Of a DNA stretch of 64,000 bases, positions 1 through 64,000 are shown piece after piece. A model generated the notes under the pieces. The model was not told where the DNA came from. It saw only the letters and a list, made by a program, of their open reading frames with translations, and searched no databases. Origin of the DNA: Rhodomicrobium sp. (GTDB taxonomy: Bacteria; Pseudomonadota; Alphaproteobacteria; Rhizobiales; HXMU1428-3). The DNA lies in assembly GCA_021604665.1 (NCBI GenBank), contig BQJK01000003.1, forward strand, positions 186,001-250,000. The letters are read 5' to 3'. The translations under genes and the position numbers were made by a program. The first letter of the stretch is position 1. Every line of letters begins with the position of its first letter.

Positions 1-3000
1 CTTCTGCTTATTCCAGCCGTGTTTCAACCATTCCGTTGCTGCGGCAAAAGCTGGATTTTGTTCTCGATACATCTGGCTCTGCCCGGGAAAGCCACACAGG
101 CAAGGCGCTAACGAATATTATTGAAACCTTCCCGCGGGATGAGCTTTTCCAAATTTCAAATATGATGCTGGCGTCTTACGCCAAAGAGATTGAGACGCTG
201 GATCATGCACCGCGCGTGAAAGTTCTAAAGCGGGTGGATGAATTTGATCGCTTTGTTTCGTTGTTGGTTTATATGCCGCGTGACCGGTTCTCGACGACGA
301 TAAGAGAGAATGTCGGAGAATTTCTCGCCAAGCAATATAACGGGCGCGTTAGTGCCTTTTACCCTTATTTCGCTGAGGCGCCTTATGTGCGCATACATTA
401 TATTATCGGCCGGGATACGGGAAAGACACCGCAGCGCTCTACTAAACTTTTGGAAGAGGGTATCCGTGAAATTTCGCGCCGGTGGGAAGACCGCATGCAG
501 GTGGCGATTAGTGAGATCCATGAAGGGGATGAGACGGATATTCTGCTGGAGCAATATCGCAGTGCTTTCCCGGTTGGATATCAGGAAAATTATGGCACTG
601 AGCGGCTGCTTGATGACATTCATATTATTGAAGAGATGGATGAAAACCGGCCAACCGCTGTGGCATTCCATAGCTCTTCCTCGGGCAAGCGCGAGCAGGT
701 TGAAGTGACCCTTTATAATCTGGGTGAGGCCATTCCGCTTTCGCGCCGGGTGCCGATATTTGAAAATCTTGGCTTTAATGTCATTGATGAGCGCAGCTAT
801 ATGATTGTGCCGGATAAAGGAGAAGGGCAGCCACCAGTTTGCCAGCATATCATGCGGCTGGAAACGCGCAGCGGTGCGGCGCTTAATCTTGATACGCTGC
901 GTGTGCCATTGACGGAGGCCTTTATGGCTGTCTGGTCTGGCCGGGCGGCAGATGACCGTTATAATGAGCTGATCACTTTAACGGCTATGCCATGGCAGGA
1001 TGCAGCGATTATCCGCGGGCTTAGCCATTATCTAAGGCAGATCAATGTACCTTACGACCAGAGCTATTTGTCTCAGGTTATGGTGCGCTACCCACAATTG
1101 GCGCGTAAGCTGATTGAGCTGTTCCATGCCCGGTTTGATCCGCAAAAACAGAAAACTTCCAGCCGCAAGGTTAAGGCGCTGAGCAATAAGATTGAGGCGG
1201 CGCTTGAGGATATACCGAGCCTTGATGAAGATCAGATTATTCGTCATTTCCGTAACTTGATGATGGCAATGCTGCGCACCAATGTTTACCAGCTGAGTGC
1301 TGATGCTGAAGAGCCGCAGACTATGGCCTTCAAGTTTGATAGTCATCAGGTTGAAGGCATGCCTGAGCCTTGTCCCTTTAGGGAAATTTTTGTTTATTCA
1401 CCGAAGGTGGAAGGTGTCCATCTGCGCTTTGGTAAAGTGGCGCGTGGTGGGCTGAGATGGTCTGACCGGCCGCAAGATTTCCGAACTGAAGTTTTGGGGC
1501 TTGTGAAGGCGCAGCTTGTGAAAAACTCAGTCATTGTGCCAACTGGCTCCAAGGGTGGGTTTGTGCCGAAGGATATGCCAGATGAGCCGAGCCGCGAAGA
1601 GTTCATGGCCTATGGTATTAAAGCTTATAAAGCCTTTATTTCTGGATTGCTCTCTATCACTGATAATCTAGAGGGCAAAAAAATCATCCCGCCGCAAAAC
1701 ACGGTGCGTTATGATGATGATGACCCGTATCTGGTCGTGGCAGCTGATAAGGGCACAGCCAGTTTCTCTGATATAGCTAATGAAATTTCTACTGAACATG
1801 GGTTCTGGCTTGGGGATGCATTTGCCTCAGGTGGTAGCCAGGGTTATGACCATAAGAAAATGGGCATCACAGCTCGCGGGGCTTTTGAAGCTGTTAAGCG
1901 CCATTTCAGGGAAATGGATATCAATATTGAGCAAGACCCTTACACGGTAATTGGTGTTGGCGATATGTCTGGTGATGTATTTGGCAATGGCATGTTGCTT
2001 TCTAAGGCGACAAAACTTGTGGCGGCGTTTGACCATAGAGATATTTTCATTGACCCGAACCCTAACCCCAAAACCAGCTTTACTGAACGTAAGCGTTTGT
2101 TTGATATAGGGCGCTCCAGTTGGCAGGATTATAATAAGAAGCTGATCTCTAAGGGGGGCGGGGTCTTCTCTCGCTCACTGAAATCTATTCCGCTTAGTGA
2201 TGAAATGCGGGCCCTTCTAAAGGTGGAGGCAAAGGCGCTTTCCCCGAATGAATTGCTGAAAGCTGTGCTACGGGCCGAGGCTGACCTGTTATGGTTTGGC
2301 GGCATTGGCACCTATGTGCGGGGTTCATCTGAATCTAACGCTGATGTGGGTGACCGGGCGAATGATATCATTCGCGTTGGGGCAAATGAGCTGAACGTTA
2401 AAGTGATTGGCGAAGGCGCTAATCTTGGCATTACCCAAGCAGGGCGCATGGATTTTGCGGCTGATGGTGGGCGGGTGAACACCGATGCGATTGATAATTC
2501 TGCCGGTGTGAATTCTTCTGACCTTGAAGTGAATATCAAGATTGCGCTGGGGCAGGCGGTGTCAGCTGGCCGGTTAACCGGAGAGCGGCGGAATAAAGTG
2601 CTCTCTTCAATGACAGATGCTGTTGCATCGCGCTGTCTGGTTAATAATTACCGGCAGAGCTTATCGCTGACGCTTGATCAAACGGCAGGGCTTTCAGATA
2701 TTGGCTTCCAGCAGCGCTTAATGCGTGAATTGGAGGCAAAGGGGCTGATGAACCGGGCGATTGAAGAATTGCCGGATGATGTGGCACTTGCTGAGCGGAT
2801 TGATAGCGGGGCGTCATTATCACGGCCTGAGCTTGCGACCCTAACTGGCTTTGCGAAAATAGATTTATTTAATTCTCTGGCTGAGCAGGAGATCATTGAA
2901 GACCCCTTTTTCAATGAAATGCTGAAAGACTATTTCCCGGCTAAAATGCAAAAAGACTTTGCGCGTGATATTCGCTCGCATCCGCTACGCCGTGAGATTA

Positions 3001-3857
3001 TCGCAACCCAGCTAACCAATGACATTATTAACCGCGGCGGCGTGACCATGGCACTTCGGCTGCTGAATGAATCAGGCCGTGAAAGCGGTGACCTTGCGAT
3101 GGCATATTCAATGGCTAATGCGGTGTTGGAGCTGGATGATTGCTTTGCAGCAATGGACGCGCTTGATAATAAAATCCCGAGTGAGCTGCAAATCGAGCTT
3201 TACTCTAAGCTGCGCTTTATCACACAGAGAAAAACCGCCTGGTTCTTGTCAAATGGTGATGTTGAGGCGGGGCTTCGGGGTGAAATAAAAGCCTATAAGG
3301 CTGGCCTTAAACGCTATACGGCAACGCTTAATAAGCGGGGTGGCACTAAGCAGAGTGCTGCTAAGACGGGCGCTGGCGAAAGCAGGGGTGCTAATGGCGC
3401 CATTGCCTCTGCTGAGGTTGATGCCTTAGTGAGCCGGGGGCTGCCGATTGAGACGGCGCGGATGATCGCTAAGCTTTCTCTATTATCTGAGGGGCTGGAT
3501 GTCGTACTAGCGGCGCGGCGCGCTGAACTGGATGTGGCTAAATTAACAGTTGTTGATCAGGCGCTTGATGGCGCGCTTCATCTGGGGGCGCTGATGCGGG
3601 CGGCAGAGAATGTGCCGGTTGTGGATGTTTATGACCGCTGGGCGTTGAATGCGCTGGTGAGCCGGGTGCAAGCGGCGCGGCGAGAGCTGCAAATTAAGGT
3701 TGGTATGGCTGGGTCTGGTTTTGAGGATTGGGCAGAAACCATGCAACCAGCGCTTTCACGGGCTGGGGCAGGGATTACTGAAATTCTTGATAGCGGTGAT
3801 GTTAGCCTTTCTAAGTTGATTGTAGCTGTTGGGCAGGTGGATGAACTGGGCCGTTAG
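1..3857 (+). CDS. gdhB: NAD-specific glutamate dehydrogenase, 3' part (5' end outside window)
   Basis: The reading frame is open from the first complete codon at base 3, with no start needed, so this is the C-terminal ~1284 residues of a protein usually about 1600 residues long. It belongs to the large (180-kDa class) NAD-dependent glutamate dehydrogenases, which deaminate glutamate to 2-oxoglutarate for catabolism in the cytosol. The catalytic core is recognisable around residues 470-860 of the visible part: GKVARGGLRWSDRPQDFR, then a lysine-containing PTGSKGGF segment, VGVGDMSGDVFGNGMLL, and a nucleotide-binding region ending in VIGEGANLGITQAGR. The rest is the long helical C-terminal region typical of this class. 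It ends with TAG and no strong terminator follows. The symbol follows the Pseudomonas name; gdhZ is used in Caulobacter. Confidence 0.95.
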   Translation, partial: SAYSSRVSTIPLLRQKLDFVLDTSGSARESHTGKALTNIIETFPRDELFQISNMMLASYAKEIETLDHAPRVKVLKRVDEFDRFVSLLVYMPRDRFSTTIRENVGEFLAKQYNGRVSAFYPYFAEAPYVRIHYIIGRDTGKTPQRSTKLLEEGIREISRRWEDRMQVAISEIHEGDETDILLEQYRSAFPVGYQENYGTERLLDDIHIIEEMDENRPTAVAFHSSSSGKREQVEVTLYNLGEAIPLSRRVPIFENLGFNVIDERSYMIVPDKGEGQPPVCQHIMRLETRSGAALNLDTLRVPLTEAFMAVWSGRAADDRYNELITLTAMPWQDAAIIRGLSHYLRQINVPYDQSYLSQVMVRYPQLARKLIELFHARFDPQKQKTSSRKVKALSNKIEAALEDIPSLDEDQIIRHFRNLMMAMLRTNVYQLSADAEEPQTMAFKFDSHQVEGMPEPCPFREIFVYSPKVEGVHLRFGKVARGGLRWSDRPQDFRTEVLGLVKAQLVKNSVIVPTGSKGGFVPKDMPDEPSREEFMAYGIKAYKAFISGLLSITDNLEGKKIIPPQNTVRYDDDDPYLVVAADKGTASFSDIANEISTEHGFWLGDAFASGGSQGYDHKKMGITARGAFEAVKRHFREMDINIEQDPYTVIGVGDMSGDVFGNGMLLSKATKLVAAFDHRDIFIDPNPNPKTSFTERKRLFDIGRSSWQDYNKKLISKGGGVFSRSLKSIPLSDEMRALLKVEAKALSPNELLKAVLRAEADLLWFGGIGTYVRGSSESNADVGDRANDIIRVGANELNVKVIGEGANLGITQAGRMDFAADGGRVNTDAIDNSAGVNSSDLEVNIKIALGQAVSAGRLTGERRNKVLSSMTDAVASRCLVNNYRQSLSLTLDQTAGLSDIGFQQRLMRELEAKGLMNRAIEELPDDVALAERIDSGASLSRPELATLTGFAKIDLFNSLAEQEIIEDPFFNEMLKDYFPAKMQKDFARDIRSHPLRREIIATQLTNDIINRGGVTMALRLLNESGRESGDLAMAYSMANAVLELDDCFAAMDALDNKIPSELQIELYSKLRFITQRKTAWFLSNGDVEAGLRGEIKAYKAGLKRYTATLNKRGGTKQSAAKTGAGESRGANGAIASAEVDALVSRGLPIETARMIAKLSLLSEGLDVVLAARRAELDVAKLTVVDQALDGALHLGALMRAAENVPVVDVYDRWALNALVSRVQAARRELQIKVGMAGSGFEDWAETMQPALSRAGAGITEILDSGDVSLSKLIVAVGQVDELGR

Positions 3858-4212
3858 TAGCCCCTATTAAACTGGGCCTGTACTGAGATTTTAGGCCTAT
3901 ATTGAGACAAGAGGCGAATTTAGAGACAAGAGGGAAGGCACCTCACTCTTTTTAGGTTTGATCTGGCTAATCGCTGGATTGGGCTTTTAAGGATGGGGTG
4001 CCTATTTTTCTGGCCGCCGGGTAAAAAGCTATAAAACAGGTTAACAAGCGGTACCACGCCATTTTCTTGGGCCCTTGGTGGGCTGTTCTTATTCCTTTTC
4101 TCACTTTCTGGGGCTTTATAGAGATTTGAAGTGCTGGCAAGTGCGAGTGAAAATCAGGGATGGGGTTAAAAACCGCTTGGCGCTGGGGCATTCCTTTGGC
4201 ACCATGTTGCTT
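3858..4212. other. non-coding gap after gdhB
   Basis: No convincing gene is seen here. The stretch holds an 11-base direct repeat, GAGACAAGAGG, at 3904-3914 and 3923-3933. The arms AGGCACC (3936-3942) and GGTGCCT (3997-4003) are followed by a T-run. The loop between them is over 50 bases, so a terminator at this point is only a weak possibility. Confidence 0.4.
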
Positions 4213-4722
4213 ATGTCTGAATTTAAGCGGAATGTATTTTTATCTGGCCATGTGCGGAAGTTTCTTGTGGTTGTCGAAGAGGACGCCCCAGAGGTGGAAG
4301 CGGCTCTTGCTTTTGCTGCCAACCGGGTGCGCCGCACCGGGGGGATGATCACCATGCTTTATGTAATTGCACCTGGTGACTATCAGCATTGGTTGGGTGT
4401 TAAAGAGATCCAACGGGAAGAGGCGCAACAAAAGGCCAAAGCCGTTTTCAGGCTCTTTAAGCGAAAACTGAAAACCTCAGGATTTGAAGATATTGAGGTT
4501 GAAGAGATTGTTCGTGAAGGGAAAAAGGCTGAAGAGATCAGCCGGCTGATTGAATCTGATGAAGACATTGCCATTATAGTGCTTGGCGCTTCTAGTGAAC
4601 AGTCTGGACCGGGTCCGTTGATCACCAACCTGTTTACCGGCAGTAAGGCTGGTAACTTTCCCATTCCGATCTCTATTATTCCGGGTAATTTATCTTGGGA
4701 TGATATTACCTCACTTGCCTAA
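4213..4722 (+). CDS. universal stress protein (UspA family)
   Basis: This small cytosolic protein has a single Usp domain with an alpha/beta Rossmann-like ATP-binding fold. It starts with the beta strand KFLVVVEEDAPE, has the helix-rich middle (EIQREEAQQKAKAVFRLFK), and ends with IIVLGASSEQSGPGPLITNL, matching the family's G-2x-G-9x-G(S/T)-type nucleotide loop in position. ATG 4213 starts the protein right before the first strand. An ATG at 4204 is in frame, and neither has a strong ribosome binding site. In alphaproteobacteria this gene often precedes the NifU-like gene that follows here. Its role is inferred from family membership: stress-linked, ligand-binding, no known enzymatic reaction. 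Confidence 0.85.
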   Translation: MSEFKRNVFLSGHVRKFLVVVEEDAPEVEAALAFAANRVRRTGGMITMLYVIAPGDYQHWLGVKEIQREEAQQKAKAVFRLFKRKLKTSGFEDIEVEEIVREGKKAEEISRLIESDEDIAIIVLGASSEQSGPGPLITNLFTGSKAGNFPIPISIIPGNLSWDDITSLA

Positions 4723-4867
4723 TCTTGACTTTCAGATCTGAAATTTCGACATGCTTGTACGGAAGATGGTGTTTGGCTCTTTTCAGGCTGGCACTTTGTT
4801 CCTATATGTTCTATAACAAATGCTAGTTTAGAAACGTTTTAATTTATAAAATCAACGGAGATGGGGA

Positions 4868-5437
4868 ATGTTCATCCAAACCGAGGCAACGCCTAACCCA
4901 CAGACCTTGAAATTTATCCCTGGTAAGCCAGTGATTGATCAAGGGAATCTTGAGTTCTTGTCTCAAGAGACTGCCACGACATCGCCTTTGGCGACGCGGC
5001 TGTTTGGCATTGATGGAGTTGAGGCTGTTTTTCTTGGTACTGATTTTATTTCTGTAACCAAAGGTCCACTGGACTGGCAGATGATTAAACCGGCGGTGCT
5101 TGGGGCAATCATGGAACATTACATGTCTGGTGATCCGGTAGTTTCGGATGAGGCAGAGACTGCGCAAGCGGGGAATGATGAATTTTTTGACCCGACCGAT
5201 GAAGAAACAGTGACTGTTATTAAAGAGCTTTTAGAGACGCGGGTGCGCCCGGCTGTTGCCCAGGATGGCGGTGACATTGTTTTTAAAGGCTTTCGTGATG
5301 GGGTTGTTTACCTGACCATGAAGGGCGCTTGCGCCGGGTGCCCGAGCTCAACTGTGACGTTGCAGCATGGTATTGAAAATCTCCTTCGTCACTTTTTGCC
5401 CGAGGTGCAAGCTGTGCGCCCGGCCGAAGATGCCTGA
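4868..5437 (+). CDS. NifU-like Fe-S cluster carrier protein (Nfu_N + NifU domains)
   Basis: This is a two-domain iron-sulfur carrier. Residues 1-90 form the Nfu N-terminal domain (MFIQTEATPNPQTLKFIPGK is the hallmark start). Residues ~110-180 form the NifU C-terminal domain with the cluster-binding CxxC in MKGACAGCPSS. Such proteins bind a [4Fe-4S] cluster at a dimer interface through that motif and pass it to apo-enzymes in the cytosol. A GGAG ribosome binding site precedes ATG 4868. At 189 residues the length is normal for the alphaproteobacterial and mitochondrial NFU1-like form. It lies upstream of tsaB, rimI and fur in the same direction, an arrangement widespread in alphaproteobacteria. 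Confidence 0.92.
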   Translation: MFIQTEATPNPQTLKFIPGKPVIDQGNLEFLSQETATTSPLATRLFGIDGVEAVFLGTDFISVTKGPLDWQMIKPAVLGAIMEHYMSGDPVVSDEAETAQAGNDEFFDPTDEETVTVIKELLETRVRPAVAQDGGDIVFKGFRDGVVYLTMKGACAGCPSSTVTLQHGIENLLRHFLPEVQAVRPAEDA

Positions 5438-5469
5438 TAAAAGCACTTCAAAGCTGTTAAGCTGATTTC

Positions 5470-6177
5470 ATGACACAACTGGCTATTGATACGGCGGGGG
5501 CTAACTGCTCGCTTGCGCTTTCTTTTGAGAGAGAGGGGCAGCCTTGCCTTTTAACGCGGCGGGTTGTGCGTGGACGCGGGCAATCAGATATGGTCTTGCC
5601 TATGGCGCGTGAACTGCTCACAGAGGCCGGGCTGGCCTTTAAAGATCTTCGCCATATTTATTGTACGGTTGGGCCAGGCTCTTTTACGGGCGTGAGGATC
5701 GGTCTGGCTTTTGCCAAAGGGCTGGAGATTGCAGCTTGCTGCCAGCTCTATGGGGTAACGAGCTTTTTCTTGTTGGCCGAAACTTATTTTAGAGATGAGA
5801 AATTTGAAACGGGCGAACGCTTTGCTGTGGTTATTGATGCCGGGCGAGGCGGGCTTTTTGTACAGTCGTTCGAAGGGGCTGGTGATTATTATGCGCCGGT
5901 GGATTTACCCCGATTGATTGCAATTGAGGAACTTGAGGGTTATCTCTCTTCTCATCAGATTATGAAAGTGATTGCCTCTGTTGCCCAAACTCTGGCTTTT
6001 GAAGACAGAGTTGTGGGCAGGCCTTGGCTTTTAGTTGAGGCAGAGGCTGAAAAGCTGCTATCGATTGATCAACGGCACCACATTAAAGAGGCCGATGTTA
6101 AACCGCTTTATCTCAGAGCGGCTGATGCAAAACCACAAAAAGGCAAGTCTTTACGGCATGTTGGGGATGCGACTTAA
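5470..6177 (+). CDS. tsaB: tRNA threonylcarbamoyladenosine biosynthesis protein TsaB
   Basis: TsaB is the inactive ASKHA-fold partner of TsaD in the complex that installs t6A37 on ANN-decoding tRNAs in the cytosol. The start TQLAIDTAGANCSLAL and the motif VGPGSFTGVRIGLAFAKGL (residues ~62-80) are the family signatures. At 235 residues it has normal length. It begins 32 bases after the NifU-like gene and is followed closely by rimI, the usual tsaB-rimI pairing, so co-transcription is likely. The C-terminal end is variable, as in other TsaB proteins. Confidence 0.93.
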   Translation: MTQLAIDTAGANCSLALSFEREGQPCLLTRRVVRGRGQSDMVLPMARELLTEAGLAFKDLRHIYCTVGPGSFTGVRIGLAFAKGLEIAACCQLYGVTSFFLLAETYFRDEKFETGERFAVVIDAGRGGLFVQSFEGAGDYYAPVDLPRLIAIEELEGYLSSHQIMKVIASVAQTLAFEDRVVGRPWLLVEAEAEKLLSIDQRHHIKEADVKPLYLRAADAKPQKGKSLRHVGDAT

Positions 6178-6204
6178 CATCAATCATTTGCTGAAGGTTC
6201 ATTT

Positions 6205-6687
6205 ATGCGCGTTTTATCGAACGGATATACGCTTAGAAAAGTCGGGCTAGACTGTATCAGCAGCCTTGCGAATCTTCATAAATCGGCATTTCAGCGTGGT
6301 TGGGGCGCGCATGATTTTGCACTTTTTCTTCAAGATAAACATATGAGATTAACCGGCGCCTTCCCGAGCAAGCGGCATGATCCGGCGGGGTTTTTATTGC
6401 TGCGGGTTGTGGCTGATGAGGCTGAGGTTATCTCACTTGCGGTTTCCAGGCGGCACCGGCGCAAAGGGCTTGGCGCTGGGCTGATGGATATGGCGATAGA
6501 TGAGCTTTATGATGAAGGTGTTAAAACCCTGCATCTTGAAGTTGATGAAAAGAACCGCGCTGCTGTTCGCCTTTATGAGCAGCTGGGGTTTGATATTGTT
6601 GGGGAGCGCAAGGCTTATTACCCCTCTGATAAGGGTAGCGCCGGGAATAATGCGCTGATTATGCAGCTTGCGATTGCCGATGAGTAG
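6205..6687 (+). CDS. rimI: ribosomal protein S18-alanine N-acetyltransferase RimI
   Basis: A GNAT-fold acetyltransferase of 160 residues. The acetyl-CoA-binding loop is RRHRRKGLGAGLMD (motif A, R/Q-x-x-G-x-G/A), and the C-terminal NRAAVRLYEQLGFDIVGERKAYY is the classic RimI-type ending. RimI acetylates the N-terminal alanine of ribosomal protein S18 using acetyl-CoA. It follows tsaB after 27 bases. Because RimI-like proteins can have wider substrate ranges, the precise target is inferred from family and neighbourhood. Confidence 0.9.
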   Translation: MRVLSNGYTLRKVGLDCISSLANLHKSAFQRGWGAHDFALFLQDKHMRLTGAFPSKRHDPAGFLLLRVVADEAEVISLAVSRRHRRKGLGAGLMDMAIDELYDEGVKTLHLEVDEKNRAAVRLYEQLGFDIVGERKAYYPSDKGSAGNNALIMQLAIADE

Positions 6688-6792
6688 GGCTTCCCTTACA
6701 ATTTCTCTCTGTTGATTACTTTACATTTTTGTCTTGCCACTATTATAAGGCTAGGCTTTGTAGGTAAACTTAGGGTGAGGTGGGGAAATATT

Positions 6793-7239
6793 GTGAGCAG
6801 TGAGCAGGGCCAGTCCAGTCTTGAAAGGTTATGTGCTGAGAAAAATATGCGCATGACTGACCAGCGGCGTGTGATAGCTCAGGTGCTCTCTGTTGCCAGT
6901 GATCATCCGAGTGTTGAGGATGTTCATCAGCGAGCGCATGAGGTCGATGAGCGCATTTCCCTCTCTACTGTTTATAGAACCGTGCGTTTGTTTGTTGAGG
7001 CGGGGATTGTGGAATCTCATGATTTTGGCGATGGCAAAGCGCGGCTTGAGACGGTGGCTGAACATCACCATGATCATCTCATCAATGTTAAAACTGGTGA
7101 AGTGATTGAGTTTAGTAACGAAGAGATTGAAAAACTACAGGAGCGGGTGGCAAGAGAGCTTGGATTTAAGCTTGTTGATCATCGCCTTGAACTTTACGGC
7201 ATCCCACTTGATGGTGGGAATAAAAAAGAAACTAAATAA
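6793..7239 (+). CDS. fur: Fur-family metalloregulator (Fur/Mur type)
   Basis: A 148-residue winged-helix ferric-uptake-regulator family protein. The DNA-binding half includes MRMTDQRRVIAQVL and the recognition segment ISLSTVYRTVRLFVEAGIVE. The metal-binding half has the histidine cluster in ETVAEHHHDHLINV. The two CxxC structural-zinc motifs of E. coli Fur are absent, as in the Fur/Mur branch of alphaproteobacteria, so the sensed metal may be Fe(II) or Mn(II). I chose the GTG at 6793 because an AG-rich GAGGTGGGG precedes it and it puts the N-terminus at normal length; an in-frame upstream extension to 6712 would add residues unlike the family. It sits between rimI and plsC. Confidence 0.88.
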   Translation: MSSEQGQSSLERLCAEKNMRMTDQRRVIAQVLSVASDHPSVEDVHQRAHEVDERISLSTVYRTVRLFVEAGIVESHDFGDGKARLETVAEHHHDHLINVKTGEVIEFSNEEIEKLQERVARELGFKLVDHRLELYGIPLDGGNKKETK

Positions 7240-7257
7240 TGTAATCTGGATGTGATT

Positions 7258-8058
7258 ATGTCGTCTCTTCGGGCTGTTTGGATATTGTTCTGGTTTTTTC
7301 TGATCACACTTGTTTTGGCTCCCGTGCAGTGGCTGCTGATTAAAGTGAACAGCCGCTATGCGCGGATGCTGCCGCATTATTATCACCGGTTGATCGCCAA
7401 AATTATGGGGCTTCGCATTCATGTTGATGGTCATGTGCGACCGGATCAGCCAACCTTGCTGGTGGCTAATCATATTTCATGGATGGATATTGTTGTTTTC
7501 ACGGCTGTGACGCCGCTTTCATTTGTAGCGAAACGGGAGGTGAGCACCTGGCCTGGGGTGAAAGTGCTGGCTAATTTGCAGCAAACAATTTTTGTCGACC
7601 GCGAGCGCCGCAGTGAAAGTCTTAAATCGGCCGAGGAAATTAGCGAGCGCTTGAATAATGGGGAAGTTGTTGTGCTATTCCCTGAAGGGACCAGCAGCGA
7701 TGGCAACAGGGTATTGCCGTTTAAAAGCTCATTATTTGCAGCCGCTGCTAAGGCTGACCGGGATACCTTTGTGCAAACAGCTGCGATTGCTTACACATTT
7801 TTAGGGGGTGTGCCGCTGGGGCGACGGGCGCGGCCTATTGTTGCGTGGTATGGCGATATGGAAATGGGCGGCCATGTTTGGACATTATTAAAAGCTGGCC
7901 CGCTTGATGTGCATATTCGTTTAGGAGAGCCGGTGCCGCTTGAAAAGATGGGTGACAGGAAGGCGCTGGCCCTTTTGACGGAAGAGCAGATCAGAGATGA
8001 TATGGCGGATCTTTTGAGCTTGAGGCCTTATGAAACAAAACGCCCGACTGCAGACTGA
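7258..8058 (+). CDS. plsC: 1-acyl-sn-glycerol-3-phosphate acyltransferase (PlsC family)
   Basis: A membrane-associated acyltransferase that makes phosphatidic acid from lysophosphatidic acid and an acyl donor. An N-terminal hydrophobic segment (ILFWFFLITLVLAPVQWLLI) anchors it. The catalytic HX4D block is NHISWMD (residues ~74-80), and the substrate-binding VVLFPEGTSSDG lies about 80 residues later. At ~266 residues it is normal length. The start is ATG 7258, and GTG 7252 in frame is possible. It is the last gene of the forward run beginning at the NifU-like gene. In many relatives miaB follows, but here it does not. Confidence 0.9.
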   Translation: MSSLRAVWILFWFFLITLVLAPVQWLLIKVNSRYARMLPHYYHRLIAKIMGLRIHVDGHVRPDQPTLLVANHISWMDIVVFTAVTPLSFVAKREVSTWPGVKVLANLQQTIFVDRERRSESLKSAEEISERLNNGEVVVLFPEGTSSDGNRVLPFKSSLFAAAAKADRDTFVQTAAIAYTFLGGVPLGRRARPIVAWYGDMEMGGHVWTLLKAGPLDVHIRLGEPVPLEKMGDRKALALLTEEQIRDDMADLLSLRPYETKRPTAD

Positions 8059-8079
8059 TTTGAATTCCTGATGCAAGAT

Positions 8080-8099
8080 GGCCCGCACTGAGGCGGGCC
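8080..8099. terminator. hairpin after plsC
   Basis: GGCCCGC (8080-8086) and GCGGGCC (8093-8099) form a perfect 7-bp GC stem with a 6-base loop between the convergent plsC and YciI-like genes. The T-tract that follows is weak, so termination efficiency is uncertain. Confidence 0.55.
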
Positions 8100-8148
8100 G
8101 AGTATTTTACTTTGTGTAATTCTTGCGGGCTGTGCTGAGACCCAAAGG

Positions 8149-8421
8149 TTAGAGTACTTTTTTAAAGGGCTTGACCTCAACTGATTCGAACAATCCAGCA
8201 ATGGCGTAGGGGTCTTCTTTTAGCCAGGTCTCCAGCTCATCGCGGCTCATGCCATCAAATACCAATAGTGAGCCGCACATGCTGCCTTCATCGCTTAGAA
8301 ATGGCCCAGCGATTAAAATATGCTCGCGCACTTTTTTGAGATGAGCTAGATGTTCGCCTCTATTTTCCAGGCGTAGATTTTCAGACTCTTTCTTGTCGAT
8401 ACAAATGGCAGCATATTGCAT
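8149..8421 (-). CDS. YciI-like protein
   Basis: A 90-residue ferredoxin-like alpha/beta protein of the YciI/YCII family. It shows the family features of an N-terminal strand with early residues YAAICIDK, the middle HLAHLKKVREHILIAGPF, and DEGSMCGSLLVFDG followed by DPYAIAGLFESVEVKPF. YciI domains carry a conserved His-Asp pair (H at ~24 and D in the DPY segment) thought to support catalysis or ligand binding, but no reaction is established for this subgroup. It is convergent with plsC and transcribed alone. Confidence 0.85.
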   Translation of the reverse strand: MQYAAICIDKKESENLRLENRGEHLAHLKKVREHILIAGPFLSDEGSMCGSLLVFDGMSRDELETWLKEDPYAIAGLFESVEVKPFKKVL

Positions 8422-8550
8422 TTGGGCTTGTCCTTTAATTTAGTGGCGGTAGATGTTCGTTATTTTGGCCGCTTTAATGACGGGCAGAAAAGGGCGAAAT
8501 ACACGGCCTGTCAAGTGGGACCGGTTCTGAATTAACGAAAGGCGAGGGTT

Positions 8551-9213
8551 ATGGAGATCGGGGACGCGCTGAGCGCTATTCAACTGAAGATAGCAGAAGC
8601 CAAAAAAGATGGCGGGATACTTGCGGGTGACGGGCAGTTGATTGCCGTTAGTAAGACCCGGCCGGTTGAGGATGTTGAGGCGGCGCTTGAGGCTGGGCAA
8701 CGGCTTTTTGGTGAAAACCGGGTGCAGGAAGCGGAGGCAAAATTCCCTGGGTTGAGGCCGCGTTATCCTGACCTCAAATTGCATCTCATCGGGCCTTTGC
8801 AGTCAAATAAGGCTAAGGAAGCTGTGGCATTGTTTGATGTTATTGAGACTATTGATCGGCCTAAAATTGCAGCGGCTATTGCCAAAGAAATGGCGGCGCA
8901 AGGACGCCAGCCCGGGCTGTTTGTGCAGGTTAATACAGGTGAAGAACCTCAAAAAGCGGGTGTTCTGCCGGGGGAGCTTGGTGAGTTCCTGACGCTTTGC
9001 TGCAAGACTCATGGGCTGACTATTTCAGGTTTAATGTGCATTCCGCCGGTTGATGAGGCGCCTGCCCCGCATTTTGAATTTTTGCGGCAATTGGCGGAGA
9101 AATATAAGCTACCGAAGCTTTCAATGGGGATGAGCGCTGATTATGAAACCGCGGTGCAGATGGGGGCTGATTATGTGCGGGTGGGCACTGCGATTTTTGG
9201 CGCGCGGGGGTAG
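8551..9213 (+). CDS. yggS: YggS-family PLP homeostasis protein
   Basis: A 220-residue alanine-racemase-like TIM-barrel protein binding pyridoxal 5'-phosphate, acting in vitamin B6 and amino-acid homeostasis in the cytosol. The PLP lysine is in LIAVSKTRPVEDV (K ~35). Other signatures are GENRVQEAEAKF, HLIGPLQSNKAKEA, LSMGMSADYETAVQMGAD and the end VRVGTAIFGARG. The start has an AAGGCGAGGG-type ribosome binding site 8 bases upstream. YggS-family proteins have no racemase activity. Confidence 0.93.
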   Translation: MEIGDALSAIQLKIAEAKKDGGILAGDGQLIAVSKTRPVEDVEAALEAGQRLFGENRVQEAEAKFPGLRPRYPDLKLHLIGPLQSNKAKEAVALFDVIETIDRPKIAAAIAKEMAAQGRQPGLFVQVNTGEEPQKAGVLPGELGEFLTLCCKTHGLTISGLMCIPPVDEAPAPHFEFLRQLAEKYKLPKLSMGMSADYETAVQMGADYVRVGTAIFGARG

Positions 9214-9353
9214 GAGCCGCGCAACGGCTATGATGGCAAAAATCAAGCTCGTCTATTTAGGCTTGGATAAGTCTCCCGCACGGCTCTAATGATGCCGCGA
9301 TCAGTGTTAACATGGTCTCCTTGATTCGGTGATGAATAAGGGTGTTAGTGTTC

Positions 9354-10136
9354 ATGGAACAGCAGGTCAGCCAGAAAAAGATTGAAAAATTTGATGTGAG
9401 CCTATGGCTAACCGATCTTAATACGACTGAGATCGGCATTTACCAGCAGGATCGCTACCGGGCTAAATCCCGCCAGTTCACGAAGGATATGGATATTCTT
9501 GGTGAGGTGCAGGAAGATGGCAAGCGGGTTGGTCTGGTTGCTTACCGGAAGGGAGCGTGGCGCGATGAAAAGGGCATGAAGCGGCGCATGGTCATCAAGC
9601 TCTTTACGGATGAGGTGAACTGGCGCGGCACTATGGATCTGTTGCTGGGCCGCTCTATGCAGCTCACCCATGGCGCAAGGGGCTTTCCTGTTACGTCTTT
9701 TAGCTGCAACCTTTCTAATCATGATCAGATCATTCAAATTGAGCGCTCGGCTTATAAATGGTTTTTCCAGCCGGAGCGGTTCTCATTCTTCATCCTGCGG
9801 GATCGGGTGCCCCACTATTATGTGCTGCGTCGCTGCTGGATTAATATTGGCGGCGATTATGTGCTCTATGATAACCGGGGCAAGAAGGTCGGTAAATTGA
9901 ATGGCCGGGTGTTGAACCTTGGTGGCAAATGGAAATGCTGGGTTAAATCGGAGCATTGCGGCGCTGAGATGAAATATGTGCTGCAGATGTTCTGCACCAT
10001 GCTGCGTTTCAATCAAGAGGCGCAGTGGCATATTAAGGATCTGGTCTCTGATATGCGCAAGGGTAAGCTTGATGAGGAGCTGAAACTTGAAGCGCTGGAA
10101 TCTGACCTTTACCTTAACCCGCGCCGGGTTCGCTAA
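9354..10136 (+). CDS. conserved protein of unknown function, possible Tubby/LURP-like fold
   Basis: I do not recognise a characterised homologue. The protein has about 260 residues, no signal peptide and no membrane segment. It is rich in short beta-strand-like blocks and aromatic residues (for example SAYKWFFQPERFSFFILRD). The stretch GGDYVLYDNRGKKVGKLNGRV resembles the beta-hairpin repeats of LURP-one/Tubby C-terminal-like domains, a tentative fold-level comparison only. The C-terminus is charged and helical. ATG 9354 is preferred, with an in-frame alternative at 9342. It stands alone between yggS and a convergent L,D-transpeptidase-like gene. Confidence 0.6.
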   Translation: MEQQVSQKKIEKFDVSLWLTDLNTTEIGIYQQDRYRAKSRQFTKDMDILGEVQEDGKRVGLVAYRKGAWRDEKGMKRRMVIKLFTDEVNWRGTMDLLLGRSMQLTHGARGFPVTSFSCNLSNHDQIIQIERSAYKWFFQPERFSFFILRDRVPHYYVLRRCWINIGGDYVLYDNRGKKVGKLNGRVLNLGGKWKCWVKSEHCGAEMKYVLQMFCTMLRFNQEAQWHIKDLVSDMRKGKLDEELKLEALESDLYLNPRRVR

Positions 10137-10189
10137 CGCTGCTGAACGGTCATTGCTCGCATTAAAAGCGGTAAAAGCACTTACTCATC

Positions 10190-10741
10190 TTAGATAATAA
10201 CGCGGCTTGTGGTTGATAACTTAGCAATGAGGCGGCGGAGGCTTGGCTCGCTAAAGGCAAGGCAGCCTTCTGTCGCGCTGTTTTCAGGCTTTGCAATATG
10301 CATGAAAATGGCACTACCAAGATTTTTTACCCTTGGGCGTTGATTATGGTCCAGCACAACAATCAAGTCATACATGTTATCTTGCCGCCACAGGGCTTCG
10401 CTTGAGGCGGGGTAGGGCCTTTTCACGGGCCGGTTATAGTTTTTGTCATCAGGGTCATCACACCAGCCATCATTTGGCTTTAGGGGCTTGATCGGCAAAT
10501 GGGTAATTGGCCTTTGGAGCTTATCACTGCGGTAATAGACCTGTTGCGGGTGCCAGACGCCTTGTGGGCTTTTCCCGTCGCCTTCTCGCTTACTTGCTGT
10601 TTTGCCCGTTCGGCCGAGACAGGCTGGAAAAGTGAGGTTGCTACCGCTAAGCTGAATGAGGCCGTTTGTAGCACTGGCATTTAAGGTTAACAGGCGAAGG
10701 GTGATTGGCTCACTAAAATTTGACATAAGTTCAACCCCCAT
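10190..10741 (-). CDS. L,D-transpeptidase-like (YkuD) protein
   Basis: A YkuD-fold protein of about 180 residues. The catalytic signature is near the C-terminus: MHIAKPENSATEGCLAFSE, with the active-site histidine, and the cysteine in S/T-x-G-C. YkuD enzymes cross-link peptidoglycan 3-3 bonds or attach lipoproteins. This one has no obvious signal peptide, so its location and substrate are unclear, as is common for the short cytosolic-looking members next to OmpR regulators in alphaproteobacteria. An AAGGAGG ribosome binding site lies only 3 bases before ATG 10741 and 18 before ATG 10726, leaving the start uncertain. It is divergent from the response regulator gene. Confidence 0.82.
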   Translation of the reverse strand: MGVELMSNFSEPITLRLLTLNASATNGLIQLSGSNLTFPACLGRTGKTASKREGDGKSPQGVWHPQQVYYRSDKLQRPITHLPIKPLKPNDGWCDDPDDKNYNRPVKRPYPASSEALWRQDNMYDLIVVLDHNQRPRVKNLGSAIFMHIAKPENSATEGCLAFSEPSLRRLIAKLSTTSRVII

Positions 10742-10819
10742 TGGCCTCCTTGTGATTTACAAGTAAGATATAACATCGCTGCTCGCCAATGGCGAAGCTT
10801 TTCAATGGGATAGGTATTT

Positions 10820-11506
10820 ATGAGCGCGACCAAGAAAATATTGATTGTTGACGATGATGATGATTTGCGGGAAAGCCTTGTTGATCAACTTTTGTTGCAT
10901 GATGAGTTTGAGGTTGTTTCAGCCGGGCGGCCTGCGGATGGGTTAGCTGTTGTTGAACAGGAGCGGGTTGATCTTGTGCTTCTGGATGTGGACATGCCTG
11001 AGCTTGATGGGCGAGAGATGTGCAAGAAGCTGCGCCGCTCAGGCTTTAAAAGCCCGATTATCATGCTAACCGGCCAGGATTCTGATGCAGACACCATTTT
11101 GGGCCTTGATGCGGGCGCGAATGACTATGTAACCAAGCCATTTCGTTTTGGTGTTTTGTTGGCGCGGGTGCGCTCGCAATTGCGTCAGCATGAGCAGAGC
11201 GAAGATGCGATTTTCTCTATTGGGCCTTATAGCTTCAAGCCGGCATCTAAGTTGCTGGTTGATGAGGAAGAGCGCAAAATACGGCTAACTGAGAAAGAAA
11301 CCTCGATCCTTAAATTTCTCTACCGGGCAGGTGAGAAGGTGGTGACACGGGATGTGCTGCTGCATGAAGTTTGGGGGTATAACGCTAAGGTTACCACTCA
11401 CACTTTGGAAACGCATATTTATCGCCTACGCCAGAAGATTGAGACAGATCCGTCACAGTCTGAACTTTTATTAACAGAAGCGGGCGGATATAAACTTGTT
11501 CCCTAA
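10820..11506 (+). CDS. OmpR-family response regulator transcription factor
   Basis: A two-domain regulator with a receiver (residues 5-120) and a winged-helix DNA-binding domain (~130-228). The acidic pocket is VDDDDDL, the phospho-acceptor is D56 in LLDVDMPELDG, and the lysine is in NDYVTKPF. The output domain has the canonical ETSILKFLYRAGEKVVTRDVLLHEVWGY and the end SELLLTEAGGYKLVP. No histidine kinase gene is adjacent, so it is an orphan here. It diverges from the L,D-transpeptidase-like gene, a pairing suggesting cell-wall or envelope regulation (inference). Confidence 0.92.
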   Translation: MSATKKILIVDDDDDLRESLVDQLLLHDEFEVVSAGRPADGLAVVEQERVDLVLLDVDMPELDGREMCKKLRRSGFKSPIIMLTGQDSDADTILGLDAGANDYVTKPFRFGVLLARVRSQLRQHEQSEDAIFSIGPYSFKPASKLLVDEEERKIRLTEKETSILKFLYRAGEKVVTRDVLLHEVWGYNAKVTTHTLETHIYRLRQKIETDPSQSELLLTEAGGYKLVP

Positions 11507-11544
11507 TTCATCCACAAGCTTGTTAGTTTATCACCTTCCCTTTT

Positions 11545-11844
11545 TTAGACTCTAAGCCTAGAGTTTTTCATATCGGACGGGCTGGTTTGAGGGCCAAATT
11601 TGAACCAGCCGTGCCGTGCATCAGTGGGGGCCGCAGCTCTCTTTGCAAAATTCATCTGATGTGCCGGTTTACCGATTTTGTGGGGTATTTCGTCAGTAAA
11701 GCGTAACCAGAGATTAGATATGGCAGTGTTGCTGTTCTTTTCTTTGAGCCATTCACCTTTTTCTCGGAGCTTTGCGGTTTCCGGCTTGAGAGGGTGGGGT
11801 TGGCTTTGGCTATGGTGACGAAATAAAATCTTTTGTGAGGTCAT
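11545..11844 (-). CDS. possible small basic protein (weak)
   Basis: A 99-codon open frame fills the interval between two forward genes on the opposite strand. Composition is plausible for coding (KLREKGEWLKEKN; HGWFKFGPQTSP near the C-terminus), but there is no clear ribosome binding site and I recognise no family. If it is not a gene, the interval from 11507 to 11846 holds only the promoter of the next gene. Confidence 0.3.
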   Translation of the reverse strand: MTSQKILFRHHSQSQPHPLKPETAKLREKGEWLKEKNSNTAISNLWLRFTDEIPHKIGKPAHQMNFAKRAAAPTDARHGWFKFGPQTSPSDMKNSRLRV

Positions 11845-11846
11845 TT

Positions 11847-12359
11847 ATGCAGCTTTCCAATGTGGTTGGGCCGCTAAAGCAACTTGATGTTTTTTCTAAA
11901 CTAACAGATATGCAGATTCTGCGTATTGTTGAGAGCGCTGAGCGGGTTGTTTACAAACCTGGTCAGGTAATGATTGAGGATGGATGCGCTGGTGATGCAG
12001 CTTATTTCATTCTGGTTGGTTCTGTTGAGCGGGTTGGCCAATATGGCCTGCATGAAAGCCATGAGCGTTTTGGCCATGGTATCCTGGTTGGTGAAATGGC
12101 GATGCTTGTGGAGCATGTGCATTCTTCAACTGTGCGGGCAAAATCTGAGGTGAAAGCGCTGCGGATTTCGCGCGATATGCTTTATCAGATTATGAGTGAA
12201 GATCCGGCGATTGCTGATTGTTTCATCCAGACAATTAAAGGCCGGCTGCATGTGATGGTTGAGCGCATACGTGAGATTGACCAGACGCTTGAAAAAGCTG
12301 AAACAGCGACCTTTGATACCGTTTGGGTGGCAACTGAAGGTGCGATGGCAATGCATTAG
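11847..12359 (+). CDS. cyclic nucleotide-binding domain protein (Crp-like sensor domain only)
   Basis: A ~170-residue protein with one cNMP-binding beta-roll: LSNVVGPLKQLDVFSKLTDMQILRIVESAERVVYKP-type start, a GCAGDAAYFILVGSVERV core, and GILVGEMAMLVEHVHSSTVRAKSE-type phosphate-cassette region (quoted in parts). It lacks the C-terminal helix-turn-helix of Crp/Fnr regulators, so it probably senses a nucleotide and acts through protein contact. ATG 11847 has a TGAGG ribosome binding site. A strong terminator follows. Confidence 0.85.
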   Translation: MQLSNVVGPLKQLDVFSKLTDMQILRIVESAERVVYKPGQVMIEDGCAGDAAYFILVGSVERVGQYGLHESHERFGHGILVGEMAMLVEHVHSSTVRAKSEVKALRISRDMLYQIMSEDPAIADCFIQTIKGRLHVMVERIREIDQTLEKAETATFDTVWVATEGAMAMH

Positions 12360-12410
12360 CCTTGCGCTTGGCCTCTGATCATCAGCTGAGATTTTAAAAA
12401 TAAACAAAAT

Positions 12411-12446
12411 AAAACGCCGCGTGGTTTAGCCTGCGGCGTTTTTTGT
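12411..12446 (+). terminator. rho-independent terminator
   Basis: AACGCCGC (12413-12420) pairs with GCGGCGTT (12433-12440), followed by a run of Ts. It ends the cyclic-nucleotide-binding gene and, read from the other strand, could also serve xthA. Confidence 0.85.
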
Positions 12447-12526
12447 ATCTGGTGCTTCTTAACTCAGTCTGATTACTCAGCTTAATTTTGATCTGATTTA
12501 ATCTCCGCACATAATGGGCTTAAAGT

Positions 12527-13348
12527 TTAAAGCTTGAAGGTGGTGAGCACTGGGGCGTGATCTGACGTTTTTTCCCAGTCTCTTACCTTGGTGACGACTT
12601 CAACTGATGTTGCTTTATCTGCCATTTTGGGTGTTACCCAAACATGGTCCAGCCGGCGGCCCCTGTTGGAGGCGCGCCAATCTTTTGCCCGGTAACTCCA
12701 CCAGGTATAAAGTGGCTCAGGTTCTGGTGTGAAGTGACGCATAACATCATGCCAGTTGCCAGCTTTTTGCACCGCCTTTAAATGCTCTACCTCTATGGGG
12801 GTGTGTGAGACCACTTTTAGAAGTTGTTTATGTGACCAAACATCTGTTTCCAAAGGGGCGATGTTCAGATCTCCAACAAGTATCATATTCTCTGAGTGGG
12901 GATTGGTGTCATCTTTGAACCAGTTGGCAAGATTGGTTAGATAATCCAGCTTCTGCCCGAATTTCAGGTTTACATTTCTATCAGGCACATCACCACCAGC
13001 GGGGATGTAGAAGTTATGGAGAATGAGAGGGGCTTTGGATGACGTATGGCCGTGTTTTATCTCTACAGCTTGATGGCGGGTGTGTTGGCTGCCGTTAAAG
13101 TCTTCATTGCCATATGTTTCGATTGGAATGCGTGAGAGAATTGCCACCCCATTATAAGCTTTTTCGCCGTGATTAATGCGATAGGGAAAGCCCATTTCTT
13201 CCAAGGCTTGATGGGGGAAATGCTCATTGGAGCATTTGGTTTCTTGTAAGGCAATGATGTCTGGCTGATGCTCTTTGGAGAAATTTGCCAGATGATCCAG
13301 GCGAATGCGGATAGAATTTATGTTCCAGGTGGCGATTTTCAGGTCCAT
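12527..13348 (-). CDS. xthA: exodeoxyribonuclease III
   Basis: An AP endonuclease/3'-5' exonuclease of the EEP (DNase I-like) fold that repairs abasic sites. The family motifs are in order: MDLKIATWNINSIRIRLDHL, DIIALQETKC (catalytic Glu), NFYIPAGGDVPDR, VGDLNIAP, and the C-terminal RRLDHVWVT and TSDHAPVLTTF. Length is ~273 residues, normal. ATG 13348 aligns with the family start; four extra in-frame codons upstream are possible. It is transcribed alone toward the terminator at 12411. Confidence 0.93.
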   Translation of the reverse strand: MDLKIATWNINSIRIRLDHLANFSKEHQPDIIALQETKCSNEHFPHQALEEMGFPYRINHGEKAYNGVAILSRIPIETYGNEDFNGSQHTRHQAVEIKHGHTSSKAPLILHNFYIPAGGDVPDRNVNLKFGQKLDYLTNLANWFKDDTNPHSENMILVGDLNIAPLETDVWSHKQLLKVVSHTPIEVEHLKAVQKAGNWHDVMRHFTPEPEPLYTWWSYRAKDWRASNRGRRLDHVWVTPKMADKATSVEVVTKVRDWEKTSDHAPVLTTFKL

Positions 13349-13635
13349 AAAACTTATCATTCCTTTTTTCTACAGGGCTGTGCGGGGCCCGTTAAGCCTG
13401 TAGGGCTTTAGAGGCATTTTCATTTTATTTAGCGCTGATTTAGACGCAAGGGTCACGAAATATGGGTGGTCTTCAGGCTTTTCCAGTGGTTTCGCCGTCT
13501 GAATATTCTAGACAGTCGTTTAAGAAAATTGGCGCAATGAGACTGTTGTAAAATTAACATGCTTATGATTTTTAACGCTAATTTTATCGCTGATGTAAAA
13601 ATAAGGTCTGGCATGCTGACCTATTTTTGAGTATA

Positions 13636-13672
13636 AAAAAAGCGCCCAACCGGGATGTGGACGGCTGGGCGC
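13636..13672 (-). terminator. rho-independent terminator of the small RNA candidate
   Basis: On the minus strand GCGCCCA (13666-13672) and TGGGCGC (13642-13648) form a 7-bp GC-rich stem followed directly by a seven-T run. The loop is 17 bases. It is oriented away from lolA, so it could also end a lolA transcript that reads through. Confidence 0.8.
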
Positions 13673-13858
13673 GGTTAACTGCGATTAGTCACGCGGTGCG
13701 ATGAAGAGCTTCATTTATGTTGCGAGATCCGCATCTCAAATGTTTTTCGCTCTTCTTCGCGGTGATTTCAGTCGCGAACGCCGAGAGGGAATACGGCGTA
13801 TGAGGTTGTGTCTCGGTTAGACGGGGGGCACTACCGATAGGAATGACACACCCTCTTG
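13636..13858 (-). ncRNA. candidate structured small RNA (unannotated)
   Basis: No protein gene fits this interval, but the minus strand shows a full transcription unit. A -35 TTGAAT (13887-13892) and a -10 TATTCT (13865-13870) are 16 bases apart, and a strong rho-independent terminator lies at 13636-13672. Between them, four hairpins can be drawn. One pairs GAGG and TGTGTC at the 5' end with GACACA and CCTC (13802-13855), containing an inner TCGGT/ACCGA stem and a loop with six consecutive Cs. The others are CGCCG/CGGCG, CGCG/CGCG, and GAAGAGC/GCTCTTC around an inner GAGAT/ATCTC. A C-rich exposed loop is a feature of many alphaproteobacterial trans-acting sRNAs that target ribosome binding sites. 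A 9-codon frame (MKLFIAPRD, 13685-13714) lies inside but has no good ribosome binding site. The family is unknown to me. Confidence 0.55.
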
Positions 13859-13864
13859 ACAATT

Positions 13865-13892
13865 AGAATAAGCGAAGTTTTCGTTAATTCAA
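13865..13892 (-). promoter_or_regulatory. putative promoter of the small RNA candidate
   Basis: TTGAAT (13887-13892, -35) and TATTCT (13865-13870, -10) on the minus strand are separated by 16 bases. They place the transcription start near 13856-13859, exactly where the first large hairpin begins. Confidence 0.45.
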
Positions 13893-14007
13893 TGCTTTTT
13901 TTGCATTTTTGTGTCTATTTTACACGCGTGACGTGTGTGAAGCGCTGTCTTGCACCCCCCCAAATACAAAATAATAACAATTTAAGTAGCTGTTCTGCCA
14001 CAGTTAT

Positions 14008-14901
14008 TTACGGGTTGAAGAAGGGTGTTGAGGACGTTTCCAAGTTGAAAAGTTTTCCATCTATTTTTTCATCAATTTGTAGATTTGAGAGTATTACCTG
14101 GGTTGTTCTGCCTTGAACATCTATCACTTTCCATTCTCTAATCTGTAATTCAGGTGTTTTATCAAAGGTCAGCTCTATTTGACCTAAGGCTTCACCTTTG
14201 CGATCTACCATAATAATTGAGGCTTGCTCATCGGATTCTATCACGCCTTTAATGACTGCATCTCGGACGATATTAACATCAGCTGCTAGCAAGATGCGGA
14301 AAGGTGTTTTTTCTAGCGGGTAGCGGTCTACGCTATCAATATCTCTATCTTCAATGGAAAGATATTCTCCATTTGAAACAATAACTTGCAGGCTTGGAGG
14401 GGCATAGTCGAAACGGATGCGACCTGGCCGTTTGAGATAAAATTTGCCTTTTTGCTGACCGTCATCGGGATTTACCTGGACGAAGCGGCCTTTCAGGTCG
14501 GTGAGTTGATTGAGATAGTTATTGATTTTGATGATCAGTGCTTTTTGATCATCGGTTAGCCCGTCTTCAATCAGACCATCTGAAATGGCAGCAGACCAAC
14601 CGGATTTGTCTTTTGGTTTCTCTATCTTGGAGGTTTCATCTTTAGAAGCCTCTTCTTTCGGTGCTTCAACTGTCTCTTTAGGAGCCACAAACTTTGGCGC
14701 CTCTTTTTTTGTCACCGGGTCTTTAGAAAATCTATATTCTCCAAAGCCTTCGGCAGCGCTTGCGTTATTCAGTGAAAGAGAGAGACAGAGCGCTGTCGCT
14801 GTAAGTAGCAATGCGCTGAGAAGTTTACCAGCACTCGGTGAGTTGCGGATGGGAATCGCAGTTGATTTTGCGGCTTGTGATAATTTGGAATTGCTGGTCA
14901 T
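14008..14901 (-). CDS. lolA: LolA-like outer-membrane lipoprotein carrier
   Basis: A periplasmic protein that ferries lipoproteins from the inner to the outer membrane. An N-terminal signal peptide (hydrophobic LLSALLLTATALCLSLSLNN, cleavage near ASA-AE) is followed by a ~60-residue charged, proline- and lysine-rich linker (KKEAPKF, EAPKEEASK). The LolA beta-barrel half then starts at YLNQLTDLKGRFVQVNPDDG. The hallmark GKFYLKRPGRIRFDYAPPS and the later DIQGRTTQ-like VIDVQGRTTQVILSNLQID are clear. The long linker makes it longer (297) than E. coli LolA (~200). It sits downstream of ftsK, as in many alphaproteobacteria. Confidence 0.9.
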   Translation of the reverse strand: MTSNSKLSQAAKSTAIPIRNSPSAGKLLSALLLTATALCLSLSLNNASAAEGFGEYRFSKDPVTKKEAPKFVAPKETVEAPKEEASKDETSKIEKPKDKSGWSAAISDGLIEDGLTDDQKALIIKINNYLNQLTDLKGRFVQVNPDDGQQKGKFYLKRPGRIRFDYAPPSLQVIVSNGEYLSIEDRDIDSVDRYPLEKTPFRILLAADVNIVRDAVIKGVIESDEQASIIMVDRKGEALGQIELTFDKTPELQIREWKVIDVQGRTTQVILSNLQIDEKIDGKLFNLETSSTPFFNP

Positions 14902-15175
14902 TTATGACAGTCTCCGGGTGGGCCGCAATGGGCATTAACCACCTTAGCTACTGTGAACCTTTGAAGGTTCAAATAGATATGGTGGGGTGCTGTTGATGGC
15001 TGCAGTTGAACAAACAGATGTTACTAATGCCTAAACAATGCGACGACTATTTGGCGCAATCTCAGAATAGTCCAGATATTAGTCAAACCGTTGTGGTGGG
15101 CAAGTAAAAGCCGCGTGAAATTTGTGGATGCTTCAAGGGCTGAAATGGCTTTGTGAGTGCGATGATTATTCTGAG

Positions 15176-17761
15176 TTAGTCTTCTTCTATCAGAATTTCT
15201 CTTTTGCCATTGCGCCCGGCCGGGCTGACTATACCTTCTGTCTCCATGCGCTCGATTAGAGTTGCAGCCTTATTGTAGCCAATGGATAAACGCCTTTGTA
15301 GGTAACTTATGGTCGCTTTGCGGTCTCTGAGTACAATATCTATTGCGTCACTATAAAGATCGCCGCTGCTGCCAGGCTCTCCATTGTTTCCGTCGTCTAT
15401 CTCTTCATCATCAAGGGTTACGCTATCGAGATATTCTGGTACGCCCTGAGCGCGAAGATGGTTGGTCACTGCAATCACTTCTTCATCGCCGACGAAGGCA
15501 CCATGTACTCGCATTAACCGGCTACCACCTGGCATGAATAGCATATCTCCCCGGCCCAGTAGTTGCTCTGCCCCTTCTTTACCGAGAATTGTGCGGCTGT
15601 CGATTTTGGAGGTAACCTGGAAGCTGATGCGGGTTGGGAAATTGGCTTTAATAGTGCCGGTGATTACATCGACGGAGGGGCGCTGTGTGGCCATGATAAC
15701 GTGGATGCCAGCGGCGCGTGCCATTTGTGCCAAACGCTGTACAGCGGCTTCGATCTCTTTGCCAGCGACAATCATCAGGTCTGCCATTTCATCAATGACG
15801 ACGACAATCATCGGCATTGGATCAAAATCCAACTCTTCTTCTTCAAAAATGGCTTGGCCAGAGACGGGGTCAAAGCCGGTTTGCACGCGGCGGTTTAGCG
15901 GCGCGCCTTTGCGCTCAGCTTCGCGGATACGGTCATTATAACCTTCTATATTGCGCACGCCGAGCTTGGACATTTTGCGGTAGCGATCTTCCATCTCTCT
16001 AACCGCCCATTTTAGGGCTGATACCGCTTTCGATGGTTCTGTGACCACGGGGGTTAGCAAATGGGGGATGCCATCATAAACGCTAAGCTCTAGCATTTTG
16101 GGGTCGATCATGATCATCCGGCATTCTTGCGGTGTCAGGCGATATAGCAGAGAGAGCAGCATGGTATTGATGCCAACTGATTTGCCGGAACCTGTTGTGC
16201 CTGCGATGAGGAGATGGGGCATTGTTGCGAGATCTGTGATGACCGGTTCGCCGCCAATGCCTTTTCCGAGAATAAGTGGCAGTGTTTCTTCTGCGTGGAG
16301 GAAGTCATTTGTTTCAACTAATTCGCGGAGATAGACGGTTTCAAAACTTGCATTTGGTAGTTCGATGCCGATGGCGTTGCGGCCGGGAATAACAGCGATA
16401 CGGGCTGAGAATGCGCTCATGGAGCGGGCGATATCATCGGAGAGGCCGACAATACGTGAGGTTTTGATGCCGCGGGCCGGCTCGAATTCAAATAATGTGA
16501 CGACGGGGCCGGGGCGCACATTGAGTATGCTGCCTTTGACGCCAAAATCCATCAGCACATTTTCAAGCATCACCGCCATTTCTTTAAGTTCATCAGGATT
16601 ATAGGCAGACGTTTCCTGATAAGCTGGTGGGCTCAAAAGCTCTACTGGCGGCAAGATAAATTCACCGCGTTTAGGATGCATGCTGGCAGGGGTTAGCATA
16701 TGCGGGGCCGCAAGCGGCTGCGTGGCTGCAGCCGGGTCAGCGGGATCCAATCCGCCAGTTGCCCATGCGGTTTCGCCTTGATCAAAGTCGTAAAGGGGCG
16801 GGGCGTCTTCACCTCTATAGCGCGGGTTGGCAGACATTGGCGGGTGGCCCATTGGGGATTGATTTTGGAGCTTTTGGCCAGCATGGGGCTGTGCCAAAGA
16901 GTTGTTATAAGGTGTGACCGGGGGGGGCATGATATGGGGGGAACGTTTGCCGCCAGTTTGGTTCTGGCCGGATATCGGGTTTTGGGCGGCGGCTTGCCGT
17001 TCATTATATGATGAAAAAGCTGGTTCATCATCCATTGCATTTCGCCACCATTGGCGCTGGTTGCCGGCATCTGTATTGGCTCGAATTGAGCGGGCGCGCC
17101 ACCAATAGCCCAGCCTGTTGAGCGGCGCGCGAAGCTTTTCGCGGAACGCAGCTTTATCCTCAATATGGAAGAGGATGGAGAGGTCTGATGGCCTGATGCC
17201 GGTGACGATTGAGAGGGCGGCAAGGGAAAGTGCTGCCAAGATTAGAAATGCGATGGTGACTGATAGTGGGCTTGAGACTGTCATCTCATGGAGATTGATG
17301 AGTTTTGAGAGGGTATCGCCGATGATGCCACCATAGCTCTGTGGTAATGGCCAGGCATTGGCGCGCGGCAAAAGGGTTAGAGTTAGGGCGATGAGCGCCA
17401 TGCTGACCGGCCAACAGATGAGCCTGATTTTGAAATTGCTTGCAGGCTTGTCTAGAATGAGCCTTACGCCCTCAACAGCCACTGGCAGTATAATGAAGCT
17501 TGCTGCCAGTCCAAAACTTTGAAACAGAATATCAGCTAAAATGGCACCGGGTTTGCCGAACAGATTGCGAATGGGTTCATCTGTGGCACGGTTTAAGCTT
17601 GGGTCACCAACAGACCAGCTCATCAAGGCCACCCAGCAGGCCAGGGCAATAAATGTCAGCACGGCACCACTCATTTTTATGGCACCGTCTTTCAAACCCT
17701 GCTCAACCGAGTCTGGCAGTAATGATTTTTTTTGCTTACCCCGAGTGGCTGCAGCAGCCAT
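15176..17761 (-). CDS. ftsK: DNA translocase FtsK
   Basis: A septal DNA pump that clears chromosomes during division. N-terminal transmembrane helices (four, residues ~30-190) anchor it. A shorter than E. coli Pro/Gln/Asn-rich linker follows, then the motor with Walker A GTTGSGKS at ~523 and Walker B-type [13 protein letters not shown]. The C-terminal gamma winged helix ([20 protein letters not shown] and onward to [17 protein letters not shown]) reads KOPS. At 861 residues it is typical for alphaproteobacteria. It starts 9 bases after the aminotransferase gene stop, so the two are probably co-transcribed with lolA downstream. Confidence 0.96.
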
Positions 17762-17770
17762 TATATGACC

Positions 17771-18958
17771 TCATCCCAATACGCTTTTAAGTCTCACTAA
17801 GGCTTCTTCTGTCTCCTCTAGCGAGGCAACAAGAGCCATGCGGGCATAGTCCGTGCCGGGATTGACCCCTTTATGGTCCGGCTGGGACAGGTATGCGCCC
17901 GGTAACAGCTTAATGCCACAACCTTTCCAAAGTGTTGTCGTGACGTCAATTCCACCGCCATGTTCAGACAAATTTAACCATAAAAAGAAGCCACCCTCAG
18001 GGATTTTAACGGCGAATGAGGGTGAAAGTAACTGTTTAACTAAATCGTACTTCTTGTTGTAAAGATTGCGATTTTCCACAACATGATCTTCATCATTCCA
18101 GAGATGGGCCGAGAGATGCTGGATGGGGCCGGGGATTTGGGGCCCGGCAACATTTCTGAAATTTTTGAAGGTTGTGATAAATTGATCCTCCCCCATCACC
18201 AGACCAGAGCGGATGCCAGGGAGATTAGAGCGTTTCGAGAGCGAGTTGAACGCACAGACATTGGCCAGGCTGCCTGTTTCTGCTGCTGCGACCTCTAGCG
18301 CTGAGGCGGGTTTATCGCGGCGATAAATTTCTGAATAGCACTCATCTGAAAACAGCATGAACTGATGTTCTCTTGCGAGAGAGATGAGGTTTTTTAAATA
18401 GGGTCTTGTGGCGACAGCGCCTTCAGGGTTGGAAGGGGTGCAGATATAAAACGCAATGGTGCGGGCTATAATATCTGCTGGGATTTCATCAACGTTAGGA
18501 AGAAAGCCATTTTCTGCCGAGCCATTTAGAAACCAGGGGGTGGCTCCGGCGGCCAGGGCTGCCGCGCTATATACCTGGTAATAGGGGTTGGGCATCAGGA
18601 CGATGGGGTTTTCAATTTCTGCTCGGCGGCTTTTGGCGATAAAAATCGCATAAAACAAGCCTTCTCTGCTGCCATTCAGGGGGAGGATGTTTTTTTCATT
18701 TAACTGACCTTTCAGACCCGTAAAGCGCTGCTCTGCCCAAGTTTTCATGGCGCATTGCAGGGCTGGACTGCCATGGATGGGCGGATATTGCCCGACTGAG
18801 CTGATGGCCTCTGTTAGTTTTTCGCTGGTCCATGAGGGCGGTGTGTGGCGGGGGGCGCCAATTGTCAGATCAATGGGGGGTTGGCCGGGGGCTATGCCCT
18901 CTAATTGGGTGCGCAGGGCCGCGAAGGGGGAGCGGATATCGGAGAAAGTTTGCAGCAT
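17771..18958 (-). CDS. class I/II PLP-dependent aminotransferase (DapC-like)
   Basis: A fold-type I aminotransferase of ~395 residues. The PLP lysine lies in FNSLSKRSNLPGIRSG, and other landmarks are DLTIGAPRHTPPSW, LPLNGSREGLFYA, NPYYQVY and ICTPSNPEGAVA. Members next to ftsK in alphaproteobacteria are usually annotated as N-succinyldiaminopimelate or related aminotransferases in lysine and cell-wall precursor synthesis. That substrate is inferred from similarity and not from residues I can check. ATG 18958 is chosen; an upstream extension to 18997 is in frame but unlikely. Confidence 0.88.
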   Translation of the reverse strand: MLQTFSDIRSPFAALRTQLEGIAPGQPPIDLTIGAPRHTPPSWTSEKLTEAISSVGQYPPIHGSPALQCAMKTWAEQRFTGLKGQLNEKNILPLNGSREGLFYAIFIAKSRRAEIENPIVLMPNPYYQVYSAAALAAGATPWFLNGSAENGFLPNVDEIPADIIARTIAFYICTPSNPEGAVATRPYLKNLISLAREHQFMLFSDECYSEIYRRDKPASALEVAAAETGSLANVCAFNSLSKRSNLPGIRSGLVMGEDQFITTFKNFRNVAGPQIPGPIQHLSAHLWNDEDHVVENRNLYNKKYDLVKQLLSPSFAVKIPEGGFFLWLNLSEHGGGIDVTTTLWKGCGIKLLPGAYLSQPDHKGVNPGTDYARMALVASLEETEEALVRLKSVLG

Positions 18959-19144
18959 AGTATCCCTTATAATGCCCTTGTCGGACCTTTGAACCAATTG
19001 GGGTTATGTAGCCGTTTATGATGATCGATGCATCAGTTTGCAACAGGTTAGGGGGTGTTTGCCACCCCAAATACAGAATGATAAGCCTCTGATGCTGTTG
19101 CTGGCAGAACCTGCCGCCGCTTGCCTTTGCTAACCGGCAGATGC

Positions 19145-20416
19145 TTAAGCGCTTTGGCGATTGCCGAGCTCTCTATCATGTTCAATTTTAGCAAGGAATT
19201 CGGTTAACGGCAGCATGAACTGGCTGGGTATGCCGCTGATAGCTGTGAGGATTGGATCTGCAGCGAGAAATGGCAGCCAATGAGGGCCGGGATGTGGTGG
19301 CTCTGCGGTGTCAATTGCCAGCTGGTTATTCGGCCCATCACAATAGGGAATTGTGAAACCGGCAAGACGGCGCTTGCTGGTTTGTTTGACTAAAGGGCCG
19401 GCCAGCGCGGCGCTTAGTTTTTTGTCGCTCTCTTCTTTTAGCGGGTGCGGTGCCAATGCGGAAATCGGGCATTTGCTTTGATGGTCATAATTCGGTGCGC
19501 CGTTATTTTTCAGGAAGCCGAAGGAGGAAACAGGCACAGCATAAAGATGCGGCATCTGCGGGGTGTGACCATGAGCTGCGCCTTGATCAATCGACTGGCT
19601 GTTGAGCAGTCTCAGACCATATTCCAGATTACTATCGACATTAATCGTATCTGCTATGGCTTTAATGATGCGGTCTGGCTGAATGGCATGGTGAAAGGCA
19701 TGGACGCCATCTTCAATAAATAAGCGCTCATATTTGCTGAGAGCTAGAATGATATTGTCAAATTCACCATAGCGGCCAACGGCTATATCTGACATTAAAC
19801 GAATAAAACCGCTGGTTTCAGAGGGGGCGAGCCGCTCGCCAGCCGGGTGGCAGATTATGAGGGCGTTGGCCGCTCTGAGGCTGTGCTCAAACTGACCTAA
19901 GGCACTGGCGAGGCTATCTTGCGGCTTATCTTTAGACTGCTCAGGCTGGCCGGCTGCTGAATGCGCGTGGAGTTGGCTTTGGGCTGCGAAATTGCCGAAG
20001 AGGTCAAAATCATCCCGTAAGTCGCAGATTTCTATGTCGTAATAGCCGCTGAGCTGGTCTGATGGGGTAGAGAAGAGGCGCCGCCGTGCTGCTGAAAAGT
20101 CCAGGCCGATGCGTATGTTATGGACGGGGGGGCCTGATTCTGAGCGGAACAAGATGGGGTCGCTGGCAAATTTTTCAGTGAAAAGCCGCTCAAGCCGCGC
20201 GAGGCCAGCCGCATCAGGGAAGCGGACAGCCATATCTGGGGAGAACCCATGGGCGCTCGAGATCAAGCATTGATGCATGCTGGCACAGAGTGTTGTTTTG
20301 CCAGCCTTACGGCTGCCGATGATCGCAACGCGATGACCGGCACTGCCTGATGGCGGCGATGATGATTTTCTGATCAAGATGATTTGGCCTCTCATTTGAT
20401 CTGTTGAATTTAGCAT
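19145..20416 (-). CDS. diverged P-loop NTPase/GTPase-like protein of unknown function
   Basis: A ~423-residue cytosolic protein with a clear Walker A (P-loop), RVAIIGSRKAGKTTLCASM, about 35 residues from the N-terminus. A possible Walker B strand is YDIEICDLRDDFDL. A base-specificity-like NIILALSKYERLF stands where TRAFAC GTPases carry the N/TKxD motif, but with E for D. The middle has a low-complexity insertion (QAGQPEQSKDKPQ-like) and the second half is not recognisable. No signal or membrane segment is seen. The start is uncertain among ATG 20416, ATG 20395 and TTG 20449. It is divergent to a giant gene starting 165 bases away, and this arrangement suggests a functional pair (see findings). 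Confidence 0.65.
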   Translation of the reverse strand: MLNSTDQMRGQIILIRKSSSPPSGSAGHRVAIIGSRKAGKTTLCASMHQCLISSAHGFSPDMAVRFPDAAGLARLERLFTEKFASDPILFRSESGPPVHNIRIGLDFSAARRRLFSTPSDQLSGYYDIEICDLRDDFDLFGNFAAQSQLHAHSAAGQPEQSKDKPQDSLASALGQFEHSLRAANALIICHPAGERLAPSETSGFIRLMSDIAVGRYGEFDNIILALSKYERLFIEDGVHAFHHAIQPDRIIKAIADTINVDSNLEYGLRLLNSQSIDQGAAHGHTPQMPHLYAVPVSSFGFLKNNGAPNYDHQSKCPISALAPHPLKEESDKKLSAALAGPLVKQTSKRRLAGFTIPYCDGPNNQLAIDTAEPPHPGPHWLPFLAADPILTAISGIPSQFMLPLTEFLAKIEHDRELGNRQSA

Positions 20417-20581
20417 ATCTTGCTGGCGGGGGATATCGATCAAGGGCAATATCCGCCGGTTTTTAACAGGCTTGCTTCATGATCATTTCCTTGCCACAAA
20501 TGACCTTTCTTGTTCGCCCCTGTAAATTAACTGGCGGATTTACGCCCTGACCTTACACCTTAAGGATTGTTGGATCACTGC

Positions 20582-23488
20582 ATGCGTGACAGACATGAGC
20601 TGCATCTTATCTGGTTGAAAGAGTTGAACCTGGCTGTTGTGGCACCGCGCCATGAGCGTGAGGAGAGTTACGCTGCTGCGGCCGTGATAATTAAAGGGGA
20701 TGATGGAGCGGATCTGTTCATCCCTTATGATGGCTATGTAGAGGGCGCGCCGATCGCTTTTCCTCTAACGCGGGGGGATAATTGCCGGATCTCCGTTTTG
20801 GCCTTTGGCCATGAGCGGGATGTGGTGGAAGTGGCTGCCTGGCGGCTCAATGAGACTTTATCCCTGCACCAGAAGCAAGCTGACGGTGTTGCTCTTGATG
20901 TGACGGTGACAGGCTTTGGTGAGCGATTGCGGCTTGATGATCGGATCGAGGGTTGCGTCGGTGCTGATGAGGCTTTTGCGGGACCGGTTGAGGTTGAGGG
21001 AGATGAGAGTGAGGCAGTGGCGCCGCCCCCTGCTCAATCAGCCAGCATTGGCCTGACCATGCTTGATTATGAAATTGAGGGGGAGGTTGATTATAGCGAT
21101 CTTCTCTCGACGTTTCTGGTGGATGTGCGGCAGGTTGAGAGCGAGCGTTTTACGGCGTTTTTTGTCACAGCTGTCCCCATGCGCTTGCCATATAATGAGG
21201 GTGAGGCCTCTGCTGGGGGCGGGCCGGCAGATGATAGCGAGGTTGGACCCGCTGTGCAGCTGCGGCCGTTGCATCACTATCAATTCGCGTTGCAACCAGA
21301 GACGATCGACAAACCGTTTGAGCGCCTTGACCCTGACCGTACTGAGAGGGCGGGTGGTCGCGGTGAGGCAAGCGGCGCGCACCGATCTCTCACATCACAC
21401 CCAAATAACAAAAGTCACCCAATGGCTGGTGCTGCATTGGTCAGCCGTCATGGGGGGTTTGCTGTCCGCCATGTGCCGGCGCTGACGCTTTATGCGGGCA
21501 CGTCAAGGGAATCTGTTGAATTTGCATTGAGAAATGGTTTTCACCTGCATTGGCGGCGGCAGCTAGAGGGCGGTGGGCTCTATCGCCGGGAACTTCGCGA
21601 GCAGGGCAGTTTTCAGATGGAGGCCTTCTCGGAACAAAACTCGCTTGTTCAGCATGAGGGGGCTTATTATTTCCGCTGGGCCTGGCCGGAGGCGGTGATT
21701 GGCGATGTGGTCGGGCTGAAATTTGTTTCTGATAGTGCGGTTGTTGAGCTGGATATTGATTTGGGAGCAGAGGATGAGACGCTGCGCTTAGAGGAAGGCG
21801 AGGCGCTGTTTCTCTTTTTAGGTGAGACATTTCAACCGCTGACCAAAGAGGTGTTGGCGATGGCGGAAAACCAGGGCCTCTCCAGCCGGTTGCATGGCCA
21901 TATTGACCGCGGCAGTAAGGGGGCAGCTCTAATACCTTATCTCGGTAGTGCACGGGCGAAAGCTGCTGAAACTTTATTTCACCGCGATGAGGCATTTCAA
22001 AAGTTTTTTGATGAGCGGGAGCTGGCGGCACTTTCAGAGGCTGGGCCTTATGGCATTGAGTTGATGGTTTACCGGGACCATCTGTTGCGGACATCTGTTA
22101 CAGAAGAGATGCGCAGCTGGCCAGCTGAAATTAAGGCGATGGCTCAAAGCGGGCGGCGGGCGAGATTAATAGAGACGTTGAAATTTGAGCGGTTTACTAA
22201 AGCGCCAGCAATGGCGCATGCGCTGGTGTTCAATCCTTATTTTCGTGAACGGTTTAAAGCTAAACCCATAGACCCCCATAGCCTGAATATGCCGGTGCTT
22301 GAATACCTTATGAGCCAGAGCTTTGCTGATGGGGTGATTGACTGGGCTATGCGGTTGAAAGGGGAGAGCCAGGCAATTCTTTGGCAGCTTTGCCTGAAAC
22401 GCCCGCAAATGGTTGAGCGGCTTTATGAATTAAAACTTGAACCTGACCTGGCCTTAAATCCGTTTGATGAGCGCAGCCTTGATATGGCTGAAGCGGCGCT
22501 GAATGATAGCAGTGGTATTGATACGTATGTGATTGAAAAGAAGGTGATTCCTATTTTTCAATCACTTGGAGAAGAGCGCCGGGTTGAGGAGCTTTCAGAT
22601 TTTGCGCGGGCTCTGGCTTATGGGGCGGAGGGCAAGGCGCTTTCTCTTGGTGAGTTGAGTGTGTGCCTTGAGGCTGTTGAGCTAGCGCAGCATCAGTGGG
22701 ATATATGGCGCGAACAGGGAAGAGCGTTGTTCTCTGAGTTTCTTGCTCCGCTGGAGCTTGTGATACCTGAGTTTAAAGATGGTGGGGATTATTCTCTCTC
22801 TGAGCGGTTAGAACCGCAACAGCTGCTTATTAATAACCTTTCAGAGCGGTTGGCGCGCGAACTCAACATTGATGATGATATATTGGCGAAGGCGCTTGGA
22901 TATATTAAGCAGATGAAAATTGGCAGTTTGCTTGGTGAGATAGAGGCGAAGCTTGACCTTGCGTTAAAGTATCATCATGACCTGGAAATTGGTGTTGCGA
23001 AGCTCTATGCCAGTTTTGATAGCTCAGTTGATCAGCTCCGCAAGCTGGTTGCTATTCCCTCTGCGGCCTGGCCGGATGTTTCATTTTTTCCCAAACAGTT
23101 TGCCGCCCCGCTTGAAGCGCGCCGTGCGGCGCTGGGCGCGCGGTTTGAAGCTGAACTGACCAGCTTTGCCGAGAGCGTTCATCCGGGGGATGGTTTGTTT
23201 CTCTCTCTTTTACGCACAGCGCTGGAAGATTTGCAGGCAGGGATCGCTTTATTAGCGGTTTTGGAAACCGGGCGCGAGCTTGAAGAACGGCGGGAAACTC
23301 TACAAAAACGGCTTAAATTGGCGTTGCTGTCTGTCTCGACGCAAAGTGTAAAATTGCGCCAGTCTGCCAGTTTGCCGCGAACAGTTCGTGATATCATAAT
23401 AGCTGAGCGACAGGGACCGCTTGGGTGGGCTGAACTTAGCCACTCTCTTGACCGGCTAGAGCAGGATTTGAAGGGGGGTGACGTTTGA
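20582..23488 (+). CDS. large protein of unknown function (partner of the P-loop gene?)
   Basis: I recognise no family for this ~968-residue protein. The N-terminal ~430 residues are rich in beta-strand-like blocks (LHLIWLKELNLAVVAP, FTAFFVTAVPM, YFRWAWPEAVIGD) with two low-complexity acidic/Pro linkers near 150 and 215-290. The remaining ~540 residues are largely alpha-helical and charged, ending in long helices (EERRETLQKRLKLALLS; LSHSLDRLEQDLK). There is no signal peptide, membrane helix or nucleotide-binding motif. ATG 20582 follows AAGGA at 20562-20566. The gene sits head-to-head with the P-loop gene and directly upstream of speD (84 bases), in the same direction. Confidence 0.7.
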   Translation: MRDRHELHLIWLKELNLAVVAPRHEREESYAAAAVIIKGDDGADLFIPYDGYVEGAPIAFPLTRGDNCRISVLAFGHERDVVEVAAWRLNETLSLHQKQADGVALDVTVTGFGERLRLDDRIEGCVGADEAFAGPVEVEGDESEAVAPPPAQSASIGLTMLDYEIEGEVDYSDLLSTFLVDVRQVESERFTAFFVTAVPMRLPYNEGEASAGGGPADDSEVGPAVQLRPLHHYQFALQPETIDKPFERLDPDRTERAGGRGEASGAHRSLTSHPNNKSHPMAGAALVSRHGGFAVRHVPALTLYAGTSRESVEFALRNGFHLHWRRQLEGGGLYRRELREQGSFQMEAFSEQNSLVQHEGAYYFRWAWPEAVIGDVVGLKFVSDSAVVELDIDLGAEDETLRLEEGEALFLFLGETFQPLTKEVLAMAENQGLSSRLHGHIDRGSKGAALIPYLGSARAKAAETLFHRDEAFQKFFDERELAALSEAGPYGIELMVYRDHLLRTSVTEEMRSWPAEIKAMAQSGRRARLIETLKFERFTKAPAMAHALVFNPYFRERFKAKPIDPHSLNMPVLEYLMSQSFADGVIDWAMRLKGESQAILWQLCLKRPQMVERLYELKLEPDLALNPFDERSLDMAEAALNDSSGIDTYVIEKKVIPIFQSLGEERRVEELSDFARALAYGAEGKALSLGELSVCLEAVELAQHQWDIWREQGRALFSEFLAPLELVIPEFKDGGDYSLSERLEPQQLLINNLSERLARELNIDDDILAKALGYIKQMKIGSLLGEIEAKLDLALKYHHDLEIGVAKLYASFDSSVDQLRKLVAIPSAAWPDVSFFPKQFAAPLEARRAALGARFEAELTSFAESVHPGDGLFLSLLRTALEDLQAGIALLAVLETGRELEERRETLQKRLKLALLSVSTQSVKLRQSASLPRTVRDIIIAERQGPLGWAELSHSLDRLEQDLKGGDV

Positions 23489-23572
23489 TTTTTTTGCTTG
23501 CTAATACAAGCCTTTCCTGTCATACGCTCGCATCTGAAACTTTCCCTTAAAACTTGTACTTCGGAGGTCATC

Positions 23573-24076
23573 ATGGAAGGCAAAAACACCTTCAGTGAAA
23601 CTGCGCTCATCGAAGAGCTACAGACCGATCGCGCGGATGATTGCTTTGTGGCCAATTTTGATGAGCGGAAAGACTATTTTATTGAAAAAAATGGCGAAAA
23701 ATTTGCCGGTACGCATCTGATTGTTGACTGCATCGGCGCTCAAAATCTGGATTCGCTGGAGGCTGTTGAGCGCTGCATGAGAACGGCGGTTGCTGCTGCT
23801 GATGCAACCTTATTGCATATTCATCTTCATCATTTTACGCCGAATGGCGGGATTTCCGGGGTGGCTGTGCTTGCTGAATCGCATATTTCAATCCATAGCT
23901 GGCCAGAGCATGGCTATGCGGCGATGGATGTTTTCATGTGCGGTGATGCCAAACCACATAATACACTTGATGTGATCCAAGCCGCGTTTGAGCCTGAAGA
24001 GCTCCGCGTTGAGGAATTTTTAAGAGGGAAAGGCGCGCTCCAATGGAGAGATGGGTTGAAGAAACACTCCATCTAG
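23573..24076 (+). CDS. speD: S-adenosylmethionine decarboxylase proenzyme
   Basis: A pyruvoyl-dependent enzyme that makes decarboxylated SAM for spermidine synthesis in the cytosol. The self-cleavage serine is in AESHISIHSWPEHGYAAMD (Ser in E-S-H), and the C-terminal CGDAKPHNTL-type stretch is present. At 167 residues it is the prokaryotic class 1B form with a longer N-terminus (25-30 residues) than Thermotoga/Bacillus versions. ATG 23573 has an excellent GGAGG ribosome binding site. It overlaps speE by 34 bases in another frame, implying translational coupling. Confidence 0.93.
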   Translation: MEGKNTFSETALIEELQTDRADDCFVANFDERKDYFIEKNGEKFAGTHLIVDCIGAQNLDSLEAVERCMRTAVAAADATLLHIHLHHFTPNGGISGVAVLAESHISIHSWPEHGYAAMDVFMCGDAKPHNTLDVIQAAFEPEELRVEEFLRGKGALQWRDGLKKHSI

Positions 24077-24909
24077 ATTGGAGAACCAGGCTAAAGGCGG
24101 AAACTGTCCTTTTTGAAAGCCAGACAGAACATCAGCATCTTATTATATTTGATAATAACCGCTTTGGGCGGGTGATGATGCTTGATCATATTGTGCAGCT
24201 GACAACAGCTGATGAATTTATTTATCATGAGATGATGGCGCATGTGCCCTTAACCGCCCTGGAGGCGGTTGAGCCGGAAACCGCTAAATCAGTTTTGATT
24301 GTTGGCGGCGGTGATGGTGGCGTTTTGCGGGAAGTTTTGCGGCATCCGTCTGTTGAGCGGGCCGTGCTTTGTGAGATTGACCGCTCGGTTATTGATATGT
24401 GCCGGGAGTATTTCCCGACGGTTTCTGATGGCGCCTTTGATAATCCGCGCGCTGAGATTGTGATTGCTGATGGCACGGAATATGTGCGCCAGCAACAGGC
24501 TGAGTTTGATGTCATTATGGTTGATTCAACTGACCCGATAGGCCCGGGCGCAGTGCTATTCACTAAAGAGTTTTATGGTGATTGCCAGCGCGCTATAAAA
24601 GAGGGCGGCGTGATGCTTACGCAAAATGGTTTGCCTTTCATGCAGCCTGATGAGCTGAAGCAGTCAGTTGATTTTTTTAAAGAGCTGGGCTTTGCGGAAA
24701 GCAGCGCTTTTACCGCGACGACGCCGGGCTATTTTGGCGGGCCGATGTCTCAAGGGTGGGCGTCTAAACGGGCTGATCTGAGCAAGGTGGATGTTGAGTT
24801 GCTATGGCAGCGGTTTAAGGCGCTTGATATTGAGACACGCTATTATGATCCCGAGGTTCACCGGGGCGCGTTTGCGCTGCCGCGCTATATTCGCGAGCTG
24901 GTTGAATAA
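24043..24909 (+). CDS. speE: polyamine aminopropyltransferase (spermidine synthase)
   Basis: Transfers aminopropyl from decarboxylated SAM to putrescine. The Rossmann fold has VLIVGGGDGGVLREVLRH and a second site VIMVDSTDPIGPGAVLFT, with the gate-keeping MTQNG-like VMLTQNGLPFMQP. Length 288 is normal. It begins inside the end of speD, forming a two-gene operon that ends in a strong bidirectional terminator. The preceding large unknown gene could belong to the same unit, because only 84 bases separate it from speD. Confidence 0.94.
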   Translation: MERWVEETLHLDWRTRLKAETVLFESQTEHQHLIIFDNNRFGRVMMLDHIVQLTTADEFIYHEMMAHVPLTALEAVEPETAKSVLIVGGGDGGVLREVLRHPSVERAVLCEIDRSVIDMCREYFPTVSDGAFDNPRAEIVIADGTEYVRQQQAEFDVIMVDSTDPIGPGAVLFTKEFYGDCQRAIKEGGVMLTQNGLPFMQPDELKQSVDFFKELGFAESSAFTATTPGYFGGPMSQGWASKRADLSKVDVELLWQRFKALDIETRYYDPEVHRGAFALPRYIRELVE

Positions 24910-24930
24910 GCAGAGTTTGATAATATATTT

Positions 24931-24968
24931 AAAAAGGGGAGAGACCTAGCCGGTCTCTCCCCTTTTTT
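24931..24968. terminator. bidirectional rho-independent terminator
   Basis: AAAAAGGGGAGAGACC (24931-24946) and GGTCTCTCCCCTTTTTT (24952-24968) form a perfect, GC-rich stem with T-runs on both strands. It ends both speE and the facing metallo-hydrolase gene. Confidence 0.92.
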
Positions 24969-24970
24969 AT

Positions 24971-25993
24971 TTAGCTTTCGTTTGTTAGCTGGAAGCTGTG
25001 CGGTACCCATTGATATCCTGATGCTCCCTTTGCCTCTACATAACCAATGCTTGGGAACGGCATGTGAAAGCCGATGACGGCCAGCTTGTCAGTTGCGGCC
25101 ATATCGAAAATGGTTTTACGGGTGTTTGCTGCTGTGTTTTTGTCGATGTCAAAAACGCAGTGCCAGTCAGGTGCTTCCAGGGAGGCCACATGATGATGGG
25201 CGCAATCACCCCAGAACAAGATTTTTTCACTGCCACCATCAATATGATAAGAGAGATGGCCTGGTGTATGACCGTGAGATTTGATGGCTGTGATGCCGGA
25301 AGTTATTTCATCTCCTGGTTTAATGAAGGTGAACTTTTCCATTACTGGCTTAACGCTTTTGCGATAAAGCGCGGCTGCTTCTTTTAGGAAGCCGGTGTGG
25401 TCATTGTCTTTAATCCAATAATTATGCTCGGTTTCACCAATAACATAGCGGGCATTTGGGCAAAGGGGTTTGCCGCCTTCAAGCAGGCCGCCAATATGGT
25501 CCGGGTGACCATGGGTTAATATTACGATGTCAATATCTTCCGGTTTGAAGCCGGCAGGTTTCAGCTTTTCAGCGAGCCAGCCACCATTTGGGCGTTTCAC
25601 AAAACCATCTTCTCCGTTGCCAGTGTCAAACAGGATTAGCTCTTTGCCGGTGTTAATGATTGTTGGCGTGAAGCCGGGTTGGAATTTTTTTTCGGGAAGA
25701 AGATTTTCTCGCATCAATTTGGTGACGGCTGCCTCTGAGGCGTTTTTACCAATGATCGGGTATGGGCCATCGATAAAGACTTCGCTATCTACAATTGTGG
25801 TGACCTCAAAATTACCGAGCTTGAAGCGGTAATGGTCTGGAGTGTGGGTGCCGAGCATGGGGGCTTTGGCGGCAAGGGATAGCGGATTGAGCGAGGTAAT
25901 TAGAGGGGTAAGGGCTGTCGCGGCCGTAGCTTTCAAAATATCGCGGCGGCTGAGGGGAGTGTTATTCATCAGGTTTTTCAAAACTGTCTCCAT
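24971..25993 (-). CDS. Tat-exported metallo-beta-lactamase-fold hydrolase (paralogue 1)
   Basis: A ~340-residue MBL-fold hydrolase with an N-terminal Tat signal (twin-arginine motif SRRDILK, then an alanine-rich hydrophobic stretch), so it folds in the cytoplasm and acts in the periplasm. The metal-binding motif is ILTHGHPDHIGG, with further ligands in HGHTPGHLSYH and WGDCAHHH. An NTGKELILFDTGNG segment precedes it. The substrate is unknown; lactonase-type enzymes share this layout. A second, closely similar copy lies 1 kb away on the same strand, with an AraC-family gene between. An alternative ATG at 25969 exists. Confidence 0.85.
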   Translation of the reverse strand: METVLKNLMNNTPLSRRDILKATAATALTPLITSLNPLSLAAKAPMLGTHTPDHYRFKLGNFEVTTIVDSEVFIDGPYPIIGKNASEAAVTKLMRENLLPEKKFQPGFTPTIINTGKELILFDTGNGEDGFVKRPNGGWLAEKLKPAGFKPEDIDIVILTHGHPDHIGGLLEGGKPLCPNARYVIGETEHNYWIKDNDHTGFLKEAAALYRKSVKPVMEKFTFIKPGDEITSGITAIKSHGHTPGHLSYHIDGGSEKILFWGDCAHHHVASLEAPDWHCVFDIDKNTAANTRKTIFDMAATDKLAVIGFHMPFPSIGYVEAKGASGYQWVPHSFQLTNES

Positions 25994-26107
25994 GAGAATT
26001 TATTAGGTCCATGCACTAAGATTTGACAAAGAGTTGATCTCGCATTGGCGGTAATTGGCCATATTTCAGAGCATTATGGGTTTATGCTGCTGTAATAGGA
26101 GATCTCT

Positions 26108-26926
26108 ATGCAAAGAGTAACCAGCAATTCTGGTCACGGCTTGTACAAAGCTGCTAAAGATTTGAATAATTCAGTTGATCGACCGTTATGGCATGTTGGC
26201 GCGGGCGTCACACTATTTGCGGGTCGGCTTGACTATCATAAGCCGCATTCACATGCAGTGCCCTTGTTATTGGCAGGGTTATATGAACCATTTCTGATAC
26301 GCATTGAGGGAGGTGACTGGCATAGGAGCAATTCTGCCGTTATCCCACCTGGTGTTGCGTATGAACTGCATGGTGGTGGTATGCCGATTGCCGTCTGCTA
26401 TCTTGAACCACATTACGGTAATGCCGCTTGGCTTCAGGGGCTTATTGATAAGGGTGATGTTGTTGGCTCTGCAGTATTTGGGCGGTTTGAGGGGGAGCCA
26501 TTGTTGCGGCATTTGTTTGAGAACCCTAAAGCAAACTGTATGGCTGGTGATATAGTTGAGGAGATTTTTTCCAGCAAAGTGAATGAGAATAGCAAGAGCA
26601 TTGACCCGCGGGTTTGCAGAGTTATCACTATTGATAAGTCTAGGGCTGATGAGCCTGTATCACTGCGCTCAGCCGCTCAGATAGCTGGTGTTTCACCCTC
26701 GAGGTTTCAGCATCTCTTTCGCCAAAATCTAGGTATCTCTTATAGCCGTTATTGTGGTTGGCAAAGATTGCGTCTGGCAATCGGGGAGGTGACTGAGGGC
26801 GCTAACCTTACCGGCGCTGCCCATGCGGCGGGATATTTTGATCAGTCACATTTCAGCCGCCAGTTTTACAAAAGCTTTGGTGCTGCGCCATCTAAGACAT
26901 TGTCTAATATTCGTCGATGCGAGTAG
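26108..26926 (+). CDS. AraC-family transcriptional regulator
   Basis: A 272-residue regulator. The N-terminal ~170 residues form an AraC-type cupin with histidines (YHKPHSHAVPLLLAGLYEP) likely binding a ligand. The C-terminal ~100 residues carry two helix-turn-helix motifs: SAAQIAGVSPSRFQHLFRQN and HAAGYFDQSHFSRQFYKSFG. A GGAG ribosome binding site precedes ATG 26108. It stands divergent to one MBL-fold gene and convergent to the other, so it probably controls one or both of them (inference). Confidence 0.88.
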   Translation: MQRVTSNSGHGLYKAAKDLNNSVDRPLWHVGAGVTLFAGRLDYHKPHSHAVPLLLAGLYEPFLIRIEGGDWHRSNSAVIPPGVAYELHGGGMPIAVCYLEPHYGNAAWLQGLIDKGDVVGSAVFGRFEGEPLLRHLFENPKANCMAGDIVEEIFSSKVNENSKSIDPRVCRVITIDKSRADEPVSLRSAAQIAGVSPSRFQHLFRQNLGISYSRYCGWQRLRLAIGEVTEGANLTGAAHAAGYFDQSHFSRQFYKSFGAAPSKTLSNIRRCE

Positions 26927-26941
26927 GTTTCCTGATCCAGT

Positions 26942-27943
26942 TCACTTCAATTGGTAGCTATGCTTGATCCAGCGATAGCCTTGATCATGGCGTTTTTCGA
27001 CAAAGCCAACGCTTGGGAACGGCATGTGAAAGCCAATCACGGGGAGTTTTTCTGTGGCGGCCATGTCGAATATTTTCTTGCGGGTTTTAACGCCCTCTTC
27101 TTTATCGACATCGAACTTTATGTGCCAATCTGGCCGGGCGAGGGAGGCAACGTGGTGGTGCGCGCAATCTGCCCAAAGAAGTAGTTTCTGGCCGTTGCTC
27201 TCGATATGAAAAGCGAGATGGCCCGGTGTGTGGCCAAAGGCTTCAACTGGCTCAATGCCAGTGAGGACCTGCATGCCGGGGCTGATAAATGTAATTTTTT
27301 CTTTAAGGGGCTCTGTCATTTTTTTGAATTTTGCAGCACCACCCTTTAAGCGATCAGTGTTCATCTCCGCAGTTGTCCAAAAATCATACTCCCGCTCACC
27401 GAAGATATATCTGGCATTGGGGAAGGCTGGCTTGCCCCCTTCCAGCAGGCCGCTGATATGGTCGCCATGCCCATGGGTGATGATGACAATATCTATATCT
27501 GCGGCTTTATATCCGGCGGCTTCAAGCTGGCTTAAAAGCAAGCCCCCATTGGGGCGCTTGACGGAGCCCGCATCGCCATTGCCTGTGTCGAATAAGATCA
27601 GCTCTTGACCGGTGTTGATGAGGGTTGGGGTGAAGCCAGGTTGCCAGCGGGTCTCTGGTAAAAGATTTTCTTTCATTAGCGCCTGAACTTCGGCTTCTGA
27701 AGCGTTTTCGCCAATAATCGGGTAGGGGCCATCTCGCATAGCGATGGTGTCGAGGATGTTGGTGATTTCAAAATCACCAAGTTCGAACCTTATGATCATG
27801 GGGAAGGAGGGGCCGAGCTTTGGTGCGGCGGCGTGCAAACTGAGGCTTTGGGGGAGGGCAGTGAGAAGCGGTGCGGCACCAAGGGCGAGCGCCCCTTTTA
27901 TCAGCTGGCGCCTGTTGTGATGATTATTTTTGACAGGGGGCAT
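26942..27943 (-). CDS. Tat-exported metallo-beta-lactamase-fold hydrolase (paralogue 2)
   Basis: A second MBL-fold hydrolase closely similar to the one at 24971 throughout, including PYPIIGENASEAEV, PGFTPTLINTGQELILFDTGNG and the C-terminal HMPFPSVGFVE. Its metal motif is ITHGHGDHISG. The Tat signal reads NRRQLIKG. ATG 27943 is chosen because GAGGAG sits 7 bases upstream; ATG 27964 in frame is less well placed. Both copies keep the metal ligands, so both look active. The pair may act on different substrates or on one substrate under the AraC regulator. Confidence 0.86.
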   Translation of the reverse strand: MPPVKNNHHNRRQLIKGALALGAAPLLTALPQSLSLHAAAPKLGPSFPMIIRFELGDFEITNILDTIAMRDGPYPIIGENASEAEVQALMKENLLPETRWQPGFTPTLINTGQELILFDTGNGDAGSVKRPNGGLLLSQLEAAGYKAADIDIVIITHGHGDHISGLLEGGKPAFPNARYIFGEREYDFWTTAEMNTDRLKGGAAKFKKMTEPLKEKITFISPGMQVLTGIEPVEAFGHTPGHLAFHIESNGQKLLLWADCAHHHVASLARPDWHIKFDVDKEEGVKTRKKIFDMAATEKLPVIGFHMPFPSVGFVEKRHDQGYRWIKHSYQLK

Positions 27944-28065
27944 GGCATTTCTCCTCATTGGCATTGATCATGCCGCTGAATTTAGTGAGGAGTGTGGCAA
28001 TCAATTTATAAATTATCAATTAGGTGGCAGAATTCGCTTATGCCAATTGCTGGTTGTTTGCTTTA

Positions 28066-28800
28066 TTAAGCTTTGCATTGCTTGCCGATGGCGCGGTTGA
28101 TGCCGGGGCCAAAACGGCTGCCTAATCTGTTAACCCAATAGCTCAATGTTTTTGCAACAAAGTTTAAGCGGCAGAAGGTGCATGCAATGGTGAAGTTGCC
28201 CATTTGCGGGGAAAATTCCTTTAGGCAATTGCCCTCAAATTTGCCGGTCGGGCGAAAGGAGAATGCTACTTTCTCGGCTTTGTTGGCTCTGGTTGTAAGA
28301 TCGCAATTCACCGGTTGAGCGGGGAGAGTGATCTCCCCTTCTTTCATGGCGATGGCTTTTTCTATCAGAGCTGTGTTTACCTTCACCTTGGCAAGGCAGG
28401 AGGCATGCTTGACATTGATGATGGATTTTACCGTGGCTTTCGAGGCGCTTTTCAAGCGTTCCTCATTTGCTCTATCTTCGGCAGTCTTTGAGGTGGTGTC
28501 TTCTTCTTTTTTCGTTTCTGTTTTTGCAGCGCTGCCGCTGGCATTGATGACGGCGTCTATCTCTTGCTCTTTGAAGGAGAAGGGGATGTCGCATTTTATC
28601 ACCGGGCGCTTCTTGCTACCTTGTTCGATCGCGGCTTTGGTTGTGCCAAGGCATTTTTCTATCGCATCGACAGTTTTTTTATGATGGGGCGGCATAGCAT
28701 TTAAACTGCTGGTAGATAGCCATAACGCGCTGAAGATGAGGGATAAAAGAGACAAAACAGTTAGGGGTACATTCGGCAGTGCGGGGGGTGTTGCTGGCAC
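28066..28800 (-). CDS. secreted cysteine-rich protein of unknown function
   Basis: A 244-residue protein with an N-terminal signal peptide (LTVLSLLSLIFSALWLSTSS) followed by a mature part with about eight cysteines in pairs (ECLGTT-like, IKCDIP, SCLAK, NCDL, NCLKE, IACTFCRL, KQCKA). Cysteines of this spacing suggest disulfide bonding in the periplasm. An unordered Lys/Glu/Thr-rich segment lies in the middle (AAKTETKKEEDTTSK). I recognise no family. It follows rimM after 6 bases, in the position where trmD is usually found in alphaproteobacteria. Confidence 0.7.
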   Translation of the reverse strand: MPATPPALPNVPLTVLSLLSLIFSALWLSTSSLNAMPPHHKKTVDAIEKCLGTTKAAIEQGSKKRPVIKCDIPFSFKEQEIDAVINASGSAAKTETKKEEDTTSKTAEDRANEERLKSASKATVKSIINVKHASCLAKVKVNTALIEKAIAMKEGEITLPAQPVNCDLTTRANKAEKVAFSFRPTGKFEGNCLKEFSPQMGNFTIACTFCRLNFVAKTLSYWVNRLGSRFGPGINRAIGKQCKA

Positions 28801-28806
28801 GCGGGT

Positions 28807-29349
28807 TTATCCTTCAGCCGGTGGGGTGTCTTCCTCTTTTGCCTCTATGGTGGCAGGGAGGATGATGGTGATGTAACCGCCAGAGATGTTAACGTCTGGT
28901 ACAGTTTCGCTAGTGAAGGAGAGATACATGCTGGTTTGGCTGTTTTGTGGCATAAGCTCTAGAAGGTCGCCGGCGCCAAAGTCATGGCATTGCAGGATTT
29001 TGCCATATAGGCTGCCATCTTCCAGCCGGGCTTCCAGGCCGATGAGGTCTGCGTAATAGAATTCATCTTCCTCAGGTGGTGGTAGTTTTGCGCGCTCTAT
29101 ATAAAGCTTGGTGCCCTTCATCTGCTCAGCAAGGTTGCGGTCAGTGATTTCATCGATGCGGGCAATGAGCAGGTTTTTACGGCCAGAGCGCAGATTTTTA
29201 ATCGTGAAGCTGTTGGTGCCTTGCTCATCAGTTAAGGGGCCATAGGCTGTTAAACTCTCTTTGTCATCACCGAACAGGCGCAGCAGCACATCTCCTTTGA
29301 TGCCATGGGCGCCAGCGATGGCAGCGAGTTCAATATATTTAGAGCTCAT
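28807..29349 (-). CDS. rimM: ribosome maturation factor RimM
   Basis: A 180-residue 30S maturation factor with the N-terminal reductase-like barrel (IELAAIAGAHGIKGDVLLRLFG) and the C-terminal PRC-barrel (EDEFYYADLIGLEARLEDGSLYG). RimM helps fold the head of 16S rRNA around S19. It follows rpsP, as in most bacteria, but a terminator and an additional hairpin lie in between. The usual next genes, trmD and rplS, are missing downstream. Confidence 0.94.
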   Translation of the reverse strand: MSSKYIELAAIAGAHGIKGDVLLRLFGDDKESLTAYGPLTDEQGTNSFTIKNLRSGRKNLLIARIDEITDRNLAEQMKGTKLYIERAKLPPPEEDEFYYADLIGLEARLEDGSLYGKILQCHDFGAGDLLELMPQNSQTSMYLSFTSETVPDVNISGGYITIILPATIEAKEEDTPPAEG

Positions 29350-29399
29350 GGGTTATTCCCTTATGGTCATTATTGACCGGCCCTTAAGGGGCGTGTTGG

Positions 29400-29430
29400 T
29401 GGCCCCTTTTGTAAAAGGGGGTGCCCCTTG
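29400..29430. terminator. hairpin in the rpsP-rimM spacer
   Basis: CCCCTTTT and AAAAGGGG form a perfect 8-bp stem around a GT dinucleotide, just upstream of rimM. It is adjacent to the rpsP terminator and could slow or attenuate transcription into rimM (inference). Confidence 0.4.
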
Positions 29431-29438
29431 AAAAAAGA

Positions 29439-29472
29439 GAAAAAAACACCCGCCTTGTGAGCGGGTGTTTTG
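29439..29472 (-). terminator. rho-independent terminator after rpsP
   Basis: On the minus strand AACACCCGC and GCGGGTGTT form a 9-bp stem followed by a T-run. It lies between rpsP and rimM, so rimM expression probably depends on read-through or on its own promoter. Confidence 0.75.
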
Positions 29473-29484
29473 AGTGATAATCGC

Positions 29485-29910
29485 TTACTCAGCTTTTTCT
29501 TCAGCTGCAGCTTCTTCGGCTGGTGCTTCTTCTGCCGGGGCGTTTTTAGCTTCTTCAGCAGCTGCTTTTGCGTCTTCTTCTTTTTGCTTTTTCTCTTCAA
29601 TGCGTTCCAGAGCTTTTTGACCTGGTTGGGCTTTGTTCGGGTTGTTCCGGGCGCGGCGCTCGAGAATGTCAGCAGCAGCAAGGAAGCGTAGGACGCGGTC
29701 TGTCGGTTTTGCGCCTTTAGAGAGCCAATATTTTACCCGGTCCTCAAGCAAAGCTACGCGCTGTTCAGAGTCTTTTGGAAGCAGCGGGTCATAGGTGCCT
29801 ACTTTTTCAATATAACGGCCATCACGTGGCATGCGGCTGTCTGCGACAACGATGCGGTAGTAAGGGCGTTTTTTTGAGCCACCACGGGCCAGTCTGATTT
29901 TAAGTGCCAT
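29485..29910 (-). CDS. rpsP: 30S ribosomal protein S16
   Basis: Starts at ATG 29910 with the S16 signature [20 protein letters not shown], followed by [12 protein letters not shown] and [20 protein letters not shown]. The core is about 85 residues. The C-terminal ~55 residues are an Ala/Glu/Lys tail ([20 protein letters not shown]), an extension frequent in alphaproteobacterial S16. It lies between ffh and rimM in the conserved gene order. Confidence 0.95.
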
Positions 29911-29977
29911 GTTAGTTATCCTTTCAAGATATTCATTTGATCTGATGATCGAATTGGTTTGAATTTTACGTGTTGGG

Positions 29978-31495
29978 TTATTTCTTTTTGCCAAAACCGG
30001 GAAGACCGGGCATGCCGCCTGGCATTCCACCCTGGCCACCTTGACCACCAAGGCCGCCTAGCCCTGGTAGGTTTGGCATTGGTTTGGGTAAATGTTTTTC
30101 AAGGTCTTTGGGGAGCTCTGGCATTTTGCCTGATTTCTCCATCGCCTCTAATTCTTCAGGTGAAATATCTGGCATGCCGCCGCCAAGAAAGCCGCCGCCT
30201 TTGCCCATTTTCTTCATCATGTCGGCCATTTGCCGGTGCATTTTCAGAAGCTTATTAATTTCCTGCACGCTGGTGCCAGAGCCGGCAGCGACGCGTTTTT
30301 TGCGGCTGGCGTTTAAGAGTTTTGGATGGGCGCGCTCTTTCTTGGTCATGGAGGAGATGATGGCTTGTTGGCGGTTGAAAATGCCATCATCAAAATTAGC
30401 GGCGTCGAGCTGTTTTTTCATTTTGCCGATGCCCGGAAGCATGCCCATTATGGCGCCCATGCCACCCAGTTTTTTCATCTGGTTAAGTTGCTCTGACAAA
30501 TCCTCAAGATCGAATTTGCCCTTCTTCATTTTCTTGGCGATCTTGGCGGCTTTTACAGCGTCAATCGTCTCAGCGGCTTTTTCAACCAGGCTGACAACAT
30601 CGCCCATGTCGAGAATGCGGTTGGCGATGCGCTCTGGGTGGAAATCTTCCAGCTCATCAAGCCGTTCACCAACACCGATGAGTTTAATCGGTTTGCCTGT
30701 GACCCCGCGCATGGAAAGGGCTGCACCGCCGCGGCCATCACCATCAATTCTTGTTAGCACAATGCCGGTTATGCCGATGCGATCATCAAAGCTTTTGGCG
30801 ACATTCACCGCATCCTGACCGGTCAGGCTATCTGCAACGAGTAGAGTTTCATGGGGTTTGGCGATGTCGCGAATTTCTTCGGTCTCACGCATCAGCTCGT
30901 CATCTATATGGAGGCGGCCAGCGGTATCGAGCATGACAACGTCATAACCCCCGCGGCGGGCTTCATCCATGGCGCGGGCGGTGATTTGAACCGGGGTTTG
31001 CCCGGCAATAATCTCCAGGGTATCAACACCGGTTTGCTCACCTAGCACGCGCAGCTGCTCTTGTGCTGCTGGGCGGCGGGTATCGAGGGAGGCCATCAGA
31101 ATTTTTTTGTTCTGCTTTTCTGTGAGGCGCTTAGCAATTTTACCGGTGGTGGTGGTTTTACCTGAGCCTTGCAGACCAACCATCATGATAGGGACTGGGG
31201 CAGCAGCAGCCAGGCTGATCGGGTCTTGTGTGTGGCCGAGCATTTCAACAAGTTCATCATGGACAATCTTGATAACCTGTTGGCCAGGCTTAACTGATTT
31301 TAGAACCTCTGCGCCAATGGCTTTTTCTGTGACGTTATCAATGAAGCTTTTGGCGACCTCAAGCGAGACATCTGCTTCAAGCAGCGCGCGGCGGACTTCG
31401 CGCATCGCTGTTTTAACATCATCTTCTGAAAGCGCACCTCTGCCGGTGAGCTTGTCGAAGGTTGTAGAGAGGCGTTCACTTAATGATTCAAACAT
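29978..31495 (-). CDS. ffh: signal recognition particle protein Ffh
   Basis: The SRP GTPase that delivers membrane proteins co-translationally. The N domain starts [20 protein letters not shown]. The G domain has the P-loop [18 protein letters not shown] (near 100), [12 protein letters not shown], and DTAGRLH. The M domain carries methionine-rich helices ([19 protein letters not shown]) and a terminal Gly/Met-rich tail. Length 505 is slightly long because of the tail. It is the first gene of ffh-rpsP-rimM. Upstream is an unusually long non-coding region. Confidence 0.96.
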
Positions 31496-31524
31496 TTCTA
31501 AATGTACCTTCACCCACTCTCCCA

Positions 31525-31570
31525 CGCCCTTCCACCCGGTCCAGTGTTAGTGTGACCGGGTGGAAGGGCG
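31525..31570. repeat. perfect 17-bp inverted repeat upstream of ffh
   Basis: A 17-base arm (31525-31541, starting CGCCCTTCC) is exactly complementary to 31554-31570, with a 12-base loop. It lies in the leader or promoter region of ffh, about 30 bases upstream of the start. No T-tract follows on either strand, so it is not a simple terminator. Confidence 0.75.
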
Positions 31571-31602
31571 GGGTCGTGGTTTGTCTAACTCTTTCTATCA
31601 GG

Positions 31603-31717
31603 CGGGCTATTCTGCGGCGGCCGCTCTGTGGTAGTGAGGCCGCGCAGGCCCTCTTTTTAGTGGCGCTTAAGGTTGCCCACTATACAACTTGCTGGGGTGC
31701 AAAATGCGCGGGCCGGG
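31603..31717. repeat. dispersed intergenic repeat, copy A
   Basis: Shares the blocks CGGGCTATTCTGCGGC, GCGCAGGCCCTC and GCAAAATGCGCGGGCCGG with the copy at 36166-36258, in the same order and spacing class. The ends are partly complementary (GGCCC versus GGGCC), so it can fold as a long imperfect hairpin. No ORF is inside. Confidence 0.7.
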
Positions 31718-31777
31718 AGAGTGGCGGCGATATCTATGCTGCCACTCAGCTTCATCGGTTTTAATTTTGTTTGGAGC

Positions 31778-31932
31778 TAGCTCCTCAAAATCTCAAAAGT
31801 CTTTGCACAAAGCAGTAGCGCGCCCGTGGGCGAATATCGCTGACGGACGTTGGCTTCTTACCTCCCGGCGGGCTAATTGAGCTACCATGTGTAAGTAAGC
31901 GGATCTGAGCACAGAACCTTGATTGATTTTGG
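31778..31932 (-). ncRNA. candidate 6S-like RNA
   Basis: On the minus strand a perfect -35 TTGACA (31959-31964) and a weak -10 CATTTT (31936-31941), 17 bases apart, place a start near 31930. The RNA then folds as a long rod. A 13-bp closing stem pairs 31784-31796 with 31919-31933 (one two-base bulge). A large central bubble follows. On its 3' side lies a small CTTT-GTGC-AAAG hairpin. Then come GTAGC/GCTAC (31815-31819 with 31881-31885) and GCCCG/CGGGC (31822-31826 with 31869-31873) under a GC-rich apical part. A ~155-nt rod with a closing stem and a central bubble is the architecture of 6S RNA (ssrS), which binds the housekeeping RNA polymerase. The identification rests on shape and size, not on an alignment. 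Confidence 0.5.
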
Positions 31933-31935
31933 GGG

Positions 31936-31964
31936 AAAATGCGGCAAAAGGCGAAGAATGTCAA
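31936..31964 (-). promoter_or_regulatory. putative promoter of the 6S-like RNA
   Basis: TTGACA (31959-31964) matches the sigma-70 -35 consensus fully; CATTTT (31936-31941) is a weak -10. The predicted start coincides with the base of the closing stem. Confidence 0.5.
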
Positions 31965-32129
31965 GAGAATCACTTGCCTTGTATGGATTGCAAAAATTGC
32001 AAGACCTAAAAAGAACAAAGGAGAACAAAATTTTGTGGAAAAATGTGCTAGCACTTAACATATGGGAGTGCCAACAGGGACTATGGGGGGAATCTAAGCT
32101 AAACTGATGATTGTATCAAGTGACGGTAA

Positions 32130-32158
32130 AGCCGTTGGTACTCCTAATACCAACGGCT
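32130..32158 (+). terminator. stable hairpin, possible terminator
   Basis: Eleven perfectly paired bases (32130-32140 with 32148-32158) around a seven-base loop. Only a short T-run follows on the plus strand. Confidence 0.45.
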
Positions 32159-32290
32159 CTTTATATATCAACAGCGAAAGTGGATTGCTGATCATATATG
32201 CAAGACAAATATGATTCTTTGGTAGTTGTAAGTCAATGATGTCTTTTTTGATGCATACCACTTTTGCACTTAAATATGAGGAGCTTTGTT

Positions 32291-32422
32291 ATGGCAACAA
32301 AGACCATCCACAGAAGTGCGAAGACGGGGAAGTTTGTCAAAAAATCCCAAGTTAAGCGGTCACCTTCAACAACTGTGACTGAAAAACGCCCTTCGAAAAA
32401 CTGCTCTAGAAAAAAGCGTTAA
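32291..32422 (+). CDS. small basic conserved protein (43 aa)
   Basis: A 43-residue, highly basic protein beginning MATKTIHRSAKTGKFVKKSQ with a terminal KRPSKNCSRKKR. The start type MATKT-xHRSAKTGxFV recurs in a widespread family of tiny uncharacterised proteins in proteobacteria. A good GAGGAG ribosome binding site sits 7 bases upstream and a rho-independent terminator follows, so this is a complete gene. A nucleic-acid-binding role would fit its charge but is not known. Confidence 0.75.
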   Translation: MATKTIHRSAKTGKFVKKSQVKRSPSTTVTEKRPSKNCSRKKR

Positions 32423-32427
32423 AATTT

Positions 32428-32457
32428 AAGCCTCAGTGTTAATCCACTGGGGCTTTT
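32428..32457 (+). terminator. rho-independent terminator
   Basis: AAGCCTCAGTG and CACTGGGGCTT pair (one G-T), followed by TT. It separates the small basic gene from the KTSC gene. Confidence 0.75.
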
Positions 32458-32464
32458 GTAATCG

Positions 32465-32674
32465 ATGGGTAGACTAATGCCTTATTTAAATTCAAGCGCA
32501 ATCAATTACGTAAATTACGACCCGGTTAGTAAAGTGCTCTCAATATCTTTCAGATCTGGACGCACTTATGATTTTTACGGTGTTCCGGAATGTGTATATG
32601 AAGGCTTATTGGCAGCACCTTCGGCAGGTAAATTCTTTCATGATAATATCCGAGATCAATATAGCTTGCGATAA
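32465..32674 (+). CDS. KTSC domain protein
   Basis: A 65-70-residue protein formed by a single KTSC domain: SSAINYVNYDPVSKVLSISF, then RSGRTYDFYGVPECVYEGLL and AAPSAGKFFHDNIRDQYSL. KTSC domains are small beta-rich modules found alone or attached to lysyl-tRNA synthetases and toxin-like proteins; no activity is known for single-domain members. ATG 32477 is an equally good start, and neither has a clear ribosome binding site. Confidence 0.82.
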   Translation: MGRLMPYLNSSAINYVNYDPVSKVLSISFRSGRTYDFYGVPECVYEGLLAAPSAGKFFHDNIRDQYSLR

Positions 32675-32807
32675 TTGTTACATTATTACTTACCAGCATT
32701 CTATCATCTCTTTTGGCTTTAAGATGAGACTTTCAGCCCTGCACAGGCCTAAAGTTAAGGCGAAAGTATAAACTTCTGCCTAGTTAGAGCAGATGAAGGG
32801 AGGACGT

Positions 32808-33398
32808 ATGTTCGGGTTTGGTAAGTCTAAGATTAAAATTCACCCTGAAGTGGATGGTGGTGTTAAAAAAGGTAGTGCTAATTTTGCCGGTGGCACGCTG
32901 ACATGTAAATGTACTGATAAGCCGGTAACGGTTCATATTAAGGGCAACTGCGCTTACAACCATGTTTGTGGCTGCACGAAATGCTGGAAGCCTGAAGGCG
33001 CGCTATTTTCACAAGTGGCGGTGGTTGGCAGGGATAACCTGACCGTTGGCGATAATGGAGATAAGCTCTCTATTGTTGATGCTTCAGCCCCTATTCAGCG
33101 CCATGCCTGCTCTGGTTGCGGCACACATATGTATGGCCGGATTGAGAATACAGATCATCCATTTTATGGTTTTGACTTTATTCATACTGAGCTTTCCAAC
33201 ACGGATGGATTTGAAGAGCCGAGATTTGCGGCCTTTGTGTCTTCTATCATTGAAGCTGGCACCAAGCCGGATGATATGGATGGCATTCGCGGTCGCTTGA
33301 AAGAGCTTGGACTTGAGCCTTATGACGTGCTTGCCCCTGGGCTGATGGATGCGATAGCAACCCATGCCGCGAAGAAATCTGGCGTTTTAAAAGACTGA
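32808..33398 (+). CDS. gfa: S-(hydroxymethyl)glutathione synthase (glutathione-dependent formaldehyde-activating enzyme)
   Basis: Zinc protein that speeds the condensation of formaldehyde with glutathione, the first step of glutathione-linked formaldehyde oxidation. The Gfa fold ligands are visible as [24 protein letters not shown] and [11 protein letters not shown]. At 196 residues it has normal length. ATG 32808 is preceded by GGGAGGA. The following enzyme, class III alcohol dehydrogenase, is not next to it here, so its partners lie elsewhere in the genome. Confidence 0.93.
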
Positions 33399-33447
33399 TA
33401 AAACGTCATTTAATGACTGATTGCTCTAAACTTGTTATAGATTCTAT

Positions 33448-33480
33448 TCGCCCCCATTCCCTAAATGGGGGCGATTTTTT
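33448..33480. terminator. rho-independent terminator between gfa and metH
   Basis: CGCCCCCATT (33449-33458) and AATGGGGGCG (33464-33473) form a 10-bp stem followed by ATTTTTT, mainly serving gfa and facing the end of the methionine synthase gene. Confidence 0.88.
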
Positions 33481-33496
33481 ATGTCTATCTGCCCGT

Positions 33497-36151
33497 TTAT
33501 GCCGGGATGTAATTCAGGATAGGGCTGAGCCATTTTTCTGCGGTTTCAAGTGACCACCCTTTGCGCTTTGCATAATCCTCAACCTGATCTTTCTCAATTT
33601 TGCCAACACCGAAATAGAAACTTTCAGGGTGCGAGAAATAGAGCCCGGATACTGATGAGCCGGGCCACATAGCGTAGCTTTCCGTTAGGCTAATTCCGGT
33701 TTGTTGTTCCGCATTTAAAAGTGCGAAGAGTGTCTCTTTTTCTGTGTGGTCTGGCTGGGCTGGATAGCCGGGGGCCGGGCGAATGCCGCGATATTTTTCA
33801 CCTATTAACTCATCTGACCCTAATGTTTCATCTGCTGCATAGGGCCAAAATTCTCGCCGGACGCGGGCATGCATATGTTCTGCAAACGCTTCTGCCAACC
33901 GATCTGCCAGAGCGCTGACCAGAATTTTGGAATAATCATCCCCGGCTTCATTGAAGGCCATTACCCGTTCTTGTTCGCCTAGGCCTGCAGTGACGGCAAA
34001 ACCGCCAATATAGTCTTTTACGCCGCTCGATACCGGGGCAATAAAGTCGGAAAGGGCTGCATTGGCGCGGTCGTTACTGCGCGCGATTTGCTGGCGCAGG
34101 CTATAAAGCCGGGCGCGCTCTGAATTACGGTTTTCATCGTCATAAACGATGATGTCATCGCCCTCACTATTGGCCGGCCACAGGCCAATGACGCCATTGG
34201 CCTTCACCCATTTTTCCGCGATCATTTTGTCCAGCATTTCCTGGGCGTCAGTAAATAGGCTGGTTGCGGCTTCACCGAGTTTGTCATCTTTTAAGATGCG
34301 CGGGTACTGGCCATTCATTTCCCATGTCGCGAAAAATGGTGTCCAGTCGATATAGTCACGCAGCACTTTGAGGTCATAATCCTCAAAAGTTTTTGTACCG
34401 ATGAAGGTTGGCTCGGTTGGTGGCTCTGCGGTCCAATCTGCTTTTACCGCATTGCGGCGGGCATCACTGAGGCTAAGGCGGCGTTTCTTTTCCTGGCCTT
34501 GCAGATGCTTCTCAGCCATTACGTGGTAGCTTTCTCTAATGTCAGTTTTATAACTTGTCCCTTCATCGGAGAGGAGTTTGGAGACCACACCAACAGCGCG
34601 GCTGGCATCGGTTACATAAACGGCCTGGCCTTTTTTATAGTGCGGGTTGATCTTCACGGCTGTGTGGATGCGGCTGGTGGTGGCCCCGCCAATGAGTAGC
34701 GGAATATCAAAACCCTGGCGCTCCATTTCGCTGGCCATTGTGACCATTTCATCAAGGCTTGGGGTAATCAGGCCAGAAAGGCCGACGACATCAACTTTCT
34801 CTTCAATGGCTTTTTCAATGATTGTTTGGGCCGGGACCATAACGCCTAGGTCAATCACCTCATAGTTATTACATTGCAGCACAACGCCAACGATGTTTTT
34901 ACCAATATCATGGACATCACCTTTAACGGTGGCCATCAGGATTTTGCCATTGGCTTTGGCATCCTCGGTGCCATTCAGGCGCTTTTCTTCTTCCATATAG
35001 GGGAGGAGGTAATTCACGGCTTGCTTCATGACGCGGGCTGATTTTACCACTTGCGGCAAGAACATTTTGCCAGCCCCAAACAAGTCACCAACCACATTCA
35101 TGCCGTCCATCAACGGGCCCTCAATCACATGCAAGGGGCGCTCTGCTTTTTGGCGGGCTTCTTCTGTGTCTTCTTCTATATAGGCATTAATGCCGTTTAC
35201 AAGCGCATGGGTGATGCGGGCATAAACTTCCTGCTCGCGCCATGAGAGATCCTGCGCTTGTTTTTTGCCGCCTTCACCGCGGAAGCCTTCGGCAGCTTCA
35301 AGCAAGCGGTCCGTTGCATCATCGCGGCGGTTCAGAATGACATCCTCAACCTTTTCTCGAAGGTCTTCCGGAATATCATCATAAACAACCAGCTGCCCGG
35401 CATTGACGATGCCCATATCCAGCCCGGCTTTAATGGCATGGAAGAGAAATACAGAATGCATAGCTTCCCGCACATAATTATTGCCACGGAAGGAGAAGGA
35501 GAGGTTGGAAATGCCGCCAGAAACATGAGCATGGGGGAGATTTTCGCGGATACGGCGGGTGGCCTCGATAAACTCAACTCCGTAATTATTATGTTCTTCA
35601 ATGCCGGTTGCGACGGCAAATACATTCGGGTCAAAGATGATATCTTCTGGCGGGAAGTCGAGCTTTTCGCGCAGCAGATTATAGGCCCGCTCGCAAATTT
35701 CAAATTTCCTGTCGGCGGTGTCTGCCTGGCCGTCTTCGTCAAAGGCCATCACAACTGTCGCCGCGCCATAATCTCTGATTTTACGGGCTTGTTCTAAGAA
35801 GGGCTCTTCCCCTTCTTTCAATGAGATTGAATTAACAATGGATTTGCCCTGGACGCATTTCAGGCCTTGTTCAATCACCGACCATTTTGATGAATCTATC
35901 ATAACTGGCACACGGGAGATGTCTGGCTCGGCAGCGATCAGATTGAGGTATTTCACCATGGCCTTTTCGCTATCCAGCAGGCCTTCATCCATATTGATGT
36001 CAATGATTTGCGCGCCATTTTCAACCTGCTGGCGGGCGACATCCAGCGCGGTGTCGTAATCATCTTTCTCGATCAGTTTGCGAAACTTGGCTGAGCCGGT
36101 AACGTTTGTCCGCTCGCCAATGTTAATGAAGTTCGTGCTGGCGTTAGTCAT
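33497..36151 (-). CDS. metH: methionine synthase, cobalamin-dependent, C-terminal part (split MetH)
   Basis: The folate-, cobalamin- and activation-domain half of MetH, transferring methyl from 5-methyl-THF to the cofactor and re-activating it with SAM. The folate (pterin) domain starts [16 protein letters not shown]. The B12 domain has the ligand motif [12 protein letters not shown] (His) and [18 protein letters not shown]. The SAM-binding activation domain ends with [16 protein letters not shown] and [16 protein letters not shown]. The homocysteine domain is missing, because it is encoded by the separate gene at 36424. ATG 36151 gives a start one codon away from the repeat B. It is the last gene of the methyl-cycle cluster. 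Confidence 0.95.
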
Positions 36152-36165
36152 TATTTTATATCTCA

Positions 36166-36258
36166 CGGGCTATTCTGCGGCTGCGTGGCAGCGCAGGCCC
36201 TCCGATGGGGCGCGCAATATTTTTTGCGCCCTTATGGGGCGCAAAATGCGCGGGCCGG
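36166..36258. repeat. dispersed intergenic repeat, copy B
   Basis: Identical blocks to copy A (CGGGCTATTCTGCGGC at 36166-36181, GCGCAGGCCCTC, GCAAAATGCGCGGGCCGG at 36241-36258). It has its own inverted structure, GGGGCGCGCAA against TTGCGCCC. It sits between the two halves of methionine synthase. Confidence 0.75.
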
Positions 36259-36423
36259 AGGTTGGTTGCGGTTTTAGCTGTTTTGTAACAACCATGTTTT
36301 CTTCTTGCGCTTCAGGTTCCCCACTCGCAATCGCGATCAGGGTGCGCAATATTTTGTACTGCTCCATTTTCTGCCTTCAGTTGCTATGAGGGCATCAATT
36401 TACTCTTTTCTCTGTTCATAAGT

Positions 36424-37479
36424 TTACGCATGCACGAAGGGCTCGAGGCCGGAGAGGCGCATTTTAACCGGCACTTCAGGGGTGACGCGTGGTTTATATG
36501 GGGCCACGGCTTTTGCAATGGCAGCTATGTGAGCGGGGGTGGAGCCGCAGCAGCCGCCGATCATGTTGATCATGCCTTCTTTGGCCCAGCCTTCAATTTT
36601 GGCGGCCATCTCATCTGGCGTTTCATCATATTCGCCCATCTCATTTGGCAAGCCGGCATTGGGGTAGGCGCTGATATTACAATCTGCGACCTTGTGCAAT
36701 TCTTGGATGGCCGGGCGTAATTGTTCTGCACCGAAAGAGCAATTCAGCCCAATGGAAAAGGGCTTTAAATGGCGCATGGAATAAAAGAAGGCTTCTGGTG
36801 TCTGGCCAGAGAGATTGCGGCCGGAGAGGTCGGTTATGGTGCCGGAGATGAGAATGGGGAGTTTCAACCCCAGCTCTTCAAAGACTTGCAAAACGGCAAA
36901 ACCTGCAGCTTTTGCATTGAGCGTATCGAAGATTGTCTCGATCAAAATTACATCCACACCGCCTTCAATCAGCCCTTTGGTTTGGGCGGAATAGGCTTCC
37001 ACAAGCTCATCAAATGTAACATTGCGATAGCCGGGGTTGTTTACATCTGGTGAGATAGAGGCTGTGCGGTTGGTTGGCCCAACTGCGCCGGCTACAAAGC
37101 GCGGCTTCTCTGGTGTTTTCTCTGTCCATTCAAGGGCGGCTCTTTTGGCGACTTTGGCGGCTTCAACATTAATTTCATAGGCGAGCTCTTCCATGCCGTA
37201 ATCTGCCATGGATATGGTTGTGCCGTTGAAGGTGTTGGTCTCGATGATATCTGCGCCAGCGGCAAGATATTCGCCGTGTATCTCTTTGATGATTTCTGGC
37301 TGGGTTAGGCTCAAAAGATCGTTATTGCCTTTTACATCGCTTGGCCAATCTTTAAAACGATCACCGCGATAGTCTGCCTCGCCCAACTTATAGCGCTGGA
37401 TCATTGTGCCCATAGCACCGTCAATGATCAGGATGCGCTCGTTGCAGGCTTTGATAAATTCGTCTGTTCTATTGGTCAT
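36424..37479 (-). CDS. metH: methionine synthase, homocysteine-binding part (split MetH)
   Basis: The N-terminal homocysteine S-methyltransferase module of MetH as a separate gene (351 residues). Hallmarks are [20 protein letters not shown] at the start, [29 protein letters not shown], and the zinc-binding [16 protein letters not shown] near the end. It holds the Zn that activates homocysteine; the methyl-carrying part is the next gene. Separate genes are known in several alphaproteobacteria, so this is not a frameshift: each half has its own start and stop and 257 bases lie between them. Confidence 0.93.
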
Positions 37480-37524
37480 CTTCTTGCGCTTTCTATTCTT
37501 ACGCTTAAACGTCTCTAGCCTTAT

Positions 37525-38295
37525 TTAGCGGGTCGGGTTTGCTGGTGGCAGGTGGGCGGCCCTGCGCTCGCTATAGCGATCCACCAGATAGTCTTTTTTA
37601 CCCCTTGTTAGCAGGGTGAACTTTACCAATTCTTCCATCACATCAACCACCCGGTCATAAAGGGGGCTATCTTTCATGCGGCCATACTCATCAAATTCTG
37701 TATAGGCCCTGGGTACTGAAGACTGGTTGGGGATGACGAGCATGCGCATCCAGCGGCCAAGGACACGCAGGGAATTAACAGAGTTAAATGATTGCGAGCC
37801 ACCACATACTTGCATCACAGCCAGGGTGCGGCCCTGGGTTGGGCGCACGGACCCTTTGGCAAGGGGGATATGATCAATCTGATTTTTCAGTACAGCAGAG
37901 ACGGTGCCATGCCGCTCAGGTGAGGACCAGACATGGCCATCGGCCCAGAGGGCGAGCTCCATCAGTTCTTGGCATTTGGGGTGATCATCTGTGCCGGGGC
38001 CTGGGAGCGGCAGCTCTCTCGGGTCGAAAATATTTACCTCGGCGCCGAGTGATATGAGGATGCGGGCCGCTTCCTCTACCAGTAGACGGCTGTAGGAAAC
38101 TTCGCGGCACGAGCCGTAGAGTAACAGGAACTTTGGCGCTTCTGTTAGCTCCGCTTCGCTCAATCCGAGTTTTTCATGTGCGGGCAGGGCCAAATAATCT
38201 GGATTTATGTTTGGCGTTGAAAGATCTTCCCAGACTTTAGAGCCGGTATAGATGCTGTCATTTTTTCGATCTATGGTCATTTTATCAGCGCTCAT
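37525..38295 (-). CDS. arsH: NADPH-dependent FMN reductase, ArsH-like
   Basis: A flavodoxin-like ArsH protein of ~256 residues. The FMN phosphate loop is [20 protein letters not shown], with later [14 protein letters not shown]-like [20 protein letters not shown] and [20 protein letters not shown]. ArsH enzymes reduce flavin and can oxidise or detoxify arsenicals and other compounds. It is often linked to ars operons, but here it lies inside the methionine cluster, between metF and metH, without other arsenic genes. The start ATG 38295 is 9 bases downstream of the metF stop. Its role in methyl metabolism is open. Confidence 0.88.
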
Positions 38296-38303
38296 AGTCA
38301 GGT

Positions 38304-39209
38304 TTAGTTTTTTGCATGATTTACAGGGCGGAAACCCAGCATGTGGCAAATGGCATAAACAAGGTCGGCTCTATTTAAGGTGTAGAAATGTAAGTCGCGG
38401 ATGCCCTCATCTACAAGGTCCATAACCTGCTCAACGGCAATGGCTGCTGAGACCAGTTTGGCGGTTTGCGGGTCTTCATCCAGCCCTTCATAGCGGGCGC
38501 TGAGCCATGGTGGGACGGTGGCCCCGCTAGAAGCCGCGAATTTCGTCATGGTTTTAAAATTCAGGATCGGGATGATGCCAGGAATGATAGGGATGGTTAT
38601 GCCAGCCGCGCGTATTTTATCCATATATCTATAATAATGATCATTATCGAAAAAGAACTGGGTTATCGCTCTTGTGGCGCCGGCGTCAATTTTGGCTTTC
38701 AGCAGCTCAATATCAGCATCGATGCTAGCGCTTTCCGGGTGCTTTTCAGGATAAGCCGAAACGGAGATTTCAAAATCGTCTGATATTGCCTTGATGCCTT
38801 TGATTAGCTCAACACTGGATTGATATCCACCAGGATGGGGGGTATAGGCGGTGCCGATACCTTCGGGTGGGTCGCCGCGTAGTGCGACAATGTGATTAAC
38901 CCCGGCTTCATGATAAGAGCGGATGACGTCATCTACCTCATCTTTGGTGGCGGAAACACAGGTTAGGTGGGCGGCAGGCTTCAAGCTGGTGTCGCTCACC
39001 AGCTTTGCAACTGTGTTGTGTGTGCGCTCCCTTGTGGAGCCGCCAGCGCCATAGGTGACGGAGACAAAATTTGGGGCGAGCGGTTCCAGGCGGCGGATAG
39101 ATTGCCACAAGGTTTCTTCCATCTTCGCGGTTTTGGGCGGGAAGAATTCAAATGAGATTGTGAGGGCATCTGCGCTCACATCAAGGTGACTGCGTTTTCC
39201 GTGGCTCAT
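38304..39209 (-). CDS. metF: 5,10-methylenetetrahydrofolate reductase
   Basis: FAD enzyme that makes 5-methyl-THF, the methyl donor for MetH. Markers are [18 protein letters not shown] at the start, [13 protein letters not shown], and [19 protein letters not shown], with [16 protein letters not shown]-like [20 protein letters not shown]. Length 301 is normal. ATG 39209 is preceded by AAAGGA, and the gene starts 10 bases after the regulator stop, so it is co-transcribed with it. Confidence 0.95.
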
Positions 39210-39219
39210 GTGGGGTCCT

Positions 39220-40176
39220 TTATTTGCTGGCAAGCCAGAGCGAAACATCCAGCGCATTTTCTTGTGTTGTTGTAGAGGGGAGGCGCTTAAACGCCAGGCC
39301 CTTAAGACCTGTGCCTTTTAAGAATTGCCAAAGCTGATCTTCACTGAATCCCAGGCGCTGATGAGCAAAATTGACCCGTAGCTGTTCCTGCTTATGGGGG
39401 GCAAAGTCAACGATAAGCAAGCGGCCGCCTGTTTTCAGTAAGCGGGCGGCTTCTATGCAGGCGTGTTTTGGTTCTGCGAAGAAATGCAAAATCTGATGCA
39501 TGATGACGGTGTCTGCTAAATTATCTTCAAGCGGCAGGTTGGTGATGTCGCCATGGCGCAGTTCGCAAGAGGTTATACTCAACCGGTCGAGCCGGGCACG
39601 GGCATGGCGGAGCATCTCTTTATTAATATCAATACCGATGCCGGTTTTGAAAAGATGGTGAAACCGCTCGAGTATGCGGCCTGTGCCTGTGCCGAGGTCG
39701 ATTAATTTTTCAACCTGAGTATCACCCAGCAAGGTTTCCATTTCGTCTTCTACCAGCTCTTCGCGAATGTAAAGGCTGCGGATGCTGTCCCAGTCTTTGG
39801 CGTGGGTTTTGAAATAGGCTTGTGCTTCACCAGCCCGAGCAGCCATGACTTTATCTGCCTGTTGGCGATCTTTGTTGAAGGTTTTATCTGCCGGGTTGGC
39901 GGCTGTGAGCAGCTTGGTCACAAGCGCTGCGGGGGCACCGTCTCTTGCGATGCGGTAATAAACCCAGGAGCCTTCCTGAAAGCGCTCAATGAGGCCAGCG
40001 CCGGTCAGGAGCTTCAGGTGGCGGCTTAAGCGGGGCTGGCTTTGGCCCATTATCTCGGTCAGGTCTTTCACGTTATGCTCAGCGCGGCTTAATAGCACAA
40101 GAAGGCGAAGGCGGGTTTGGTCGCCTGCTGCCTTCAGGGCGCTTAACAGCTCGTCTTTGCTGAGGGTGGTGGACAC
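39220..40176 (-). CDS. sahR: ArsR-family regulator fused to a SAM-dependent methyltransferase domain (SahR-like)
   Basis: A ~318-residue fusion. The N-terminal ~80 residues form an ArsR winged helix (DQTRLRLLVLLSRAEHNVKD, SQPRLSRHLKLLTGAGLIER). The C-terminal part is a class I methyltransferase fold with LIDLGTGTGRILE as the SAM-binding motif I and LADTVIMHQILHFF. This architecture at the head of a metF/metH cluster is that of SahR, which senses S-adenosylhomocysteine and represses methionine-cycle genes in proteobacteria (known for the family, not tested here). The start is a GTG at 40176. A perfect operator-like palindrome sits upstream at 40327. The MT domain is likely a sensor rather than an enzyme. 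Confidence 0.82.
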   Translation of the reverse strand: MSTTLSKDELLSALKAAGDQTRLRLLVLLSRAEHNVKDLTEIMGQSQPRLSRHLKLLTGAGLIERFQEGSWVYYRIARDGAPAALVTKLLTAANPADKTFNKDRQQADKVMAARAGEAQAYFKTHAKDWDSIRSLYIREELVEDEMETLLGDTQVEKLIDLGTGTGRILERFHHLFKTGIGIDINKEMLRHARARLDRLSITSCELRHGDITNLPLEDNLADTVIMHQILHFFAEPKHACIEAARLLKTGGRLLIVDFAPHKQEQLRVNFAHQRLGFSEDQLWQFLKGTGLKGLAFKRLPSTTTQENALDVSLWLASK

Positions 40177-40325
40177 GTTGTGAGACCTTTTACACCAAGA
40201 TAGATTGCCGATTGCTTGAGATTAGCCAGGTGCGGTGATCCAGGGTTTCGTGAGCGGGGCCTTAAGGCCAGCTCATGTTCACAAATCAAAGATCAAAGCG
40301 GTTACTGATATCTCAATCCTTCGGT

Positions 40326-40353
40326 AACATATAAAGAAATCTTTATATGTCAA
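40326..40353 (-). promoter_or_regulatory. putative promoter of the sahR-metF-arsH-metH cluster
   Basis: On the minus strand -35 TTGACA (40348-40353) and -10 TATGTT (40326-40331), 16 bases apart. The predicted start near 40319 leaves a ~140-base untranslated leader with a GGCCTTAAGGCC hairpin (40258-40269, flanked by GAGC/GCTC). Confidence 0.6.
40327..40350. promoter_or_regulatory. putative SahR operator
   Basis: An 11-bp perfect inverted repeat, ACATATAAAGA and TCTTTATATGT, with a two-base spacer AA. It occupies the space between -35 and -10 of the cluster promoter and abuts the stop codon of the upstream gene. A symmetric, AT-rich site of this kind is expected of ArsR-type regulators and closely resembles the SahR motif as I remember it. 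Confidence 0.75.
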
Positions 40354-40811
40354 TAGGCAATCAACATAGTGCCAAGACCAATGAGGCAAATGAGCTTGAT
40401 AACTTCAAGAAGTTTGAAGAGCTTATGGGGTGTCTCGTTGGCGGGGCGCTCACCTTTGTGATAGGCGGAGATGTTAGCAAATAATTTTGGGCGTAGGTAA
40501 AAACGCTGAAAAAGAAAGCTTAACAGCACCACAGAGAAGATCAGCCAGCTATAGCTGTTTTTCTGAGAGAAGATCATTGTGGTGGTGATTAAAACAAGAA
40601 ACAGAAACTCAACCCGGTGAAAAAGGGTGAAGGTTGCGCGGCCAACTTCAAGGGCGAGGGCTTTTTCTAGCCCTTCAGCTTTGAACTTTGCTGGCGTTGC
40701 GACAAAGCTATGGCCAATCACGGCACCTGCCCATAAAAATGGCATTGCATCCGGGACAACTGTAGCCCAGCGATAAGGGCTATCTGCCAGATAAGTGAAA
40801 ATTTCAAACAT
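40350..40811 (-). CDS. DUF4149/TMEM205-like membrane protein
   Basis: A 153-residue integral membrane protein with about four transmembrane segments (MPFLWAGAVIGHSFVA; FLFLVLITTTMIFS; SWLIFSVVLLSFLFQRF; LIKLICLIGLGTMLIAY-like C-terminus). The FxWAGAxIGHSF...RAT pattern with helix-breaking glycines matches DUF4149/TMEM205-type proteins, whose function in bacteria is unknown. Its stop codon touches the putative SahR operator, so read-through between the two units is possible. Confidence 0.65.
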   Translation of the reverse strand: MFEIFTYLADSPYRWATVVPDAMPFLWAGAVIGHSFVATPAKFKAEGLEKALALEVGRATFTLFHRVEFLFLVLITTTMIFSQKNSYSWLIFSVVLLSFLFQRFYLRPKLFANISAYHKGERPANETPHKLFKLLEVIKLICLIGLGTMLIAY

Positions 40812-40901
40812 GGGGCAAGCTTTCCTGGTGGGTGTTTTTATTGGGTTGCGCTTTTGGCTTCTCAGGATAAGGGGGGCGAAAAGTGCTGAGCTTTTAGTCT
40901 A

Positions 40902-41405
40902 TCAGCTCTTTGGCATACCATCCTTTGATATATCTCCAACATATTGACCATTTTTAAAAGCGGCTGGAGCTATGAACTGGCCATTAAAAAACATCGCGAG
41001 CTGGAGGCTTTCTGCTATGCGCTCGGCCCGGTCGATGAATAAGAGGCCGATATCCTGACCGCAAACCTCTATGGCGGTTTCTCTAAAGAGCTGGAGCCAT
41101 ATAGTAAAATGAGCTGGGTTTACACCAGATAAAGCCGCATGTTTTGGCACTGGACGGCCTTTATACTCGCCTGATTTCAAGGCGATAGAGCGCCAGAACT
41201 GGCACATTTTAGCAAGATGGGTTGGCCAGTTATCTTTTATCACATCATTAAATAGAGGGCCGAGCTGCTGATGTGTGCGTATGCGATCATAGAAGCGCAG
41301 TACCAGCTGTTCAATCATCTCTTCTGTTATGGCCTCATGCAGGGCCGTGCGAGGGCCGGATGAGACGCTGATATCTTCAGCTGATTTGTCTGTTCGGTTG
41401 GTCAT
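40902..41405 (-). CDS. group III truncated hemoglobin
   Basis: A 2-on-2 globin of ~167 residues. Group III features include MCQFWRSIALKSGEYKGRPVPK, the proximal His in KHAALSGVNPAHFTIWLQLF, and a C-terminal stretch LQLAMFFNGQFIA. A 20-residue unstructured N-terminal extension precedes the fold. Such hemoglobins bind O2 or NO and are tied to microaerobic or NO metabolism. It starts at ATG 41405 and lies alone between small unrelated genes. Confidence 0.88.
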   Translation of the reverse strand: MTNRTDKSAEDISVSSGPRTALHEAITEEMIEQLVLRFYDRIRTHQQLGPLFNDVIKDNWPTHLAKMCQFWRSIALKSGEYKGRPVPKHAALSGVNPAHFTIWLQLFRETAIEVCGQDIGLLFIDRAERIAESLQLAMFFNGQFIAPAAFKNGQYVGDISKDGMPKS

Positions 41406-41428
41406 ATTACTTACATCCTGGATGTGAC

Positions 41429-42073
41429 TTATTTTTTGGGCTGTTCTGCTGGTGTGTTTTCTTTTGATTTTTTGAAGAAATGCCAGGTGCCGTCTTTGCC
41501 AATTTCCGTTTCGTAATAATCATAGCGGTTTTGCTTTAGCATTCTTTCGGCAGCTGTAGGGCCCACTAGGCGAAAGAGATCTATCTCTTGTGCTTTGGTG
41601 AGTTTATCAAGCGGGGTGGCGGCAAGATAGGGCCATAAGAAATCACCGTTTTTGGTTTTTACGGGAGGGAGAGCAAACAGCTCTGCTAGCGCTGCCATTA
41701 TGTCTCTTGCGGTGCCGTCGCTGGAGTTGTTCTTCCAATGGGCGATGGGTTCACTGATATGCTCTTCTGAGAGAACAGGTGCTAGCTCGTTGGTCTCGAA
41801 TAAATCACGGAGCTCCTCTAGGTCACCGCTGGCGGCAGCGGCGGCGAGGTCTATCATCATGGTCTTTGTTAGATCTGGCAAATCATCCGGGTTGGTGACG
41901 AGACCTTGAATGGCTGTTGCTGGTGTCTTGGTCTCTGCGCTGCCTTCCAGAGCTTGCAAAGAGGGGGGCTGGAGGCAGGCAAAAACCATCAGGGCCAATA
42001 GCCCGATAAATGACCTTTTCAGCAGCCTGGAGTGTGCCATCATAGATTTTGTCATCGCTGGACTAAGTTGCAT
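41429..42073 (-). CDS. secreted protein of unknown function
   Basis: A 214-residue protein with a signal peptide (LKRSFIGLLALMVFACLQPP, cleaved near LQA-LE). The mature part is rich in charged and helical stretches (DLAAAAASGDLEELRDLFE, LFALPPVKTKNGDFLWPYLA) and ends PAEQPKK. ATG 42073 is supported by AAGGAGCG upstream. I recognise no family; similar secreted alphaproteobacterial proteins are common but uncharacterised. Co-transcription with the hemoglobin gene 23 bases downstream is plausible. Confidence 0.75.
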   Translation of the reverse strand: MQLSPAMTKSMMAHSRLLKRSFIGLLALMVFACLQPPSLQALEGSAETKTPATAIQGLVTNPDDLPDLTKTMMIDLAAAAASGDLEELRDLFETNELAPVLSEEHISEPIAHWKNNSSDGTARDIMAALAELFALPPVKTKNGDFLWPYLAATPLDKLTKAQEIDLFRLVGPTAAERMLKQNRYDYYETEIGKDGTWHFFKKSKENTPAEQPKK

Positions 42074-42233
42074 TTTGCTGCGCTCCTTGTTTATTCAAAG
42101 CCTCTTTTGTAGTTTGGGTTTGCTCAGCTTTGGTCATAACAATGTAATAAATCAGGACTAGGCCATCTGGATACTAAAAATTTAATCTTGCGGCTAAATA
42201 CCGTGATCTGAAAAATAGACTTAGCAGTGTTTT

Positions 42234-42878
42234 ATGACCCTCTTTACTGTTGTCTCATACTTTTTGACGGGAGTTGGCCTGGGCTTGCTAATTTCAGCAC
42301 CGGTCGGGCCGGTGAATGTGCTTTGTATTCAGCATAGTTTGCAACGGGGCTTTTTCGCCGGGCTGGCTGTCGGTTTTGGCGCCTTAATCGCTGATCTCTT
42401 TATTGCGGCGATGGCTGCCTTTGGAATTTCAGCTATTTCTGGTTTTATGAAAACTTATGAACCTTTGGTGCAGGTTGGCGGCGGTATTGTGTTGTTGCTG
42501 TTTGGCGTTCGGCTGTTTGTTTCTCATCCGCATTGGTCTGCTGATCAGGTAGAACAGCGAAGTGGGTTTATCACCCATCTTGGTGCATTGCCGCAGAGCT
42601 TTTTGCTGACAGTTACTAACCCTGGAGCGATCCTTGGTATTTTTGCAGTTGTTGGCAGTGCCGGGTCTGCTGTTGGGGGGCTCGAAACTCACTCAGAAGC
42701 TTTGATGCTGCTTGCTGGTATGGCGCTTGGTGCCTTTGCCTGGTGGGTTTGCCTTGCCAAACTTATCGCCAGCTTTAGGCAAAAACTTTCAGATGAAAGA
42801 CTGCGGCTGATTAATCAGATAGCGGGTGGGTTGCTGATTATATGTGCGCTTGCTTTATTTCTGAATGTGAGTTTATAA
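42234..42878 (+). CDS. LysE-type amino acid exporter
   Basis: A six-helix exporter of ~214 residues. The N-terminal SAPVGPVNVLCIQHSLQRGF and the glycine-rich GLAVGFGALIADLFIAAMA are the LysE/RhtB family pattern. It pumps small amino acids or metabolites out across the inner membrane; the substrate is unknown. ATG 42234 has no strong ribosome binding site. It is isolated between genes on the opposite strand. Confidence 0.88.
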   Translation: MTLFTVVSYFLTGVGLGLLISAPVGPVNVLCIQHSLQRGFFAGLAVGFGALIADLFIAAMAAFGISAISGFMKTYEPLVQVGGGIVLLLFGVRLFVSHPHWSADQVEQRSGFITHLGALPQSFLLTVTNPGAILGIFAVVGSAGSAVGGLETHSEALMLLAGMALGAFAWWVCLAKLIASFRQKLSDERLRLINQIAGGLLIICALALFLNVSL

Positions 42879-42886
42879 GGCGGCGC

Positions 42887-43132
42887 TTATTGGGTGACGC
42901 GGTCGAGGGAGAATTCACCATTACTGATGCGGATGCTTAGATCCTTAATCATGGTGGAGACGGCATCTTCTCCATATGAGGAAACAAGATCGGTTAGGGC
43001 TGCAAAGAGAGATGCACCGGCTATGGTTTCTGGCTCTAACCCGGCGATGATTGCTTCTTCCCAGGCGTCAATGATGTAGCTTAACGCTTCTGCATTTAGG
43101 ACAGTCTCTTCGCCATGTATCCTAAACGTCAT
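42887..43132 (-). CDS. conserved small protein of unknown function
   Basis: An 81-residue acidic helical protein (MTFRIHGEETVLNAEAL, then DAWEEAIIAGLEPETIAGAS). ATG 43132 has GGAG 7 bases upstream, better placed than the GTG at 43144. No membrane segment, signal or known motif is seen. It is convergent with the LysE gene and single. Confidence 0.65.
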   Translation of the reverse strand: MTFRIHGEETVLNAEALSYIIDAWEEAIIAGLEPETIAGASLFAALTDLVSSYGEDAVSTMIKDLSIRISNGEFSLDRVTQ

Positions 43133-43281
43133 AAACCACTCCACCTTTGCCCTGTTTTGTTTGCTGAGACGCTATTCATACAAAGCTGCGTGCATGATGA
43201 AAAGGCCAAGCTCTATACAAGGTAAATGAGTGGAAAATCAGAGAGGGGGATTTGATCGTAATGAGCTAACAAATGTTAGCG

Positions 43282-43671
43282 TTAACGGTTGGCAACCAGT
43301 TTTTCTGCGATATCGATCCCTTCATCAAGGAAATGATCAATCGCCACTTTGGCAGAGGGGGTGCAGTGCCGGTAGGTGCGCTGGAAACTGCGATAGCCTT
43401 TATTAAAGCTCTTGGTTAGTTTCAGCTTCCGTTTCACTGTTTGCCCTTCAGCGCTGATCAGCTGTTCCATCTTTTTACGCCAGGCCTGTTGGTCATTTAT
43501 GCCGCAAAGGGCCCTGAGGTAATGCACAGCACCTAGAATCTCACTCAAACGCAGCAGGCTTGCGTCATAGGGCCGGTTCTCAGCGGCGCTGTGGGCCTCT
43601 TTTAGGCTGGTGCTGAGTAATAAGGTGGCAAGAAAAATGGCCACGACACTATTTTTAAGTGGTTTACGCAT
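43282..43671 (-). CDS. TIGR02301-family secreted protein
   Basis: A 129-residue exported protein (signal SVVAIFLATLLLSTSLKEAHSA). The mature part has RLSEILGAVHYLRALCGINDQQAWRKKM and the later FQRTYRHCTPSAKVAIDHFL. This cysteine-containing pattern with R-S-F-Q-R-T-Y is that of the alphaproteobacterial TIGR02301/DUF2385 family, unknown in function and near-universal in the class. Confidence 0.85.
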   Translation of the reverse strand: MRKPLKNSVVAIFLATLLLSTSLKEAHSAAENRPYDASLLRLSEILGAVHYLRALCGINDQQAWRKKMEQLISAEGQTVKRKLKLTKSFNKGYRSFQRTYRHCTPSAKVAIDHFLDEGIDIAEKLVANR

Positions 43672-43961
43672 CTTGGGGGCTATTCTGTTTGCATTTTCAT
43701 AACTGGATAGATGTCTCTGATGCGGCTAGCATATATCAGATATTACGGTTTAAGGGGGGAATCTTTGGCTCTTCCCCGGTCTCTTTATGTTAATGATGGC
43801 TGATCGGCATAATAATAGACATATCAGCGAATTTTTTTGAAAATTTGACGGATGCGGGTTGCAAATTTTGCAAAAGCCTTTATCACTCTTTCTCTCTTGC
43901 GGTGCCCTGGGGAAATGGTTATTCTCCGGCGCATCTGATCTGGAAATTTCCAGTTATTTAT

Positions 43962-44036
43962 TGGGGCGTGGCCAAATGGCAAGGCAGCGGCTTTTGGTGT
44001 CGAAGATTGAAGGTTCGAATCCTTCCGCCCCAGCCA
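43962..44036 (+). tRNA. trnQ: tRNA-Gln (anticodon TTG)
   Basis: A 75-base cloverleaf: acceptor TGGGGCG/CGCCCCA, D-arm with AAATGGCAA loop, anticodon loop TTTTGGT (TTG reading CAA), TTCGAAT T-loop between GAAGG/CCTTC, and encoded CCA. The anticodon stem has one G-A end mismatch and one G-U. The 3' end is duplicated in the flanking tandem repeat. Confidence 0.92.
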
Positions 44037-44306
44037 CAAACTTTTGAAGACTCCACTTAAATTGAGTTTTTTATCGTGACTTTCATCCTAATGATTAGGG
44101 CGGAAGTTTTTTTGTTTGCGCGTCCTCGTTCGCTAACGCTCACTGCGGGCGACGCGTGGCCACCCCAGCCACAAACTCTTGAAGAATCCACTTAGAATTG
44201 AGTTTTTTATTGTGACTTTCGTCCTGATGATTAGGGCGGAAGGTTTTTTGTTTGCGCGTCCTCGTTCGCTGACGCTCACTGTGGGCGACGCGTGAACCAC
44301 CCCAGC
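44028..44306 (+). repeat. 136-bp tandem repeat following tRNA-Gln
   Basis: Two complete 136-bp units (44028-44163 and 44164-44299) and the start of a third (44300-44306, CCCCAGC). Each starts with the tRNA 3'-terminal sequence CCCCAGCCA. Each contains a hairpin-plus-T-run terminator (CCTAAT/ATTAGG before the T-run) and an end piece rich in CGCGTC/GACGCG. The units differ at around ten positions, so the duplication is not recent. The second unit repeats the tRNA tail, as an old attachment or unequal crossing-over product could do. Confidence 0.85.
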
Positions 44307-44322
44307 TAAATTAGATTTTTGT

Positions 44323-44393
44323 CTCACGGGCTATAGCAGCTGCGCTGCCGCCCTCCGACGGGGCAGCGCTAAGCGCTGACGGCCTGGCGGTCT
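44323..44393. repeat. dispersed intergenic repeat, copy C (partial)
   Basis: Shares TCTCACGGGCTAT and GCCCTCCGACGGGG-type sequence with copy B, but lacks the GCAAAATGCGCGGGCC end. It lies just behind the 136-bp repeats. Confidence 0.55.
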
Positions 44394-44608
44394 ACGTTTT
44401 ACTCTCTCAGCAAATTTTGGGTTTTTATGTATTTGAGACTTTGGGGCGGGGTAAAATCTTTGTGGCTTGTTGTGCTGCAATACTAAATTTCTACCCGGTG
44501 CTTAGACTGGGCCGCGCGGCGTTTTGCGTGGGTGGCTAGAATGGATAAGTAGATTGCCAGAAATTAGCGGTTGCCTTTGGTGGCAGCCCAATCCTTGAGA
44601 AAAGAGAA

Positions 44609-44646
44609 GAAGCAGGAAGCGCGGTCGGGGGGGCGCCTCCTGCTTC
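44609..44646 (-). terminator. rho-independent terminator after the efflux operon
   Basis: GAAGCAGGA (44609-44617) and TCCTGCTTC (44638-44646) with inner GCGC/GCGC pairs form the stem. On the minus strand it is followed by TTCTCTTTTC, directly after the pump gene. Confidence 0.78.
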
Positions 44647-44651
44647 GGGCG

Positions 44652-47600
44652 TTACTCTGCGGCTTCGGGGTGGGCCGCGGTAACGTATTCGGTTTTGTTT
44701 GAGGTGAAGCGTTTTTCAAAACCACGCAAAAGCACATAAAACACCGGTGTGAAGATGAGGCCAAAGAAGGTCACGCCGAGCATGCCGGAGAACACGGCAA
44801 CACCGATGGCCTGACGCATTTCGGCGCCTGCGCCGTGGCTTAATACCAGCGGCAACACACCCATGATAAAGGCGAATGAAGTCATCAGGATTGGGCGTAA
44901 GCGTAGCCTGGAGGCCTCAACGGCGGCTTCGATTGTGGTGCGGCCTTTATGCTCCAATTCTCGTGCGAACTCGACGATCAGAATGGCATTCTTACAGGCT
45001 AGGGCGGCCAGCACGAACAGGCTGATCTGGGTGAAGATGTTGTTGTCTCCGCCACTGAAGTAAACGCCTATAATCGCTGAGAGAATGCTCATCGGCACGA
45101 TCAAGATCACGGCAAGCGGCAAGGTTAGGCTTTCATATTGAGCAGCCAGCACCAAAAAGACGAAAAAGATGCACAGCGGGAAGATATAAATGGCTGTGTT
45201 GCCTGCCAAAATTTGCTGGTAGGTCAGCTCCGTCCATTCAAAGGTTAAGCCTTGTGGGAGTGTCTCGTTTAAGATGCGCGTTATGGCTTCCTGCGCCTGA
45301 CCAGATGAGTAGCCGGGCGCTGGGTTCCCATTGAGATCCGCTGCACGAAATGCATTGTAACGGGCAGCAATCTCAGGGCCAAAGGTCTCGTTCACTTTCA
45401 ACACCGTGCCAAGTGGGACCATCTTGCCTTCAACATTTTTTGTTTGCAGGCGCAAGATATCTTGCGGGGTAGCGCGGAAAGGTTTGTCTGCCTGGGCGAT
45501 CACTTGATAGGTGCGGCCAAACTGATTGAAGTCATTGACATAGATTGAGCCAAGGTAAATCTGCATGGTGCGGAATACCTCATCAACCGGGATGCCAAGC
45601 TGTTGCGCTTTGGTGCGGTCAAGGTCAGCGAAGAGTTGCGGCACATTGATATTATAGTTTGAGTACACGCCCACTAAGGCCGGGTCGGCATAGGCTTTTT
45701 TCGTAACTTCTTTCAAGGCGTCATCCAGAGCTTTATACCCGAGGTTGGCGCGATCTTGAATCTGGAGTTTAAAGCCACCAGTTGTGCCAAGGCCGCGCAC
45801 TGGAGGGGGCGGGAAAATAGCAATAAATGCTTCATCGATTTTATTAAACTCAGCCTGGAGCTTGCCTGCAATGGCGCGGGCGCTCAAATCTGCGGTGGTG
45901 CGCTCTTCAAAATCATTCAGCGGAACAAAGACGATGCCAGCACTTGAGGAGTTCACGAAGCCATTCACTGAAAGGCCAGGGAACTGCACTGCGTTGGCGA
46001 CGCCTTTTTGGCTCAACGCTATATCTGACATTTTGCGCATTACGGCTTCTGTCCGGTCTAGTGTGGCACCGGCCGGGAGCTGGGCAAAGCTGATGAGATA
46101 TTTTTTATCCTGGGCTGGGACAAAGCCTTTCGGGACCAGGCTGAAGCTGAAATAGGTGCCAACGACTAGCACAGCAAAAATCGCCATCATTATGCCTTTG
46201 CGCAGGCTGAAGCGATGAACAGCTCCTGCATAGCCGTGCTGGCCTTTTTTAAAGCCCCAGTTAAATAAACGGAAAAACCAGCCGAATGTCAGGTCCATGA
46301 ATTTTGTGAGCCAATCGGTTTGTTGGTCACGTGGTTTGAGCAGCAACGCTGACATGGCCGGGCTGAGGGTCAGGGAATTCAAGGTTGAGATGAAGGTGGC
46401 TATAACAATGGTTAGGGCGAACTGTTTATAGAACATGCCCGTCAACCCGCTGATGAAGGCTAGCGGTATGAAGACGCCGGCGATAACCAGGGAAGTGGCG
46501 ATGATTGGCCCGGTCACTTCTTTCATGGCCTGGATGGTGGCCTCGCGCGGCTCTTTGCCTTCTTCAATATTCCTCTCAACATTTTCAACCACAACGATGG
46601 CGTCATCGACCACAATACCCACAGCCAGAATGAGGCCGAAGAGTGAGAGCACATTAATTGAGAAGCCCAAGGGAAGCATGATGGCGAATGTGCCGACAAT
46701 TGACACTGGCACTGCTAGCAATGGGATGATGGAGGCGCGCCATGTTTGCAGGAACACCACAACAACAATAACCACCAAAATCACCGCTTCTAACAGGGTA
46801 GTGATGACGGCTTTGATGGAGTTGCTAACAAACACGGTTGGGTCATAAACGATTGTATAATCTAGATCTTCCGGAAAGTTCTTTTTTAGCTCTGCCATGC
46901 TTGCGCGGACGTTACTTGATATATCAAGAGCGTTTGAGCCAGGGGAGGCAAACACTGGAATGGCCACCGCCTGCTCATTGTTCAGCATGGAGCGGAGCGC
47001 ATAGGTTTGAGCATCCAGCTCAACCCAGGCGACATCGCTGAGCCTGGTTATAACGCCGTTTTCATCGCGCTTGATGATGATTTCTTCAAACTCTTTCGGG
47101 TTTTTCAAACGCCCCTGGGCATTTACTGGCAGCTGTATTTCTGTGCTGCTGCTATAGGGCGGGCCACCAATGACACCAGCGGCAACCTGCACATTTTGCG
47201 ACCTGATGGCGGTGACAACCTCTGTTGGGGTCATGCCGCGTTCCGCGATGCGGTCGGGATTTAACCAGATGCGCATGGCATAGTCACCTGAGCCAAACAG
47301 ACGGACCTGGCCAACGCCGGGAATTTTACCGAGCTGGTCTTTGATGTTCAAGTTTGCATAGTTCCGCAGATAGAGCATGTCATAACGCTCTTTCGGCGAG
47401 GTGAGGTGAACCACCATTGTCAGGTCTGGTGAACTTTTTACAACGGTTACACCAAGCTGGCGGGTAACCTCTGGCAGGCGGGGGAGGGCCTGTGATATGC
47501 GGTTTTGAACCAGCTGCTGTGCCAGGTCCACATCCGTGCCGATGGCGAAAGTCACGGTTAGCGACAGGCGGCCATCAGCTGTGGCGAGGGAGTTCATATA

Positions 47601-47834
47601 GAGGAGATTTTCAACGCCGTTAATTTGTTCTTCCAGCGGGGTGGCGACCGTCTCTGAAATTACAATCGGGTTCGCGCCGGGGAACTGGGCTGTGACCTGT
47701 ACAGAGGGGGGCGCGACTTCAGGATATTCTGAAATCGGCAGCATGAACATAGAGATCAGCCCCATCAGAAAAATGACGAAGGATATGACGCCTGCAAAAA
47801 TTGGCCGGTCGATGAAATGGCTGGAGAGGTTCAT
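44652..47834 (-). CDS. RND multidrug efflux pump, inner-membrane subunit (HAE1/AcrB family)
   Basis: A 1060-residue proton-driven transporter. The start MNLSSHFIDRPIFAGVISF and the first hydrophobic segments match AcrB/MexB. The proton-relay acidic pair is in GIVVDDAIVVVENVERNIEEG (TM4), and the TM10 lysine is in LACKNAILIVEFARELE. Two large periplasmic loops and twelve membrane helices are predicted by composition. It ends the tetR-MFP-pump operon; no outer-membrane TolC-type gene is next to it. Confidence 0.95.
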   Translation of the reverse strand: MNLSSHFIDRPIFAGVISFVIFLMGLISMFMLPISEYPEVAPPSVQVTAQFPGANPIVISETVATPLEEQINGVENLLYMNSLATADGRLSLTVTFAIGTDVDLAQQLVQNRISQALPRLPEVTRQLGVTVVKSSPDLTMVVHLTSPKERYDMLYLRNYANLNIKDQLGKIPGVGQVRLFGSGDYAMRIWLNPDRIAERGMTPTEVVTAIRSQNVQVAAGVIGGPPYSSSTEIQLPVNAQGRLKNPKEFEEIIIKRDENGVITRLSDVAWVELDAQTYALRSMLNNEQAVAIPVFASPGSNALDISSNVRASMAELKKNFPEDLDYTIVYDPTVFVSNSIKAVITTLLEAVILVVIVVVVFLQTWRASIIPLLAVPVSIVGTFAIMLPLGFSINVLSLFGLILAVGIVVDDAIVVVENVERNIEEGKEPREATIQAMKEVTGPIIATSLVIAGVFIPLAFISGLTGMFYKQFALTIVIATFISTLNSLTLSPAMSALLLKPRDQQTDWLTKFMDLTFGWFFRLFNWGFKKGQHGYAGAVHRFSLRKGIMMAIFAVLVVGTYFSFSLVPKGFVPAQDKKYLISFAQLPAGATLDRTEAVMRKMSDIALSQKGVANAVQFPGLSVNGFVNSSSAGIVFVPLNDFEERTTADLSARAIAGKLQAEFNKIDEAFIAIFPPPPVRGLGTTGGFKLQIQDRANLGYKALDDALKEVTKKAYADPALVGVYSNYNINVPQLFADLDRTKAQQLGIPVDEVFRTMQIYLGSIYVNDFNQFGRTYQVIAQADKPFRATPQDILRLQTKNVEGKMVPLGTVLKVNETFGPEIAARYNAFRAADLNGNPAPGYSSGQAQEAITRILNETLPQGLTFEWTELTYQQILAGNTAIYIFPLCIFFVFLVLAAQYESLTLPLAVILIVPMSILSAIIGVYFSGGDNNIFTQISLFVLAALACKNAILIVEFARELEHKGRTTIEAAVEASRLRLRPILMTSFAFIMGVLPLVLSHGAGAEMRQAIGVAVFSGMLGVTFFGLIFTPVFYVLLRGFEKRFTSNKTEYVTAAHPEAAE

Positions 47835-47901
47835 GGGCGATATAATCTTTTACTGATGGCTAAGCGTTACTATATGAGCGGTCAACTATGGGCCTTGCTG
47901 G

Positions 47902-49194
47902 TTAGTCTTTAGCAAGGCGGAGTTTTTTTGACTGACCGTCACTGGCGGTTTTAGCGTTTTTAAACTGGGGAGCAACCTGCATGTTGGGCCGGATGCGCAC
48001 AGTGCCGGAGGTGATGACGGTGTCACCTTCTTTCAATCCATCCAGGATAATGCGGCGTCCATTGATGCTGAGGCCGATTTTAACTTCGCGGTATGTTGCT
48101 TTGTTTTCACTATCTACAACATAAACAAATTTGCGGTCCTGATCTGTGCCGATGGCGCGCTCAGTAATGGCGATTTGTTTGTTTTCGAGGTTATCAATGC
48201 TGCCAACTTCAACGCTGACTGTCATGCCGGGGAGAAGCTTGCGGGACTTGTTTGGGAAAATAGCGCGGCCGCGAATGGTACCGCTTGTTGCGTCAATACG
48301 GTTGTCAAAACTGTGAATGAAGCCTAGATATTTTTTGCTATCTCCGGCGAGTTCAATCCGTACCGGGATGCGCACAATATCTGATTGCGGAATGTCTCTA
48401 ACTGATTTGATGTAGGTTTGCTCATCAACTTCAAAATCAACATAAACCTTTACATCTGCCACAACTGATGTGAGCAAGGGGGCATTGCTGCCTGCTTGTA
48501 CCAAATTACCTTCTGTGATCTCTGCCCGGCTGACCTTGCCTGAAATGGGTGCTTTCACATAAGCATAATCAAGGTTGATTTCGGCTTGCTCGACCAACGC
48601 TTCCGATCTGAGAATTTCAGCTTCAGCGACCTTGTAGCTATTGTCGCGCTCATCTAAGAGGCGTTCGGAAACGGCTTTTTTCTTCACCAGTTCAACGGCG
48701 CGCTCATAATCTTTTTTGGTAAGATCCAGCCGTGTGCGGGCGGTTGCCAAGGCGGCTTTAGCTTGTTTCAGCGCAGCTTCATAGGGGCGGGGGTCAATGA
48801 CGATGAGGATCTCATCCTTTTTGACATACTGGCCATCTTCAAAGCGCAATTCAGTTATGCGGCCCGAGACTTGCGGGCGCAGCTCTGCCCGGTCAACGGC
48901 GACAATATTGCCTGAAAACTGGTTCCAGATCTGGATGGCTTCTTTTTTAATAACCACCGCATCAACTGGCATACCAGATGGCTTTTCAGCTTTCTTTTCT
49001 GGCGCGGCTTTTTCTGCGGGCTTCTCAGCTTTTACGTCAGTTTTAGTTGGATCCTCTTTGGCTGAGGCCAGCGGCCCACCAACGGCCAGGAAGGTTATGG
49101 CCGCCACAGAGAAAGCTGCGATAAGCAAAATAATAGATGGGATAATCGGTATGTTGATCTTTCTCACGGTACGGTCCTTAAACTGGTGCGGCAT
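47902..49194 (-). CDS. RND efflux membrane fusion protein (AcrA-like adaptor)
   Basis: A ~430-residue periplasmic adaptor. An N-terminal hydrophobic anchor (IIPSIILLIAAFSVAAITFL) is followed by a Lys/Glu/Ala linker. Then come the lipoyl half-motifs (IVAVDRAELRPQVSGRITEL and VKAPISGKVSRAEITEGNLV), coiled-coil heptads (ALATARTRLDLTKKDYERAV) and the beta-barrel domain. There is no lipobox cysteine visible. It connects the pump to an outer-membrane channel, and lies 67 bases upstream of it. Confidence 0.93.
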   Translation of the reverse strand: MPHQFKDRTVRKINIPIIPSIILLIAAFSVAAITFLAVGGPLASAKEDPTKTDVKAEKPAEKAAPEKKAEKPSGMPVDAVVIKKEAIQIWNQFSGNIVAVDRAELRPQVSGRITELRFEDGQYVKKDEILIVIDPRPYEAALKQAKAALATARTRLDLTKKDYERAVELVKKKAVSERLLDERDNSYKVAEAEILRSEALVEQAEINLDYAYVKAPISGKVSRAEITEGNLVQAGSNAPLLTSVVADVKVYVDFEVDEQTYIKSVRDIPQSDIVRIPVRIELAGDSKKYLGFIHSFDNRIDATSGTIRGRAIFPNKSRKLLPGMTVSVEVGSIDNLENKQIAITERAIGTDQDRKFVYVVDSENKATYREVKIGLSINGRRIILDGLKEGDTVITSGTVRIRPNMQVAPQFKNAKTASDGQSKKLRLAKD

Positions 49195-49232
49195 GTACTA
49201 TATTACGTTTCACGGCTATCTTTACCAGATAG

Positions 49233-49859
49233 TCAACTGGCAACATTTTCGACCTTTTGTTGAATGCCAACCAGGTCTCTCAGGCCGCTTTTTAAGCTGT
49301 GGCGAATAAAGCTAAGGTCATTTTTTATGCGGGCCAAAATTATCTGACCTACGATGAATGCAAAAATTTCTTGGGCTTTCAGTTTTACATCTGTTGTCGG
49401 GTCAATTTCTTTATAGGCGATCAGATCGCGTAGGGCGCTTTCATAATAGGTTAGTTTCTTTGCACATATATCACGAACTTTCTCGCCGATGGCCTCATCT
49501 TTTGCTGCAAGCTCAGAGCCGAGGGTGATAAAGGGGCAGCCGCAAACCTGTCCATGCTCAATGCGCATTTTTTCTTGTTTTTCATAAAGGTAATCAGCCA
49601 TCTGATCTAGTCGCTCTATCGGATGGCGGCGCGGAGAGAAAATATCATCATAGTCAGCGATGGTTTGCTGCATGCAATATTCCATTGTTGCTAAAGCCAG
49701 ATCTGCCTTTGAGGGGAAGAAGTGGTAAAAGCTGCCTTTTTTAACATTAGCTTTGGCGCAGATATCATCAACACTGACAGAATTATAGCTTTCTAGCCAA
49801 ATGAGTTCATTGGCTGTTTCAATCAAATTCTGTCTGGTATCTGAAGGTGCTCGCGCCAT
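49233..49859 (-). CDS. TetR/AcrR-family repressor of the efflux operon
   Basis: A 208-residue TetR regulator. The N-terminal helix-turn-helix is VSVDDICAKANVKKGSFYHFFPSKADLALATM and the rest is ligand-binding helices with conserved CGCPFITLGSEL. ATG 49859 starts the protein. It heads a likely operon with the adaptor (38 bases away) and pump. A palindromic operator lies upstream and suggests autoregulation; the ligand is unknown. Confidence 0.92.
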   Translation of the reverse strand: MARAPSDTRQNLIETANELIWLESYNSVSVDDICAKANVKKGSFYHFFPSKADLALATMEYCMQQTIADYDDIFSPRRHPIERLDQMADYLYEKQEKMRIEHGQVCGCPFITLGSELAAKDEAIGEKVRDICAKKLTYYESALRDLIAYKEIDPTTDVKLKAQEIFAFIVGQIILARIKNDLSFIRHSLKSGLRDLVGIQQKVENVAS

Positions 49860-49905
49860 AAATTAGTCTCTCTTTCGTTTATGAAAGACAGAAACTTATC
49901 GTTAA

Positions 49906-49921
49906 TTGACTAATCAGTCAA
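49906..49921. promoter_or_regulatory. putative TetR operator
   Basis: TTGACT and AGTCAA flank AATC, a perfect 6-bp half-site palindrome 47 bases upstream of the repressor start. On the minus strand TTGACT doubles as a -35 with TAAGTT about 17 bases downstream, so binding would cover the promoter. Confidence 0.7.
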
Positions 49922-49969
49922 CTGGCCAACTCTGAGATGCTTCTGAGAGCGCGATTTTGAGACGATTGG

Positions 49970-50971
49970 TTAACTATTTCCAGATTTGAAGTAAAGACCG
50001 ACAAGGAGAGCCAGAATGGCTATGGCCCAACCGAGGATGTACCAGCTAATGGTGCGGCCATGGCCATTTTCCTCGTCTTCGCGGCGCGGACGGATGCCAG
50101 CGATGAAAAGCACCGATTTGGCAGCCAGGTTAAAGGCGACCAGATTTATGGCAAATAACATAGCGGCATCCAGGGATTGATAATAATGACCGGTGGCGAG
50201 GCTAAGCCCGGTCATGGCGATCGGGGGGAGGAAGGCAACCGCCACCATTACGCCGATCAAGGTTGAGACAGTGCCTTGTAGTAGCAAAATTGCGGCGGCG
50301 ACCCCGGCGCAGGCGGCAACAGGCAAGCTTTCAAACCCATAATCAATTAGCGTGGCGGCGAGGTTCTTATTCGCGGAGCTGCCCATCATTACGCCTGTGA
50401 GCAGCGCGGTGATGAAGGTGAGTGCTGCCCCTGACATACCGGAGAAAAGCGAGGTTTTGATGAGCTTTGTATCTGCTATGGCGGTGCCGAGGGCTAGGCT
50501 TAGATTGGGGCCAATAAGCGGGGTGATAACCATAGCGCCAATTAATATGGCCAGGTTTCCTTCTACCAGAGCTATTGTGGCAACGATGGCAGAAATGATG
50601 ACTAAACTTATATAGCTGCCATTTAAATGGGCCTGGTTCCTGACCTTTTCTACCATTTCTTCACGGCTGATAATTTCAAAAAAGTTTGGCTGGTTTTGCT
50701 CTTCTTCCTGCCGCTCTTCTTTGTAATTTTTAGGAAATGTTGCATCTACAGGTATAATAATGACACGTATGGATTTGTCTTGCTCTGCGATTTCTTGCAA
50801 ATTGTCCATCAGCTCCTGGCGGTGTTCTGCCACGATTAGGTAAAGTGAGTGAGAGTCTTTGTTTTTTTGCGTCCAGCGATTAATTATATTATCGCAGCCT
50901 TTAATTGCTTCCTCTGCTTTGTCAGCTGAGGCGTCATTGTCGCAGAGAATGTGAATGATACGGAGTTGCAT
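49970..50971 (-). CDS. DUF389 (TIGR00341-like) integral membrane protein
   Basis: A 333-residue protein: ~110 residues cytosolic (MQLRIIHILCDNDASADKAEEA), then a glycine- and hydrophobic-rich membrane core with a characteristic NLAILIGAMVITPLIGPNLSLALG and TVSTLIGVMVAVAFLPPIA. DUF389 proteins have several membrane segments and unknown function, with suggestions of ion or small-solute transport. It starts the stress-linked block, divergent to a KdpE-type regulator. Confidence 0.85.
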   Translation of the reverse strand: MQLRIIHILCDNDASADKAEEAIKGCDNIINRWTQKNKDSHSLYLIVAEHRQELMDNLQEIAEQDKSIRVIIIPVDATFPKNYKEERQEEEQNQPNFFEIISREEMVEKVRNQAHLNGSYISLVIISAIVATIALVEGNLAILIGAMVITPLIGPNLSLALGTAIADTKLIKTSLFSGMSGAALTFITALLTGVMMGSSANKNLAATLIDYGFESLPVAACAGVAAAILLLQGTVSTLIGVMVAVAFLPPIAMTGLSLATGHYYQSLDAAMLFAINLVAFNLAAKSVLFIAGIRPRREDEENGHGRTISWYILGWAIAILALLVGLYFKSGNS

Positions 50972-51216
50972 GAGAAGCCCTTTAAGCGCTGAACGAAATT
51001 CAGTTGTTTGATTATGAGGGCATTTCTGACTATGCCTTCCTTAATTAACTGATGGTTGAGAGTAGGCAGGGCCCTTTGAAGCTGCAAGCATAATCAATGG
51101 TTTGTTTGGCTTACATAATGGGAAATTTATATATTTGGCTATAGATCATAATAAGAGCATAAAAGTAGTGCGCCCCTTAAGGTAATTAGCCCGCAGCAAA
51201 GTTAGAAGGTAGTTTC

Positions 51217-51948
51217 ATGGCCAATAAGAAAAACACCATTATGGTGGTGGATGATGAACCGCAGATCCGCAAGCTTCTGAAGATCACTCTCGAAAGTGAG
51301 GGGTATAAGGTGGAAGAATGCGAAGATGGCGGCCAGGCCACAAGGCTTTGTGGATCTATAAAGCCTGACCTTGTCATTCTTGACCTTGGCCTGCCTGATA
51401 TGGATGGCAAAGATGTGATTGATGGCATTCGCTCCTGGTCACAAATGCCGATACTTGTTTGCTCTGTGCGCGATGCGGATAGTGAAGTTGTGGAAGCGCT
51501 CAGCCGGGGCGCTGATGATTATGTGACGAAGCCATTTAATCCGGATGTGCTACTGGCGCGGATTGAAGCTAATTTACGCAAAGCTGTAACTCAGCAAGCC
51601 GGTGAGCCTGACCTGACGAATGGTCGTATCAGGATGGATCTGGTGCGGCATGAAGTTTATGTGGATGGGGAGAGCTGCTTTTTTACACCGAAAGAATATG
51701 AGCTGCTGCGCTATTTTATGATCCACCGGGGCAAGATGATTACTCATAAGCAATTGCTTAAAGATGTGTGGGGGCCGGCCCATGGTGATGATATGCAGTA
51801 TTTGCGAGTGTATGTTAGTCAACTGCGCGAAAAAATTGAGCATGACCCTAAAAACCCGAACTATGTCATTACAGAACCGGGGATTGGCTATCGCATGGAA
51901 TTATTAGAGATTGAATCTGCTAGCTCTGAAAATTTATCAGAAGACTAG
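51217..51948 (+). CDS. KdpE-type response regulator
   Basis: A 243-residue OmpR-family regulator. The receiver has D12/D13 in VVDDEPQ, phospho-acceptor D56 in LVILDLGLPDMDG, and the lysine in DDYVTKPFNPDVLLARI. The winged-helix output ends with YLRVYVSQLREKIEHDP and YVITEPGIGYRM, typical for KdpE. No kdpFABC or adjacent kinase gene exists here, and the nearest KdpD-like kinase is 4 kb away on the other strand. The control of K+ or envelope functions is therefore uncertain. Confidence 0.9.
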   Translation: MANKKNTIMVVDDEPQIRKLLKITLESEGYKVEECEDGGQATRLCGSIKPDLVILDLGLPDMDGKDVIDGIRSWSQMPILVCSVRDADSEVVEALSRGADDYVTKPFNPDVLLARIEANLRKAVTQQAGEPDLTNGRIRMDLVRHEVYVDGESCFFTPKEYELLRYFMIHRGKMITHKQLLKDVWGPAHGDDMQYLRVYVSQLREKIEHDPKNPNYVITEPGIGYRMELLEIESASSENLSED

Positions 51949-52041
51949 CTGGCAACCTTAAGAGTAAGATAAGTCTAGCCAGTGGAATAGCTGCTGGATT
52001 GGTGCTCTAAAGAGACTTAAAAAACCGTCAATCTGTTGCAT

Positions 52042-52080
52042 AAAAAACCCCGTCAGTCATGAGGCTGCGGGGTTTTTTTT
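52042..52080. terminator. bidirectional rho-independent terminator
   Basis: AAAACCCCG and CGGGGTTTT arms with inner CAG/CTG pairing and A/T runs both sides, serving the response regulator and the facing stress-protein gene. Confidence 0.85.
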
Positions 52081-52196
52081 ATTTATGTCGGCTTTGAGTT
52101 TTGCCCTTGAATAAAACCAACTATGGGCAACCATGAAGGTATGATTGGCCATGATTATTATTAGTGGTTTATTGGCCTAAGTCATTACCCGCCAGG

Positions 52197-52646
52197 CTAT
52201 TTATGATAGCGGTTGAATATCTCTTCGAGAGGGGCAAGACCAGTATCTTTGACGTGGACCATGACATGGCCGCTCTCTAGTTTTTTCAACACTGTCTGGG
52301 TTTCTTCTTCCGGTATGCCATAACCTGACATTAAAACACCTATGCCGCCTGCGGCTACGGCTCCACCTCCGATTACAGCTGCAACCGGGCCAGTGGCGGC
52401 GAGAAGAATGCCGGCTGTTGCCGCGGCGATGGGGGTGAGCACTGCGCCAAATGCACTAATGGTCCCCTCCGGAGCTTGTTCTATGCTCTGATTATTAGTG
52501 GTCATTGAGGTTTCATTTACTTCTACGGTATTGTCTTGCTTGACGACAATATCGATTTTCTCTCTGGGGATTCCCTGTTTTTCAAGATCCTCAATTAATT
52601 GCTCAGCTTTTTCATAATTTGGCAGAGTTATATAATAATGTTCCAT
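52197..52646 (-). CDS. small stress-type protein with glycine-zipper segment
   Basis: A 149-residue protein. An N-terminal ~40 residues resemble the YflT/general-stress alpha-beta module (MEHYYITLPNYEKAEQLIED, GIPREKIDIVVKQ). A glycine/alanine-rich hydrophobic middle follows (TAGILLAATGPVAAVIGGGAVAAG) as in glycine-zipper proteins, then a second small domain (EEETQTVLKKLESGHVMVHV). This layout matches general-stress family proteins with unknown roles. It is likely membrane-associated. Confidence 0.7.
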   Translation of the reverse strand: MEHYYITLPNYEKAEQLIEDLEKQGIPREKIDIVVKQDNTVEVNETSMTTNNQSIEQAPEGTISAFGAVLTPIAAATAGILLAATGPVAAVIGGGAVAAGGIGVLMSGYGIPEEETQTVLKKLESGHVMVHVKDTGLAPLEEIFNRYHK

Positions 52647-52742
52647 ATTTCCTTCCTTTTTTCAGTTGCTTGCTTTTGTGTTGGTTTGTCTTTTACGGGC
52701 AGATAGGCTTGGTCAGCCTAAAGAGTAGCTACTGGATTGGTG

Positions 52743-54149
52743 CTAGCTTGCCCGTCTGGATTTAACATCTGTTGTCTCCCGGGTTTTGGTTTTAGAGGCG
52801 GCATCTTGCAGGGCCGTCTTCAGCCCTTCTTCCAACGTTGGGTGGTAGAATGGGGTTTCTAAAATTTCGTTTATGCTCATGCGCTGGGTGAGGGCCATGG
52901 CCAGAAAGTGGGCCAGATGCTCTGCTGCCGGGGCCATAATTTCCGCGCCTCGGAAATAGCCGCCATTTTCATCTGCAAAGAGGCGGATTTTGCCAAAATT
53001 TTCATTTTCAATTTTAGCGCGACCCTGATTTTTAAAGTCCACTTCGCCGGTGATGGTTGTGTCATGTCGCATGGCATAATCTGTGTCGCCGACCACAGCG
53101 ATCACTGGTTTGGTGAAGATAATTTCTATCTGTGGGTAGCGGGGCGAATCTTTGACATCAGAATGCAAGGCGTGATAGGCGGCTCTGCGACCTTCATCAA
53201 CTGATTCATGTAGCAGCGCATGCTCATCCGTAACATCGCCTGCCATATAGATCGGGACGCCCGGCACTTTCATAGTGTAGCGATTGAAGCGGGGGATGCC
53301 GGTTCCGTTTGTATCGACACCAATTTTATTCAGGCCGAGTTTTTTTAAATTTGGTGTGCGGCCAGTGGCGATGAAGAGGCCATCTACCAGGGTTTCTTTT
53401 GTAGGGGTGTGCAACAGTATCCCATCACCGGTTTTCTTAATGTTTGGCTCTGTATCCAGCCAAAGGCGCATATCTTCTGCCAGTGCTTTTTTAATGGTTT
53501 CATTAATTTTAGGATCGCTAACAACGCCGAGGCGGTCATTCATTGTGATCGCGGTGATGTCTATGTTCAGCTTGGCAAATGCCTGACTCATCTCAAGGCC
53601 GACAGCGCCGAGGCCAACTACGGCGATGCGTTTTGGCAGGTCTCTGCGCTCAAACAAAGTATCGCTGGTGATAATATCGTTGTGATATTTTGAGTATTTT
53701 TCGGGAATGAAAGGCTTTGACCCGGTGGCGATGACTGTTGCTTTGGTGTGGTAGAGGCGATCGCCGACGCGTATTGTTGTCGGGGTTTCAAAGCGGGCGT
53801 AACCTTGAACAATATGCTCGTTCAATTCATCAACACCAGCTTTCACATCGCTTACAAATTTATCTCGCTTTTTGCGCACATTCTCTAACACTGAGGGGAT
53901 GTCAGGAGTGAGCTGCTCTGAGCCGATAATGCCGGCCTGCGGCATTTTCTTGTGGCTATCATAGAGCTTTGCAGCGTGTATCAGCGCTTTGGTGGGCATG
54001 CAGCCAACTCTTGCGCAGGTCGTGCCGGTTTCCCCAGCTGCTACCATGATTACATTGTCTGTATATTTTCTGGCTTCTTTTAATGCGGAAATGCCTGCTG
54101 AGCCGTCACCAATTATTATCAGATCAAATGTATGAAATGTGCGTGCCAT
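52743..54149 (-). CDS. FAD-dependent disulfide oxidoreductase (dihydrolipoyl dehydrogenase-like)
   Basis: A ~468-residue class I flavoprotein: FAD motif LIIIGDGSAGISALKEA, the redox disulfide CARVGCMPTKALIH (C-x4-C), NAD motif RIAVVGLGAVGLEMSQAF, and the second FAD site YMAGDVTDEHALLHESVDEG. The C-terminal interface domain has MRHDTTITGEVDF, and the region HFLAMALTQRMSINEILETPFYHPTLEEGL shows the catalytic His and Glu (HPT-x-E). Unlike E3 genes of pyruvate dehydrogenase, it lies in a stress block without a 2-oxoacid dehydrogenase, so the substrate may be different. Confidence 0.85.
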   Translation of the reverse strand: MARTFHTFDLIIIGDGSAGISALKEARKYTDNVIMVAAGETGTTCARVGCMPTKALIHAAKLYDSHKKMPQAGIIGSEQLTPDIPSVLENVRKKRDKFVSDVKAGVDELNEHIVQGYARFETPTTIRVGDRLYHTKATVIATGSKPFIPEKYSKYHNDIITSDTLFERRDLPKRIAVVGLGAVGLEMSQAFAKLNIDITAITMNDRLGVVSDPKINETIKKALAEDMRLWLDTEPNIKKTGDGILLHTPTKETLVDGLFIATGRTPNLKKLGLNKIGVDTNGTGIPRFNRYTMKVPGVPIYMAGDVTDEHALLHESVDEGRRAAYHALHSDVKDSPRYPQIEIIFTKPVIAVVGDTDYAMRHDTTITGEVDFKNQGRAKIENENFGKIRLFADENGGYFRGAEIMAPAAEHLAHFLAMALTQRMSINEILETPFYHPTLEEGLKTALQDAASKTKTRETTDVKSRRAS

Positions 54150-54345
54150 TAGAAGGTGGTATCCCTGAATATTACTATCATAGGGAGTATGAGGTGCAGG
54201 GGGTCAATTTGCTATTCGCGCTGGAAGGCGTGACATAAAGGGGTGATAAATTGACGCTGCCTTTATTGCTTATCTTTATCAGGCATATCGAAATTTGAGG
54301 GGGGTGCTGTCAGATTGGAATGGAACCAGCGAAAGGAGATTTATC

Positions 54346-54528
54346 ATGCTTGGTTGGGCACTTACATTTTTTCTACTTGCCGTTGTTGCGGCTGTTTTAG
54401 GTTTTGGTGGTATTGCAGGCACGCTTGCCTGGGCTGCTAAATGGCTCTTCGGCGCCTTTGTTATTCTATTCGTAATCACATTAATTGCGAATCTGGTTTC
54501 CGGTCGCCGGACACCACCACCCGTATAA
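54346..54528 (+). CDS. DUF1328/UPF0391 membrane protein (YtjA-like)
   Basis: A 60-residue membrane protein with the family's two hydrophobic helices, [20 protein letters not shown] and [20 protein letters not shown], and the tail [10 protein letters not shown]. It is an envelope-associated small protein often induced by stress. ATG 54346 has GAAAGGAG upstream. It is followed by a terminator. Confidence 0.9.
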
Positions 54529-54568
54529 GATTAGTTTAGATACAAAATCTAATATAACGACTTATCAT

Positions 54569-54614
54569 GCTCAGCACGGTAACCTTAAATGGGCCGTGCT
54601 GAGCTTGTTTTGTT
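54569..54614 (+). terminator. rho-independent terminator
   Basis: GCTCAGCACGG (54569-54579) and CCGTGCTGAGC (54594-54604) form an 11-bp stem followed by TTGTTTTG, downstream of the DUF1328 gene. Confidence 0.82.
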
Positions 54615-54872
54615 AAACTCATATATTGGTATCTAATTTATTTTTGCCCTATGTTTTTTGGCTTCAGCTGAAAACTCTGACCTGCTGTAAACTAGCTCCC
54701 CTTCCCCCCATCATTATAAAAACAATTGCTGTAAAAAGCTGCCTCTACAAATGCATCATATGGCCAGCTGCGCCTTAAGTTTTAATGCTATCCACGGTTG
54801 TGTTGTTTTTATTCTCTACTGCTACTGTCATGCATTGGTCTTTTGGATTTAAGTGATGATGGAGTTAGATGA

Positions 54873-55145
54873 ATGAGTGATGATATGACTAAGTTGAGCA
54901 AAATCATCGGCTCTGTCAGTTTGGATATAAAAGCTGTGAATGAGATTTCAGATGAGCTTAATAAGCTGATTGGTGAGCTTGATGAAGGGTATTCGGCTAA
55001 GCTTGTCTGTTCATTTGAAAGGTTGCATGAAGGGCTGGTTGAGAGGGTGAGCATGCTGAAACAGAAAAACCATATTCTGCAAACAATTATGGAGACTAAG
55101 TCTTTAGAGATTGTAGATGTGGTTATTCCGAAGCGCAATTATTGA
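54873..55145 (+). CDS. small coiled-coil protein of unknown function
   Basis: A 90-residue acidic, helical protein (LSKIIGSVSLDIKAVNEISD, LNKLIGELDEGYSAKL, then VERVSMLKQKNHILQTIME). No membrane segment is seen. The ribosome binding site GGAG is 8 bases before ATG 54873. It lies 41 bases from, and convergent with, the receiver-only response regulator. I recognise no family. Confidence 0.6.
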   Translation: MSDDMTKLSKIIGSVSLDIKAVNEISDELNKLIGELDEGYSAKLVCSFERLHEGLVERVSMLKQKNHILQTIMETKSLEIVDVVIPKRNY

Positions 55146-55186
55146 GCGGTGCTTTAATGGGAGCTGATTGTGTTTTGCTCACTATT

Positions 55187-55582
55187 TTAGTTTAGACCAT
55201 TCAGCTCTTCATCAATAACATCAAGCAAGTCATCAACCATAAAGGGCTTGGTTAGATAACTATCTGCTCCCTTGCTGCAGGCTTCCTCTATTGTTTTTCT
55301 ACCTTTGCGAACTGTTAGCACGAGAACGCGCGGTGTTATCAGCTCGTCATTCCCTGCGAACAGCTCTTTTAAACGAGGTAATAAGTCGAGGCCGTCCATA
55401 TCCGGTAAGCCGAGGTCAAGAACGATCAGGTGAGGTTTGACCTTTTGACAAAGTTCATAGCCTTCCTGGGCAGTGGCCGCTTCATAAAAATGGGCACCTT
55501 CATCCTCCAGAGACACGCGGAGGAATGTCCTGATTGATTGGGTATCGTCAATTGCAACTATATGTTTGCCCGCGAGCGTCAT
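55187..55582 (-). CDS. receiver-only response regulator
   Basis: A 131-residue CheY-like protein with D12/D13 (VAIDDTQS), phospho-acceptor D56 in LIVLDLGLPDMDG, and the lysine in DSYLTKPFMVDDLLDVI. It has no output domain. ATG 55582 overlaps the kinase stop by the four-base TCAT (ATGA type), so both are translated together. It probably relays phosphate to another partner or acts as a sink. Confidence 0.88.
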   Translation of the reverse strand: MTLAGKHIVAIDDTQSIRTFLRVSLEDEGAHFYEAATAQEGYELCQKVKPHLIVLDLGLPDMDGLDLLPRLKELFAGNDELITPRVLVLTVRKGRKTIEEACSKGADSYLTKPFMVDDLLDVIDEELNGLN

Positions 55583-57585
55583 GAATTCAATGCTCTCTTT
55601 TCCTCTATAAGGTTACGATATTTTGGGAACCAGACGGTAAATACAGCGCCACCATCTTCGTGATTGCTAACTTCTATGCGGCCTTTTTGTTTCTCCATTG
55701 AGGCTTTACAGATGGCAAGACCCAAGCCGGTGCCTGCTATCTGACTGTCTGTTAACTTTAGTCGCTCGTATTTATCAAAAATAGCCTCAAATTTATCATC
55801 TGGTATTCCTTTGCCCTGGTCTCTGATTTTATAGCTAAAGCCTTTGCCATCGGGGCCGAAACTGACCTGTATTTCTGTATTGGCCGGTGAGTATTTTGCA
55901 GCGTTGTCTATTAGATTCTGCAAGATCTGCTCGGTCATCATCTGGTCCATTTCAACTTCATACTCAGTCTCATCAGTTGCTATTTCCAGTTTATGGTAGC
56001 GCAACCGCTGGCGTAGCCGCTTTTTAATAGCAGCTAGTGGTTCATAAGGTGTGACCCAGTCTTTGTTAAATTCAATTTCGCCGCTTTCAATACGGGTCAT
56101 ATCCAGAATGTTAGATATGAAGCTATCTAGCCGTTGCGCTTCATCTAAAGCTGTTTCAGTTAGCTCATCCGCAATTTCAGGTGAGAGACGATCTGATTTG
56201 CGCATGCGTTTGTAAACGCTTAGTGAGCCTATGATTGAAGCGAGCGGGGTTTTCAAATCATGGGAAACACTTGAAAGCAACATTGAGCGTAGCTTTTCTT
56301 GTTCCTCTCTCATCCGGCTTTCGCCCATTAGTTTGGTGAGCTCAATACGTTCAAGAATGCTGGCGGCTTGATCGGCAAGAGCTGTTATCAGCCGCCCTAA
56401 GGAGGCATCTATTATGGTGTTATCATTAATTTTAATTCCTAAAACACCAATATCGCCTTTGCTGGTAATCATCGGCTCAAAACGCCAGTTAGAGTCGTGT
56501 CGATTTAAAGAGCCAAGACCAGTTGTTCTTGTATGGGTCCAGCAATGGTTCAAGGCATTTTTGTCATTCTCTGATAGCTCTATATCTTCTGGATAAACCA
56601 TAGATATTTCTTCTGGACGCATGAGCGATGGGGTGAAAAAAGCGACTTTTAATTCCAGCAATTTGCTGAGTTCACCATGCAGGATGCGCAAGGCCTCTTT
56701 GCGCGTGTTTGCTGTGGTTGCGATGCGCAGTACTGAGTATAATGCTTGTGAGCGCCGCTCTTTACGCATTAGCGCTTTGTTACTCGCCCGGCTGTAAGCG
56801 CCCATTAAAGAAACGATTAGCGCCGTGACTAAAAAGATTGAGAGGCTGACACCGTCAGCTGAATTGTCGATACCAAAATTATAAAATGGGGCGCTGTAGA
56901 AATAATTAATGCAGGTGAAGCTAAGAAGGGCAGAAACAAGCCCTGGTATTAAGCCATATCTGAGCGCGGTTATGACACAAGCTGTCAGGAAGAAGCCCAT
57001 GACATTATGCTCGTTAATCCACCATTCTGTCGTTGAGACAAAATATTTGAGTGTTTCGGTCGCGAGTAGTGCGAGGGCAACAAAGAGAACTGCGTAGCCA
57101 ATATCAGCGAATTGTATGTCACGAAAGCGGAAACGCTCAAACCAGCTTGGTGTGTAGAAATTGCCAGAAAGTGGGAAGATTTGAACGGCTGTATCTACAT
57201 GGCGCAGCTCTCTTGCGGCCCGCTCAGCTAGTGAGGCGCGAAGCTCAGCGAAAAAGCCTTCTTCGCTGCTTTGGCCGATAATGACGTTTTTGATGGATTT
57301 ACCGCTTTCGATATAGCCTTCAACAAAGGCGACGATGCCATCGATAACTGTTTTGCTTTCAACCTGGTGAAACTGGCCGCCGAGCCGCTCTACCAAAGTG
57401 CTGAAACGCAATAGACGCGCTTGAGCTTCAGAATCAAGAGATGCATGGTCCGGCGTTTCAATATAAACGGCGACCCAATTCAGGTTATTTTCTTTGGCGG
57501 TGTTCGAGGCTGTTCTTATGAGCACATGAGATTTCGGATGTGCATTAACAAAAACCAGAACTGTTTGTTTTTGGTCGCTATCCAC
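55579..57585 (-). CDS. KdpD-like sensor histidine kinase without the KdpD domain
   Basis: A 668-residue membrane kinase. A Usp-like domain (residues ~1-130: VLVFVNAHPKSHVLIRTASN, VIIGQSSEEGF) precedes a DUF4118-type four-helix membrane module (YAVLFVALALLATETL; FFLTACVITALRYGLIPGLV; FLVTALIVSLMGAYS). A GAF-like region around 290-420, then HisKA SVSHDLKTPLASIIG (H ~440) and HATPase (NLIDNAAKYSP, GTGLGLAICKASM) follow. The N-terminal Walker-containing KdpD domain of classical KdpD is missing, so the sensing mode differs. Confidence 0.88.
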   Translation of the reverse strand: MDSDQKQTVLVFVNAHPKSHVLIRTASNTAKENNLNWVAVYIETPDHASLDSEAQARLLRFSTLVERLGGQFHQVESKTVIDGIVAFVEGYIESGKSIKNVIIGQSSEEGFFAELRASLAERAARELRHVDTAVQIFPLSGNFYTPSWFERFRFRDIQFADIGYAVLFVALALLATETLKYFVSTTEWWINEHNVMGFFLTACVITALRYGLIPGLVSALLSFTCINYFYSAPFYNFGIDNSADGVSLSIFLVTALIVSLMGAYSRASNKALMRKERRSQALYSVLRIATTANTRKEALRILHGELSKLLELKVAFFTPSLMRPEEISMVYPEDIELSENDKNALNHCWTHTRTTGLGSLNRHDSNWRFEPMITSKGDIGVLGIKINDNTIIDASLGRLITALADQAASILERIELTKLMGESRMREEQEKLRSMLLSSVSHDLKTPLASIIGSLSVYKRMRKSDRLSPEIADELTETALDEAQRLDSFISNILDMTRIESGEIEFNKDWVTPYEPLAAIKKRLRQRLRYHKLEIATDETEYEVEMDQMMTEQILQNLIDNAAKYSPANTEIQVSFGPDGKGFSYKIRDQGKGIPDDKFEAIFDKYERLKLTDSQIAGTGLGLAICKASMEKQKGRIEVSNHEDGGAVFTVWFPKYRNLIEEKRALNS

Positions 57586-57716
57586 TTTCTCTCACATTTT
57601 CTCTATTGGGAGTTTCAGATTATGCTTAGCCGTATAAATTTTCCATAAGTGTTTATTAATTTGGATGTTTATTGAGGGCTAGCGAACTCATCTTTTTGTA
57701 CCAGCTTGATATGATG

Positions 57717-57751
57717 TAAGGGCAGTCTGCTTTTTATACAGACTGCCCTTA
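57717..57751. terminator. perfect 13-bp hairpin
   Basis: TAAGGGCAGTCTG (57717-57729) and CAGACTGCCCTTA (57739-57751), loop of nine bases containing TTTTT. It sits downstream of the small acidic gene and upstream of the kinase gene on the minus strand, and may end the former. Confidence 0.6.
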
Positions 57752-57784
57752 TGATATTAATAAATTATAATATAAACCAGTGGC

Positions 57785-58048
57785 TTAATTGTTATCCTTG
57801 ATGGCATCGGCTGCGTCATCAGCGGCATCATCAATTGCGTCGCCAGCGTCTTCTACAGCCTCACCGACTTTTTCAGCAGGCGTTGGCTCAGGGTTGAGTG
57901 CTTCACCGGCTTCTTCCACGCCTTCTTTAATGGATTCTGCTGCATTATCAATGCGCTCACCAATTGTTTCTTCTTCTGTCATGCTGATACCAATTAAAAC
58001 GGCGGCAGCGATGATGCCGATGATGATGACTATATGAATGCTTTTCAT
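57785..58048 (-). CDS. small membrane-anchored acidic LEA-like protein
   Basis: An 87-residue protein with one N-terminal membrane anchor (IHIVIIIGIIAAAVLIGISM) and a mature part of acidic, alanine-rich helical repeats (NAAESIKEGVEEAGEALNPE, VEDAGDAIDDAADDAADAI) resembling LEA-type or anti-aggregation helices. It starts 12 bases after dps, in the same direction, and may be co-transcribed with it. Function unknown, consistent with stress protection. Confidence 0.65.
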   Translation of the reverse strand: MKSIHIVIIIGIIAAAVLIGISMTEEETIGERIDNAAESIKEGVEEAGEALNPEPTPAEKVGEAVEDAGDAIDDAADDAADAIKDNN

Positions 58049-58060
58049 TGGTAAATATCC

Positions 58061-58567
58061 TTACTTATCTAGTGTCGCGCGAAGCATCCAGGCGGCTTCG
58101 TCATGTTGCGCCATACGTTCAACCATCATATCAGCAGTTACTTCATCGCCTGCTTCTTCCGCTACTTTCAGAACGCTGCGGGCTTCTTTTGAGCAGGCTT
58201 CATTATCGTGAAGTAGGTTTTCGACCATCTTATCGGCTGAGCCTGGGAGGGTGTCATCTTCATCGATAGCTGAGAGTTTAATATATTCCTTGAAGGTGCC
58301 TGGTGTGAAATGACCAAGGGCACGAACGCGCTCTGCCAAGATGTCGCCAGCTGCGTGGAGGTCTGTATATTGCTCCTCAAAGGTTTCGTGCAGACTATGG
58401 AAATGCGGTCCGGTTACATTCCAGTGGTAGTATAAAGTCTTCATATAAAGCATGTAGCTGGTGGCCAGGAAGCCTGCCAGATGTTTTGCAACTTCTTCGC
58501 GCTTCTTCTTTTTCACACCGATATCTACGGCTTCGTCATCAACTATTTTAAGTGTTTCGCTAACCAT
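58061..58567 (-). CDS. dps: Dps-family DNA-binding ferritin
   Basis: A 168-residue mini-ferritin that oxidises and stores iron while shielding DNA. The ferroxidase region is TLYYHWNVTGPHFHSLHETF with EEQYTDLHAAGDILAERVRA. The N-terminus has an unstructured lysine stretch (KKKKREEVAKHL), which probably helps DNA contact. It ends in ARHDEAAWMLRATL-like AQHDEAAWMLRATLDK. Belongs to the stress block. Confidence 0.93.
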   Translation of the reverse strand: MVSETLKIVDDEAVDIGVKKKKREEVAKHLAGFLATSYMLYMKTLYYHWNVTGPHFHSLHETFEEQYTDLHAAGDILAERVRALGHFTPGTFKEYIKLSAIDEDDTLPGSADKMVENLLHDNEACSKEARSVLKVAEEAGDEVTADMMVERMAQHDEAAWMLRATLDK

Positions 58568-58789
58568 TAAATTACTCCTCTCGAAATTTCATATTTGTTA
58601 TTCTTGATTGAGTAGAGCGTAGGCAAGATGTGATTAACTCGCTATTCGGCGCCAACTGTCTCTCTATCAATAGACCGTAAATTTCAAGGTGGGACCGCTG
58701 ACTGTCACCAGCACCAGCAAGAGCCCATGAGGCGGGCGGTTCCTATGAACTTGCCCGGCCGCTGCTTTTTTGCGGGCTTTCGGTCGGCT

Positions 58790-60184
58790 TTATGATGCTT
58801 CTTGTTCAGCTGGTTTTTGCGAGCCAGCTTTTTGCTGGCTGCCTTGATCAAGGGGCGCGAGAGATTCTACGCCGCTCTTAATGTGAAGATCTCGTTGCGG
58901 AAATGGAATTTCAATGTCGTGCTGTTGAAACTTTTCCCATATGGCGAACATGACATCACTTTGGGCGCGCCAACGGCCTGTGGTTACATCATCCATCCAG
59001 AAGGTCACCATGAAATTCACCGAGTTGTCGCCATATTCGCGGAGAAAAACCTGAGGTTTTTTACCACTAGTATTCGAAATGAATTCACAGCAATCAGTTG
59101 CCTCTAGCATCAGTTCTTCCGCTCTTCGCAAATCTGTATTGTATGCAACGCCAACCGGAATCTCGATGCGGCCAGAGGTGCTGGTATGGGTGAGGTTGGC
59201 GACGCGGGAGACGATGAAATCTTCGTTTGGCACCATGACTTCTTTGCCATCAAAGGTTTCTATAGTGCTGGCTCTGGCACCAAGGCGGCGGACGTAACCT
59301 GTGACACCGTCATCCATCTCAATTAAATTATTAATATTGATAGAGCGCTCAGAGAGCAGGATGATGCCGCTGACGAAATTGGAGGCAATTTTCTGCAGGC
59401 CAAAACCCAGACCAACGCCAAGTGCACCTGAGAAGACAGCTAGCGCTGTTAGGTCTATGCCAACTAAATTGAGAGTTGTCATGGCCAGGAGAGCATAGAG
59501 TGCGATGTCAAAAAGTTTGACCAATAGCTCTTGCGTGGAGCGGGTTAGGCTTTCCCGGTGGCGGATGTAACTTGAACTTGCTTCACTGATGAATTTACCA
59601 ATCCATAAAATGATGCTGACCACTAGAATGGCTTTCAGCATTGTATAGGCGGTTATCTCGACATCTCCCAGCATGAACCCATAGCTGCTCAATTTTTCTG
59701 CAACAGGGGTGAAATAATCAAATAAATGAAGAAATGCGGCGGGTACTAAAATAACCAGGGTCACGGCGCGCACCAGAGTGTTGGTGACAAATGCGCGGAT
59801 AAAAACAATCAATAGCCAGATTAAAGAGAGCTTCTGGGCAATTAGGATCAGCGGGCTTTCGCCTTGAAAATTGGCGGCAATCGGCTGGGTCGCCATAAGG
59901 AGGAGGAGCGTGAGTATCGGGAAAATAAGGCGGGTCATGCGCTCTACCAGCCAGGGGGAAGAGAAGGCGGCCGCATTTTCAGTGGAGAGATTGGCCCGTT
60001 TTAAAACGGCTCTGAAGATACTGTTTATCAGTATGGCTGCTGTGAGGGCTACAGCAACAAAGATGAGTTCCGTCCAGGTTGTGGGTTTTGATAGCCAGGA
60101 CATAATATCAGTGAATGCGGTGGAAAGTTCTGTCGTCACTGTATCTATGGGCAGGGATAAGTCCGCAGTTATGTCAGCCGGCAT
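58790..60184 (-). CDS. mechanosensitive ion channel, MscS family
   Basis: A 464-residue channel with several N-terminal helices preceding the MscS core. The pore helix has AVFSGALGVGLGFGLQKIASNFVSG (TM3 pattern of Gly/Ala, residues ~255-280), followed by the beta domain (NLIEMDDGVTGYVRRLGARASTIET) and VMVPNEDFIVSRVANLT. Longer than E. coli MscS, with three extra membrane segments. It opens on hypo-osmotic shock. It is divergent to the CsbD gene. Confidence 0.92.
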   Translation of the reverse strand: MPADITADLSLPIDTVTTELSTAFTDIMSWLSKPTTWTELIFVAVALTAAILINSIFRAVLKRANLSTENAAAFSSPWLVERMTRLIFPILTLLLLMATQPIAANFQGESPLILIAQKLSLIWLLIVFIRAFVTNTLVRAVTLVILVPAAFLHLFDYFTPVAEKLSSYGFMLGDVEITAYTMLKAILVVSIILWIGKFISEASSSYIRHRESLTRSTQELLVKLFDIALYALLAMTTLNLVGIDLTALAVFSGALGVGLGFGLQKIASNFVSGIILLSERSININNLIEMDDGVTGYVRRLGARASTIETFDGKEVMVPNEDFIVSRVANLTHTSTSGRIEIPVGVAYNTDLRRAEELMLEATDCCEFISNTSGKKPQVFLREYGDNSVNFMVTFWMDDVTTGRWRAQSDVMFAIWEKFQQHDIEIPFPQRDLHIKSGVESLAPLDQGSQQKAGSQKPAEQEAS

Positions 60185-60411
60185 CTTCAGTCTCCTTAAG
60201 CTTGTCCTGGTCCTGGCAGCATAGGGGCTATGCCATCAATCCGGCATAAGAAGCAGGGGGGCTTGGTATCAAGGGGGCATCAATTGATGGGCTATTTATG
60301 GATGAGGGCCATTGAGCATATTTAAACCTAACCCAATTGCCGTCACCTTTGATGCCAACGAACAGGGCGCGCAACTCAATGAAGCGCCTCAGTTAATGAG
60401 GAGAGACAAAT

Positions 60412-60615
60412 ATGAATACTGATATTATCGAAGGTAAATGGAAGCAGGTTAAAGGTTCAGTCCAGACGAAGTGGGGCGAGATTACCAATGATGAAGTTGA
60501 TGAAATTGAAGGTGATGCCACGAAGCTAGCTGGATTGATCCAGGAGCGTTACGGGCGCACCAAGGAACAGGCAGAAAGAGAAATTGAAGAATGGCAACAA
60601 GGTCTCAATACATAA
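60412..60615 (+). CDS. CsbD-family stress protein
   Basis: A 67-residue protein, [20 protein letters not shown] followed by [23 protein letters not shown]: the classic CsbD pattern of stress-induced, alarmone-era small proteins with no membrane segment. It has a GAGGAGAGA ribosome binding site. It is followed after 17 bases by the Pmp3-like gene, so the two form a small operon. Confidence 0.92.
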
Positions 60616-60632
60616 ATAACGAGGAGATAACG

Positions 60633-60809
60633 ATGGATATTATTAGAATACTTATTGCAGTGCTATTACCGCCGCTTGGTGTATTCATGCAGGTTGGTCT
60701 TGGCAAACATTTCTGGCTAAATGTCGTGCTGACGCTTCTTGGTTATATCCCGGGTATTGTGCACGCTGTTTATATCATCGCATCACGCCCAAACCATAGT
60801 GTTGCATAA
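60633..60809 (+). CDS. Pmp3/YqaE family membrane protein (UPF0057)
   Basis: A 58-residue, two-helix protein (IIRILIAVLLPPLGVFMQVG and FWLNVVLTLLGYIPGIVHAV), with the tail YIIASRPNHSVA. It is linked with membrane potential and salt stress in other organisms. ATG 60633 has a CGAGGAGATAACG ribosome binding site, making this the true start rather than ATG 60591, which overlaps csbD. Confidence 0.9.
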   Translation: MDIIRILIAVLLPPLGVFMQVGLGKHFWLNVVLTLLGYIPGIVHAVYIIASRPNHSVA

Positions 60810-60968
60810 AACGTGATATATAGTCGATTGTATTAAATCTAACCGCATCACCGGACATCTCGCCTTTGGGCTGGATCATCGGGGTGCGGTGATTTTGTGT
60901 GTGGCTACCGCCTGGTTCATGCTTAGAATGATTTCTAAACTTTACTGCCGAAACAGAAAGAAAAATAT

Positions 60969-62399
60969 ATGACTGAAGCCCCGCTTTATACGATTGGCTT
61001 TGTTCTAGTTGCTTTTCTAGCAGCTAGTCTTTTTATTATGGTTGGTGCGGTTCTGCGCCATGCTGTTCCCTTGATTCAAAAATTACATATTCCCGCAGCT
61101 GTGCTTGGCGGCATTATTGCTTTGTTGCTTGGGCCGCAGGTGGCCGGGCCTTACATAGCTGAAAGCCTTTCTATTGAAGCTGAGATGAATGAGATGTTTA
61201 AGCTTTGGAAGCAAATGCCGGCTTATCTGATCTCTGTGGTTTTTGCAGCGCTTATGATGGGAAGTGCCATACCTAGCCTTGGAAAAATCTGGACGAATGC
61301 TTCGCCTCACCTGGTTGTTGGCTATATCAGCGCCTGGGGGCAATATATTGTCGGCATTCTTCTGGCGTTGTTTGTTCTGGTGCCGTTTTATGATGCGAAC
61401 CCGTTAAGCTCTATGCTTGTAGCAATTGGGTTTCAGGGTGGTTATGGGACAGCGGCTGGTTTGAGCGACACTTATGGGCCGCTTGGTTTTTCTGAGGGGT
61501 ATGACCTTGCATTGGGTATGGCGACGGCTGGTAAGGTCTCAGCCATTCTTATCGGATTGATGCTGATTAACCTGGCTGTCAGGCGGGATGAGATGAAGTC
61601 TCCTCAAGAGAAAAAGGAAGAACATCTTAATGAGGATATTTCTGAAAAACAGGCGAAAAAGCTTTTTCAGCGTAAGCGCGAAGAGCAGCATTTTTCTGCT
61701 GATACGCTGGTAATTCATTTTGCCCTTCTAAGTTTAGCGATTGCCGTAGGTGGCTTGCTTAAGTTTGGCCTGACGAGCGGTGAAGGGCTCTTCCTTGCTG
61801 AGGGGGAAGATGGCTTTATGAAATTTATTCCGTTGTTTCCGTTAGCGCTTATTGGCGGCGCACTTGTTCAGATGGGCATCTCACGCTTGAAACAGCCTCA
61901 ACTTGTTAATCACCAGACACTACATTCTTTAAGTCATAGTTTTCTTGATCTCTTAATTGTGGTCGCGATTGCGACATTGTCTTTAAAAACCATTGCAGAT
62001 AATTGGCAGCTATTGTTGATCCTGATTTCTTCTGCGATTGGCTGGAATTTGTTTGTGTTCTTTTTCATCGCGCCGCGCTTTTATCAGGACCAGCCCTGGG
62101 CGCGAGGGGTCGGTGATTTTGCTCATGCGACCGGTGCAACAACCACGGGCCTATTAATGATGAAGGTGGTGGATCCAACTGATGATGCTGGTGCGCGCTC
62201 CAGTTTTAATATGAAGCAAACATTTTATGAGCCCATTGTAGGTGGTGGCTTTATTACCGCTTTGTCATTGCCTGTTGTCCATGCCATTGGGCTGGTGCCA
62301 GCTTTGTTTGTTTTTACGGCATTGCTGATTATCACTTTGATCTTTGGCTGGAAGGTTGTGGGGTTGAACGGCCGCAGTAACCTGCTAACGCCGAATTAA
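60969..62399 (+). CDS. gltS: sodium/glutamate symporter, GltS (ESS) family
   Basis: A ~476-residue transporter with ten or more hydrophobic segments. The signature loops are VAIGFQGGYGTAAGLSDTYG and the later ARGVGDFAHATGATTTGLLM, as in glutamate:Na+ symporters. A charged insertion near 215-250 (EKQAKKLFQRKREEQHFS) is longer than in E. coli GltS. It could supply glutamate for osmoadaptation in this stress block (inference). Confidence 0.88.
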   Translation: MTEAPLYTIGFVLVAFLAASLFIMVGAVLRHAVPLIQKLHIPAAVLGGIIALLLGPQVAGPYIAESLSIEAEMNEMFKLWKQMPAYLISVVFAALMMGSAIPSLGKIWTNASPHLVVGYISAWGQYIVGILLALFVLVPFYDANPLSSMLVAIGFQGGYGTAAGLSDTYGPLGFSEGYDLALGMATAGKVSAILIGLMLINLAVRRDEMKSPQEKKEEHLNEDISEKQAKKLFQRKREEQHFSADTLVIHFALLSLAIAVGGLLKFGLTSGEGLFLAEGEDGFMKFIPLFPLALIGGALVQMGISRLKQPQLVNHQTLHSLSHSFLDLLIVVAIATLSLKTIADNWQLLLILISSAIGWNLFVFFFIAPRFYQDQPWARGVGDFAHATGATTTGLLMMKVVDPTDDAGARSSFNMKQTFYEPIVGGGFITALSLPVVHAIGLVPALFVFTALLIITLIFGWKVVGLNGRSNLLTPN

Positions 62400-62774
62400 T
62401 AGCTTTTGGTTTTGTCATTTATTGTTGTTGGCCGCTATGTCCTATTTCTTTGAATGGTGCGGGCGGCCAACATTAATTCTTCTATAGCTTTCAAACTCAT
62501 ACCGTCTCCTACCGTCTTGTTCGAACCTTCCTTGCGGGTCCCTCTTTCATAAATTTGCTCTATCCTAAAGTTGCTCTATCCTAAAGTTTCTATGCTGGCT
62601 CTCTTTTTATGTTTCGCCTCCCCGGCGGGCCGGATGAGCGTTTTATGCTAAATTTATGATTCTCATTGGCTGGCAAATCGATTGTTGATCCTTAAGCTGA
62701 CACTCTATCTCCAAGACAATTTAACGGCCTGTACCAAATGACTGGTGCTGGCTTTCACTCAAAGGAGAGTTTAA
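62400..62774. other. intergenic region before the DUF883 gene
   Basis: No gene is seen. It contains a perfect 16-bp tandem duplication, TTGCTCTATCCTAAAG at 62555-62570 and 62571-62586. The ribosome binding site AAAGGAG just upstream of the GTG start at 62775 is the other clear feature. Confidence 0.6.
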
Positions 62775-63083
62775 GTGGCGACGACAGCTGAAGAAGTAAA
62801 AAACCTCAAAAAAGATATCGGTCAGATTAAAAACATGCTGGCGGACCAGCTAAATGGTTCAGCCCAGAATGGCAAAAGTGATACCATTTTTAACCGTGAT
62901 GAAATTGAAGACATGGCGAACCGTGCTGGTAAATCTGTACGTGAGTTTATGACTGACAAGCGCGAAAAAATTACCGATGCAACAGATCAGGCTGAAACGG
63001 TGATTAAAGATCGTCCGTTTGCAAGTGCTGCTGCGATGTTTGCTGGTGGTATGCTGCTCGCAACCTTGTTACGGAGACGCTAA
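62775..63083 (+). CDS. DUF883 (ElaB/YgaM/YqjD) family membrane protein
   Basis: A 102-residue protein starting with GTG and AAAGGAG. A charged helix (MATTAEEVKNLKKDIGQIKN and ANRAGKSVREFMTDKR) is followed by a C-terminal membrane anchor (FASAAAMFAGGMLLATLLRRR). ElaB/YqjD-type proteins bind ribosomes at the membrane in stationary phase. The stop TAATG overlaps the next start, so the pair is translationally coupled. Confidence 0.9.
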   Translation: MATTAEEVKNLKKDIGQIKNMLADQLNGSAQNGKSDTIFNRDEIEDMANRAGKSVREFMTDKREKITDATDQAETVIKDRPFASAAAMFAGGMLLATLLRRR

Positions 63084-63607
63084 TGTCATCAGGGTCAACA
63101 ATGTTAAAAAAACTGGCCTTTGCGGCAGTTGGGCAGGCTTTACCTGATAAAGCCTCCCTGACTGCTTCGCTGCGTGCAACACAAATAGGTCTTGTTGCAA
63201 CTGTGGCCTTTGGCGTTTTTGTTGCTTCATTTCTACTGCTCGGGCTATTTGGTTTTTACCTCTTGTTGCGAGCTGAGGGGGTAAGCCAGCTGACGTCATT
63301 TGGTTTAATCACCGGTCTGTTATTTATGCTCACCATAATCACTGGCTTGATTGCAGAGCGCTATGTTTCCAGAGCAAGTGAAGACGTGACAGAGCAGATG
63401 GATCCGATGGCGCAGGTTGGTCATTTAGCAGAACCTGTTGAGCAGATCTTTTCAGCCTTTCTTGATGGTATTTTAAACCAGGGTAGCAGCGCTTTATCTA
63501 GAAAAACAAATGGGGCTGCTTCTTATAAGCTCTATGACGTTGATCGAGATGTAGCTGTTTCACATGATGCGTTTCACCGACAACATAGTGTGAGACGCCA
63601 AAGTTGA
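63083..63607 (+). CDS. phage-holin-like/DUF1469 family membrane protein
   Basis: A 174-residue protein with two membrane helices (IGLVATVAFGVFVASFLLLGL and FGLITGLLFMLTIITGLIAE) after a ~30-residue N-terminus. It resembles the YqjE/Phage_holin_3_6-like proteins normally encoded next to YqjD homologues, here directly downstream of the DUF883 gene. Its function is unknown. The last ~60 residues are polar and variable. Confidence 0.75.
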   Translation: MSSGSTMLKKLAFAAVGQALPDKASLTASLRATQIGLVATVAFGVFVASFLLLGLFGFYLLLRAEGVSQLTSFGLITGLLFMLTIITGLIAERYVSRASEDVTEQMDPMAQVGHLAEPVEQIFSAFLDGILNQGSSALSRKTNGAASYKLYDVDRDVAVSHDAFHRQHSVRRQS

Positions 63608-63854
63608 GTTGGCAGGCTGGGTCTGTAATAGCAATATAGATGGTTTTCAGTGTTCGGTGATATCGCCAGCATTTGAGAACTTCTTTTTAATCTGGAAAAT
63701 ATATCCCTTCGCTTCGTCAGGCATAAAAGAGTTTAGTGGATTTGGACGAGGCGTATGGCTGACAGAGCGCGGGTTTGCTTTCGTCTACCGGCGCTATGGG
63801 ATTGTTTTGCCTAACGTTGTTACATCATAAATTTATAAACACAGGAATGTTCCC

Positions 63855-64000
63855 ATGGCTGCCAATGAAATTAAAAATCCTTATCTCGGTTTTATCTGCC
63901 TGGTGTTGGGCTTTGTGGTGATTTACCTTTTGAAGCCGGTGCTTTTGCCTGTGGTGCTTTCATTATTCCTCATCGCGATTGCGTGGCCAATTACTGTTTG
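63855..64000 (+). CDS. AI-2E family/PerM-like transporter, N-terminal fragment (runs off window)
   Basis: The frame begins with ATG 63855 (CACAGGA upstream) and continues to the last base. The first residues, AANEIKNPYLGFICLVLGFV, and the hydrophobic LKPVLLPVVLSLFLIAIAWP are the typical start of AI-2E/PerM permeases, which have about eight helices. Only the first ~48 residues are visible, so the family call rests on the first two membrane segments. Confidence 0.7.
   Translation, partial: MAANEIKNPYLGFICLVLGFVVIYLLKPVLLPVVLSLFLIAIAWPITV

Follow-up and report, generated by a model that had tools for sequence, protein, structure and literature searches.

A predicted small RNA family beside lolA in Hyphomicrobiales, with constant C-rich loops on covarying stems

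Main

A 64,000-nt stretch of a Rhodomicrobium sp. genome, here called the window, almost certainly contains a conserved small RNA gene on its minus strand, as predicted from its sequence and from comparison with relatives. As far as searched, the RNA is one copy of an undescribed small RNA family, the nearest known sRNAs having been compared partly by description only. It probably acts in trans, through C-rich loops that would pair with G-rich ribosome-binding sites, most likely with the aid of Hfq. We give about even chances to the fuller picture of an undescribed riboregulator family, old in Hyphomicrobiales, that has stayed next to lolA and presents as many as three C-rich loops simultaneously to G-rich ribosome-binding sites; in the window's genus its third stem-loop (SL3) would have grown to an arm of 105–172 nt. 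According to the available text of PMC4414408, many bacterial sRNAs do not extend beyond close relatives; the lolA-linked RNA is retained, with the same loop, architecture and location, in many families of an order to which Hyphomicrobium, Methyloceanibacter and Kaistia belong. Cultured members of the family exist, and the alignments and covariance models (R1 and R2) could define an RNA family outside Rfam 15.

Results

The locus comprises a promoter, three stem-loops and an intrinsic terminator (Table 1). A preliminary description had claimed minus-strand −35 and −10 elements, hairpins and a T-run terminator; all can be read in the sequence, and the promoter and terminator recur in relatives. 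Transcription is expected to start near position 13858 of the minus strand. The outer stem of SL1 has 11 bp with one mismatch and is followed by an asymmetric bulge and an inner stem, UCGG/CCGA. By sequence and fold, the SL1 loop is UAGUGCCCCCCGUCUAA (13833-13817, minus strand). It contains the six consecutive Cs previously reported for the first hairpin (CCCCCC, 13828-13823). SL2 is a UUCCCUCU-loop hairpin.

Table 1 Features of the sRNA locus in the window.
Feature	Position	Strand	Basis
sRNA locus, whole unit	13892-13635	minus	promoter, SL1, SL2, SL3 and terminator read from sequence
−35 element, TTGAAT	13892-13887	minus	sequence; TTGA/TTGC at the expected stretch in 82/87 loci
−10 element, TATTCT	13870-13865	minus	sequence; 16-nt spacer from −35
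SL1	13855-13802	minus	fold, model R2, covariation
SL2, ACGCCG/CGGCGU stem, loop UAUUCCCUCU	13799-13778	minus	fold; covariation (helix 4)
SL3, long imperfect hairpin (short GCGC hairpin in most relatives)	about 13777-13680	minus	folds of seven genus members, swap test
Intrinsic terminator, 11-bp stem, 9-nt loop and seven T	stem 13672-13642, T-run 13641-13635	minus	sequence, fold, crude terminator finder in relatives

The predicted transcript, 13858-13635, folds at −83.6 kcal/mol against a shuffled mean of −57.55 (z −5.89; 0/200 shuffles equally stable), and 13892-13636 gives a z of −5.33. Comparison across the family bears out the earlier proposal of an unannotated small RNA gene on the minus strand. 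A consensus scan flagged neither a promoter nor a terminator at the locus: with 8 of 12 bases matching, the promoter fell one short of the required 9, and the 9-nt terminator loop exceeded the limit of 8. From this single sequence, then, the promoter is a weak one, and the case for the locus stands on the comparison with relatives.

For this comparison, 114 loci were reduced to 89 unique cores by merging duplicates and leaving out cut cores (L017, L025, L027 and L101); L024 was dropped before the counts because it is 6S. Of the 89, 85 were used in the arm-swap test, 87 in the promoter test and 88 in the count of outer-stem versions. The best promoter score, out of 12 and measured as the match to the sRNA family's own consensus, was at least 10 in 34/87 loci compared with 2/435 mononucleotide shuffles, and 56/87 best-scoring sites had a 16-nt spacer. 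The TTGA or TTGC tabulated for the −35 element was sought 80 to 40 nt ahead of the inner stem. A terminator was detected by a crude finder in 87/89 loci, and its loop has at least four consecutive Cs in 63/87.

The stems covary while the loops stay constant. With MAFFT alone the outer stem of SL1 was misaligned; hence, R2 was built on six members of equal length, three of nine candidates having been left out for a shifted helix. Run on 98 chosen sources, R2 recovers 97 and misses L059. In the R2 alignment (95 distinct rows), 96.1% of cells are paired compared with 77.1% in shuffles, 18/22 pairs vary on both sides (15.7 in shuffles, 14/500 of which reach 18), and both sides are changed in 412 cells (113.7 in shuffles; 412 reached by 0/500). 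Compensatory changes in the stems of relatives had been set beforehand as a test, and the covariation score of 0.590 compares with 0.224 in shuffles (0/500 reach it; slid controls at most 0.084), in an alignment that is fitted to the R2 structure and with shuffles that ignore relatedness. The arm-swap test is model-free: in 83/85 loci the native SL1 arms outperform the swapped-arm mean in pairing, and the native SL2 arms do so in 77/77 loci having the loop motif, while single swaps are as stable as the native arms in 7.8% (SL1) and 12.6% (SL2) of cases.

The SL1 outer stem occurs in 71 versions among 88 loci, and the loop GUGCCCCCCGUC that it carries is almost invariant across the family. This constancy arises partly by construction for loci picked by loop pattern; copies found by BLAST or model also keep the loop, with few changes. 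A CCCUC-type motif is present in SL2 of 77/85 loci. Five loci with Kaistia titles (L059, L064, L065, L072 and L080) and L098 have an intact SL1 loop and an SL2 without the TCCCTC motif; the roles of the two loops may therefore be separate.

SL3 is more variable. A small GCGC-type hairpin occupies its place in 54/57 short-spacer members (motif test). In the window's genus this place spans 105–172 nt, and in each of seven members examined it folds into a long hairpin with z of −3.2 to −7.8 (mononucleotide shuffles). In five genus relatives SL3 is 48–56% identical to that of the window, and in a swap test of six loci the own halves pair best in L001, L002 and L003, and not clearly so in L004, L005 and L007.

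Of 61 genomes searched by BLAST with the locus DNA, 16 gave matches, one of these being the genome of the window. Six of the seven other genus genomes match; the seventh (G001) may have an assembly gap, given that it also has no lolA match. An exact pattern of the SL1 loop and inner stem occurs in 91 stretches of the named genome collection. By title, 80 of these are mostly Hyphomicrobiales (Hyphomicrobium, Filomicrobium, Methyloceanibacter, Kaistia, Chthonobacter, Rhodomicrobium and others), and the remaining titles among the 80 are unclassified bins or odd single labels (one Hyphomonadaceae, one Bacterium MnTg02). R1, built from 46 family members, matches 97/297 genomes of the order at E ≤ 0.01 and 86/297 at E ≤ 0.001. 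In class-wide draws, which overlap and include a few genomes of the order, R1 matches 2/289 genomes (the window's own and one unchecked at E = 0.01) and R2 matches 1/385, the window's own. The large R1 and R2 genome searches used stricter filters, with which weak matches are lost. A searched plasmid collection gave no match to the locus.

Weak R1 matches were inspected in 20 of the 97 genomes. Eleven have lolA upstream on the same strand, two have only xth downstream, and two have neither gene in reach but show the full architecture. The other five (E 0.0036 to 0.0096), with neither neighbour gene and an architecture unlike the family, were taken as false; a match at E 0.0024 is syntenic. LolA was sought in 30 genomes of the order in which R1 had found nothing; 29 were positive, and an RNA of similar architecture was seen by eye downstream of LolA in seven of them. 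In these 29, R2 gave four matches at E ≤ 1 (6.5e-5, 0.0046, 0.031 and 0.052), all downstream of lolA and on its strand, and no match at that threshold in the other 25. Three of the four loci (L172, L168 and L189) are among the seven seen by eye, and the fourth is L169.

The preliminary description had left the family assignment open, and an Rfam 15 search found no family at the gathering cut-off at the locus, where up to E 10 only scores far under cut-off appeared; 20 relative loci likewise gave none at cut-off. Elsewhere in the window, ffh sRNA (RF01793, 31813-31864, minus) and a tRNA (RF00005, 43962-44033, plus) match over cut-off. The single 6S match (RF00013) of the window's genome, G000, lies on another contig (G000:C1:814315-814473, 87 bits). 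Neither ar14 (RF02344) nor Rhizobiales-2 (RF01723) has a match in G000 at E ≤ 1; they are over cut-off in 3/20 and 1/25 genomes searched, respectively. By its consensus, ar14 resembles our RNA as an alphaproteobacterial sRNA with CCUCC-type hairpin loops and a terminator, and Rhizobiales-2 shares the hairpins and the C-rich terminator loop. The diverged lolA-linked RNA of genome G042 (L189, 2142-2276) scores 32.1 bits to ar14 (cut-off 58.8) and 28.8 bits to Rhizobiales-2 (cut-off 40); its ar14 score may reflect distant kinship or merely a shared C-rich composition. Two genomes (G158 and G243) have over-cut-off ar14 at places apart from the lolA-linked RNA.

Four further sRNAs were compared through the available portions of the papers describing them. 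EcpR1/SmelC291, broadly distributed in Rhizobiales, has a 5' hairpin with a strongly conserved loop, which pairs with dnaA and gcrA mRNAs, and a second hairpin (PMC4414408). Its loop motif is UCCGCCGCAUCU, whereas the SL1 loop given above lacks that motif, and it lies beside divK-pleD in Rhizobiaceae rather than beside genes for LolA and an exonuclease III-like protein. EcpR1, which has reported Hyphomicrobiaceae members, is set apart from our RNA by the described loop motif and gene neighbourhood. The remaining three are likewise set apart by description. GsrN is a hairpin RNA whose C-rich loop pairs with an mRNA leader (PMC5869019); its BLAST hits are reported only in Caulobacteraceae, and it typically lies near general stress response genes (C. 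crescentus excepted), in contrast to the lolA/xth context here. CcnA pairs a CCCC loop with GGGG in the ctrA and gcrA leaders and is encoded at the Caulobacter replication origin (PMC8959179). PmaR, which binds targets with an accessible C-rich loop, has a single spoon-like structure and is reported only from Agrobacterium and one Rhizobium in the portions of PMC6234868 available. Among the matches listed, a literature search returned no sRNA beside lolA in this order and a search with the loop string returned one unrelated match only; an entry in supplementary sRNA tables may exist.

Discussion

We favour trans pairing because it fits an RNA whose exposed C-rich loops stay constant while the stems change, and which has a conserved promoter and a terminator. 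The preliminary description had suggested a trans-acting RNA aimed at ribosome-binding sites, and this is plausible. The sRNA would be about 224 nt long (shorter in most relatives) and made from its own housekeeping-type promoter up to its own terminator. Its stems would keep the C-rich loops open, SL1 presenting the nearly invariant GUGCCCCCCGUC and SL2 CCCUC or CCCUCC, and the terminator loop, also C-rich in many relatives, would add a further pairing sequence. With probable help from Hfq, these loops may pair with G-rich Shine-Dalgarno regions in several mRNAs, and such pairing would block translation; hfq was found in 10/10 genomes searched, among them that of the window. According to the available text of PMC6234868, PMC5869019 and PMC8959179, alphaproteobacterial RNAs with C-rich loops act on mRNAs. 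An exposed conserved C-rich loop, an own promoter and a terminator characterize trans-acting C-rich-loop sRNAs, which are a kind and not one homologous family, and all three features are found here.

Searches for targets gave no support for this mechanism. The 9-base complement of the SL1 loop, ACGGGGGGC, is not enriched: four genomes contain 36 sites, five of them the antisense of the sRNA gene itself, compared with 46 for the reversed pattern. A G-run of at least four is present in 5/15 gcrA leaders, at no constant place (15 of 23 starts were located; that of the window's genome is among the eight unlocated). GcrA has only a weak best match in the window's genome (L272, G000:C1:485701-486177; 81 bits compared with about 173–179 in three genus genomes), and the usual gcrA may be missing from its assembly, or lost. 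One ACGGGGGGC site lies 4 nt ahead of the ATG of a fabF-like gene (G000:C1:630431-630439, plus strand, locus L226), where pairing with the leader reaches −23.0 kcal/mol against a shuffled mean of −13.5. Twenty fabF-like loci were examined, and none of the 19 others has the site as a 9-base match; four of the leaders (L283, L288, L296 and L299) outdo their shuffles by 2.8 to 4.8 kcal/mol, and most of the rest do not outdo them.

That the loop is constant over many families, yet these tests gave no conserved mRNA partner, could also mean that a real RNA acts via a protein, with the SL1 loop as a binding site through which the RNA titrates or modulates that protein. We know of no candidate protein for this loop. 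We consider such a role unlikely, given that most loci also have C-rich sequence in SL2 and in the terminator loop (77/85 and 63/87), as expected for pairing with G-rich mRNA. Far less credible is a short peptide, although two frames are readable: nine codons at 13714-13685, pointed out in the preliminary description, and four codons, GTG-CCC-CCC-GTC-stop, in the SL1 loop, where a stop follows GTC in 68/89 loci. The nine-codon frame (M-K-L-F-I-A-P-R-D-stop) is not conserved, lying in the fast-changing SL3, and no similar frame was seen in the sequences of the five genus relatives compared. The four-codon frame lacks its stop in 21/89 loci, and the distant copies L150, L152, L154 and L157 have no start codon.

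The genomic neighbourhood bears on a cis role that we judge improbable: the RNA might instead serve xth as an attenuator or leader, or be the 3' end of the lolA mRNA after processing. In the window, lolA lies ahead of the RNA and xth (exonuclease III-like) follows it on the same strand, and linkage to lolA is near constant, with the gene upstream on the same strand in 72/76 loci with 800 nt of upstream sequence; a lolA transcript could run on into the sRNA. However, the family promoter sits between lolA and the RNA, and xth follows in only 23/73 loci with 1300 nt of downstream sequence. For the remaining 50, a crude ORF rule places the longest ORF nearby on the opposite strand in 36 loci and on the same one in 14. 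The downstream gene thus varies while lolA is near constant, and the RNA is therefore unlikely to be a leader of xth. Pfam names in the window include LolA, an exonuclease/endonuclease-family protein (xth), FtsK, a cyclic-nucleotide-binding protein and a response regulator. The gene for the cyclic-nucleotide-binding protein lies beyond xth (11835-12359, plus strand), and look-alikes of it are convergent just after the RNA in six xth-less loci (L013, L038, L055, L074, L089 and L110).
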